Of a DNA stretch of 40,772 bases, positions 1 to 40,772 are shown in pieces; within the stretch, counting starts at the first letter, position 1, and every line of letters begins with the position of its first letter. Source of the DNA: Saccharofermentans sp. (GTDB lineage Bacteria > Bacillota > Clostridia > Saccharofermentanales > Saccharofermentanaceae); NCBI GenBank assembly GCA_024682215.1, contig JAIKZM010000210.1, forward strand, positions 1-40,772, read 5' to 3'. The translations under genes and the position numbers were made by a program. The notes under the pieces are model-generated. The model had not been told where the DNA came from, made no database searches, and saw nothing but the letters and a program-made list of their open reading frames with translations.

Positions 1-32
1 AAGGCTTTCCTCGCAAGAATGGCTTTTTAGTA

Positions 33-38
33 TATAAT
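33..38 (+). promoter_or_regulatory. -10 box of lpdA, near-leaderless
   Basis: A perfect TATAAT lies only 8 nt before the lpdA ATG at 47. A normal start site about 7 nt downstream of the box would fall near base 45 and leave a leader of 0-3 nt. No convincing -35 is visible at 16-18 nt spacing, and no strong Shine-Dalgarno is present (only AAGAG hard against the ATG). The promoter is inferred from the box alone. Confidence 0.5.
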
Positions 39-46
39 TAAGAGCT

Positions 47-1435
47 ATGGAAACCACGGAAAAGATTTATGATCTTATAGTCATCGGCGGAGGCCCCGCC
101 GGTTATTCTGCTGCGATCAGGGCTTCAAAGCTCGGTCTTTCCACGCTCTTGGCGGAGAAGGACAGCTCGCTCGGAGGCACATGTCTTAACAGGGGATGCA
201 TTCCGACAAAGGCATTGCTCCATTCCTCAGGACTAATAAGGCAGATAAGGTCAGGTGTTTCGTTTGGCGTTAATGCCGAGGCTTCCATCGATGAGGAAAA
301 GCTTTTCGAATACCGTGACAGCACGGTAAATACGCTGGTAACGGGACTCGAGCAGTCCGTAAAGGCCAGCGGATGTGAGACCATTTACGGCGAGGCATCT
401 GTTCTGTCTGATACGGAAGGCTGCATTTCCGTTGATATAGGAGGGACCGTTTACAAAGCAAAGGACGTACTCCTTGCAACGGGCACGGTTCCCGCAATGC
501 CCCCGATCGAAGGGATCGATTCTGACGTCGTCATTACAAGCAACGATATGCTTGAAGGAAAAGAACTTCCTGAGAGCCTGATAATCATCGGAGGCGGCGT
601 TATCGGATGCGAATTTGCATCTCTTTATACTGACCTCGGAAGAAAGGTTACGGTTATCGAGGCACTGCCCAGGATCCTTGCAAACATGGATAAGGATCTA
701 GCCAGAAACCTTCAGATGATATTAAAGAACCGCGGAGCCGAGATCTTTTCGGGCGCACAGGTAACAAAGATTGCAAATGACGGTGGAAAGGCTTCCGTTA
801 CTTTTGCTTCCGGCAGCGAAGAAAAGACCGTTACTGCCAATAAAGTGCTTATTGCAACAGGCAGAAAGTCAGTTCTTGACGCAGCAGATAAAGTTGCTGA
901 CAGGCTTGAGACCGTCCGCGGACGCATCGTGACAGACAAGAACGGAAAGACTTCAATTGATCATATCTATGCCGCAGGCGATATCGCTGAAGGCATTCAG
1001 CTCGCTCATAAAGCTTCTGCAGAGGGAGAGAACATCGCCATGGTTATCGCAGGCAAAGAGCCTCTTAATGATCTTGGCATAATCCCCGCTTGCGTTTATT
1101 GCTCGCCTGAGATCGCCTGCGTCGGCATGACTGACGGCGATGCCAAAGATGCAGGCATTAATGCAGCTACGGCTAAATCCCTGACATCAGCTAATTCAAG
1201 ATCCGTCATCAGCCTTGAAGAAAGGGGCTTTGTTAAGCTCGTAGCTGAGAAAGAGACCGGCATGCTTTTAGGTGCGCAGCTCATGTGTGCCAATGCATCA
1301 GACATAATAGGAGAGCTGGTTACGGCTATTGCGAATAAACTGAGCGTTGAAGAGTGCCTTAAGGCTGTAAGACCGCACCCTTCATATGAAGAAGCAGTTG
1401 GGGCTGCGCTTGAAGAACTGATGAGAAAGATCTGA
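47..1435 (+). CDS. lpdA: Dihydrolipoyl dehydrogenase (E3)
   Basis: Flavoprotein that reoxidises the dihydrolipoyl groups of 2-oxoacid dehydrogenase or glycine cleavage complexes using NAD+. The 462 residues match the family length. The N-terminal FAD-binding GGGPAG is at residues 14-19 and the redox-active disulfide CLNRGC at 46-51. A second Rossmann motif (GGGVIG, about residue 180) binds NAD, and the C-terminal HPSYEE carries the active-site His of the dimer interface. No E1, E2 or lipoate gene is nearby, so its partner complex cannot be told from context. The next gene starts 1 nt after its stop (TGATATG junction), suggesting cotranscription with the lipoprotein hydrolase. The ATG at 47 is the only sensible start. 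Identification as a class I pyridine nucleotide-disulfide oxidoreductase is certain; the Lpd call is very likely. Confidence 0.93.
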   Translation: METTEKIYDLIVIGGGPAGYSAAIRASKLGLSTLLAEKDSSLGGTCLNRGCIPTKALLHSSGLIRQIRSGVSFGVNAEASIDEEKLFEYRDSTVNTLVTGLEQSVKASGCETIYGEASVLSDTEGCISVDIGGTVYKAKDVLLATGTVPAMPPIEGIDSDVVITSNDMLEGKELPESLIIIGGGVIGCEFASLYTDLGRKVTVIEALPRILANMDKDLARNLQMILKNRGAEIFSGAQVTKIANDGGKASVTFASGSEEKTVTANKVLIATGRKSVLDAADKVADRLETVRGRIVTDKNGKTSIDHIYAAGDIAEGIQLAHKASAEGENIAMVIAGKEPLNDLGIIPACVYCSPEIACVGMTDGDAKDAGINAATAKSLTSANSRSVISLEERGFVKLVAEKETGMLLGAQLMCANASDIIGELVTAIANKLSVEECLKAVRPHPSYEEAVGAALEELMRKI

Positions 1436-1436
1436 T

Positions 1437-2639
1437 ATGATTATCCGTAAAAATCGCATATCATCCTTTGTCGCGGTAATCCTTGTTATCGCCTTTTCGC
1501 TTGGCATCATATCATCGTGCTCAGTTCAAAAAGATGTAAGTAAAGGCCTTGTTTACGACGAGGCTTTAAACTTCTGGTACAGCGAAAAGGAAGAATACAA
1601 AGGTCTTGTCGGAATAATGCGCAAGGGCTGCTCTGACTCTCCCGAGATCAGGGGAACATATATCCTTGCGACTGATGACGATGTCATTTTCATTGGCGGC
1701 GTGAACTCCAGGGAGACTGACGGAAAAACTCCCGTAAATGCGTACACGACTTACGAGATCGGTTCACTTACGAAGGTGTTTACCGCGACAGCCGTTTTCC
1801 AGCTGATCGAAAAGGGCAGGCTTTCACTTGACGATACGATCGATAAGTTCTTCCCGGAATACGCTCACGGCAGGGAGATCACGGTATACCGGCTCCTTCA
1901 CATGCAGTCCGGAATCAGAAGGGAACTGATGGATATAGATCTTAAAAACGTTGAGAATGGAGGCAAAGAGGAGATCGAGAAGTTTGGAAAGTACTGGTTT
2001 ACTGACGGCTTTTCCGAAGAGGAAATGATGGAGGAATTCTTCAAGGCCGACCTTGATTATGTCCCCGGTACTAAATACCAGTACAGCAATGCGGGCTATT
2101 TTCTCCTTGCAAAGATCATCGAAAAGGCTTCAGGGATGCAATACAGGGAATACATAAAGAAGCATATCTTCAACGTGTGCAGGATGGATCATACGACATC
2201 CATGGAACGTGGAGGACTTACCAGTGTTCCCGAGACGACTTTCCCGAATGCATCGACTCCTTATGAAATCGATAAGCTTTTCGATGACCTTTATCTGGGT
2301 GTGGTCTCTTCCAAGGGAAACGGCGACATACATTCCTGCGCGGCGGATCTCCTGGCTTTTGACAGGGCATTGATCGGAGGCAAACTCATAAAGGATGAAT
2401 CGCTTGCTCAAATGATGCATTTCGATTTGGGATATGCCTGTGGCTGGATGGAAGTTCCCGGAAGGAGCAACGTGTATTACCACAGCGGCGGAACGCCTTT
2501 GTATCATACGGAGAATACTTACTGCAAGAGCCGGAAGTTCGGGAATGTCTATCTGATAGAGCTTCATTCGACATATGCAGATGTCAAGCCTTCCGGAGAC
2601 ATAATAAAAAGTGTGCTCTTATATCTCGGAATGAATTAA
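1437..2639 (+). CDS. Lipoprotein serine hydrolase (beta-lactamase / PBP4* family)
   Basis: Predicted membrane-anchored, extracytoplasmic serine hydrolase of the class C beta-lactamase/DD-peptidase superfamily. A basic N-terminus and hydrophobic segment end in ISSC with Cys28 as the lipidation site. The catalytic SxxK is SLTK (Ser110, Lys113), the YSN motif is at residues 216-218 and the third motif is HSGG at 349-352. The 400-residue length fits single-domain members. These proteins may be D,D-carboxypeptidases, D-aminopeptidases or esterases; resistance to beta-lactams is not implied. It follows lpdA by 1 nt. Its 3' end lies 5 bp from the convergent MraY-like gene, leaving no room for a terminator between them. 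The substrate is unknown. Confidence 0.85.
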   Translation: MIIRKNRISSFVAVILVIAFSLGIISSCSVQKDVSKGLVYDEALNFWYSEKEEYKGLVGIMRKGCSDSPEIRGTYILATDDDVIFIGGVNSRETDGKTPVNAYTTYEIGSLTKVFTATAVFQLIEKGRLSLDDTIDKFFPEYAHGREITVYRLLHMQSGIRRELMDIDLKNVENGGKEEIEKFGKYWFTDGFSEEEMMEEFFKADLDYVPGTKYQYSNAGYFLLAKIIEKASGMQYREYIKKHIFNVCRMDHTTSMERGGLTSVPETTFPNASTPYEIDKLFDDLYLGVVSSKGNGDIHSCAADLLAFDRALIGGKLIKDESLAQMMHFDLGYACGWMEVPGRSNVYYHSGGTPLYHTENTYCKSRKFGNVYLIELHSTYADVKPSGDIIKSVLLYLGMN

Positions 2640-2644
2640 GGATC

Positions 2645-3628
2645 TTATCTTACGAAGTGAATGATCATCGATATGCCGATGTATACGATGTCAATGATGA
2701 GAGCGGAACATACAAGCACTGCCCATACTTTCTTTACCGTAAAGCCGCGGTTCTTGCGGAACTCGTCGTGCAGAGGAGTGGTGATGTTCTTGAAAGGAAT
2801 GATCTTCTTTTTGGTAAGTCTTCCTACCGTGATCTTGAAGATGGAGATTCCGCCGTCACAGAGGAAGGGAAGACCGACTATGAGATATGCGAAGGGGATC
2901 TTGAGATAGATTGCGTAATAAGCGATGAAGAATCCGAGCGCTCTGGAACCTGCGTCACCCATCAGCATCTTGCTGGGGTTGAAGTTGAAGATCAGGTAAG
3001 CCAGAAGGACGGAGATCATGATAAGGCCGGAGATGAGGCCGTTCCTGTTGAGACCTGCAAATCCTGTGTTGATGACGCTGACCGCGAAAAGAGCAGCTAT
3101 GGAAAGGATCGATAGGGATCCGGAAAGTCCGTCGATGCCGTCTGTTGCATTTGTTGCATTGATCGAGACTACAAAAAGGATGACCGCGAGCACGTAGAAT
3201 ATTGCCGGATGGAGATGGATGCTGGTGCCGGTAAGTCCTATTACGATGTCGCTTCCGTAGAATATGACGCAGAATAAAGCACCGGTAAGTGACATGATGA
3301 AGTCGAGCAGGCCCTTGATGTATTCGTTCCATGCCTTCTTTGACCTGTCATCAAGGAATCCGGTCATCATGGAAGCTACTGTCGCAAGGAGAAAGAACAG
3401 GAGGCTGGGCGAGAAATAGCATGAAACTGCTGATGCCAGCGCAAATGTCATCGTGAAATAAAAGCCGACCCCGGTAGGCTTGCCGATGTTGACAGCCGAT
3501 CCCTGGGCATAGAGGCGTCCGCGGTCATGGCCTAAGAGGGCCTTTTCACCGGGGAGGAACTTAAGCAGCAGTACGGTTATGATGAACGCGGCTATGCTGC
3601 CTCCCGCGACCCTGTATATCAAATCCAT
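2645..3628 (-). CDS. MraY/WecA-superfamily polyprenyl-phosphate glycosyl-1-phosphate transferase, atypical
   Basis: Polytopic membrane enzyme expected to move a sugar-1-phosphate from a UDP-sugar to a polyprenyl phosphate. Recognisable elements are KPTGVG near the N-terminus, the catalytic aspartate pair in GFLDDRSKK, NATDGIDGL and GDAGSRALG. The loop that carries HHH in MraY (or HLHH in WecA/TagO) reads TPLHDEF here, so only one His remains. About ten hydrophobic segments are seen. I start it at the ATG whose first base is 3628 (MDLIYRV, 327 residues). The open frame continues upstream to 3697 but would then run through the predicted -10. It stands alone between convergent and divergent neighbours and not in a cell-division cluster, so it is probably not the housekeeping MraY. 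The substrate is unknown. Confidence 0.8.
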   Translation of the reverse strand: MDLIYRVAGGSIAAFIITVLLLKFLPGEKALLGHDRGRLYAQGSAVNIGKPTGVGFYFTMTFALASAVSCYFSPSLLFFLLATVASMMTGFLDDRSKKAWNEYIKGLLDFIMSLTGALFCVIFYGSDIVIGLTGTSIHLHPAIFYVLAVILFVVSINATNATDGIDGLSGSLSILSIAALFAVSVINTGFAGLNRNGLISGLIMISVLLAYLIFNFNPSKMLMGDAGSRALGFFIAYYAIYLKIPFAYLIVGLPFLCDGGISIFKITVGRLTKKKIIPFKNITTPLHDEFRKNRGFTVKKVWAVLVCSALIIDIVYIGISMIIHFVR

Positions 3629-3668
3629 TAATTGACTAACCTTGAGTGTTCGTTTTTGAAGTTTGTTC

Positions 3669-3697
3669 AGTATAACCCATAATGTCGAAAACGGCAA
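3669..3697 (-). promoter_or_regulatory. Promoter of the MraY-like gene
   Basis: On the minus strand TTGCCG (3692-3697) and TATACT (3669-3674) are separated by exactly 17 nt. The predicted start site near 3662 gives a leader of about 34 nt to the ATG at 3628. This promoter supports the downstream start over the longer open frame. Confidence 0.6.
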
Positions 3698-3753
3698 AAG
3701 TGTGATAAGATAACTGCCATTAATATAAAATACTAAGGACCAGGTGTTTTTTT

Positions 3754-5490
3754 ATGGACTACAAGGATCTTATCGCCGGCAATATCTCAGGCATTACCGG
3801 AATCGAGAAGGAAAAGGTTTTCGAACTTATCGAGATACCGCCCAGGCTTGATATGGGAGATTTCGCTTTCCCTTGCTTTACGCTCGCAAAGACTCTCCGC
3901 AAGGCACCGCCGCTTATCGCTCAGGAGATCGCGGCAGATATAAGGGTTACAGCAGGTGCCGAAGAAGAACTCAAGGCTGCTGCAGTAGGTCCTTATCTCA
4001 ACTTCAAGCTTGACCGCAAAGTCCTTGCAAAAGAGCTTATCAGCGAGATCAGGACAGAGGGAGACGCTTTTGGTGCTTCCAAGGCCGGAGAAGGAAAGAA
4101 CGTAATCGTTGAATTCTCTTCGCCCAATATTGCTAAGCCTTTCCATGTAGGACACGCTTTCACGACGATCTTAGGTGATTCCATCTCGAATATCTACTCA
4201 AAGCTCGGCTATAACGTCATCAGGTTCAATCACCTGGGTGATTACGGCACACAGTTTGGTAAGCTCATCACGGCCTGGAGACTCTGGGGCGATGAGAAGG
4301 CTATGGAGAAGGACGCGATCGAAGAGCTTACCAGGATCTATGTAAAGTTCCATCAGAAAGCCAAGAATGATGAGACTCTCGAAGATACCGCAAGGGATAA
4401 CTTCAGGAAACTTGAAGAAGGCAACGAGGAGGAAGTTGCTCTCTGGAAGATGTTCAGGGATTTGAGCCTTGAGGTCTTCGAGAAGACCTATAAGAGACTC
4501 GGAGTCAGATTCGACAACTACAACGGCGAGTCCTTCTATTCTTCAAGGATCCCTGCTGTCGTTGATCTGCTCAGGAACAAGGGACTCTTAGAGGAGAGCG
4601 AAGGTGCCCAGGTCGTCAAGTTCGATGAAGAGGGTATGCCTCCGTGCATGATCTTAAAGAGCGACGGAACCACCATCTATGCTTCAAGAGACCTTGCAGC
4701 AGCGATCTACAGGCACGACGAATATGATTTCTACAGGAATATCTATGTTGTCGGACTCCCGCAGCAGCTTCACTTCAGACAGGTTTTCGGCGTATTGAAG
4801 AAGGCAGGCTTTGACTGGGCAGATAACTGCATCCATGTAGGTTTCGGACTCCTGAAGTTCAAGGACGGAAGCGCTTTCTCGACACGTGAAGGCAACATCA
4901 TCAAGCTCGATGAGCTTCTCGAAAGAACAGTTGAGAAGACTGCGGAGATCATCAGGAAAAACGCTCAGGAAAGAGGCGGAGACATGACGGAAGAAGAGAT
5001 CAGGCAGATCTCTGAAGTCGTCGGAATCGGCGCAGTCAAGTACACATATCTCAAGGCAGGCCGTGAGAAGGACATCCTCTTTGACTGGGATGACATGCTC
5101 GATTTTGAAGGCGATACCGCGCCTTACCTCATCTATACGTATGCAAGAACCCGCTCCATCCTGAGAAAAGCGGCAGGCGAGGGACTCGCTCCTTCGGAAG
5201 GCGCTTCTCTTGAGTGCCTCACGGGTGATGAGGAATACGCTGTCATCAGGAGCCTTGCCGATTTCGGAAGCTCCGTTGAAAGGGCAGCCGAAAGCTATGA
5301 GCCGTTCATCATTGCGCGCCAGATCGCTCTGATCGCCCGTAATTTCAACAGGTTCTACAACAATTCGAGGATCCTCAATGCCGAGACGGATGAACTCAAG
5401 ACGGCAAGACTCGCTCTCTGCGATGCAGTCTGCAGCGTTATCAAGTCCGGTCTGGCACTTCTCGGTATCGGCGTAGTGGAGAAGATGTGA
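3754..5490 (+). CDS. argS: Arginyl-tRNA synthetase
   Basis: Class I synthetase charging tRNA-Arg in the cytoplasm. The N-terminal additional domain (residues 1-110) is followed by the HIGH-type motif HVGH at 131-134 in the segment SSPNIAKPFHVGH. The KMSK-equivalent loop reads FSTREGN, a non-lysine variant common among ArgRS. The C-terminal DALR anticodon-binding domain ends the 578-residue protein. The Shine-Dalgarno is probably AAGGA in TAAGGACCAGG upstream of the T-run before the ATG. It heads a long plus-strand series; the oligoendopeptidase begins 1 nt after its stop (TGATATG junction). Confidence 0.96.
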   Translation: MDYKDLIAGNISGITGIEKEKVFELIEIPPRLDMGDFAFPCFTLAKTLRKAPPLIAQEIAADIRVTAGAEEELKAAAVGPYLNFKLDRKVLAKELISEIRTEGDAFGASKAGEGKNVIVEFSSPNIAKPFHVGHAFTTILGDSISNIYSKLGYNVIRFNHLGDYGTQFGKLITAWRLWGDEKAMEKDAIEELTRIYVKFHQKAKNDETLEDTARDNFRKLEEGNEEEVALWKMFRDLSLEVFEKTYKRLGVRFDNYNGESFYSSRIPAVVDLLRNKGLLEESEGAQVVKFDEEGMPPCMILKSDGTTIYASRDLAAAIYRHDEYDFYRNIYVVGLPQQLHFRQVFGVLKKAGFDWADNCIHVGFGLLKFKDGSAFSTREGNIIKLDELLERTVEKTAEIIRKNAQERGGDMTEEEIRQISEVVGIGAVKYTYLKAGREKDILFDWDDMLDFEGDTAPYLIYTYARTRSILRKAAGEGLAPSEGASLECLTGDEEYAVIRSLADFGSSVERAAESYEPFIIARQIALIARNFNRFYNNSRILNAETDELKTARLALCDAVCSVIKSGLALLGIGVVEKM

Positions 5491-5491
5491 T

Positions 5492-7207
5492 ATGTCTGAT
5501 GAACAGCAGCTCGGCGGAGTACCTGATTTTCGCGATGTAAAATACATAAGACCTGACCTGGACAAGTTTACCGAACTTGTCAGAGCAGTAAGGCTCAAGC
5601 TCATGACGGCAAAGACCGTTGAGGCCGCAGATGAGGCCATAGGAGAGTATGAACTTGCTATAAGTTCATTCGATACTTCCTATGCGCTCTGTCAGATCCT
5701 GCATGACATCGATACTTCAAATGAGTTCTACCGTGATGAGATTGAGTTTTTCGAGGATGCCGGAGCAAGGGTTGAAGAGCTCGCTTCGGCTTTCATGACG
5801 GGCCTTTTAAACTGCCCGCTCGCCGATCAGCTCCGCGAAAAATACGGTGACATGATCTTCCGCAAGGCAAAGAACCAGAAGGAGATCGTGTCTTCCGAGA
5901 TACTCGATGAACTCGCTACGGAAGCTTCTCTGGAAAACGATTACTCCCAGCTCCAGTCCGAAGCCGAGATCCAGTTCGGCTACAGAACGCTCAATCTGAG
6001 CCTTCTCGTACCGTTTCTCGAGTCGACTGACAGGAATGTTAGAAGAGAGGCTCACAAGGCGCTTGACACTTACTACCAGAGCCGCCGCAAGACCTATGAC
6101 AAGATCTACGATGACCTGGTTAAGGTTAGGACTGAGGCTGCAGTTAAGCTCGGCTACAACAACTTCACCGAGCTCGGTTACAAGCGTATGGAACGTTACG
6201 ACTATACGCGCAAGGACGTTGAGACTTTCAGGGAGAACATCTTAAAGTACATCGTCCCTCTTACAAAGCAGATCAGAGCCAACCAGAAGGAAAGACTCGG
6301 TGTAAGCGAACTGATGTTCCACGATCTTCCTTGTCTTTTTAAGGGCGGAAACCCTACCCCTAAGGTCAGCAAGGAATCTTATGAAAAGGCTGCCTGCGAG
6401 TTTTACCGCAAGATGTTCGGATTGAATCCGAGCTTCTTTGACGTATTGTCATCGCACGGTTTCACGGATATCCTTTCACGTCCCAACAAGTCTACGGGCG
6501 GATACTGCATGTATCTTGAGGATTACTGCATCCCGTTTATATTCATGAACGGCAACGGAACATATGACGACGTTGCCACGGTTATCCATGAGGGCGGACA
6601 TGCATACGCGGCCCTTCAGGGAGCTGAGTCATCACCGTTCGTTGAGTGCCTGTCGCCTACGCTTGAGACATGCGAGATCCATTCAACGGCAATGGAATAC
6701 ATGTCTTATCCATATATGAATATCTTCTACGGAGATAAGGCAGAGCAGTATACAGAGCTTCATATGACTGATGGACTTCTGTTCCTGCCTTACGGCTGCA
6801 TGGTCGATGAGTTCCAGCATGTGATCTACGACAAACCCGAGCTCACACCCGAAGAGCGTCATGCCGTCTGGAAGGAACTCGAGGAGAGATATCAGCCTTT
6901 CATCAATTACGATGAAACACAGACGCCGTTCCACGCTATGGGCGGAGCCTGGATGAAGAAGGATCACATATTCACGACGCCTTTCTACTATATTGATTAC
7001 TGTCTGTCACAGATCTGCGCTCTCGAGCTTTGGGACGAGTCCAGACAGGATATGAAAGAAGCGCTTTCAAAGTACAATGACCTCTGCACAATGGGCGGAA
7101 GCGATACGTTCCAGAATCTTCTTAAGAAAGCTAGGCTCGAATCACCGTTCAAAACTGACGTTATCAAGCGCATTGCATACAGCGCTGCGGAGTTCCTGAA
7201 CTTATGA
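5492..7207 (+). CDS. pepF: Oligoendopeptidase F-type metallopeptidase (M3B)
   Basis: Cytoplasmic zinc peptidase that trims oligopeptides. The zinc motif HEGGH is at residues 366-370 and the third ligand is probably Glu395 in CEIHSTAME. The 571 residues and mostly helical sequence fit the M3 family; this form resembles the clostridial branch rather than the 600-residue lactococcal PepF. The ATG is 1 nt after the argS stop. Its TGA overlaps the ATG of the methyltransferase gene (ATGA, 7204-7207), so the genes are translationally coupled. No signal peptide is seen. Confidence 0.9.
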   Translation: MSDEQQLGGVPDFRDVKYIRPDLDKFTELVRAVRLKLMTAKTVEAADEAIGEYELAISSFDTSYALCQILHDIDTSNEFYRDEIEFFEDAGARVEELASAFMTGLLNCPLADQLREKYGDMIFRKAKNQKEIVSSEILDELATEASLENDYSQLQSEAEIQFGYRTLNLSLLVPFLESTDRNVRREAHKALDTYYQSRRKTYDKIYDDLVKVRTEAAVKLGYNNFTELGYKRMERYDYTRKDVETFRENILKYIVPLTKQIRANQKERLGVSELMFHDLPCLFKGGNPTPKVSKESYEKAACEFYRKMFGLNPSFFDVLSSHGFTDILSRPNKSTGGYCMYLEDYCIPFIFMNGNGTYDDVATVIHEGGHAYAALQGAESSPFVECLSPTLETCEIHSTAMEYMSYPYMNIFYGDKAEQYTELHMTDGLLFLPYGCMVDEFQHVIYDKPELTPEERHAVWKELEERYQPFINYDETQTPFHAMGGAWMKKDHIFTTPFYYIDYCLSQICALELWDESRQDMKEALSKYNDLCTMGGSDTFQNLLKKARLESPFKTDVIKRIAYSAAEFLNL

Positions 7208-8649
7208 AACTGCCGGAACAATTTATAGCAGAAGCCGATTCGTTTTTTTCACGCCATAAGGAAGTGCCTTCTGAAGGTTTTTACGAGAGCTTTGACAAGA
7301 CGCCGCTTCACGGCGTGAGGCTTTCGCGCTCAAAGACCTGTGAGTCAGATCATGAGACGCTTTTAAAGCAGATCGACCCTTCGTTTGCGGGTGTTGATCC
7401 GGTCGAGTGGTGTGACGGCGGTTATTATCTCAGTGAGGATTCCGATGATACGAGGAAGACGGGAAGAAATCCGCTCTACCACGCTGGCGTGTTCTATCCG
7501 CAGGAACCTTCCGCAATGCTCCCGGCTCAGGTGCTTTCCGCAAAACCCGGCGAGGTGATCCTCGATCTTTGTGCCGCACCGGGAGGCAAGGCCTGCCGCA
7601 TTGGCGAGGACCTGAAAGGCGAAGGACTTCTCGTTGCAAACGAGATCAGTTACGAGCGCTCCAAAGCGCTTCTGAGGAACATTGAAAGGTCCGGCATTAC
7701 CAACTCGGTCATACTCAACGAGAATCCGGACAACATAGCCGGAAGGCTTCCGGGATTCTTTGACAAGATCCTCATCGATGCTCCGTGCTCGGGCGAGGGT
7801 ATGTTCAGGCGCGACCGTTCTGCCTGCTCAAGCTATGAGAAATACGGTCCTGACACGATAGTTCCGATCCAGAAGTCGATCCTGGAAGCTGCTGATAAAT
7901 GCCTTCGCGAAGGCGGTGAGATAGTCTATTCCACCTGCACTTTCTGCGAGGAGGAAGACGAGCTCATGATCAGCTCGTTCATGCAGGAACATCCTTCTTA
8001 CAGGATCGTTCCGCATCCGGAGATAAAGGGCATAACACATAACCCAAACGGCATGATGCGCATATGGCCGCATCTTAACCGCGGTGACGGACATTTCTGC
8101 ACGCATCTGGTAAAAGGTGAAAAGAAGGAAGAAAACCGTCAGGGAATATTTTTAGTGCGTTCTAACAAACCGCTTAAGGCTTCCGAGAGAAGAGGCTTTG
8201 ACCTGGCAAGAGAGTTCCTTTCAGAGATACTTACGGATGAAGGGTTCGCAGAGATCACGCGCGTGCCGTTTACCAATCACGCCGGCGGTGTGTTCCTCAT
8301 CGATTTCGACGAGAACCTCTTCAAAGGCCTTAAAGTCTGTAAGACGGGCCTTTATATAGGCGATTCGAGGCTCACGTCATCAGGAAAGAGCGTTTTCGCG
8401 CCCTCCAACAGTCTCGCGCTGACATTCAGACGTGAAATGGTAAGGCCCGGCCGCTATCTTGCTCTTGCTTTCGACGACCCCAGGCTCGAAAGATACCTGA
8501 AGGGCGAGACCATCCAGGTAATGAGCGAAGACGGCCTGTCTGCGAACGGGACCGTCGTTGTCGGCGTAGACAGCGCTCCGCTTGGCTTCGGCAAGGTTGG
8601 AGGCACTCAGATAAAGAATATGTATCCGAAAGCATGGAGGCTTATATGA
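7204..8649 (+). CDS. RsmB/RsmF-type rRNA (cytosine-C5) methyltransferase
   Basis: SAM-dependent m5C RNA methyltransferase of the NOL1/NOP2/Sun family. SAM-binding motif I is LDLCAAPGGKA. Motif IV is DAPCSGEGMFRRD with Cys195, and motif VI is STCTF with Cys245; the pair gives the two-cysteine mechanism of the family. The C-terminal 150 residues form the RsmF-like RNA-binding/PUA-type region (RNKMYPK-like ending GTQIKNMYPKAWRL). The length of 481 residues fits RsmF/YebU-type enzymes. The N-terminus follows the ATGA overlap with pepF, and its own TGA overlaps the rdgB ATG in the same way. The target nucleotide cannot be told from sequence. Confidence 0.88.
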   Translation: MKLPEQFIAEADSFFSRHKEVPSEGFYESFDKTPLHGVRLSRSKTCESDHETLLKQIDPSFAGVDPVEWCDGGYYLSEDSDDTRKTGRNPLYHAGVFYPQEPSAMLPAQVLSAKPGEVILDLCAAPGGKACRIGEDLKGEGLLVANEISYERSKALLRNIERSGITNSVILNENPDNIAGRLPGFFDKILIDAPCSGEGMFRRDRSACSSYEKYGPDTIVPIQKSILEAADKCLREGGEIVYSTCTFCEEEDELMISSFMQEHPSYRIVPHPEIKGITHNPNGMMRIWPHLNRGDGHFCTHLVKGEKKEENRQGIFLVRSNKPLKASERRGFDLAREFLSEILTDEGFAEITRVPFTNHAGGVFLIDFDENLFKGLKVCKTGLYIGDSRLTSSGKSVFAPSNSLALTFRREMVRPGRYLALAFDDPRLERYLKGETIQVMSEDGLSANGTVVVGVDSAPLGFGKVGGTQIKNMYPKAWRLI

Positions 8650-9242
8650 GATTGATAATCGCTACGTCCAATGAGGACAAGGTCAGGGAAATAGACGAGA
8701 TACTTGATGGAACAGGCTTTAAAGCGCTATCCATGAAAGAGGCGGGCTTTTGTCCCGAGATAATCGAGGATGGTAAGACCTTTGAAGAGAATGCTCTGAT
8801 AAAGGCCAGGGCCGTCCATGCGCTCACAGGATCGGGTGACTTTGTCATGGCTGATGATTCAGGACTCTGCATCGACGCTCTGGACGGCGCTCCCGGCATA
8901 TATTCCGCGCGTTTCTGCGGTGAGGATTCCACTTATCCCGAAAAGTTTGCGAAGATCTTTTCAATGCTTAAGGATGTTCCTGAAGATAAGAGGACCGCGC
9001 GTTTCGTTTGCGCGATCGCTGTAGTAAGGCCTGACGGCTCTGATTTTACGGTGAGAGGCGAATGCGGGGGCGTTCTTCATGAAAAGCCCGCAGGAGAGAA
9101 CGGATTCGGATACGATCCTATCTTTTACGTTCCCGAATTCGGCATGACGACTGCACAGATGCCGCCTGAACAGAAAAACTCCATAAGCCACAGGGGAAGG
9201 GCGCTGCGCAAGATGGTTGAGCAGCTTTTAAAAGAAGTATAA
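8646..9242 (+). CDS. rdgB: XTP/dITP diphosphatase (HAM1/RdgB)
   Basis: House-cleaning enzyme that hydrolyses dITP, ITP and XTP to monophosphates, keeping deaminated purines out of nucleic acids. The N-terminal nucleotide-binding segment is IATSNEDKVRE, followed by ADDSGLCIDALDGAPGIYSA and GFGYDPIF; all are diagnostic. The start is the ATG at 8646, inside the stop codon of the preceding gene (ATGA) and 5 nt after GGAGG at 8636-8640. The open frame extends 4 codons upstream, but that ATG lacks a ribosome site. 198 residues is normal. A separate promoter follows before the next gene. Confidence 0.95.
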   Translation: MRLIIATSNEDKVREIDEILDGTGFKALSMKEAGFCPEIIEDGKTFEENALIKARAVHALTGSGDFVMADDSGLCIDALDGAPGIYSARFCGEDSTYPEKFAKIFSMLKDVPEDKRTARFVCAIAVVRPDGSDFTVRGECGGVLHEKPAGENGFGYDPIFYVPEFGMTTAQMPPEQKNSISHRGRALRKMVEQLLKEV

Positions 9243-9249
9243 GTCTTTC

Positions 9250-9278
9250 TTGAAAACAAGTTAATATCATGCTAATAT
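9250..9278 (+). promoter_or_regulatory. Promoter of the ACT protein-hom operon
   Basis: TTGAAA (9250-9255) and TAATAT (9273-9278) are separated by 17 nt. The expected transcript begins near 9285 with a leader of about 50 nt. Confidence 0.65.
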
Positions 9279-9296
9279 TGTCGGGCACGCACAAGT

Positions 9297-9313
9297 GTCC
9301 GTCATTGACGGAC
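9297..9313 (+). other. Leader hairpin before the ACT-hom operon
   Basis: GTCCGTC, loop ATT, then GACGGAC gives a 7-bp stem in the predicted 5' leader, ending 24 nt before the ATG at 9338. No T-run follows, so it is not a terminator by itself. It could stabilise the leader or be part of a regulatory element, but nothing here proves a function. Confidence 0.35.
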
Positions 9314-9337
9314 TGCTTGCAGAAAATGAGGTAGAAA

Positions 9338-9784
9338 ATGGAACAGGACATCCCCGAGTATTATCTGGTTGACAGAAGAGTACTTCCCGAGGTTTTCATT
9401 AAGGTTATGGAAGTCAAGCAGCGCCTCAACACCGGCGAATCCGTGTCGGTAAACGAGGCTGTCCGCAAGACTGGCCTTTCGCGCAGCGCTTATTATAAAT
9501 ATAAGGATTCCGTAATGCCTTTCTATGAAGCCACATCGGGCAAGAAGGTAACGCTCCTCATCACTGTGGAGAACTTTCAGGGAATACTGTCGTCCATCAT
9601 CACCATCATTGCTGATTCTCACGCCAATATCCTTACGATCAACCAGAACATTCCGATCAACGGACTGGCTGATATTTCGATCTCGATCGAGACTGTATCC
9701 ATGTTCGGTACGGTCGATGACATCATGAAGGATATCGCAAAGCTCGCAGGCGTAAGAAAATGCGAGATATTAAGCAGGGAATAA
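9338..9784 (+). CDS. ACT domain-containing regulatory protein (PheB-like)
   Basis: Small cytoplasmic protein of 148 residues. The first 65 residues include a helix-turn-helix-like stretch (VNEAVRKTGLSRSAYYKYKD). Residues 68-146 form an ACT domain (VTLLITVENFQG... ending RKCEILSRE), the fold that binds amino acids to control biosynthetic enzymes. It resembles the PheB/UPF0735 family. It lies directly upstream of hom, whose C-terminus is short, so it may supply threonine or another amino-acid sensing in trans (inference). The ribosome site is GAGG in AATGAGGTAG, about 5 nt before the ATG. The family call is firm; the ligand is unknown. Confidence 0.85.
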   Translation: MEQDIPEYYLVDRRVLPEVFIKVMEVKQRLNTGESVSVNEAVRKTGLSRSAYYKYKDSVMPFYEATSGKKVTLLITVENFQGILSSIITIIADSHANILTINQNIPINGLADISISIETVSMFGTVDDIMKDIAKLAGVRKCEILSRE

Positions 9785-9798
9785 ACGGAGGTACATAT

Positions 9799-10986
9799 AT
9801 GAGAACGGATATCGCCATCCTTGGATTCGGTGTAGTAGGTGCGGGGACTGCCAAAGTTCTCGAAATGAACAAGGAAGAGATCGCCGGACGCACCGGAACG
9901 GAGATCTATGTTAAGCATATCCTTGATCTGAGGGATTTCCCGGACAGCCCTTTCGCTGACAGGGTTACACATAATGCCGATGATGTTTTCGGTGATAAGG
10001 ACATCAAGATCGCCGTTGAGACCATCGGCGGCGCAAAGATCGCTTATGAGTACACAAAGAGAGCGCTTTCTGCCGGCATCACGGTAGTTACGTCCAATAA
10101 GGAACTCGTTTCGACCCACGGTGTAGAGCTTCTCAGGCTCGCTAAGGAGAACGGATGCCAGTATATGTTTGAAGCTGCGGTAGGCGGCGGCATCCCGATC
10201 ATCAGACCTTTGTACAGATGCCTTGCAGCTAACAAGATCGTCCGTATCGCAGGTATCGTTAACGGAACAACCAACTATATCCTTACGCAGATGAAGGAGA
10301 ACGGGATCAGCCTAGAGGAGGCAGTCTCACAGGCACAGCAGAACGGCTATGCCGAAGCAAATCCCGCCGCTGACCTCGAAGGCATCGATGCTCAGAGAAA
10401 ACTGTCTATCCTTTCAACGATCGCACTCGACGGCACATATGTTGCGCCTTCCGCTATCGATGCAAAGGGCATTACAGGGATCACGACTGACGATATCGAG
10501 TTCGCAAAGAAGATAGACTGCGAGCTCAAGCTCATTGCGCTTTTCGAAAACAAGGAAGGCTCAAAGCCCGTTGCATATGTCGCTCCGACCTATGTTTCGC
10601 GTTCAAGCCTCATCGCATCTGTAGAAGGCGTATTCAACGCAATCATGGTTGAGGGCAACGCGTTGGGCGAGTCTTTGTTCTACGGCCAGGGCGCAGGTGC
10701 CGTTCCTACTGCTTCCGCTGTTTGCGGCGACATCCTTGAAGCTGCTGCAGGCGATAAGATGGCTGATTCCAGGCTCTGGGAAGACAAGGGCGAGGCAATT
10801 GCCGCTTATGATGAAGTTAAGGCTTCAATCGTCGTAAGGGCTCCCGAGATCCCGGTTACGGCTTTCTCCGAATATGACACCGTTCATCTTGACGGAGCGG
10901 TCATCGTCAACTCGATCGCCCATAAAGACATCGACCGTCTTATTTCCGGCATTCCCGGAGCAAAGTGGATGCACTATCTCAAGTAA
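9799..10986 (+). CDS. hom: Homoserine dehydrogenase
   Basis: Reduces aspartate semialdehyde to homoserine, the branch point to threonine and methionine. The NAD(P)-binding GFGVVGAG is at residues 9-16, followed by SNKELV, EAAVGGGIP (substrate/catalytic region) and YGQGAGAVPTASAV. I start it at the ATG 9799, 8 nt after the GGAGG at 9787-9791; the longer open frame overlaps the ACT gene and lacks a site. The protein has 395 residues, shorter than the ~430 of Bacillus-type enzymes with a full C-terminal ACT domain. Only about 70 residues follow the catalytic core. The ACT partner encoded immediately upstream may compensate. Confidence 0.93.
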   Translation: MRTDIAILGFGVVGAGTAKVLEMNKEEIAGRTGTEIYVKHILDLRDFPDSPFADRVTHNADDVFGDKDIKIAVETIGGAKIAYEYTKRALSAGITVVTSNKELVSTHGVELLRLAKENGCQYMFEAAVGGGIPIIRPLYRCLAANKIVRIAGIVNGTTNYILTQMKENGISLEEAVSQAQQNGYAEANPAADLEGIDAQRKLSILSTIALDGTYVAPSAIDAKGITGITTDDIEFAKKIDCELKLIALFENKEGSKPVAYVAPTYVSRSSLIASVEGVFNAIMVEGNALGESLFYGQGAGAVPTASAVCGDILEAAAGDKMADSRLWEDKGEAIAAYDEVKASIVVRAPEIPVTAFSEYDTVHLDGAVIVNSIAHKDIDRLISGIPGAKWMHYLK

Positions 10987-10989
10987 CAG

Positions 10990-11463
10990 ATGTTCGTAAG
11001 AAGGGCAGTTACAAAGGATATTCCCGAAATAGCAAGGCTTTTGTATCAGGTCAATAATGTTCACGCGGACATAAGGCCTGATCTTTTTCTGCATGACCAT
11101 AGAAAATATACGGACGAGGAGATAGAGGCAATCATAAAGAGCGATGATACGCCGGTTTTCGTGTGCTATGAGGACGTGAATTCCGATAAACTGCTCGGAT
11201 ACTGTTTTTCAGTCTTTGAAAAGAAGCACGGACATTCCCTGCAGCCGGTGAAAACGCTTTATCTTGACGATATCTGCGTGGATGAGACAGCGCGCGGAAA
11301 GCATGTCGGCACTGAGATCTTCAATCATGTGAAGGATTTCGCCCGGAAGAACGGCTGCTACGACATGACTCTCAATGTCTGGGAAGGCAACGACAGCGCA
11401 AAAGCCTTCTATGAGGCAATGGGCTTCAAAGTCCTCAAATACGGCATGGAAATCGTGCTTTAA
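10990..11463 (+). CDS. GNAT family N-acetyltransferase
   Basis: A 157-residue protein with the Gcn5-related acetyltransferase fold. The acetyl-CoA pyrophosphate loop is VDETARGKHVGTEI, preceded by the beta-4 strand LYLDDICV. The C-terminal NVWEGNDSAKAFYEAMGF is the usual beta-5/alpha-4 region of the family. It starts 3 nt after the hom stop with no strong Shine-Dalgarno, so it is probably translated by coupling. The substrate (small molecule, antibiotic or protein N-terminus) cannot be told from sequence. Confidence 0.85.
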   Translation: MFVRRAVTKDIPEIARLLYQVNNVHADIRPDLFLHDHRKYTDEEIEAIIKSDDTPVFVCYEDVNSDKLLGYCFSVFEKKHGHSLQPVKTLYLDDICVDETARGKHVGTEIFNHVKDFARKNGCYDMTLNVWEGNDSAKAFYEAMGFKVLKYGMEIVL

Positions 11464-11486
11464 GTCCTAATAATCTCTTTGATTTG

Positions 11487-11516
11487 TGATATGATTTTAT
11501 AGCACGGATTTCGTGC
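11487..11516 (+). promoter_or_regulatory. Extended -10 promoter and leader hairpin of purD
   Basis: TGATATGAT (TG at 11487-11488, box TATGAT at 11490-11495) is an extended -10. It is followed by the small hairpin GCACG-GATTT-CGTGC at 11502-11516. A clear -35 is missing. The purD ribosome site CGGAGG follows at 11543-11547. No known purine riboswitch core is seen. Confidence 0.4.
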
Positions 11517-11554
11517 GCATTTTGTTATTAATCCAACTGATCGGAGGATCTGTT

Positions 11555-12817
11555 ATGAAGGTATTGGTAGTCGGCGGCGGCGGAAGAGAACATGCGATCT
11601 GCACTGCTCTTAAGAAGAGTCCCAAGGTCACGGAGCTTTACTGCGCTCCCGGTAACGGCGGTATCGCTGAGATCGCGATCTGTAAGAATATCGGTGCGAC
11701 CGACGTCGATGCCATGGTCGAGTATGCAAAAGAAGAGAAATTCGACCTCGTTTTCGTAGCTCCCGACGATCCGCTCGTTCTCGGCATGGTAGATAAGATG
11801 CAGGCTGCAGGACTCCGTGCGTTCGGACCTGGCGCCAATGCGGCCATCATTGAGGGCTCCAAGGCTTTCTCCAAGGGCCTCATGAAGAAGTACAACATCC
11901 CTACGGCTAAATATGAGCTTTTCGATGATGAGGCAAAGGCCATAGAGTATCTTGATTCACAGAAGGCGCCTATCGTCATCAAGGCTGACGGTCTTGCGCT
12001 CGGAAAGGGCGTTATCATCGCTCAGACGATCGATGAGGCAAAGGTTGCGGTCCACGAGATGATGTCCGACCACAAGTTCGGCAGTGCAGGCAACACAGTA
12101 GTCATCGAGGAGTTCATGACAGGCCCTGAGATGACTCTCCTTGCTTTCGCGGACGGAAAGACATGCGTTCCTATGATCTCATCACGCGACCACAAGAGGG
12201 CCAATGATCATGACGAGGGACTCAATACAGGCGGAATGGGTGCGGTAACACCCGGCGCTGACCTTACAGATGCAGACAACAAGAGGATCTATGACGAGAT
12301 CGTAGAGCCCACTATGAAGGCTCTCATCGCTGAAGGCAGACCTTTCAAGGGCGTTATCTATTTCGGTCTCATGCTTACACCCGAAGGACCTAAGGTCGTC
12401 GAGTACAACTGCAGATTCGGTGACCCCGAGGCACAGGCGATCCTTCCCAGACTTGAGACTGATTTCCTTGACATTATCGATGCCTGCATCGATGGAAATC
12501 TCGATAAAGTTGACATCAAGTGGAAGGACTGCTGCTCATGCGTAGTTGTAATGGCTTCCGGCGGATATCCTCTGAGCTATAAGAAGGGCTATGAGATCAC
12601 CGGCATCAAAGAGAGCGGACATACCGTGTTCCAGGCCGGCACAAAGCTTACCGACGACGGAAAGCTCGTTACGAGTGGCGGACGCGTTCTCTGCGTCTAT
12701 GGTGAAGGCGCAACTCCCGATGAGGCGATCGATTCCGCTTATGAGGGCGTTGCAAAGATCTCCTTCCAGGACATGCATTTCAGACACGATATCGGACGTA
12801 CTCTTAACAATAAATGA
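11555..12817 (+). CDS. purD: Phosphoribosylamine-glycine ligase (GAR synthetase)
   Basis: ATP-grasp enzyme for step two of de novo purine synthesis, joining glycine to 5-phosphoribosylamine. The N-terminus is VLVVGGGGREHAI and the ATP-binding centre contains KADGLALGKGVI. EYNCRFGDPEAQ carries metal-binding residues. The ATG at 11555 follows CGGAGG with 8 nt spacing. The open frame runs further upstream through a GTG that lies in the leader hairpin, so that start is rejected. 420 residues is standard. Its TGA overlaps the ATG of nadD-yqeK (ATGA), an unusual partner; other pur genes are absent from the window. Confidence 0.95.
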   Translation: MKVLVVGGGGREHAICTALKKSPKVTELYCAPGNGGIAEIAICKNIGATDVDAMVEYAKEEKFDLVFVAPDDPLVLGMVDKMQAAGLRAFGPGANAAIIEGSKAFSKGLMKKYNIPTAKYELFDDEAKAIEYLDSQKAPIVIKADGLALGKGVIIAQTIDEAKVAVHEMMSDHKFGSAGNTVVIEEFMTGPEMTLLAFADGKTCVPMISSRDHKRANDHDEGLNTGGMGAVTPGADLTDADNKRIYDEIVEPTMKALIAEGRPFKGVIYFGLMLTPEGPKVVEYNCRFGDPEAQAILPRLETDFLDIIDACIDGNLDKVDIKWKDCCSCVVVMASGGYPLSYKKGYEITGIKESGHTVFQAGTKLTDDGKLVTSGGRVLCVYGEGATPDEAIDSAYEGVAKISFQDMHFRHDIGRTLNNK

Positions 12818-14049
12818 GAATAGGCATTTACGGCGGATCCTTTGATCCGGTACATAACGGACACATAGCGCTTGTCAGGGATGCCCTGGCTTCCGGCTTT
12901 ATTGACTGTGCGATCTTTGTGCCGACAGTCAGGAACAATTTTAAACTCTATACAATGACGCTTCCCGCGCCATACCGTTATTACATGACCAAAGAGGTGG
13001 CAGATGATCTCAGGGAGTCCGGCAAACTTGATAACATCTATGTTTGCGATGCCGAATTCGCCATCAAGGGCGTCAGCTATACTTTCATGACTCTGGAGAT
13101 CATGACCGAGCCCGGTTTTATGACCGAATTCCTCATTGAGCAGGGAGTCAAAAAGAAAAAGGCAGAGGGGCCGCACGAATACTTCTGGATAATGGGTTCA
13201 GATACTCTTGGGACATTCGAGACCTGGTATAAGCCCGAAGAGATCCTGAGACATGCGGCTCTGCTCGCGGCAAAAAGGCCCGGTGACGGAGTGGACGTTG
13301 AAAAGACCGCCGAATCCGTAAGGGAAAATCTCGGAGGAAGGGTTGAGACATTCAGGCTCAACGGTGTTGAGTGCGCATCGTCCTCGATACTTAAGACTGG
13401 TGATTTTTCCAATGTTCCTGTTGCTGCCAGGGAATTCATCGCAAGACATGAACTCTATACCGAAAGGACGAAGCTTTCAGGCGTCAGCGATGAGGCCAGG
13501 CAGAAGTTCTTTGATTCAGCGGTATGGATGTATCCTTATCTCGGAGCGAAGAGGCTTCTTCACACGCTTAATGTAGGGTATCTTTCCGCAGAACTCGCAT
13601 TAAGGTTCGGAGCTGATCCTGACAAGGCCCTGATCGCGGGGGCTCTTCACGACTGTGCCAAAGAGCTTGACGAAGACAGCCAGAAAGAAATGGCCCGTGA
13701 TTACAGCGGTGATCTTTTCAAAGAGAAGAAGCTCCTTCACGCACCTGCCGGCGCAGTCTTTGCGCGTGACGGATTCGGCGAGAAAGATAAGAAGATACTT
13801 GACGCGATCTGTTATCACACGACCGGAAGAGGCAATATGTCTTCTCTCGAAAAGATAGTCTATCTTGCCGATAAGATCGAACCTGCAAGGAACTACATGG
13901 ACCTCGAGCCCATCAGGAAAGCTGCAAAGATTGATCTGGATGAAGCAGTGCTCATGACTGCCATGGCGATCAAGGGCAAATTCGACAGTCAGGGAAGACA
14001 GCAGCATCCCCTGACAGTTGACATGCTTCGCGATTTAGGGATTAAATAG
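12814..14049 (+). CDS. nadD-yqeK: Fused NadD (nicotinate-nucleotide adenylyltransferase) - YqeK (HD-domain Ap4A hydrolase)
   Basis: One 411-residue frame holds two enzymes that are separate adjacent genes in Bacillus subtilis. Residues 1 to about 205 are NadD: GGSFDPVHNGH (HxGH at 14-17), FWIMGSDTL, and CASSSILKTG near 190. It makes deamido-NAD from nicotinate mononucleotide and ATP. From about residue 218 follows the YqeK HD phosphohydrolase: LLHTLNV, HD at 279-280 in ALHDCAKE, HAPAG, CYHTTGR and YLADKIEPAR supply the metal ligands. Family members hydrolyse Ap4A symmetrically. The fusion is seen directly with no frameshift. It starts inside the purD stop codon, and rsfS follows 44 nt later, as in Bacillus. 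Confidence 0.93.
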   Translation: MRIGIYGGSFDPVHNGHIALVRDALASGFIDCAIFVPTVRNNFKLYTMTLPAPYRYYMTKEVADDLRESGKLDNIYVCDAEFAIKGVSYTFMTLEIMTEPGFMTEFLIEQGVKKKKAEGPHEYFWIMGSDTLGTFETWYKPEEILRHAALLAAKRPGDGVDVEKTAESVRENLGGRVETFRLNGVECASSSILKTGDFSNVPVAAREFIARHELYTERTKLSGVSDEARQKFFDSAVWMYPYLGAKRLLHTLNVGYLSAELALRFGADPDKALIAGALHDCAKELDEDSQKEMARDYSGDLFKEKKLLHAPAGAVFARDGFGEKDKKILDAICYHTTGRGNMSSLEKIVYLADKIEPARNYMDLEPIRKAAKIDLDEAVLMTAMAIKGKFDSQGRQQHPLTVDMLRDLGIK

Positions 14050-14058
14050 TACTAGAGA

Positions 14059-14080
14059 CGGGCAATGCCCGAATAATTTT
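14059..14080 (+). terminator. Weak hairpin between nadD-yqeK and rsfS
   Basis: CGGGC-AAT-GCCCG (14059-14071) is followed by AATAATTTT. The stem is only 5 bp and the T-run is short, so this may be a partial attenuator or a processing site rather than a true terminator. The rsfS ribosome site AAGGAG follows at once. Confidence 0.3.
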
Positions 14081-14093
14081 AAGGAGATGGCGG

Positions 14094-14432
14094 ATGGAAA
14101 GCAAAGAACTTGCCGAAAAGATAGTTGAGATTCTGGATTCAAAGAAGGGTATCGATATCGAGACGATCGATGTTACGGGTAAGACCACCCTTGCGGATTA
14201 TTTCGTTATCTGCAGCGGCAACTCAACAACACAGATCAAGGCTCTCGCAGACGAAGTCGAATACGTGCTCAAGAACGATTGCGGAATCCTTGCTGATCAT
14301 ATAGAGGGCAGGTCAGGTGACCGCTGGATCCTTATCGACCTCAAGGATGTAGTCGTACATATCTTCCATCCTGAGGAACGCGCTAATTACGACATCTCAA
14401 CCCTTTGGGAGAAGAAGGGTAAAGCCGAATAA
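14094..14432 (+). CDS. rsfS: Ribosomal silencing factor RsfS
   Basis: Binds ribosomal protein uL14 and blocks subunit joining when nutrients are low. The 112 residues contain the family signatures LADYFVICSGNSTTQIKAL and GRSGDRWILIDLKDVVVHIF, with a C-terminal LWEKKG. Length and order after YqeK match Bacillus yqeL. The ATG follows AAGGAGATGGCGG, with a spacing of about 8 nt from GGAG. A small conserved gene follows within 12 nt. Confidence 0.95.
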   Translation: MESKELAEKIVEILDSKKGIDIETIDVTGKTTLADYFVICSGNSTTQIKALADEVEYVLKNDCGILADHIEGRSGDRWILIDLKDVVVHIFHPEERANYDISTLWEKKGKAE

Positions 14433-14443
14433 CATCTTTGCCT

Positions 14444-14656
14444 ATGTTTGGCAGAAAGAATCCGACATACTCATTGGATGAATGGGAGCCTGTCATCAGG
14501 TCTTCCATTTGCACGGGTGAGAAAGTCGCAGGCTTTAAGAACCGTCAGAGCGGAGTGTTTGAGGATATTATGCTTATCCAAACTCCCGGTGATATTGAGG
14601 AGTTTCGCAGGAAATACAATATCAGTGCGGATACGAGGATCCCGACCATCTATTGA
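14444..14656 (+). CDS. Small conserved protein, unknown function
   Basis: A 70-residue soluble protein starting MFGRKNPTYSLDEW. It contains RSSICTGEKVAGFKNRQSG, then a hydrophobic DIMLI stretch and a charged tail. It resembles from memory a family of tiny Clostridia proteins sometimes mislabelled aspartate dehydrogenase; nothing in it looks like an enzyme. A TTG six bases upstream in frame is an alternative start, and neither has a clear ribosome site. It lies between rsfS and comEA, where Bacillus has yqeM and comER. A phased TGTCGGT array begins 13 bp after its stop. Confidence 0.6.
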   Translation: MFGRKNPTYSLDEWEPVIRSSICTGEKVAGFKNRQSGVFEDIMLIQTPGDIEEFRRKYNISADTRIPTIY

Positions 14657-14668
14657 GTGACATGTTTT

Positions 14669-14705
14669 TGTCGGTAATTGTCGGTCTTTGTCGGTAAAAA
14701 CCAGT
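14669..14705 (+). repeat. 10-bp-phased TGTCGGT array upstream of comEA
   Basis: TGTCGGT occurs at 14669, 14679 and 14689, exactly 10 bp apart, and a degenerate fourth unit AACCAGT is at 14699 in the same phase. One face of the helix is therefore marked four times just before comEA. A near-identical array lies upstream of recA at 33608. The array could be a protein-binding operator or, if transcribed, an RNA element at the 3' end of the small gene. Confidence 0.8.
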
Positions 14706-14717
14706 GCCAGACCGTGA

Positions 14718-14723
14718 TATGCT
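14718..14723 (+). promoter_or_regulatory. Possible -10 box of comEA, leaderless
   Basis: TATGCT ends 6 nt before the comEA ATG at 14730, and no Shine-Dalgarno is visible before that ATG. If used, the transcript would begin at or next to the start codon. The box matches the consensus at four of six positions, and the -35 region falls in the phased array, so an activator may replace the -35. This is inference. Confidence 0.35.
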
Positions 14724-14729
14724 TTTGGC

Positions 14730-15443
14730 ATGTTACGAAATATCAGAAAGATCAAACCATATCTTTATCCTGCGGCATTCATTCTGATCGCGGGCTTTGC
14801 GTTCGTCTACAAGACGGCGCTTAAGGGTAATGCGGATTATTTTCTCAGCACTTACAGGAGCGGAAAACAGACTGCGGTTACTGCCGTCCGGACTCCGGAT
14901 GCATCCGGGACCGTAACAGAAAAAACTGCATCTGAAGCATCTGCGGCGGCACCTTCGTCCGAAGCCGTTATGACGGTGCAGGTCTATATCTGCGGTGCAG
15001 TAAACAAGCCCGGTGTATACAGCGTTATCAGGGGAACGATACTTAATGATGCGGTCGAAAAGGCGGGCGGTTTTACTGCGGACGCGGCAGTTACGAGCAT
15101 GAACCTCGTATATGAGATAAATTCCAACATGTCATTTTACATACCGACCGTTAAAGAGGTTGAGAGCGGCAATGCTCAGGATGCCGGTGTGATCCGCGGA
15201 AAGGATGACTTCATCTGGGGTTCTGAAGGCGGAGCTTCTCAGTCAAAGACTTCCGGAAAAGTGAACATTAACACGGCAGATCAGGCGGCACTTCAGTCGC
15301 TTCCGGGAATAGGCGAGGCAACTGCCAGGATGATAATCGAATACCGCAATAAGACGCCGTTTAAAAAGCCTGAGGATCTTAAGAAGGTCTCAGGCATAGG
15401 CGATGCAAAGTATGAAAGAGTGAAGGCGTTTATAACCGTCTGA
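14730..15443 (+). CDS. comEA: Competence protein ComEA (DNA receptor)
   Basis: Membrane-anchored double-stranded DNA receptor for transformation. A single N-terminal transmembrane segment (about residues 10-27) is followed by a Ser/Thr/Ala-rich linker. Next comes an SLBB-type domain (VQVYICGAVNKPGVYSVI) and a C-terminal helix-hairpin-helix pair beginning VNINTADQAALQSLPGIGE. The length of 237 residues fits ComEA. The ATG at 14730 has no obvious ribosome site. comEB and comEC do not follow; instead the gene abuts birA tail-to-tail with no spare base. Natural competence of this organism cannot be judged from this gene alone, because HhH-SLBB proteins also occur without it. Confidence 0.9.
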   Translation: MLRNIRKIKPYLYPAAFILIAGFAFVYKTALKGNADYFLSTYRSGKQTAVTAVRTPDASGTVTEKTASEASAAAPSSEAVMTVQVYICGAVNKPGVYSVIRGTILNDAVEKAGGFTADAAVTSMNLVYEINSNMSFYIPTVKEVESGNAQDAGVIRGKDDFIWGSEGGASQSKTSGKVNINTADQAALQSLPGIGEATARMIIEYRNKTPFKKPEDLKKVSGIGDAKYERVKAFITV

Positions 15444-16454
15444 TCAGGTGTAGCCGTACAGTCCGCGGACGCTGACTTCTCCGCTCTTCAGATGAGTTGT
15501 GGTCTCGCTGCCGTCGAATCTGACTTCAAGTGAGAAGTCATCTCCCAGAGCGACTGCTTCACCGGTCCGTGGTTCTGAATCCCCGGCGATCGTAGTGTAT
15601 GCCGCAATCCTGTTTCCCGTGGTTATGCAGTATCTGCGGTATGCATCAAGATATGCTCCCTGTTCTGCCGGCCAGTCAGATGCAAGTTTGTCGAGCCTTG
15701 TGATCAGTGATGCTGCAAGTTCTGAACGCATGAAAGTCTTTCCGCCGTTTTCGATCGAAATGGAGGAAGCCACGGATTCGAGTTCTTCAGGGAAATCAGA
15801 TCTCTTTTCGTTGATGTTGATGCCGATGCCGATTATCAGGCTGGTGATCGTTCCGCTTTCGGCTTCAAAGGAAGCTTCGGTCAGGATGCCGCAGATCTTC
15901 TTCTTGTTCATCAGGACGTCATTTACCCATTTGATATCCGAATCAAGTCCGTAACTGACCCTGATCGCCTCGCACACGGCAACCGCGGTCCAGCAGGTTA
16001 TCTCGCTGATCTTGTCGATCCCGGATTCCGGCCTCATGAGATAGGAGAGATACAGACCTACGCCTGAAGGGGAGAGGAAGCTTCTCCCGCGACGGCCTTT
16101 TCCGCCGGTCTGGCAGTCGGATATGACAACGGTGCCCTGAGGTGCACCTTTGCGTGCAAGATCTTTGCAGTATGTGTTTGTGGAGTCAACGACGGGGAGG
16201 ACTGTTACGTCATGCATGCGCTCGCCGCTGAGAAAAGCTCCGATGCTGCCGCTGTCAAGACGGTCAGGACGGTCAGTCAGGATATAGCCGCGGTTTGTCG
16301 ATGAGTCTATGCCGTATCCGTCGTTTCTGAGGTTCATTACCGCGGAGTTTACGGCGGCCCGTGAGACACCGAGGGTTTTGCTTGCGGTCTCGCCCGATAT
16401 ATATTCGCTGCTGTTAATGAGCATGGAAAGAAATCTGTCTTTAACTGATGTCAC
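15444..16454 (-). CDS. birA: Bifunctional biotin-[acetyl-CoA-carboxylase] ligase / biotin repressor
   Basis: Activates biotin with ATP and attaches it to carboxylase carrier proteins. It also has an N-terminal winged helix (residues 1-60, containing ETASKTLGVSRAAVNSAV) typical of BirA that represses biotin genes. The biotinyl-AMP loop is GGKGRRGRSFLSP, and the catalytic segment is KWVNDVLMNKKKICGILTE. A C-terminal SH3-like domain closes the 336 residues. The start is a GTG at 16454 with GGAG about 9 nt upstream. It is convergent with comEA and divergent from the HD-GYP gene. No biotin synthesis gene is in the window, so its regulon lies elsewhere. Confidence 0.93.
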   Translation of the reverse strand: MTSVKDRFLSMLINSSEYISGETASKTLGVSRAAVNSAVMNLRNDGYGIDSSTNRGYILTDRPDRLDSGSIGAFLSGERMHDVTVLPVVDSTNTYCKDLARKGAPQGTVVISDCQTGGKGRRGRSFLSPSGVGLYLSYLMRPESGIDKISEITCWTAVAVCEAIRVSYGLDSDIKWVNDVLMNKKKICGILTEASFEAESGTITSLIIGIGININEKRSDFPEELESVASSISIENGGKTFMRSELAASLITRLDKLASDWPAEQGAYLDAYRRYCITTGNRIAAYTTIAGDSEPRTGEAVALGDDFSLEVRFDGSETTTHLKSGEVSVRGLYGYT

Positions 16455-16492
16455 GATTTAAAGCTCCGGTTTACGATTTCTAAAAATATTAT

Positions 16493-16522
16493 TTAAACAA
16501 TAGCATAACTTACTTAACAATA
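16493..16522. repeat. Near-direct repeat TTAAACAATA / TTAACAATA between birA and HD-GYP gene
   Basis: TTAAACAATA at 16493-16502 and TTAACAATA at 16514-16522 are about two helical turns apart in the divergent region. They could be operator half-sites for either gene. They are direct rather than inverted, unlike classic BirA operators, and the region is AT-rich, so chance is quite possible. Confidence 0.25.
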
Positions 16523-16577
16523 AATAGAAAAAATGAGTTAAAATTGATATTGATAGAAAACTATCGTTGGGGTTGTT

Positions 16578-18347
16578 ATGGCGGGAATCTATACCAATTT
16601 ACTTGGATTTATCGTTCTGCTGAGCTTGCTCAGCCTTGTAGTGCTGATCTATTATTCCAAGCGCGGTAACAACATCCTTGAAGTGCTTCTTTCCGTTACG
16701 CTTTTCGTAAGCAACGTAGGCTACTTTTTCCTTTCGACGGCACGCACCGTTGACACGGCTTTCATCGCAAATGCTCTTGCATACCTGGGAGGCATATTCC
16801 TTCCGTTCATCGTAATGCTCAAGCTGGCGGATTTCTCGAAGTCAAAGATCCCCGACTGGTTTTCGTTTGTAATGGCATTCTTCAACATCCTGCTGTACAT
16901 CACGGTCATGCTGAGCGAGAAGTACACATTCTATTATGCTGACGTTGTTTTCGATCCGGGGCCGCCGGCTTCGCTTATTACCACACCGGGACCTTTTTAC
17001 TACATAAGGTTCATAATCCTCGGCGTTGAGATGGCGCTCTCGATATTCTTTACCGTTCTTACCTATATCGGTAAACGCAAGGCTTCTTTCAGAACGATGA
17101 TCTTCTTCGTCGGCATGATGTTCCTTGTATTCATCGTTTATTTGACCGAGATCATTGTTGATACCAGATATGAGCTTTTGCCTATATGCTATCTCGCATG
17201 CGGCCTCATGCTCAACTATTCTTCCAAGAGAATGGCTCTCTATGATGTTACCCTGAGCGTCCAGGAGAAGATCGATGAGGTTAACAACTACGCTTATATT
17301 GCATTTGACAGGAACTATAACTTCATGGGATGCAATACCATGGCATACGACTTCTTCCCGGAACTGGAGGATGCCACGATAGATTCCAGGCTCGAACCTG
17401 ATAATTATGCTCTGAAGATACTCCTTAAATGGGTTCACGACACGAGCATGTATGCTGACAAGGATGATGTAACGAAGAAATACGTCAAGGACGACTTCGT
17501 CATCAACGACCGTAATCCTGAAGAACGTAAGCATCTCAACTGCGAAATGAGCCTTATCCATTACGGTACAAACGGAAGGATAGAGGGATATCTCGTTGAG
17601 CTCGTAGATGATACGGATCAGCAGGCGAGGATCGAACAACTGAGCTTCAAGGGAGAGAGACTCCAGAGAGAAGCTACGATAGCTGCAAAGAAACTTAAGT
17701 CACTGCAGAGCTCCACGATCCTCGGCATGGCAGCTATGATCGAATCAAGAGACAACTCCACGGGCGGTCACATCAACAGGACCACCGCCTGCTGCGCACT
17801 GTTCGTCGAGCATCTGAGAACGCTTCACGACTATAACCAGTCAGAGAACTACTGGGATGCGGTTGTAAACTCATCGCCTCTCCATGACCTCGGCAAGATC
17901 GGCGTTTCTGATGCCATCCTCAAGAAGACTTCAGGTCTCAAGCCCTGGGAATATGATGAGATGAAGACACATGCGGCAAAAGGCGCAGAGATCGTGAAGA
18001 AGGTCCTTGTTGACGTTGATGATAAGGAATTCGTCAGAGTCGCAACCAATGTTGCCCATTACCACCATGAGAAGTATGACGGAAGCGGTTATCCTGATCA
18101 CCTGAGAGGCGAGCAGATCCCGTTTGAAGCCAGGATCATGGCTTTGGTCGATGTCTTCGATGCTCTCGTAAGCCAGAGATACTATAAGGAACCGATGTCT
18201 TACGATGATGCTTTCAAGATCATCCACGACGAGAGGGGATCGCATTTCGATCCGCATCTTTCAAAGATATTCATTTCGCTGAAGCCTGAGATTATCAGCC
18301 TTTACGAATCATTCAACGGTACCGATTACTCAAGAAAGAGCGGCTGA
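16578..18347 (+). CDS. 7TM-PAS-HD-GYP signalling protein
   Basis: Membrane signalling protein of 589 residues. The first 220 residues hold seven hydrophobic segments like the 7TM module found at the N-terminus of some histidine kinases. A PAS-like domain (about 225-345) and a helical linker follow. The C-terminus is an HD-GYP domain: metal-binding HD at 436-437 in HDLGKIG, HHEKYDGSGYP with GYP at 504-506, and LVDVFDALVS. HD-GYP enzymes usually hydrolyse cyclic di-GMP. No GGDEF or kinase domain is present. A GGGG before the ATG serves as the ribosome site. It is followed by a terminator and is probably monocistronic. The sensed signal is unknown. Confidence 0.88.
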   Translation: MAGIYTNLLGFIVLLSLLSLVVLIYYSKRGNNILEVLLSVTLFVSNVGYFFLSTARTVDTAFIANALAYLGGIFLPFIVMLKLADFSKSKIPDWFSFVMAFFNILLYITVMLSEKYTFYYADVVFDPGPPASLITTPGPFYYIRFIILGVEMALSIFFTVLTYIGKRKASFRTMIFFVGMMFLVFIVYLTEIIVDTRYELLPICYLACGLMLNYSSKRMALYDVTLSVQEKIDEVNNYAYIAFDRNYNFMGCNTMAYDFFPELEDATIDSRLEPDNYALKILLKWVHDTSMYADKDDVTKKYVKDDFVINDRNPEERKHLNCEMSLIHYGTNGRIEGYLVELVDDTDQQARIEQLSFKGERLQREATIAAKKLKSLQSSTILGMAAMIESRDNSTGGHINRTTACCALFVEHLRTLHDYNQSENYWDAVVNSSPLHDLGKIGVSDAILKKTSGLKPWEYDEMKTHAAKGAEIVKKVLVDVDDKEFVRVATNVAHYHHEKYDGSGYPDHLRGEQIPFEARIMALVDVFDALVSQRYYKEPMSYDDAFKIIHDERGSHFDPHLSKIFISLKPEIISLYESFNGTDYSRKSG

Positions 18348-18370
18348 CCTGATTTTTACCAATTCTTTAT

Positions 18371-18395
18371 GAGCAGCTTCCGGCTGCTCTTTTTT
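18371..18395 (+). terminator. Intrinsic terminator after the HD-GYP gene
   Basis: GAGCAGC-TTCCG-GCTGCTC (18371-18389) forms a 7-bp stem with a 5-nt loop and is followed by TTTTTT (18390-18395). It ends the HD-GYP transcript 24 bases after its stop codon. This is the clearest plus-strand terminator in the window. Confidence 0.88.
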
Positions 18396-18454
18396 ATTTG
18401 AATTACGGTAGTGTGGCAATTCTGAGGTTAACCTAGTGCTAACTGAAAAGAGTG

Positions 18455-18467
18455 ATAGAATGTGCGT
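18455..18467 (+). promoter_or_regulatory. Possible extended -10 before SGNH gene 1
   Basis: TGATAGAAT within AGTGATAGAATG resembles an extended -10 (TGn-TAGAAT), about 25 nt before the ATG at 18491. A good -35 is absent. It is the best promoter candidate after the terminator at 18371. Confidence 0.35.
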
Positions 18468-18490
18468 ATATTAAAGTTAGAAGGCTACAA

Positions 18491-19984
18491 ATGAAACACA
18501 CACATATATTGCTTTCATCAGCCGCGATGGCCTGCGCCATGGTTTTTGCTTTCTCTGCTGTTCCGGCACGGAACAGGGTAATGGCAGATGTTCTGGATGG
18601 CCGCAGTCATGTTCAGATCGACAGGCGCGATGCCGTTTCCGACAGCATGCACGTTTATTTTGAGCTTGGCGGAAAGACCTACGGAAACAAGAACGGCTGG
18701 AAGAGTAAGGGACAGATGACTTCCCCGATAAGCGGCAAGAAGATCGAGACCATAAAGATAAAGCTTTCGGGAAAAGAGTACGAGGGCGGCATCAGGTATC
18801 AGGTACTGGTCCAGGGAAGCAGCAAGTGGAAGTCATGGACATCTGACGGAAAGCAGGCGGGGACAGCGCAGAAGCGCCTTGAAGCCATAAAGATCGAACT
18901 TACCGGAGATGTCGCAAATCATTATGATGTCTGCTACAGGACCAAGACTGCTACATACGGCTGGCTGAACTGGGCAAAGAACGGCGAGATCAGCGGTACG
19001 GTAGGTCTGTCGAAAAAGGTCGAATCCATACAGATCATTCTCGTTGAAAAGAATTCCGGACTTCCCGGAAACGTATCGGGAATAGTTAGCCAGCAGGAAA
19101 AATCTTCCATGACCAAAGAGGCTGACGATGCATCCGGTGATGATAAGGCCGCATCAGGAGCTTTCAGTTCATTAAGGTACGAAGGCAGCTCGGTTTATTA
19201 CTACGACGCTAAGACAGGCGCGAAGAAGACCGGCTGGATAAAGATCAACGGCCTGTCATACTTTTTCGATCCTGCCAAGAGCGGCAAACTGACCGATTTC
19301 AAAGTCAATGATTTCTTTTCAAAGGCTGTGTTCATAGGCAATTCCACATCAGAAGGCCTTACGACTTATTTCAATTCCAAGGGAAAGAAGTATCTCGGCG
19401 GACCTCTGGTAGCAGCCAAGGTCAGCTATACGTTTAATTCGGATAAGGCCAAACTTAACGGATATATGCTCAAGTATAAGGGCGCACAGCTTCAGGCAAA
19501 GGCCGTGGTCAAGAAATCCGGTTCTAAATATGCTCTGATAATGATGGGTACAAATGATCTTGTCGGTACGAGAGCTTCATCTGTTGCAAAGAAGTACAAG
19601 TCTTATATCGAGGGCATACAGAAGGAGAATCCGGGAGTGCTCATATACATACAGTCGACCACTCCGAGACGCGGTACCAAAAACGTCAAGAACCTTTCCA
19701 ACGATAAGATCAATGAGCTTAACAAACTCATGAAATCTTATGCAGATTCCAAGAGCGGAGTCTTCTATATCGATATCAGCACACCGCTTAAGGAAAGCGA
19801 CGGCAGCATGAAAAAATCCTACTGCAGTGACGGCTATGTTCACCTCAACATGAAGGGATACAAAGTCTGGGTCAATACGGTAGTTGAATATGTCAGAAAG
19901 CAGTATCTGAACAATGCCATTGCCGAAGCAAAGAAAGCTACGGAATCAGCCAAGACCCAAACTGCAACGACTGAGGCTGCGTAG
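18491..19984 (+). CDS. Secreted SGNH hydrolase with ChW repeats
   Basis: Secreted 497-residue protein. A signal peptide (MKHTHILLSSAAMACAM and following) is followed by three ChW-type repeats (about residues 57-180) with their conserved Gly-Trp positions, as in NGWKSKGQM, KWKSWTSDG and YGWLNWAKNGEIS. Next is a glucan/choline-binding-like unit (KTGWIKINGLSYFFD). An SGNH/GDSL hydrolase domain (about 270-470) ends it: block I IGNSTSEG, block III MMGTNDL, block V DGYVHLN. The family cleaves esters, often acetyl groups on glycans. The start is the ATG at 18491 after AAGG; the longer frame lacks a signal peptide start. The catalytic domain is duplicated in the next gene. The substrate is unknown; cell wall or plant glycan is plausible. 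Confidence 0.82.
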   Translation: MKHTHILLSSAAMACAMVFAFSAVPARNRVMADVLDGRSHVQIDRRDAVSDSMHVYFELGGKTYGNKNGWKSKGQMTSPISGKKIETIKIKLSGKEYEGGIRYQVLVQGSSKWKSWTSDGKQAGTAQKRLEAIKIELTGDVANHYDVCYRTKTATYGWLNWAKNGEISGTVGLSKKVESIQIILVEKNSGLPGNVSGIVSQQEKSSMTKEADDASGDDKAASGAFSSLRYEGSSVYYYDAKTGAKKTGWIKINGLSYFFDPAKSGKLTDFKVNDFFSKAVFIGNSTSEGLTTYFNSKGKKYLGGPLVAAKVSYTFNSDKAKLNGYMLKYKGAQLQAKAVVKKSGSKYALIMMGTNDLVGTRASSVAKKYKSYIEGIQKENPGVLIYIQSTTPRRGTKNVKNLSNDKINELNKLMKSYADSKSGVFYIDISTPLKESDGSMKKSYCSDGYVHLNMKGYKVWVNTVVEYVRKQYLNNAIAEAKKATESAKTQTATTEAA

Positions 19985-20019
19985 CTTCCCGATAACATAT
20001 TTGATGGAGGATTCCTTAC

Positions 20020-21081
20020 ATGAATAAGGAAAATACTATTCTGGTCACAGCATTGATCTCGTCTGCGATATGTCTCAGTGCATGCGGTGCCAAACCGCAG
20101 CCCACGGCTTCAGAGTCTTCGTCCCTTATCACCACCGTTGCCACGACTACTGAGAGCAGCGAGACGGAAACCACTGCTGCATCAGCACCTGAAGGCGATG
20201 ATCAGCCCGCTGCCACAGGAGCAAAGGATCAGTCTGATCCTGCCGGTACGGTTTCGGCTGAATATAATTCGGAAGTCGGCGCTTCGTTTCCCATGAGATA
20301 CGAAAACAATGCCGTGTATTGCCATGATCCCTCAACCGGTGAGAAGAAGACCGGTTATATAAGGATCAACGGGATCACTTATTTTTTCGATCCGGCAGCA
20401 GACGGCCAGCTGACTGACATCTCCGTCAACGATTTCTTCTCAAAAGCCGTCTTCATCGGCAATTCGACATCTGAAGGCCTTACGATGTATTTCAATTCCA
20501 AGGGCAAGGGTTTTCTGGGCGGTCCGCTGGTCGCTGCAAAGGTCAGTTATACGTTCAATTCGGACAAGTCCAAACTTGACGGATACATGCTCAAATATAA
20601 GGATGAACAGCTTCAGGCTAAAGAACTTGTAAAGAAAGCAGGTTCCAAACGTGCTCTCATCATGATGGGAACCAACGACCTTATGGGTGCGGATGCTTCT
20701 GCTGTTGCAGAGAAATACTATAAATACATCGAGGGGATCATTCAGGAAAACCCCGGTGTCGTCATCTACATTCAGTCTACGACTCCCAGACGCGGAACGA
20801 AGAACGCCGACAGTCTTTCAAACGACAAGATCAACGAGCTCAACAACCTTATGATGGAGTATGCCAATACTCATAACGATGTTTACTATATCGATATAAG
20901 CACTCCGCTCAAGGATGAAGAAGGAAACCTTAAGCAGTCTTATTGCAGTGACGGCTATGTGCATCTGAATATCCAGGGCTATGGCGTATGGGTCAATAGG
21001 GTCGTGGATTATGTCAGGGCGATGTGTCTGGAAAAAGCAGCTGACGATGCAAGGGCATCTTCGCAGGCGGCAGGCCAGTAA
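20020..21081 (+). CDS. Lipoprotein SGNH hydrolase (paralogue of preceding gene)
   Basis: A 353-residue lipoprotein: a short signal ends LSAC with the lipidated Cys near residue 22, then a Thr/Ser/Ala-rich linker. From about residue 90 it follows the preceding protein almost residue by residue: KKTGYIRINGITYFFDP, VFIGNSTSEGL, MMGTNDL, CSDGYVHLN. It lacks the ChW repeats. A Shine-Dalgarno ATGGAGG precedes the ATG, and only 35 nt separate the two genes, so they are probably cotranscribed. The pair arose by tandem duplication of the catalytic part, with different ways of holding it at the cell surface. Confidence 0.83.
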   Translation: MNKENTILVTALISSAICLSACGAKPQPTASESSSLITTVATTTESSETETTAASAPEGDDQPAATGAKDQSDPAGTVSAEYNSEVGASFPMRYENNAVYCHDPSTGEKKTGYIRINGITYFFDPAADGQLTDISVNDFFSKAVFIGNSTSEGLTMYFNSKGKGFLGGPLVAAKVSYTFNSDKSKLDGYMLKYKDEQLQAKELVKKAGSKRALIMMGTNDLMGADASAVAEKYYKYIEGIIQENPGVVIYIQSTTPRRGTKNADSLSNDKINELNNLMMEYANTHNDVYYIDISTPLKDEEGNLKQSYCSDGYVHLNIQGYGVWVNRVVDYVRAMCLEKAADDARASSQAAGQ

Positions 21082-21229
21082 ATACGGCATCTGATAATGC
21101 CCAAGTTCCGGTGTTGATTTGAAAAGACAAGAATGATACTCTTTCTTTCAAGTTTTTTACGGAATAAAAGACTTGAGACTCTGACGGTTAAACCTGTCGG
21201 GATAACAATTATAACGGAGGAATATCTAC
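21082..21229 (+). other. Structured intergenic region with a 12-bp stem
   Basis: This stretch has no gene. A strong stem runs from 21148-21159 to 21165-21176 (TCAAGTTTTTTA pairs with TAAAAGACTTGA, one G-T pair) with the 5-nt loop CGGAA. There is no T-run after it. Shorter hairpins flank it: GGCAT-ATGCC near 21086 and GACGGT/ACCTGTC near 21182. They may stabilise transcripts or mark processing between the SGNH gene and the small lipoprotein. Confidence 0.4.
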
Positions 21230-21577
21230 ATGAATAAGAAGATTTCAGCATTGATCATCACAGCTGCACTTGCATCTGCATTTTGCTTAAGCGCATGCGG
21301 CGGAGATAAGAACAAGCCTACGACTGCATCATCGACAGCAGCTACTACAGCAGCTTCAACGGCTGCCCAGAGCCAGGCAACAGAGGCTTCGGCATCTGAG
21401 TCGAAAGACAACGGACAGGCTTCTGAGAACGGCGCCGGAATCCCCAAGGAAGGCGATATGTATAAGGGAAAGAAAGTCGGCAGTGTAGAGAAGGTGCCTG
21501 ACTGTGATGATGATAAGCATGGTGTCATCTATATCTACGATGAGAACGAAGAGCTGATCGAAGCTATTAAGTATTGA
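21230..21577 (+). CDS. Small lipoprotein, unknown function
   Basis: A 115-residue lipoprotein with the signal MNKKISALIITAALASAF and lipobox LSAC, very similar in style to the signal of the SGNH lipoprotein upstream. A Thr/Ala/Ser-rich linker (about residues 30-70) is followed by a 40-residue charged tail, KGKKVGSVEKV to DENEELIEAIKY, with no motif I recognise. GGAGG lies 9 nt before the ATG. Its position suggests an envelope role together with the SGNH pair, but that is inference from proximity only. Confidence 0.7.
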   Translation: MNKKISALIITAALASAFCLSACGGDKNKPTTASSTAATTAASTAAQSQATEASASESKDNGQASENGAGIPKEGDMYKGKKVGSVEKVPDCDDDKHGVIYIYDENEELIEAIKY

Positions 21578-21786
21578 TTTTATTGGTTTAGAGAGCTTTA
21601 TTACCACAATGTCAGTTCGATCACGCGCTGACAGTATGCACAAAAACATAGAGTTTATGTTGTGCAATTTATACATAGAGCTAATTGAGAAAAACCCGGA
21701 TGAAAAGTAAGATAAGATTGTCCGAAGGATGACCAAGGACTTCTGGACGAAATCAAAACAAGTACATCATAGAGGAGGTATTTCTT
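21578..21786 (+). other. Intergenic region with two hairpins
   Basis: No gene is visible here. Two potential stems occur: TGTCAG/CTGACA (21610-21633, 12-nt loop) and GCACA..ACATA/TATGT..TGTGC (21638-21665, with a 3-nt bulge). Neither is followed by a T-run, so a terminator for the small lipoprotein is not evident. TATACA near 21671 could be a -10 for the next gene. The ribosome site GAGGAGG for the next gene lies at its end. Confidence 0.35.
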
Positions 21787-22047
21787 ATGAAAGCTTTTTA
21801 CTTAGATAATATTGATGTTGCAACACTTATGAAGGCGCTCGACGAATGCAAGGGCAGCGTTATCCTTATCACAGACGAGGGCGACCGTTTCAACCTCAAG
21901 AGCAAGCTCAGCCAGATCACAGGCATCATGAAGCTCATCGAGGGCGGCATCATCTGCAAGGCTAAGATCGCTTGCTCTGATCCTGACGACGAGGCTATGC
22001 TCTTCAGGCTTAACCTTTTCGGAAAGATCGAAGATGACAACAACTGA
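21787..22047 (+). CDS. Small conserved protein, unknown function
   Basis: An 86-residue soluble acidic protein. Its core reads KALDECKGSVILITDEGDRFNLKSKLSQ. It resembles small Clostridia proteins that databases often mislabel, but I recognise no catalytic motif, DNA-binding motif or signal peptide. A strong ribosome site (GAGGAGG) stands about 9 nt before the ATG, which suggests good expression. It ends against a bidirectional terminator shared with gltA. The function is unknown. Confidence 0.7.
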   Translation: MKAFYLDNIDVATLMKALDECKGSVILITDEGDRFNLKSKLSQITGIMKLIEGGIICKAKIACSDPDDEAMLFRLNLFGKIEDDNN

Positions 22048-22105
22048 GAAGAAACTGAGGTTTAACCCTTAAGCCTTTTCATGCTCTAATTAGAAAAGCC
22101 AGAAA

Positions 22106-22138
22106 AAGGCCCCGCGATTGTCAGTATCGCGGGGCCTT
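22106..22138 (-). terminator. Terminator between the small gene and gltA
   Basis: AAGGCCCCGCGAT and ATCGCGGGGCCTT form a 13-bp stem (22106-22138) around the loop TGTCAGT. Read on the minus strand it is followed by TTTTT and serves as a good terminator for gltA. On the plus strand the T-run is weak (TTAAATATT), so it may work only partly in that direction. Confidence 0.88.
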
Positions 22139-22157
22139 AAATATTGAATTTGATTTT

Positions 22158-23528
22158 TTATTCTCTTTCTTCGAGAGGAACGTAATCCACTCTGTCCTGG
22201 ACGCAGCGGTAAGCGGGACGGATAATCTTGCCGTGACCGTTGAGTTCTTCAAGTCTGTGTGCCGACCAGCCGGATATCCTGGCGATGGCAAACAGGGGAG
22301 TGTAGAGTTCGGTCGGGAGACCGAGCATTGAATAAACGAAACCGCTGTAGAAATCGATGTTTGCTGAAACGCCCTTGTAGATGTGTCTTTCGGCTGCGAT
22401 AAGCTCTGCAGCGAGGCGTTCGATCTTCTCGTAGAATCTGAATTCAGCGCTGCGGCCCTTTTCTGCGGAAAGCTCTCGGACATAGTTCTTGAATATCTGG
22501 GCTCTCGGATCAGAGATCGAATAAACGGCATGTCCCATTCCGTAGATTACGCCGCTGCGGTCGAAAGCATCCTTGTGAAGGATCCTTTCGAGGTACTTGA
22601 GGATCTCGTCTTCATCTTCCCAGTCGGAAATGTTGCGCTTGATCTCCTTGAACATCTTGATGACCTGGATGTTCGCACCGCCGTGTTTCGGGCCTTTGAG
22701 AGAACAAAGGGATGCCGCGACAGAAGAATAAGTGTCGGTTCCCGAACTTGTTACTACATGGGTCGTGAACGTTGAATTGTTACCGCCGCCATGCTCAGCG
22801 TGAAGGATGAGCGAAACGTCGAGTATCTTTGCTTCAAGCGGTGTGAACTTGTTGTCTGACCTAAGCATGTAAAGGATGTTCTCGGCAGTCGAGAGACCCG
22901 GCTTCGGGCGGTGGACGATGAGTGAATCCCTGTCGAGGTAATACTTCATTGCATCGTAGCTGTGAACCGCGATCTGCGGGAATATCGAGATGAGCTCAAG
23001 CGACTGTCTCAAAACATTGGGGATGGAAATATCCATCGGCTGATAATCGTATGCGTAAAGATTGAGTACCGCGCGTGCGATGTTGTTCATGAGATCTGAA
23101 GAAGGCTTCTGCATGATTACGTCACGGAAGAAGTTCTTAGGCATTCTCGACCTTGAATCCGCGAGCAGATTGCAGAAGTCGCTGAGCTGTTCTTTTGTCG
23201 GAAGTTTTCCGAAAAGAAGCAGGTAAGAGGCTTCCTCAAATCCGAAATGCATACTTTCGGGCTGTCCTGCGATGAGGTCTTTTACATTGATGCCGCGGTA
23301 GAAGAGTTCGCCTTCAGCGGGCATGGACTTGCCGTCAACCGTTTTTGTGGCTTTGATCTCGGAAATACGAGTGAGTCCCGTGAGGACGCCTTTTCCGTTA
23401 AGGTCGCGGAGTCCTCTTTTAACGTCGTACTGAGAATAGAGATCGGGATCGATCTCGTTTGCTACACATATTTTTGCCAGTTTTTCGATCTCGGGCGTGA
23501 TTTTCGAGTAGCTGTTGTTAGTTGGCAT
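22158..23528 (-). CDS. gltA: Citrate synthase
   Basis: Condenses acetyl-CoA with oxaloacetate. The 456-residue protein carries HAEHGGGNNSTFTTHVV, with the active-site His region, and SLKGPKHGGAN. The third catalytic region contains GMGHAVYSISDPRA. The Clostridia-type form is longer at the N-terminus than the 370-residue Bacillus enzyme. It has its own promoter (23593-23621), an AAGGAG ribosome site and a terminator, so it is a monocistronic unit. Aconitase and isocitrate dehydrogenase are not in the window; a role in glutamate supply is likely. A 2-methylcitrate synthase activity cannot be excluded. Confidence 0.93.
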   Translation of the reverse strand: MPTNNSYSKITPEIEKLAKICVANEIDPDLYSQYDVKRGLRDLNGKGVLTGLTRISEIKATKTVDGKSMPAEGELFYRGINVKDLIAGQPESMHFGFEEASYLLLFGKLPTKEQLSDFCNLLADSRSRMPKNFFRDVIMQKPSSDLMNNIARAVLNLYAYDYQPMDISIPNVLRQSLELISIFPQIAVHSYDAMKYYLDRDSLIVHRPKPGLSTAENILYMLRSDNKFTPLEAKILDVSLILHAEHGGGNNSTFTTHVVTSSGTDTYSSVAASLCSLKGPKHGGANIQVIKMFKEIKRNISDWEDEDEILKYLERILHKDAFDRSGVIYGMGHAVYSISDPRAQIFKNYVRELSAEKGRSAEFRFYEKIERLAAELIAAERHIYKGVSANIDFYSGFVYSMLGLPTELYTPLFAIARISGWSAHRLEELNGHGKIIRPAYRCVQDRVDYVPLEERE

Positions 23529-23592
23529 GACAGTTATCTCCTTGGGTTGCGTCTGTTGTCAGAAAGCTTGCAAAAATGTCAATATCCCAACT

Positions 23593-23621
23593 ATTTTAGA
23601 GGATTTTATGTGCGTTTTCAA
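23593..23621 (-). promoter_or_regulatory. Promoter of gltA
   Basis: On the minus strand TTGAAA (23616-23621) and TAAAAT (23593-23598) are 17 nt apart. The expected start near 23586 gives a leader of about 58 nt to the gltA ATG. The -35 begins about 10 bp after the SDR gene stop. Confidence 0.7.
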
Positions 23622-23630
23622 TTGATATTA

Positions 23631-24332
23631 TCAAATGAGAAAGCCGCCGTTTACTCCGATTATCTGCCCTGTGATGTAAGATGCTTCCTCGGAACACAGG
23701 AAAAACAGGGCTTTTGCGACATCGTTTGGAGAACCCAGCCTGCCAAGAGGAGTCTCGTCTTTGAGTTCCTCAAGGTCTTCAGAAGAGAAATCTTTGAGCA
23801 TGTCAGTCTCGATCACTCCGGGAGATACCGCATTTACCCGTATGCCTGAAGGACCGAGTTCTTTGGCAAGTGATTTTACATAAGCGTCAACTGCGCCTTT
23901 GCTTGCGGAATAGAGGGCTTCACATGATGCGCCGGTCTGTCCCCACATCGAGGATACAGCGGTGATCACGCCGCGTTTTCTTGATACCATGCCGGGGATC
24001 ACTGCGTTTGCGAGATAAAACAGACCGCCGAAATTGGTGTCCATGACCTTTCTGTATTCATCTGCACCAAAATCCTGCGCAAGCCCTTTTACGGATATTC
24101 CGGCATTGGATATGAGGCAGTCGACGTGGCCGGACCGTTCCTCTGTTTCATGTACTGCGGATATTACGCTTCCGGGGTCAGAGACATCGCATTTGATAGT
24201 GCCGATATCATCGCCGAAGTCCGGTACGGTCGAATTATAAAGGCAGGTGACAGACCACCCGTTATCAGCGAAAAGACGGACGGCAGCTTTGCCGATCCCT
24301 CTTGAACCTCCCGATATCAGTACATGCGGCAT
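23631..24332 (-). CDS. Short-chain dehydrogenase/reductase (FabG-like)
   Basis: NAD(P)-dependent oxidoreductase of 233 residues. The N-terminal cofactor motif is SGGSRGIGKA, then SNAGIS, a catalytic Ser in TAVSSMWGQTG, and YSASK carrying the Tyr and Lys of the active site. The C-terminal NGGFLI is typical. It most resembles 3-oxoacyl-ACP reductases, but no other fab genes are near, so another carbonyl substrate is possible. A strong GGGAGGG precedes the ATG, and a TATAAT stands at 24366-24371 on the minus strand. It lies upstream of gltA on the same strand. Confidence 0.87.
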   Translation of the reverse strand: MPHVLISGGSRGIGKAAVRLFADNGWSVTCLYNSTVPDFGDDIGTIKCDVSDPGSVISAVHETEERSGHVDCLISNAGISVKGLAQDFGADEYRKVMDTNFGGLFYLANAVIPGMVSRKRGVITAVSSMWGQTGASCEALYSASKGAVDAYVKSLAKELGPSGIRVNAVSPGVIETDMLKDFSSEDLEELKDETPLGRLGSPNDVAKALFFLCSEEASYITGQIIGVNGGFLI

Positions 24333-24365
24333 AAAGGTCGCCCTCCCATATCTTTGATTTGTTTT

Positions 24366-24404
24366 ATTATAACCCTTTCACAAGTTGTTGCTTTACTTTA
24401 TAAT
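24366..24404. promoter_or_regulatory. Divergent -10 boxes
   Basis: TATAAT occurs on the minus strand at 24366-24371 for the SDR gene and on the plus strand at 24399-24404 for the acidic membrane protein. The -35 regions are weak for both. The two promoters overlap face to face in about 100 bp, so the genes may compete or share a regulator. Confidence 0.45.
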
Positions 24405-24431
24405 AGCAACGTTTGAAATGGAGGATACACC

Positions 24432-25388
24432 ATGGCAATTGATGAGAATAAGAAGAATAAGCTCAAAGACAGTGCCGCATCAGCAAAGGAGAAGGAGACC
24501 GAAAAGGATCTTACATCCGGTGTCGAAGAGGCTGATCTTTCTGAAGATAAAGAGACTGAAGAAACAGACGCTGAAGATTCTGAGATCGAAGTTTCTGAAG
24601 CTGAAGCAGAAGAGGAAGATGAGGAAGATGAGGAATCTGAACCTAAGGTTAAGCCTAAGAAAAAAAATGATCCCATCCCTGCGATAATGATCGTTTTGAT
24701 CTATGCGATCATAATCGGTGCAGTCCTTTTCTATATTATCCCGACTGTTATGGTTCCGTCTTTCGGATACACGCTTGATGAATTCAACGCCAAGCTCGAG
24801 AATACTGATATCTCAAAGCGCATGAACGCGCAGTACACAACGCTTACGCCGCAGTTCAAGCTCGTTGATAAAAACTCGATCAAGGAGATCTGGAGCATCA
24901 AAGGCGAGATAGAGCCTGACGAACAGAAGAGGCTCGATGCCAGATTCAAGCCTTTCGTTAAGACATATGCTGCTACGGAAGAACTTGAGCATATCCTTGT
25001 TGAGGCAAATACCCGCGTAAATGACGGACAGCTGACCAGAATGTGCATTTACTGCACGTTTGACAACAAGCACGTATCCATGATGATGGTACATTTCGGT
25101 GCCGTTTTCGCAGCTTTTACCGATCTTCCTTTTAACGATGCACTCGGCCTGATCATGAACAGTGCCATGGAAGACAACAAAGCCGGTCTTTATACCGTCA
25201 AGGGCGACATTGCTTTCAAGCTTTCCTATGACAACATCGGAGGAAAGCAGACATATATCAAGATGGAAGTGCTTCCTGCGAAGGCTGTTAAGGCTGACCG
25301 CATCAAGACAACGATCCCCGATGGAACGACAGTTCCTTCAGAGACTGCGGCTCCTGTGGAAACATCTGCATCTGCTTCAGCTTCCTGA
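24432..25388 (+). CDS. Acidic single-pass membrane protein, unknown function
   Basis: A 318-residue protein I do not recognise. Residues 1-70 are strongly acidic (runs of Glu/Asp near 58-70), followed by a basic KPKKKND and one transmembrane segment at about 83-108. The remaining 200 residues form a soluble domain predicted outside the cell (acidic part in the cytoplasm by the positive-inside rule). It ends in a Thr/Ser/Ala-rich tail (ETSASASAS). Two Cys sit close together in MCIYCTF. GGAGG lies before the ATG. It stands alone between the SDR gene and tRNA-Trp. Confidence 0.75.
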   Translation: MAIDENKKNKLKDSAASAKEKETEKDLTSGVEEADLSEDKETEETDAEDSEIEVSEAEAEEEDEEDEESEPKVKPKKKNDPIPAIMIVLIYAIIIGAVLFYIIPTVMVPSFGYTLDEFNAKLENTDISKRMNAQYTTLTPQFKLVDKNSIKEIWSIKGEIEPDEQKRLDARFKPFVKTYAATEELEHILVEANTRVNDGQLTRMCIYCTFDNKHVSMMMVHFGAVFAAFTDLPFNDALGLIMNSAMEDNKAGLYTVKGDIAFKLSYDNIGGKQTYIKMEVLPAKAVKADRIKTTIPDGTTVPSETAAPVETSASASAS

Positions 25389-25419
25389 CCGGATCCCTGA
25401 AAACAAAATGACTAAACAA

Positions 25420-25447
25420 AAGGGCTGCCTCATATGAGACAGCCCTT
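25420..25447 (-). terminator. Terminator downstream of tRNA-Trp
   Basis: AAGGGCTG (25420-25427) pairs with CAGCCCTT (25440-25447), with an inner CTCATATGAG palindrome extending the stem. On the minus strand the hairpin is followed by TTGTTTAG, and it ends the tRNA-Trp transcript. On the plus strand it could weakly serve the membrane protein gene; its T-run there is poor. Confidence 0.72.
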
Positions 25448-25452
25448 GTATT

Positions 25453-25526
25453 TGGCAGGGGTAGTAGGAATCGGACCCACATCAAAGGTTTTGGAGACCC
25501 TCGTTTTACCACTAAACTATACCCCT
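25453..25526 (-). tRNA. trnW: tRNA-Trp (anticodon CCA)
   Basis: Read on the minus strand, AGGGGTA pairs with TACCCCT as the acceptor stem. The D arm is GTTT/AAAC, the anticodon stem AGGGT/ACCTT, and the loop CTCCAAA gives anticodon CCA at positions 34-36. The discriminator base is G and CCA is encoded, both right for bacterial tRNA-Trp. The T-loop reads TCCGATT, so position 55 is C in place of the nearly universal T (pseudouridine), and the T stem has one G-T pair. The rest matches standard tRNA-Trp closely. Confidence 0.93.
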
Positions 25527-25540
25527 GTAAAACGTTAGAT

Positions 25541-25569
25541 AGTTTAATCGTTGGTTTGCACTATGTCAA
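25541..25569 (-). promoter_or_regulatory. Promoter of tRNA-Trp
   Basis: On the minus strand a perfect TTGACA (25564-25569) and TAAACT (25541-25546) are 17 nt apart. The predicted start is about 8 nt before the mature tRNA 5' end at 25526. Confidence 0.75.
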
Positions 25570-25625
25570 GGTCAATGGTATCATTTGTCCATTCGTATTA
25601 TAAATAATAAAAGGAGCGGATCGAT

Positions 25626-26429
25626 ATGAAACTTGCTGTTATCGGTACTGGCAACATGGGCAAGGCTCTTCTTGGCGGCTTCATCAGGGGCGGCGCAGTT
25701 AAGGCTTCGGAGGCATATTGCTTTGATGTAAGGCTTGAGGCGATGGATGCAGTCGCCGAAGAACTCGGATGCAACACTTCAGGAAGCGTTCAGACCTGTG
25801 TAAAGGATGCGGACTATGTGCTCATGGCCGTAAAGCCCCAGCATTTTGATCCTGCTCTCAAAGATGTCAGCGAGTGCCTCAAGGATGGCGCAATAGTTCT
25901 TTCGATCGCTGCTGCCGTTACTTGCGAGAGGATCTCCGGTATCCTCGGAGCCGGCAGAAAATTCGTAAGGATCATGCCCAACACGCCCGCACAGGTCGGT
26001 TGCGGCGTTTCCGCGGTTTGCCCCGTAGGTCTTTCTGAAGATGAGACTGCGTTTGTCAAACAGCTTCTTGATACTTGCGGAACTTCGATCCTTTGCGATG
26101 AGAAGACTCTTGATGCTATCGGATGCGTATCAGGTACAGGTCCCGCATATGTCATGCTCTTTATCGAAGCAATGGCTGATGCAGCCGTAAGCCTCGGCAT
26201 CAAGCGTGATGACGCTCTCAAGATCGCAGCCGGCACGGTTATGGGATCAGGAAAGCTTTGCCTTGATACAGGAACGAATCCCGCAGTTCTTAAGGATATG
26301 GTATGCTCCCCCGGCGGAACCACGATCGCAGGCGTCATGGCGCTTGAAGAGAACGGATTCCGCAATGCTGTCATCAAGTCCGTTACGGCCGCTTACGACA
26401 AGACTCTCCTCATGCAGGGCAGGAAATAA
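25626..26429 (+). CDS. proC: Pyrroline-5-carboxylate reductase
   Basis: Last step of proline synthesis, reducing pyrroline-5-carboxylate with NAD(P)H. The N-terminal Rossmann motif is GTGNMGKALLGG, followed by AVKPQ, RIMPNTPAQVGCG and the C-terminal signature region SPGGTTIAGV. 267 residues is normal. The Shine-Dalgarno AAGGAG is about 9 nt before the ATG. proA and proB are absent from the window. In Bacillus the comE locus includes a ProC paralogue (comER); here the ProC gene lies about 10 kb from comEA. rnhA follows after 6 nt. Confidence 0.95.
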   Translation: MKLAVIGTGNMGKALLGGFIRGGAVKASEAYCFDVRLEAMDAVAEELGCNTSGSVQTCVKDADYVLMAVKPQHFDPALKDVSECLKDGAIVLSIAAAVTCERISGILGAGRKFVRIMPNTPAQVGCGVSAVCPVGLSEDETAFVKQLLDTCGTSILCDEKTLDAIGCVSGTGPAYVMLFIEAMADAAVSLGIKRDDALKIAAGTVMGSGKLCLDTGTNPAVLKDMVCSPGGTTIAGVMALEENGFRNAVIKSVTAAYDKTLLMQGRK

Positions 26430-26435
26430 CCGTAG

Positions 26436-26882
26436 ATGGGATCTTTGACGGACGTAATCATATATACAGACGGTGCCTGCTCCGGTAATCCCGGACCGGG
26501 CGGATGGGCTGCGATACTTATAGCCGGAAACTACAAAAAGGAGCTTTCCGGCGGTGAGGCGAATACCACCAACAACAGGATGGAACTGGAAGGCGTCATA
26601 AACGGACTCCGTGCTCTGACGCGTCCCTGCAACGTCACCATATACAGTGACAGTGCTTACGTAGTAAATGCATTCAACCAGAAGTGGCTCGACAAGTGGA
26701 TGTCGAACGGCTGGAAGAACAGTGCAAAAGCTGAAGTAGCCAATTCGGATCTTTGGAAAGAGCTTGTCGTTCTTACGGCAACCCACAAGGTTACTTTCAG
26801 CAAAGTCAAAGGACATGCCGATGACGAGCTCAACAACAGATGCGATGAGCTTGCTGTCGCGGAGAGTCGAAAATTTAAGTGA
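26436..26882 (+). CDS. rnhA: Ribonuclease HI
   Basis: Cuts the RNA strand of RNA-DNA hybrids. The 148-residue protein has the acidic catalytic set: Asp in IYTDGACSGNPGPGG, Glu in NNRMELEGV, Asp in YSDSAYVVNAF and Asp in GHADDELNNRCDELA, plus the handle-region residues WKNSAK. The length is typical of E. coli-type RNase HI. It starts 6 nt after the proC stop and uses AGGAAATAACC, overlapping that stop, as a weak ribosome site. Confidence 0.94.
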   Translation: MGSLTDVIIYTDGACSGNPGPGGWAAILIAGNYKKELSGGEANTTNNRMELEGVINGLRALTRPCNVTIYSDSAYVVNAFNQKWLDKWMSNGWKNSAKAEVANSDLWKELVVLTATHKVTFSKVKGHADDELNNRCDELAVAESRKFK

Positions 26883-26901
26883 TCAGAGGCGTTATTGAGA
26901 A

Positions 26902-27462
26902 ATGGGAAGGATAAATTGTCCTGATGACATGCTCTTCGAGAAGACCGTGTCAAAAGAAACAAAGTTTACGGGACGTGTGTTTACTGTGGAGGTTAAGACC
27001 ATAACTACTCCCGAAGGCGCTGAAAGCCACAGAGAGATCGTTCTGCATCACGGCGGTGCATCGATCCTTCCCATAGATTCTGAGCTTAACTGCTATTTCG
27101 TGAAACAGTTCAGGAGCCCTTTCGAGAAAGTCATGACCGAAGCTCCAGCAGGCAAGGTCGAACCCGGTGAGGAGCCTCTTGCATGCGCTGCAAGGGAGAT
27201 TACCGAGGAGACCGGTTTTACGGCAGGGAAGATAGAGCATGTCGGAAAGATGGCTGCCACGCCCGGTTACTGCTCTGAGATCATAAATCTGTATATAGCG
27301 ACGGATCTTCAGTATACGGGCGGAACACCTGACGCAACCGAATATCTGAGGACCGTAAAATGTCCGCTTAAATCAGCTCTGGAAATGGCTGAAAGCGGTA
27401 AAATAGAAGATGCGAAAACGCTTGTACTTATCTACAAAGCGGCCAGGAGGTTCGGCATTTGA
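26902..27462 (+). CDS. NUDIX hydrolase (ADP-ribose pyrophosphatase-like)
   Basis: A 186-residue NUDIX protein. The Nudix box runs from GKVEPGEEPL to the REITEETGF core (Arg98, Glu99, Glu102, Glu103), matching GX5EX7REUXEEXGU. The upstream F-TGRVFTVEV and REIVLHHGGA, and APAGK before the box, fit the ADP-ribose pyrophosphatase (NudF) subfamily. The start at 26902 lacks a strong ribosome site; the in-frame ATG ten codons later (MLFEK) is an alternative. Its TGA overlaps the TTG start of ftsK. Confidence 0.88.
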   Translation: MGRINCPDDMLFEKTVSKETKFTGRVFTVEVKTITTPEGAESHREIVLHHGGASILPIDSELNCYFVKQFRSPFEKVMTEAPAGKVEPGEEPLACAAREITEETGFTAGKIEHVGKMAATPGYCSEIINLYIATDLQYTGGTPDATEYLRTVKCPLKSALEMAESGKIEDAKTLVLIYKAARRFGI

Positions 27463-30452
27463 GCAGGTTTGAGAACAAAAAGGAAATACTCGGATTAGTT
27501 CTGTTCTTTTTGGCAGCAGCGATAATCCTCATATTCTACCTGCCGGTAAGCCTGACAGGAATTATCGGAAGCTTTGTAAAGAACGTTTTCTTCGGCCTTA
27601 TCGGCTGTATGGCTTATGCAATTCCGCTCTATGTGCTCTATGTGGCTCTTGACGTCTTTTTCGAGAAGAGAGAGGGCGTATCGGGCGTCAGAGTCAGGTC
27701 GGTAATCCTGCTTCTCGTAAGCTTTGCGTCTCTTCTTGCCATGATCACCATGGATTTCGATTATTTCAGGGAGATCAGTGCCACCGAGAATGGCAGTGTC
27801 TCAGCTTTGAAAGCTTTGGGAATGCTCTGGCAGTCCGGCGGAAGTCAGGAACTCATCTGCAGACCCGGATCGCCCACGGTATTCCCGGGCGGACTTGTCG
27901 GCGGAGCGATCGCCGTTGCTCTTAACGAGGTAACCGGAAAGATCATCGCAATCCTTGCAAACATCGTATTTATCATCACACAGATAATCCTTGTGTTCCG
28001 CGTATCTCTCAAGGCCACTGCCAGGAAGACATACAAGGCCATAAGCAATGCTTCCAATAAAGTCTATAAGACCGTCGTTGCAAAGAAAGGACCCAGGAAC
28101 GAACCGGGTTTTTCCATCTATTCAGGCAAGGAATCCTTTAACCGTCCCGCAAGACCTCAGGGAACTCCTGCAAGACAGGGCGGTGCAGCAATCATCTACG
28201 GAGATAACAGCGCGCCTGCAACGGCAGCTGTTCCCACAAGAAGCCGCAGACCTGCGGCTCCTGCTGCCAAGCCTTTGGGGCCTTCTCCTTACGGAAGGCC
28301 GGATGCCTTTGATTCTTCGCTGCCGATCGACAGCAGGACCGGATTTGTCGATGTTGCCAGGATGACCGGAGATGCCAATGCGGTTGGCAGGACAGATCCC
28401 GGCAAGCTTACATACAATGAGAAAGAATACAATGTCAGGGACGGTGAGTCTCCTGTTGCTAATTTCGAATATACGGCTGACGCGGTCACCATTCCCGGAA
28501 TGATGAACAGAAAGCAGCCCAAGGTTCCCGATTTCCTGGATCTTGACCGTAAGGAACCGGATTTCTATGACCTTACCCGGGATGATGTCAGACAGCCTTC
28601 GCATAGAAGTGACAACTACGAAGAGCTCAATCCTTATGAGGTCGATGATGATACTGAAGGAACAGGCTATGATTACACAAATGAGGCTGAGCGCAGGGTT
28701 AGACGCCCTGATGTCGATCTCGGTGCTTTAGGCGGATCCGGTGATGAGAGCACCGATGAATTCAACATGCCTGCACCGGCTCCTGCTCCCGTAAAGTCTG
28801 ATGCGCCCTCTAACGGACGCATCACGATCAATGCGGGAACAGAGGATACCGAGAACTTCTCAAGGACTGAAGGCAGGATAATGAAGACAAATGAGAATCC
28901 TGCGCATACCAGGAATCCTAATGTCGAATTCTCAGCTGAGACACAGGAACGCGAGAAGGCTAAGAAAGCTCGTGACAGCAGGCTCAGAAAATACACACCT
29001 GCGCCCACGTCGCTTCTTTCACCTGATGAAGTCCAGCGTGATGCAGGCAATAAGGATGCGATGCTCCGTGAAAAGGCCTATAAGCTTGAGGATGCATTGA
29101 GGAGTTTCGGCATTGAAGCTGAAGTTAAGAACATTACCCACGGACCTGCAATTACAAGATTCGAGCTTACTCTTAAGGTCGGAACGAAGGTATCCAGGGT
29201 CACACAGCTTGAGAACGATATCAAGCTCGCCATGGCTGCTGTTTCAATCAGAATCGAAGCACCTATTCCGGGTAAGAGTGCCATCGGTATCGAGATACCT
29301 AATGACAAGCCTACCGCAGTTCACCTGAGAGGGCTTGTTGAGACCAAGGAATTCAAGGCGGCAACACCTCTTACTGTTGCGCTCGGACGCGACATCCCCG
29401 GCAGGCCGATCTACTGTGACCTTGCAAAGATGCCGCACCTCATGATCGCGGGTTCCACAGGTTCCGGTAAGTCCGTATGTATCAACTCGATCCTTACAAG
29501 TATCCTTGTACATACTTCTCCGAAGGATGTAAGAATGATACTGGTCGACCCTAAGGTCGTTGAACTTGCAGTATATAACGGCATACCTCATCTCATCATG
29601 CCGGTAATCACTGATCCTAAAAAGGCGGCTGCCGCACTTAACTGGGCCGTTGTCGAGATGCAGAGAAGATATAAGCTCTTCGCTGAAGGCCAGGTCAGAA
29701 ACATCAGCGGTTTCAATGAGAAGTACGCTAACGATCCTACTGTTGAGCATCTTCCTTTTATCGTTCTCGTAATCGACGAGCTTGCCGAACTCATGAGCGT
29801 TGCCGCAAAGGAAGTCGAGACATATATCTCCCGTCTTGCAGCTCTCGCAAGAGCTGCGGGCATTCATCTGCTTATCGCTACACAGAGACCTTCGGTTGAC
29901 GTCATCACGGGTGTCATCAAAGCCAATATCGGTTCGAGGATCGCTTTTGCGGTTACATCCGGTGTGGATTCCAAGACCATTCTCGACCATGTCGGAGCAG
30001 AGAAGCTTCTTGGTAAGGGCGACATGCTCTACGCTCCTATGAGTGCTCCCCAGCCTGTCAGAGGTCAGGGTGCATTTCTTAAGGACGAAGAGGTCGAGGT
30101 TGTCGTTGAATACCTGAAGAACAAATACGGCTCCATGTATGATGAAGATATCATCAATGAGATCGACAGGACTGCCGAAGGCGCTGAAGGCGGTGCCATG
30201 GATGCTGTATCAGGCGGTGATTCCGGTGCTTCCAACGATCTTTTCGAACAGGCGGTAGAGACCGTTATCGAGAATGGAAGCGCGTCGGTATCAGTCCTTC
30301 AGAGACGTTTGGGAATCGGTTATCCGCGTGCCGCACGTCTCATCGATGAGCTTGAGAAAAAACAGATCATCGGACCTTTCGAGGGAAGCAAGCCCCGTAA
30401 GATACTTGTTACCAAGACCGAGTGGCTTGAGATTAAGGCGAGGAAGGGCTGA
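27459..30452 (+). CDS. ftsK: DNA translocase FtsK/SpoIIIE
   Basis: Septum-localised hexameric motor that pumps chromosomal DNA through the division or sporulation septum. Four transmembrane segments fill residues 1-190. A low-complexity Pro/Asp/Arg-rich linker follows to about 520. The motor has Walker A GSTGSGKS at 665-672, Walker B VLVIDELAEL near 767 and GRDIPGRPI before it. A winged-helix gamma domain, which reads orienting DNA sequences, ends at 997 (ASVSVLQRRLGIGYPRAARL). The start is a TTG at 27459 overlapping the NUDIX stop, 8 nt after AGGAGG, a strong site that settles the choice. It is longer than Bacillus SpoIIIE because of the linker. cinA begins 1 nt after its stop. Confidence 0.94.
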   Translation: MSRFENKKEILGLVLFFLAAAIILIFYLPVSLTGIIGSFVKNVFFGLIGCMAYAIPLYVLYVALDVFFEKREGVSGVRVRSVILLLVSFASLLAMITMDFDYFREISATENGSVSALKALGMLWQSGGSQELICRPGSPTVFPGGLVGGAIAVALNEVTGKIIAILANIVFIITQIILVFRVSLKATARKTYKAISNASNKVYKTVVAKKGPRNEPGFSIYSGKESFNRPARPQGTPARQGGAAIIYGDNSAPATAAVPTRSRRPAAPAAKPLGPSPYGRPDAFDSSLPIDSRTGFVDVARMTGDANAVGRTDPGKLTYNEKEYNVRDGESPVANFEYTADAVTIPGMMNRKQPKVPDFLDLDRKEPDFYDLTRDDVRQPSHRSDNYEELNPYEVDDDTEGTGYDYTNEAERRVRRPDVDLGALGGSGDESTDEFNMPAPAPAPVKSDAPSNGRITINAGTEDTENFSRTEGRIMKTNENPAHTRNPNVEFSAETQEREKAKKARDSRLRKYTPAPTSLLSPDEVQRDAGNKDAMLREKAYKLEDALRSFGIEAEVKNITHGPAITRFELTLKVGTKVSRVTQLENDIKLAMAAVSIRIEAPIPGKSAIGIEIPNDKPTAVHLRGLVETKEFKAATPLTVALGRDIPGRPIYCDLAKMPHLMIAGSTGSGKSVCINSILTSILVHTSPKDVRMILVDPKVVELAVYNGIPHLIMPVITDPKKAAAALNWAVVEMQRRYKLFAEGQVRNISGFNEKYANDPTVEHLPFIVLVIDELAELMSVAAKEVETYISRLAALARAAGIHLLIATQRPSVDVITGVIKANIGSRIAFAVTSGVDSKTILDHVGAEKLLGKGDMLYAPMSAPQPVRGQGAFLKDEEVEVVVEYLKNKYGSMYDEDIINEIDRTAEGAEGGAMDAVSGGDSGASNDLFEQAVETVIENGSASVSVLQRRLGIGYPRAARLIDELEKKQIIGPFEGSKPRKILVTKTEWLEIKARKG

Positions 30453-30453
30453 T

Positions 30454-30933
30454 ATGACTGATGCTGTAATCCGTGCCGTGGAACTTGGCAAAACTATGGG
30501 CAAAACATTCGGGTTTGCCGAAAGTCTCACAGGCGGAATGATCTCTTCGCAGATCGTTGGCGTTCCGGGAGCATCGGCGGTTTTCTCGGGTTCAGTCGTT
30601 TCTTATACGAATGAAGTGAAGATGAATGTCCTCGGTGTTCCGTCTTCTGTGATCGAAAAGAATACCGAGGTTTCTGCAGAGTGCGCGGAGGCAATGGCTG
30701 AAGGTGTCTGCAGGGTTATAGGCTGTGATTACGCAGTGGCGGTTACCGGTATCGCAGGCCCTACGGGAGAGCTTCCGGGAAAGCCTGTCGGAACGGTTTA
30801 TTTCGGCTATCACGGCAACGGAAAGTCGGGTTCTTTCAGACGTTATTTTGAAGGAGACCGTCTTGAGATCAGAAATAAGACAGCAGAGTGTGCGGTCGAA
30901 ACATTGATCGCTGCTTTGGAAGGGAAGATATAA
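30454..30933 (+). CDS. pncC: CinA C-terminal domain protein (nicotinamide-nucleotide amidase, PncC-like)
   Basis: A 159-residue protein made only of the CinA-C domain: FAESLTGGMISSQIV with the catalytic Ser, then AVFSGSVVSYTNEVK and VAVTGIAGP. PncC deamidates nicotinamide mononucleotide in pyridine-nucleotide recycling. The N-terminal MoaB-like domain of full CinA (about 410 residues) is absent. The true start is ATG 30454, one base after the ftsK stop and after AGGAAGGG; the 60-codon open extension upstream is read out of frame inside ftsK. murJ begins on the base after its TAA. Confidence 0.9.
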   Translation: MTDAVIRAVELGKTMGKTFGFAESLTGGMISSQIVGVPGASAVFSGSVVSYTNEVKMNVLGVPSSVIEKNTEVSAECAEAMAEGVCRVIGCDYAVAVTGIAGPTGELPGKPVGTVYFGYHGNGKSGSFRRYFEGDRLEIRNKTAECAVETLIAALEGKI

Positions 30934-32565
30934 GTGTCAGAGAATTCATTAACCAAGCCGGCGACACCGCAGAATAGAAAGAAGGGGATGAGTTTCGGGT
31001 TATCCGCTTTCATAGTCGGCCTCGGACTTATCATAACTAAGGCATCCGGTCTTTTAAGAGACATTATCGTTTCCGACAGGTTCGGAGTGGATCCTGCAAC
31101 AGCCGATATTTACCGCGATGCTTTCACGCTCTCGTTTACTATCCCTGATCTTTTCTATAATCTTTTGGTCGGCGGTGCGATCTATTCGACTGTTGCGCCT
31201 TACCTGTCGGCACAGCTCGCCACGGGCAATGAGAAAAAAGGTGTAAGAACGGTAAGTATCTTCATCTCCGTAGTATCCGTCGTAATGATATTCTTCTGTA
31301 CCCTCGGTACTGTTTTCTCGGAACAGTTCTACTCGATCTATGCACTGAACAAGAATACTAACCCTATTACACTCCAGCTTGCCGCACAGGCATCCAAGAT
31401 GCTTTTCCCGCAGATCTTTTTCATAATGCTGGCTGCGCTTTGCAACGGCGTGCTCAATTCGTACAGAAGGTTCACGATCACTTCGTTCGGACCTGTTATC
31501 TATAACATCCTTGTCCTTTCGGCGATCGCGGTATTCGGCGGACAGACGCAGCAAAAGCTCATGATGACAACGGGAGGCATCCTTGCATCAGCCGTTATCT
31601 ATTTTTTCTGCCAGTATTTCTTCGGCTTTAAGCAGATGAAGCAGTTCAGGTTCAATTTCAATCCTGTTGACAAGGAGTTCATTGCTCTTTTCAAGAGGGC
31701 GATACCGATCCTCATTTCGGCATCGATCACTCAGATCAACATCGTTGTCCTTAATTTCTTTGCCAACAGCTTTGATAAGGGAAGCATCTACGGTTACCGC
31801 AACGCATCCACCATATGGCAGATACCTTATTCTGTTTTCGTTGTTGCCATCACGACGGTAATGACACCACAGCTTGCAGGTGACTACGGTGCAAATAAGC
31901 TGGATGAATGCTCAAGGCTCCTGTCCAAATCAATGAAGAACGCGCTCTTCCTGTCGATCCCTTCTGCAGCATTCATTGCGGTAATGAATTTCGATGTCGT
32001 CAAAGCCATCTATCAGTGGTCTTCCAGATATACGGATAAGAATGCAAACACTGCAGCCATATTCCTTTTGGGATTCTCTTCCGCGATAATCACCGCGGCT
32101 GTTATTCACGTGTTCAACCAGGCATTCTACGCAATCGGCCAGACACGCATTCCGCTCTTTGCAGGAATCGTGGGACTCGTGCTCAATCCTGTATTCTGCA
32201 TTTTGTTTATCGAACTCGGAATGGGACCTTTGTCTCTTTCAGTTGCTTATTCGGCTACAAACTTCTGCCAGATGATATTGTTGTCGGTACTTTACTGCAA
32301 GCGCAAAGAGCTTGCGCCTCACGGTATTGTCGCATTCCTTGTCAAATCATTCGCTGCTGCTGCGGTTATGGCTGTTGTCTGTTTCGTCTTTGACAGAATT
32401 GTTCCCGGACAGGGAAGAAAGATCCAGCAGCTTTTGATCTTCGGAGTAAAGGGCATTACGGCTGTCATAATCTATTTCCTTATCGCGATACTGCTCAAGA
32501 TGGAGGAAGCTAATTTCTGGATAAAGAAGATCAAGGGAAGAGTGGGCCGAGGAAGTAAGAAGTAG
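30934..32565 (+). CDS. murJ: Lipid II flippase MurJ (MviN family)
   Basis: Moves lipid II across the membrane for peptidoglycan synthesis. The 543 residues contain about fourteen hydrophobic segments. The first cytoplasmic loop holds GLLRDIIVSDRFGVDPATADIY, the family-type Arg/Asp cluster, and YRRFTITSFGPVIYNILV follows near residue 175. The basic C-terminus (KIKGRVGRGSKK) is cytoplasmic. The start is a GTG touching the cinA stop, with GGAAGG upstream. Its place in the ftsK-cinA-recA stretch is not the standard order. The related polysaccharide flippases are less likely given the MurJ-like loop. Confidence 0.9.
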   Translation: MSENSLTKPATPQNRKKGMSFGLSAFIVGLGLIITKASGLLRDIIVSDRFGVDPATADIYRDAFTLSFTIPDLFYNLLVGGAIYSTVAPYLSAQLATGNEKKGVRTVSIFISVVSVVMIFFCTLGTVFSEQFYSIYALNKNTNPITLQLAAQASKMLFPQIFFIMLAALCNGVLNSYRRFTITSFGPVIYNILVLSAIAVFGGQTQQKLMMTTGGILASAVIYFFCQYFFGFKQMKQFRFNFNPVDKEFIALFKRAIPILISASITQINIVVLNFFANSFDKGSIYGYRNASTIWQIPYSVFVVAITTVMTPQLAGDYGANKLDECSRLLSKSMKNALFLSIPSAAFIAVMNFDVVKAIYQWSSRYTDKNANTAAIFLLGFSSAIITAAVIHVFNQAFYAIGQTRIPLFAGIVGLVLNPVFCILFIELGMGPLSLSVAYSATNFCQMILLSVLYCKRKELAPHGIVAFLVKSFAAAAVMAVVCFVFDRIVPGQGRKIQQLLIFGVKGITAVIIYFLIAILLKMEEANFWIKKIKGRVGRGSKK

Positions 32566-32609
32566 GTTCCTACATATCAGCTTATTAAACTTGCAGGAGG
32601 TGCATAATA

Positions 32610-33239
32610 ATGAATGAGAACATTTTTACACGTAACGAGAAACTTGCGCAAAAGGTCATCAAAGGCCTGAATTCACGCAACATGACAGGTTACTATGCAT
32701 CATCTGCAGAAGAAGCCAAAAAGATAGCATTAGAAATCATCCCCGAGGGATCCTCGGTTACGATGGGCGGCGGAATGAGCGTTCACGAGATAGGTCTTGT
32801 TGATGCTCTCAAGTCAGGAAACTACGATTTCATTGACAGAGATAAGACTGAAGACAAGCGTGCGGCAATGCTTGCAGCTTATGATGCCGATTTCTTCCTT
32901 TCAGGCTGCAATGCCATTACCGAAGACGGAATACTCATTAACATCGACGGAAACGCAAACAGGGTATCTGCTATCGCACAGGGACCAAAGAAGGTTCTGT
33001 TTATAGTAGGAATGAATAAAGTCTGCAGTGATGTCGACGGAGGAATGAAGAGAGCCCGTAATGTGGCAGCTCCCATAAATGCCCAGAGGTTCGGTCTTGA
33101 TACACCATGCACCAAGACAGGTTCATGCATGGACTGCAAATCACCTGACACCATATGCTGCCAGTTTCTTGTTACACGCTTTTCCAAGCACGCTGATAGG
33201 ATCCACGTGATCCTTGTGAATGATTCTTTAGGCTTCTGA
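32610..33239 (+). CDS. LUD domain protein (LutC/YkgG-like, DUF162)
   Basis: A 209-residue cytoplasmic protein of the LUD family, related to the lactate-utilisation protein LutC. Seen are GSSVTMGGGMSVHEIGL, FLSGCNAITEDGILINIDG and a C-terminal cysteine cluster CTKTGSCMDCKSPDTICC that may bind metal or an iron-sulphur centre. LutA and LutB partners are not in the window. AGGAGG lies about 8 nt before the ATG. The exact role of stand-alone LUD proteins is not established. It is co-directional with murJ, 44 nt downstream. Confidence 0.85.
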   Translation: MNENIFTRNEKLAQKVIKGLNSRNMTGYYASSAEEAKKIALEIIPEGSSVTMGGGMSVHEIGLVDALKSGNYDFIDRDKTEDKRAAMLAAYDADFFLSGCNAITEDGILINIDGNANRVSAIAQGPKKVLFIVGMNKVCSDVDGGMKRARNVAAPINAQRFGLDTPCTKTGSCMDCKSPDTICCQFLVTRFSKHADRIHVILVNDSLGF

Positions 33240-33262
33240 TACTGTTACACTGATAACGGTAT
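33239..33262 (+). terminator. Hairpin overlapping the end of the LUD gene
   Basis: ATACTGTTA (33239-33247) pairs with TAACGGTAT (33254-33262; one T-G pair) around loop CACTGA. The stem begins on the last base of the LUD stop codon and is followed by AGTGTTGTTT, a U-rich but interrupted tail. It may terminate the murJ-LUD transcript imperfectly. It also blocks the region where a GTG start of the next ORF would lie. Confidence 0.45.
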
Positions 33263-33341
33263 AGTGTTGTTTAATAAGCCTGCAGTAAATATCTTACGGG
33301 AGATAGACACCTCCGGTATCTGGTGGTGCAGTTCTGCCGTC

Positions 33342-33488
33342 ATGTTTTCTGTCAGGAACGTGAAGAATTCCATCCGCGAAATAAACGGTCCGGGAAATGA
33401 GAACTATGAGTATGATTCTCAATTTCTGATAAACGGGAAACCGATAGCACAGGCGTGTGCGAGCCGCGCTTTTGTTCCTTATGAATGA
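33342..33488 (+). CDS. Tiny ORF upstream of recA, unknown
   Basis: I start it at ATG 33342 (48 residues, MFSVRNVKNSIREING onward). The frame is open from a GTG at 33264 (74 residues), but that start sits next to a terminator-like hairpin and has no ribosome site. The protein has no motif or signal I recognise. It overlaps the next tiny ORF by 8 bases in another frame. It may be a real small gene, a decayed gene remnant, or not expressed. Listed because nothing else explains this stretch. Confidence 0.3.
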   Translation: MFSVRNVKNSIREINGPGNENYEYDSQFLINGKPIAQACASRAFVPYE

Positions 33489-33597
33489 CAGGAGCGAAGA
33501 GACCGAACAGCTGATGGCAGATTTCTACGTTAATCACGAAGAATATGATGAGAACATGGATCTGGTGAATTCTTACTGGGAAAAAGAGGCGGATTAA
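33481..33597 (+). CDS. 38-residue acidic ORF upstream of recA
   Basis: ATG 33481 to TAA 33595-33597 encodes a 38-residue strongly acidic peptide, beginning MNDRSEETEQLMADFYVNHE and ending EKEAD. Its start overlaps the stop of the preceding ORF (ATGAATGA), so coupled translation is possible; no separate Shine-Dalgarno is present. It ends 11 bp before the TGTCGGT array. Function unknown; it may not be a real gene. Confidence 0.35.
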   Translation: MNDRSEETEQLMADFYVNHEEYDENMDLVNSYWEKEAD

Positions 33598-33607
33598 CTT
33601 GCGTCTT

Positions 33608-33634
33608 TGTCGGTTTTTGTCGGTAAAAGCCGGT
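33608..33634 (+). repeat. 10-bp-phased TGTCGGT array upstream of recA
   Basis: TGTCGGT at 33608 and 33618 is followed at 33628 by the degenerate AGCCGGT, all 10 bp apart. It matches the array before comEA, including the shared tail TTTGTCGGTAAAA(A/G)CC(A/G)GT. It lies 66 bp upstream of the recA -35. It begins 11 bp after the stop of the 38-residue ORF, similar to the 13 bp seen at comEA. Confidence 0.8.
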
Positions 33635-33699
33635 AATGCCCCTGAAACAATATGTTCTGTTTTGTAAGAAATTGTACCATTATTGTCGCACTTATTCTG

Positions 33700-33728
33700 T
33701 TGACAAAAGTGTATCATAACAATAGAAT
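33700..33728 (+). promoter_or_regulatory. Promoter of recA
   Basis: A perfect TTGACA (33700-33705) and TAGAAT (33723-33728) with 17 nt between. Transcription should begin near 33735, just before the SOS box. Confidence 0.82.
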
Positions 33729-33742
33729 TAACTCATAAATAA

Positions 33743-33754
33743 GAACAAATGTTC
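33743..33754 (+). promoter_or_regulatory. SOS box (LexA/DinR operator) of recA
   Basis: GAACAAATGTTC matches the Gram-positive LexA consensus GAAC-N4-GTTC perfectly as an inverted repeat. It sits about +8 to +19 relative to the predicted start site, so LexA would block clearance or elongation. recA is therefore very likely damage-inducible here. lexA itself is not in the window. Confidence 0.88.
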
Positions 33755-33776
33755 AACGCATTGATTGGAGGCTTTT

Positions 33777-34913
33777 ATGGCTAAGAGTAAGAATTCAACC
33801 AAGGGCTCGGTAGCGCCTGTACAGGATCAGAGCGAGCGCAGGAAGGCACTTGATGCCGCAATGGCACAGATAGAGAAGCAGTTCGGCCAGGGTGCCGTAA
33901 TGAGACTTGGTGACCAGACTCACATTGATATTGAGACTATTCCTACCGGTGCACTGACTCTTGATATAGCACTCGGTATCGGCGGACTTCCCAGAGGAAG
34001 GATCGTTGAGATCTACGGACCTGAATCTTCAGGTAAGACAACCGTAGCGCTTCACTGCGTTGCAGAAGCTCAGAAGCAGGGCGGTACATGTGCATTCATC
34101 GATGCAGAGCATGCTCTTGATGCCAATTATGCTGCAAACATCGGTGTAGATATCGATAACCTTCTCCTTTCACAGCCTGATACAGGTGAGCAGGCGCTCG
34201 AGATCTGCGAGACGCTTGTTCGCAGCGGATGCATTGACGTAGTAGTTATCGACTCCGTTGCAGCACTCGTTCCGAGGGCTGAGATCGAAGGCGAGATGGG
34301 TGATTCTCATGTAGGACTTCAGGCAAGACTCATGAGCCAGGCGCTCAGAAAGCTTGCTCCTGTCGTAGCCAAGTCCAATACAATCTGCATCTTCATCAAC
34401 CAGCTCCGTGAGAAGGTCGGCGTTATGTTCGGTAACCCCGAGACTACTCCTGGTGGCCGCGCTCTTAAGTTCTATGCTTCTGTCAGACTTGATGTAAGAA
34501 AGACCGAGACACTCCGTAACGGTACTGATGTAATCGGTAACCATACCAGAGTTAAGGTTGTTAAGAATAAGGTTGCTCCGCCGTTCAAGGAAGCTGAATT
34601 CGATATTCTCTACGGTAAGGGCGTTTCTTCAGAAGGCTGTATCCTTGATCTTGCTGTTGAGAATAATATCGTAGACAAGAGCGGATCTTGGTTTGCATAC
34701 AAGGGCAATAAGATCGCTCAGGGTCGTGATGCGGCAAAAGCATACCTTATCGATCATCCTGACGTAAGAGAGGAGATCGAGACTCTCGTAAGAGAATCTT
34801 ACATGCCTGCTGAAGATGATGATGCGGATGCAGCGGCTCCTGCAGCTTCTGCTGATAAGGCAGCAGCTCCTGCAGCAGAAGAAGATGACGATATCCTCGG
34901 TATCGATCTCTGA
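33777..34913 (+). CDS. recA: Recombinase RecA
   Basis: ATP-dependent strand-exchange protein for homologous recombination, LexA co-protease activity and uptake-DNA integration. Walker A is GPESSGKTT and Walker [11 protein letters not shown]. The loop-1/loop-2 regions [21 protein letters not shown] and [21 protein letters not shown] are intact. The C-terminus is acidic ([11 protein letters not shown]), as usual, after an Ala-rich stretch. The ATG at 33777 is 5 nt after GGAGG; an in-frame TTG four codons earlier overlaps the ribosome site and is rejected. 378 residues. The leader carries a promoter and a LexA box. recX follows after a terminator-like hairpin. Confidence 0.98.
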
Positions 34914-34926
34914 TATTTGATGATTG

Positions 34927-34971
34927 TCTGCCGGGACTGTTTTACTAAGCGGTTCCGGCAGAATTGTTTTT
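34927..34971 (+). terminator. Attenuator-like hairpin between recA and recX
   Basis: TCTGCCGGGAC (34927-34937) pairs with GTTCCGGCAGA (34952-34962; 11 bp with one G-T pair), followed by ATTGTTTTT up to 34971. The hairpin and T-run form an intrinsic terminator right before the recX start codon, so most recA transcripts would stop here and only readthrough would make RecX. This keeps RecX low relative to RecA (inference). Confidence 0.7.
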
Positions 34972-34977
34972 ATGCAT

Positions 34978-35436
34978 ATGAGTGATAAAGAAATTAAAGA
35001 GGCCGTATCCTGTGCCATAAGGCATATTGGAACAGGCGTTTATTCATCGGGAAAGATACTTATATATCTCGGCGGCAAAGGTTATGACGAGTCTGTCTGT
35101 TATGCCGCCGTAAAAGATCTTGTGAATACCGGATATATTGATGACCGCAGAGCTGCGCGGAAGGTTCTGGCTGCCCGTTCAGGCAAAAAACAGGAGAGCA
35201 GGAATTATATGCTCCAGCGCTTTCTTGAAGCCGGCATAGATCCTGATATTGCCGAGGATCTTGCTTCAGAACTGAAAAGCGATGTCGATACATGCAAGTC
35301 GCTTTTTGAATCCGGTTTTGGCGTACCGGATGAGAACAGTTCAGACAGGGAAGAGGAATTTATAAAACTCGCACGTCTAAGGGGATATGATTTTGAGACA
35401 GCGGTAAAAGCATTCAGACTCTATTTGTCTGAATGA
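34978..35436 (+). CDS. recX: Regulatory protein RecX
   Basis: Small helical protein that binds RecA filaments and limits their extension. The 152-residue product shows the three-helix repeats of the family: LIYLGGKGYDESVCYAAVKDL, TGYIDDRRAARKVL, LKSDVDTCKSLFE and a C-terminal LRGYDFETAVKAF. The start is ATG 34978 or ATG 34972, both without a good ribosome site. The open frame continues to 34924 but would include the attenuator hairpin. It lies downstream of recA as in many bacteria. Its 3' end overlaps the convergent YfhO-like gene by 16 bp. Confidence 0.85.
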   Translation: MSDKEIKEAVSCAIRHIGTGVYSSGKILIYLGGKGYDESVCYAAVKDLVNTGYIDDRRAARKVLAARSGKKQESRNYMLQRFLEAGIDPDIAEDLASELKSDVDTCKSLFESGFGVPDENSSDREEEFIKLARLRGYDFETAVKAFRLYLSE

Positions 35437-38096
35437 ACCGCTTTAGCTTTGCGCCTGTCTGTGGCCGTGACGGCGATAAGAAGAATGAAGCCTGCTATCG
35501 ATAATACGAGTCCTTCTTTCATTAAAGGCATGTGATAGACCATTTGTATCTTATGCGCACCTTCCGGAAGTTCAATTCCCATGAATCCGATATTGGCTTT
35601 CATTATCTCAGCCTTTTCACCGTCCACATAGCAGGTCCAGCCTGAATCATAGGGAAGGGTAAAACAAAGGAATCTGTCTGATGATGCCGTTATTGTTCCG
35701 GAGAAACCATTCTTTATTATGGTGACATCATTTAACGATTCGGCTCGTAGCTTTTCCATCTGTTCAGGATAACCTGACATGTCATGACTCCATATCTGGA
35801 TCTCGCCGATCTGATACTCGCCTATATTATCGAAATACACCGTACACGTTTTGATGCCGTCTTTACTGCTCCCGAGGCAAAGGATCTGATTATCGTAACC
35901 GCCATAGTAAACATAATCTTCTTTGAGGAAGCGTGTATGGTTTATCTTTCCGTCGGCCTTGGTATAAAGATACAGTTCTTTGTTATCGCACTTGTCGGTC
36001 AGTTTCAGATCTACGAACCGGATGTATGTTTCTTCGCCGGGAATGCCGTCGAACTCCAATGTTAGGTGTGCTTTTTGGCGATCGACCCTGATGGTGTTGT
36101 TTGTTATTTCGACACCGTCGGCTTCGGTTATCCTGTAGTCCAGCTTCTTTGCGGTAGGATGGTGATCTTTATCTTCCGTCAGACGTGAAGGCGTGTTTTC
36201 CAGATATACAGAACGGCACATGATGTCCTGCTTATCGATAGGAGACAGAGATTCAAATGCAGCTTTGGAGATGTAGCTGTCATATGTGAATCCGATCGGA
36301 AGATAATGATCGTTTTTAAGGATCACATCGTTGTTCTTACCGTTTTCTATCCGGTCAATTTCAGAAAATCCGTAAGGGTAGACCGGGGAATCTGAAACTC
36401 TTGCCACATGATATTTGACGCCTGCAAGAGTAAGGGGGACAGATCTTGCGTCAAGACCGAGACTGTAGTTCATTGCACCGCGTTGAGTCATTTCCAGTTC
36501 ATTGAGGAAAGCCATGTATTCAGGATAGTAGAAAGAAGAATAGTAGGATGTTCCGTTGAGGCCGAAAGCGCGTGAGCTTGACATTGTATGCCAGAAGATG
36601 CTGCTGCCGTTTACACGGTAATATACGTCCTTGTCGTTGATGACTGTATTGCTTTTTGCAAGAGATGCATACTGTCCGTTGTTGATGAGTTCTATCGCAG
36701 AACCGTTATCAAGAAAAGAGGAGAGATCGCTGTGGCGGAAACTGCGTCCGATAACAGGTGATATGCATGCCGAGATCATGAGGATGGCGAGTGAGGCGCT
36801 CTTGACTGACTCGGGTCTGGTTTTTAACAGGAGGCCTGCTGTCAGATCTGCCGACATGAATATGATCAGGAATACGATCAGTACTAAATTTTGATTTTGT
36901 CCGGAAAGCAGGAAGGAGGCAATTCCAAAAACAAGGGTTCCGGCAAGCACGGCGGCCTTCTTTTTCAGAGGCATCCCGGCAAAAGAAGGAACTGCAAACA
37001 TGACAACGGCAGATACGCAGAGCTCGTAGGCAAAACACCAGCGGTTTATTATATTGTTGAAGCCTGAAAATACATAACCGAAAAGAGGGATAAGAAGCAT
37101 TGCTGAAAGAAGGATGAATAAGATCTTCAGCAGCGTGTTCTTTTTTCTTTCGGTAAACATTGTGATTATGCAGGGAACCGCAATGACAGAGAAACCGAGT
37201 GAACCCTCGTTAAGGTTTTCGCTTATCGTCAGTGTATAGTCAGATATAAAAGACAGATAGTAATGGGCAGGATAGAAGAGCAGATTGGGCACGCTGCGGC
37301 CGATCCTTGCACCTGCCATGTGCGTGATCATATAGGCAAACGGCAGGATGAACAAACCAGAAAGCAGGATACCCGTTGATCCGCATAAAACCAGTCTTCC
37401 AAATGCTTTGAAAAAGCTTTTGGCAGTGTGGTCGTTATATGAGATGAAATACCTTACGAGGAAATAGATGACGATAAGCAGTGCATAAGAATATGAAAGG
37501 TAGATGTCAGAACCTAAAGCGAGAAATACCAAGATGATGAAAAGAAGAGACCGCTTGCCTTTTAGGATTATCTCCGTACCGATCAGGAAGAGCGGCATGA
37601 TTATCAGGGCATCGTAGAAGTTTGGCTGACGGAGGCAGAATAAGAGCGAGAAGCCGCAGAACGCATAATTGATCGAACCGATCATTACAGGCAGCGGCTT
37701 TTGCCTGAAGTAGAATCCTAAAAGTGAAAAGGTGCATCCGGCAAGATAGATCTTCAGGATGATCAGAAGATCATAGACGAATTCCTGCGATTCCATGGGG
37801 AAAAGGGATGCAATGAAGCTGAAGACAGAGAAATACATACCCTGACGGACAGGAATAGCCGAAAAATCGAATCCGTTTTCAGAGCTGAAGACCCGCCTGA
37901 GAGAACTGCTGTTATTGACCATGGCGGAATAGTTGTTTGCGAAGCCGTCGAGCTGCTGAATGAAGGATTTGCCGCTGATATAGAAATCTTTGAAAACAAA
38001 GAACTGAACGACTATAAAAAGGAGGGTGAAGTGGAGCAGATAGAATGCAAAAAGGCGCGCTTGGGTAAGATCGCGCCAAAGTGAATGGTAACGCAT
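35421..38096 (-). CDS. YfhO-like polytopic membrane protein (GT-C-type fold)
   Basis: A very large 891-residue membrane protein. About a dozen hydrophobic segments lie in the first 450 residues (for example ALLIVIYFLVRYFIS and VLLSAMLLIPLFGYV), then a long extracytoplasmic domain, and a final transmembrane segment near the C-terminus (LVLSIAGFILLIAV). This matches the YfhO family, thought to act on lipoteichoic or lipid-linked glycans like GT-C glycosyltransferases; the exact reaction is not settled. No Shine-Dalgarno precedes the ATG at 38096. It is the last gene of a minus-strand cassette, 58 nt after the MBL gene, and converges on recX. Confidence 0.8.
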   Translation of the reverse strand: MRYHSLWRDLTQARLFAFYLLHFTLLFIVVQFFVFKDFYISGKSFIQQLDGFANNYSAMVNNSSSLRRVFSSENGFDFSAIPVRQGMYFSVFSFIASLFPMESQEFVYDLLIILKIYLAGCTFSLLGFYFRQKPLPVMIGSINYAFCGFSLLFCLRQPNFYDALIIMPLFLIGTEIILKGKRSLLFIILVFLALGSDIYLSYSYALLIVIYFLVRYFISYNDHTAKSFFKAFGRLVLCGSTGILLSGLFILPFAYMITHMAGARIGRSVPNLLFYPAHYYLSFISDYTLTISENLNEGSLGFSVIAVPCIITMFTERKKNTLLKILFILLSAMLLIPLFGYVFSGFNNIINRWCFAYELCVSAVVMFAVPSFAGMPLKKKAAVLAGTLVFGIASFLLSGQNQNLVLIVFLIIFMSADLTAGLLLKTRPESVKSASLAILMISACISPVIGRSFRHSDLSSFLDNGSAIELINNGQYASLAKSNTVINDKDVYYRVNGSSIFWHTMSSSRAFGLNGTSYYSSFYYPEYMAFLNELEMTQRGAMNYSLGLDARSVPLTLAGVKYHVARVSDSPVYPYGFSEIDRIENGKNNDVILKNDHYLPIGFTYDSYISKAAFESLSPIDKQDIMCRSVYLENTPSRLTEDKDHHPTAKKLDYRITEADGVEITNNTIRVDRQKAHLTLEFDGIPGEETYIRFVDLKLTDKCDNKELYLYTKADGKINHTRFLKEDYVYYGGYDNQILCLGSSKDGIKTCTVYFDNIGEYQIGEIQIWSHDMSGYPEQMEKLRAESLNDVTIIKNGFSGTITASSDRFLCFTLPYDSGWTCYVDGEKAEIMKANIGFMGIELPEGAHKIQMVYHMPLMKEGLVLSIAGFILLIAVTATDRRKAKAVHSDK

Positions 38097-38154
38097 TCTG
38101 ATCGACTGGAATGTATCCGTAACCTATAGCCACCTTTTCTTTGTGATAGAACAA

Positions 38155-38748
38155 TTATACACGAGTTATGTTTTTCTCGTTTGCATGAGAGTAGAGCAGC
38201 AGTTTTGGCTTTTGCGACAGTATTTCTTCCCAATCGTCTTTCAACGCAGCGTTGTCACTATATGCCTCAAGATATTCAAGCGGCTCAAGATCTCCAAGTA
38301 TGAAAGTACCATCGCTTAAAGCCACATAGATGCTATCCTCGCTGTGACTTTTTGTCTTTCCGATGTTTCCGCTGATACCTAATGATTCAAGGAAAGAAGA
38401 TGCATCTTCAAACTTAAGTGCAATTGCTTTGCTCTCATCTATCGGCTTATAAGCCAGATGCGGTTCCCTGGCAAATATATGATCAGAGTAATGAACATAG
38501 CCTGTTTGTGATTCCATTATTATAAGTTTTATGCCCTGAGCCATCAGTTCGCTTACCAGACCGATGTGATCCGGATGATAGTGCGTAGCCAATAAATAGT
38601 TGATATCTGAAAGCCTGATTCCCTGGCTTTTTATTGCTTTGCAGAAAGCAGACAAAGTACCGGCATAATCAGTATCGATAAGGATACTGGCGTTTGTACC
38701 TCTTATAAGGAATGTGTTTGTGTTGCCGTAACGCAGTTTTATAACCAT
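38155..38748 (-). CDS. Metallo-beta-lactamase-fold hydrolase
   Basis: Cytoplasmic metallohydrolase of 197 residues. The zinc motif THYHPDHIG (HxHxDH) is near residue 55, preceded by the typical start strand NTFLIRGTNASILIDTDYAG. Further ligands are His in KTKSHSEDSI and Asp in FILGDLEPL. Members include hydroxyacylglutathione hydrolases and RNases; the short length and lack of added domains prevent a finer call. It begins 12 nt after the stop of the upstream minus-strand membrane protein gene, with a weak ribosome site (GGAAATAC). It is probably cotranscribed with that gene and YfhO. Confidence 0.82.
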   Translation of the reverse strand: MVIKLRYGNTNTFLIRGTNASILIDTDYAGTLSAFCKAIKSQGIRLSDINYLLATHYHPDHIGLVSELMAQGIKLIIMESQTGYVHYSDHIFAREPHLAYKPIDESKAIALKFEDASSFLESLGISGNIGKTKSHSEDSIYVALSDGTFILGDLEPLEYLEAYSDNAALKDDWEEILSQKPKLLLYSHANEKNITRV

Positions 38749-38760
38749 TGAGTATTTCCG

Positions 38761-39741
38761 TTATCTTGTAAGTTCTATTTTCTTTTTGTTCAGGCCGGAC
38801 AGAGAACTCGAATTTGACCATACGTGGATTTTTGCCGTGGCAGAGTTCTTTTCGGGAGTGTTTGTTATCCTGATATATGTGTCCAGGTTATTGTTGATCT
38901 TTATGTTTATGTCAAAAGTGTCTTCGCTTACCGGGACTTTTGGGAAGACATTTTTCCATACTCTGTTAACGAGATTCATAACTTCAGTTTCGGTGATATT
39001 TTCGAAATTTACATCTACGCTGCAAAGAGCATATTTTGTCCTTTCAAACAGGATCTTATAATCATCGCCGTTTTTATAGTCCTGAAAATCAATTGAGACG
39101 ATACTGATCTTGTATTTCATATTGGAAGGAAGATCATGTTTGTTAATGACGTATTGAACGAATTCGTTGGAGAAACTTTTATTGGTTTCTTGGAATACGG
39201 CTGTAAAATCATCCCGGATCTCTCTGTTTTCTATGACCTGGATCTGGAAACTTACATCAGGTGGCAGGGCAGGGGAATGACCTTCATATGACTGGGAATT
39301 TTTCGATGTAAGATAATAAGTCATATCTGCGGCTGCCTCTTCACCATATAAAGCGGCAAGATGCGGTCTGATCCTGGCCTGAGCTGAACGGTCCAGATTG
39401 TTAAGATTTGTTTCGGACAATATGGATGAGCAGATTACGGAAAAGAGCACGATACCGATGAAACACAAAGATACTTTAAGCAGCTTTTGATGCTTGCGGA
39501 TATAAGATGTGAAGAAAAGGACCTGAAAGAGCAGACAAATGAATGGGATAAATATCTTGAATTCGTTTAACAGGACAAATAAGACCGCAGGAAATCCGAA
39601 GAACCAGGTCAATAAGAAATAGCCTGTAAAACTTTTATAAATGGCAAAGATCAACGGAATGAAGGAAATAAAGAAAAGAACGGTTCCGATTATTAAGGAA
39701 ACTGATGTTTTAGAACTTGTTTTTTCAGTACGGTTATCCAT
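38761..39741 (-). CDS. Membrane protein, unknown function
   Basis: A 326-residue protein I do not recognise. Four hydrophobic segments lie in about residues 12-110 (SVSLIIGTVLFFISFIPLIF, YFLLTWFFGFPAVLFVLL, FIPFICLLFQVLFFTSYI, VSLCFIGIVLFSVICSSI). A 210-residue soluble domain follows, containing DDFTAVFQETNKS and FPKVPVSEDTFDINIKINNN, with no catalytic motif seen. AGGAGG lies 7 nt before the ATG at 39741. It leads the minus-strand cassette that ends with YfhO. Base composition is more AT-rich by eye than the housekeeping neighbours, which could mean transfer, but this is not measured. Confidence 0.7.
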   Translation of the reverse strand: MDNRTEKTSSKTSVSLIIGTVLFFISFIPLIFAIYKSFTGYFLLTWFFGFPAVLFVLLNEFKIFIPFICLLFQVLFFTSYIRKHQKLLKVSLCFIGIVLFSVICSSILSETNLNNLDRSAQARIRPHLAALYGEEAAADMTYYLTSKNSQSYEGHSPALPPDVSFQIQVIENREIRDDFTAVFQETNKSFSNEFVQYVINKHDLPSNMKYKISIVSIDFQDYKNGDDYKILFERTKYALCSVDVNFENITETEVMNLVNRVWKNVFPKVPVSEDTFDINIKINNNLDTYIRITNTPEKNSATAKIHVWSNSSSLSGLNKKKIELTR

Positions 39742-39774
39742 CTGGTTTCCTCCTGGAAATGTTCTTATACCGGT

Positions 39775-39802
39775 ATGCTATCATTGTTCTTTCGAAATTC
39801 AA
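39775..39802 (-). promoter_or_regulatory. Promoter of the YfhO cassette
   Basis: On the minus strand TTGAAT (39797-39802) and TAGCAT (39775-39780) are 16 nt apart, with the predicted start about 25-30 nt before the ATG at 39741. Both boxes match the consensus at most positions. Confidence 0.5.
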
Positions 39803-39878
39803 GATAAATATATCGAAAAACGATAAAATAGTAACCCGGCGGAAAATATCAAAGAAATGGGCAAGCGCCGCTCTTATT

Positions 39879-39887
39879 TGCTATAAT
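39879..39887 (+). promoter_or_regulatory. Extended -10 of rimO, near-leaderless
   Basis: TGCTATAAT is an extended -10 with a perfect TATAAT (39882-39887), only 9 nt before the ATG at 39897. The start site would lie near 39894, leaving a leader of about 3 nt and no room for a Shine-Dalgarno. Confidence 0.6.
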
Positions 39888-39896
39888 GCCTACATT

Positions 39897-40772
39897 ATGG
39901 AAAAGAATACAGATAATAAAAATATAGAGATCACGCTTCTGGCTCTAGGATGCTCCAAGAACCTTGTTGACTGTGAGACCATGTCAACACTTCTCAAGGA
40001 GGCCGGCTACGATGTTGTAAATGACGTTTCGGAGTCTGATATCGTCGTTATCAACACCTGCGGATTCATAGAGTCGGCCAAGAAGGAAGCAATAGACAAT
40101 ATCCTTGCTGTTGCTGATTACAAGGTCCCTAACGGCAGCGTAAAAAAGATAATCGTTTCCGGATGCCTTTCACAGAGATATCCCGAGGATATCCTTAAGG
40201 AACTTCCTGAAGTAGATGCGGTATTGGGTACTGCTCATTATGGCGACATCGTTGATGTCGTTGCCAAGCTTGCGGCCGAGTTCGATAAGGAATCCGAGAA
40301 GATCAACCTTACGTCAGATGTTGGCGGCTATAAGCATCTCGTAAAGGAGAGGGAGATCTCCACAGAGGCTTATGCGTGGCTCAAGATAGGTGAGGGATGC
40401 CTTAACAGATGCAGTTTCTGCGCCATCCCGTTAATAAGAGGAAATTTCGTCTCCCGTCCGATGGAAGACATTGTTGAAGAGGCAAAGATCATTGCTTCGA
40501 AAGGGGTAAAGGAGATCGTTCTCGCGGCCCAGGATACGACAAATTACGGAATCGAGCTTTATAAGGAAAGAAGTCTTACAAAGCTTCTGAGAAGCCTTTC
40601 GGAGATCGAAGGCATAGAGCTTATCCGTGTAATGTACGGCTATATGGACGGCATCACGTCCGATCTGATAGATGAGATCGCGAATAATCCCAAGGTGGCC
40701 CATTATCTTGATATACCCATCCAGCACGGCTGCAATAAGATCCTTAAGGCGATGCACAGAAGGGATACCGCC
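39897..40772 (+). CDS. rimO: Ribosomal protein S12 methylthiotransferase RimO (partial, 3' end outside window)
   Basis: Radical SAM enzyme that adds a methylthio group to an aspartate of ribosomal protein uS12. The N-terminal UPF0004 domain has three cluster-binding Cys in LLALGCSKNLVDCE, NTCGF and VSGCLSQRYP. The radical SAM domain has GCLNRCSFCAIP (CxxxCxxC). LGCxKNLVD is the RimO form; MiaB differs here. 292 residues are present with no stop, about two thirds of the usual length, so the C-terminal TRAM domain lies beyond the window. In many Firmicutes rimO follows ftsK; here it lies after the inverted YfhO cassette. Confidence 0.93.
   Translation, partial: MEKNTDNKNIEITLLALGCSKNLVDCETMSTLLKEAGYDVVNDVSESDIVVINTCGFIESAKKEAIDNILAVADYKVPNGSVKKIIVSGCLSQRYPEDILKELPEVDAVLGTAHYGDIVDVVAKLAAEFDKESEKINLTSDVGGYKHLVKEREISTEAYAWLKIGEGCLNRCSFCAIPLIRGNFVSRPMEDIVEEAKIIASKGVKEIVLAAQDTTNYGIELYKERSLTKLLRSLSEIEGIELIRVMYGYMDGITSDLIDEIANNPKVAHYLDIPIQHGCNKILKAMHRRDTA

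Follow-up and report, generated by a model that had tools for sequence, protein, structure and literature searches.

In Saccharofermentans sp., the array of TGTCGGT boxes ahead of comEA is, with a probability of about 80%, the place where an activator acts on a competence promoter; the activator would be a receiver-less protein of the class of Spo0A, which elsewhere initiates sporulation. We also favour, with somewhat less assurance, the broader proposal that this Spo0A-derived protein, present as a single copy throughout its clostridial order, acts as a master activator of natural competence that had not been recognised before. It would read lineage-specific versions of the 0A box and switch on a Tad-pilus DNA-uptake regulon with leaderless comEA and comEC mRNAs. 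No earlier description of such an array and regulator was found in the literature searched, and the searchable literature yielded no account of how competence is controlled in Clostridia. The analysis provides a cis-element, a gene set and one candidate regulator, all of which are directly testable.

Two arrays in the analysed contig

The window is the whole 40,772-nucleotide stretch analysed (contig JAIKZM010000210.1), and all features in it are given on the forward strand. Three exact TGTCGGT units, which resemble the 0A box, lie on a 10-bp period at 14669-14675, 14679-14685 and 14689-14695, as the initial annotation had reported from the sequence. The first is farthest from the -10 element and the third, judging from the sequence and the alignment of arrays, abuts the expected -35 position. 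The positions given for the array also proved correct: it starts 13 bp past the end (14656) of a 72-aa ORF (14438-14656) that is not part of the element, and it ends 25 bp before the ATG of comEA (14730-15443), which according to the ORF and a domain search encodes a 237-aa protein with SLBB and helix-hairpin-helix domains. The degenerate fourth unit described there (AACCAGT, 14699-14705) is in phase, but it matches TGTCGGT at only 3/7 positions and is probably not a functional box, because a fourth unit is kept in only 6 of 112 arrays genus-wide. Counted from the initial T of TTGTCGGT, the -10 box, TATGCT (14718-14723), lies at an offset of 50 bp, which is conserved at comEA in relatives. In the window as a whole TGTCGGT occurs 10 times; dinucleotide shuffling gives an expectation of 3.6 occurrences, and none of 100 shuffled sequences had more than 8.

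A second array, absent from the initial annotation, spans 33608-33624 upstream of recA (33777-34913; PF00154, E = 1.2e-143), which is the second regulon member in the window. Its two boxes (33608-33614 and 33618-33624) are followed by a degenerate third unit, AAGCCGGT, at 33627-33634. The region upstream of recA (33606-33760) holds, besides the array, a separate sigma-A-type promoter, TTGACA-17-TAGAAT (33700-33728), and a LexA/DinR-type box, GAACAAATGTTC (33743-33754), both read from the sequence. The recA genes of relatives have a further set of boxes between the array and the TTGACA promoter with its LexA-type box.

A regulon of DNA uptake, pilus and recombination genes

The exact pair TGTCGGT-N3-TGTCGGT occurs 10 times, in seven arrays, in the 2.63-Mb genome to which the window belongs, and the reversed control pattern does not occur. 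Searches allowing up to two or three mismatches, combined with inspection, gave 11 clear arrays with 0-2 mismatches; one two-mismatch match (C13) was taken as chance and is not counted among them. Each of the 11 lies upstream of recA or of a gene of the competence, pilus or nuclease-like kind, and they are not scattered at random across the genome, the outcome that had been named as speaking against a regulatory site. Apart from comEA and recA in the window, arrays front comEC (L006; PF03772, E = 1e-24), comM/YifB (L015; Mg_chelatase match), a Tad-type operon whose first gene encodes a 327-aa protein in the tadZ position, followed by genes for a T2SSE ATPase and a T2SSF protein (L080), an operon of Tad pilin-like proteins that follows pheT (L081), and five paralogues of a nuclease-like family of 250-270 aa (L079, L083, C136, C170 and C222). 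A single cis-element is common to genes for DNA uptake, pilus and recombination, as is characteristic of a competence regulon, and it is close to certain that the element and its regulon are real.

No Pfam or NCBIfam family was found for the nuclease-like proteins or for the 327-aa protein. The nuclease-like family (members include L079, L083, L075:1163-1951, L017 and L018) has a conserved E...PDF...E pattern and weak similarity both to PD-(D/E)XK nucleases and to the C-terminal end of the PDC-S68 candidate defence proteins. A structure search with a model of a nuclease-like protein gave no confident match, with PD-(D/E)XK nucleases among the weak ones. In the pilus operon, one pilin-like protein (L081:4654-5652, minus strand) has a C-terminal restriction-endonuclease-like domain (PF21111, E = 1.4e-10), and perhaps it is a nuclease borne by the DNA-uptake pilus.

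Within the genus, a pair of boxes with at most one mismatch is present in 35 of 59 genomes. Exact pairs were found in 25 of 99 relatives, all of them within the genus, with one control match. Scanning 84,980 species genomes for three units yielded 71 stretches. Almost all of these came from rumen MAGs labelled Saccharofermentans, Mageeibacillus, 'Ruminococcaceae' or Clostridiales; exact matches also turned up in a few genomes that are unrelated (Vibrio, Planobispora and others). When the genes downstream of arrays in the genus are clustered, the same classes recur: nuclease-like, tadZ-like, pilin-like, comM, recA, comEA and comEC. Relatives do have the array upstream of comEA; its absence there in close relatives had been put forward as grounds for rejection. 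The gene set of the regulon and the presence of the array at comEA in relatives support the original idea of a helically phased site for a competence regulator, for which we now have a candidate in a protein with a predicted Spo0A_C domain.

Promoter geometry and predicted leaderless starts

Geometry was derived from 112 arrays, in which positions 0-7 and 10-17 are near-invariant TTGTCGGT as a consequence of how the search was built. In 79 of them the third unit agrees at six or more of eight positions. Of the 112, 66 have a TANNNT motif 49 or 50 bp from the array start, compared with a mean of 3.4 and a maximum of 7 for neighbouring offset pairs, and the -10 boxes are TATAAT-like (TATGCT, TACAAT, TATTCT, TAAGAT). 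The expected -35 falls at about offset 27, directly after the third unit. The suggestion that the array takes the place of a -35 in front of TATGCT stands, since array promoters have neither TTGACA nor another -35 hexamer at that position and the offset of the -10 is fixed across arrays.

The ATG is placed exactly 6 nt past the -10, with no Shine-Dalgarno sequence, in comEA of seven species, comEC of four species and many nuclease-like genes. A leader that includes a Shine-Dalgarno sequence is the usual arrangement at comM and the tadZ-like gene. We predict that comEA, comEC and many of the nuclease-like genes are transcribed as leaderless mRNAs in this lineage of Clostridia. For comEA in the window (14718-14732), the prediction follows from the ATG 6 nt after TATGCT and the lack of a Shine-Dalgarno sequence; L082, L088, L093 and others show this layout too.

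Relation of the box to the Spo0A box

The genus-wide core of the box is TTGTCG, in the versions TTGTCGAA, TTGTCGGT and TTGTCGTT, and TTGTCGAA arrays are present in other species. At the comM promoters of distant species the 10-bp period and the TTGTCG core are kept and the tail varies (TTGTCGAAAA in G030, TTGTCGNAAA-type in G001, TTTGTCGTTT in G014); two distant relatives, G013 and G021, have no boxes at comM. Spo0A binds tandem boxes 10 bp apart that adjoin the -35, as at spoIIG, and in structure 1LQ1 its tandem dimer occupies direct repeats on a 10-bp period, as found in the array. The tandem 0A boxes of the spoIIG, spoIIE and abrB promoters in Bacillus and Clostridia have the TGTCG core in common with the array, and the box adjoins the -35 of a sigma-A-type promoter in both cases. 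Compared with the 0A box TGTCGAA, TGTCGGT keeps T1, G2, T3, C4 and G5, which is an agreement in sequence only. Spo0A specifically contacts G2, C4 and G5 of TGTCGAA (PMC3485338), and all three are retained in the array box.

A candidate regulator

The regulator was predicted from the box, and the Spo0A_C domain (PF08769) was then searched for. It is present in one protein each in 41 of 59 genus genomes, including that of the window, and among 14 control genomes only in B. subtilis. No genome has more than one match, and the matches inspected form a short family. In the genome of the window (G000) the candidate is a 178-aa protein (contig C129, L260:1249-1785) in which about 75 N-terminal residues precede the DNA-binding part, and it scores 32.3 bits (cut-off 25) over positions 3-66 of the 104 in PF08769. 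A family profile (alignment A1) finds one protein in 56 of 59 genus genomes. Across the order it has matches in 180 of 188 genomes, nearly always a single match per genome. Searched against the PDB, the family has two credible relatives and no others: 1fc3 (E = 3.4e-6) and 1lq1 (E = 7.4e-6), both effector domains of Spo0A.

All 19 aligned family members match Spo0A_C and none of the 19 has a Response_reg match to indicate a phospho-receiver, the N-terminus being only about 75 aa long. The full-length Spo0A model TIGR02875 gives 24.7 bits, where the cut-off is 200. Given that no receiver is detected and that the score falls below the equivalog cut-off, the candidate is not a Spo0A, though it would act like one at a tandem-box promoter. 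The residues aligned with R214 and R217 of Spo0A are invariant and that aligned with E213 nearly so; the numbering of this E-R-x-x-R motif comes from an alignment with B. subtilis Spo0A, whose sequence agrees with the 1lq1 alignment. Two Asp residues of the N-terminus (D20 and D51) are also invariant. By eye, and with no profile support, residues 14-55 of the L260 protein in alignment A1 (VVCSDLSLLENINALL...GVISI...HYIIDGR) have the look of a shrunken receiver, and it is speculation that the N-terminus with Asp20 and Asp51 is one.

The order of genes at the locus is conserved (5-FTHF cyclo-ligase, a 143-aa protein, regulator), with a convergent HU gene beside the regulator in nearly all genomes. 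There are no array boxes upstream of the regulator gene, and for this reason autoregulation via the array was rejected. The family-profile search found no candidate protein in G006, G022 and G045, of which G006 (array-rich and 97% complete) and G022 carry arrays. Because a credible match to the neighbouring 143-aa gene was also lacking in all three, the locus is likely missing there and may be unassembled. In sister families the candidate protein is present and exact TGTCGGT pairs are absent.

Variation in the box can be compared with variation in the regulator. In G049 and G054 the regulon (comEA, comM, tadZ-like, pilin-like and nuclease-like genes) carries TTTGTGAG on the 10-bp period, with 14 matches and no control matches in G049, and in their regulators Ser stands at the position of E213, as it also does in that of the relative G143. 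The lineage of G051, G044, G031 and G036 has Val at this position and no TTGTCG-type arrays; upstream of comM all four genomes have a TTTTCGTA...TTCGGAGC-type pair in common, and searching this lineage for triples of a generic TTTKTNG pattern gave no matches. The TTGTCG box is kept in G014 (Lys) and G053 (Ala). Given these two genomes and a strict per-genome Fisher p of 0.13, calculated on genomes that are not independent and with only two lineages carrying the association, the covariation of box and E213-position residue in these sequences is suggestive. Together, the box and helix variants offer a natural series for studying the evolution of DNA specificity.

Proposed mechanism and alternatives

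Tandem TTGTCGGT boxes, normally three on a 10-bp period directly upstream of the -35 position, probably constitute an activator site. Each box would take up one subunit of the receiver-less Spo0A_C protein, with successive subunits arranged head to tail along a single face of the DNA. The bound subunits would contact RNA polymerase and stand in for a -35 element, which is how Spo0A works where it occupies 0A boxes in tandem. On this model competence throughout the order would have this protein as its master activator, and the regulon would be driven by it directly. Binding is inferred, and we regard the Spo0A_C protein as the likely reader of the array. Counting against this reading are the three genomes in which the protein was not found, the changed residue with an unchanged box in G014 and G053, the sister families that have the protein but no exact TGTCGGT pairs, the missing boxes at comM of G013 and G021, and the lack of an array at the regulator gene.

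Another binder of direct repeats could in principle read the same activator site. OmpR/PhoB-type response regulators, with 7-bp half-sites about 11 bp apart, and small head-to-tail polymerisers resembling BldC/MerR are common in Clostridia, and both the regulon and the geometry would suit any head-to-tail activator that replaces the -35. However, the core of the box is that of the Spo0A box and, we presume, not that of a known PhoB or BldC box. The single-copy Spo0A_C protein is also present in nearly every array-bearing genome, and its recognition helix is altered in both lineages with an altered box, all of which makes a different binder unlikely. A site that switches the regulon off is more doubtful still. 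Spo0A can act as a repressor and not only as an activator (PMC3297582), but boxes that lie upstream of the -10 and abut a -35 position without a hexamer have the usual layout of an activated promoter, on which ground a repressor-only site was rejected.

The alternative raised in the initial annotation was an RNA element belonging to the 3' end of the small gene. Such an element could be a terminator, a processing site or a protein-binding site, and the closeness of the window array to the stop of the small gene would fit it. A divergent upstream gene is, however, present at 30 to 37 of the 112 arrays (e.g., ychF/comM, engB/comEC), and such an element is excluded as a general explanation because this is so for at least 30 of them. 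With the -10 at a fixed downstream offset and start codons locked to the -10, the array is a promoter element and not an RNA element, and we give the latter very little credence. The least probable reading is that the decamers have no function and arose by mobility or slippage. The repeats being exact tandem decamers, and the exact matches in Vibrio, Planobispora and a few other unrelated genomes, speak for it, but the gene specificity across the genus refutes it, reversed-pattern controls are near zero, and the variant box is conserved in the same gene classes.

Comparison with known systems

The activator proposed here shares with Spo0A a homologous DNA-binding domain with the E213/R214/R217 helix. 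It differs from Spo0A in having no recognisable receiver and in matching about 64 of the 104 Spo0A_C model positions, and the array differs from the 0A box in its tail (GGT instead of GAA) and in its targets, which are competence, pilus and recombination genes. Spo0A~P controls comK in B. subtilis, where the Spo0A DNA-binding domain acts on competence (PMC3297582), as we propose here. There, Spo0A acts upstream at comK and comK then activates the late genes, whereas the boxes described here lie directly at comEA, comEC, recA, comM and the pilus operons. This suggests that the DNA-binding half of Spo0A may have parted from its phospho-receiver and been put to a new use, the direct activation of DNA uptake.

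In the ComK regulon of Bacillus, one activator joins DNA uptake and recA, which also keeps a LexA promoter; here too one element links DNA uptake and recA, and recA has a LexA-type box. ComK has a different protein fold, and its K-boxes are AT-boxes, AAAA-N5-TTTT. A ComK box was rejected, since the promoters carry TTGTCGGT arrays and, by eye only, no AAAA-N5-TTTT pairs were seen at the array position. The SigX/ComX CIN-box, with its TACGAATA-type -10, was likewise rejected, the -10 boxes being TATAAT-like. Micrococcus luteus needs its tad genes for transformation and, as here, combines a Tad pilus with comEA/comEC; it belongs to a different phylum, and the available portion of that report describes no TTGTCG array or Spo0A-type regulator (PMC8467076). 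From the regulon one would predict that a Tad pilus serves DNA uptake in uncultured rumen bacteria.

Other array-fronted genes

Several further arrays precede genes of other kinds. Those of L112, L074, L158, L180 and L204 lie ahead of a conserved 196-aa protein (MSTTTNEQQKGQSKPEMTKMAYDF...) to which no function was assigned, and those of L113 and L196 (G006) lie ahead of a membrane-anchored protein that by eye looks like an HNH-type nuclease. Single arrays precede a very short hydrophobic peptide (L070) and, with the TTTGTGAG box, a gene that resembles a BrnT-type toxin (L336).
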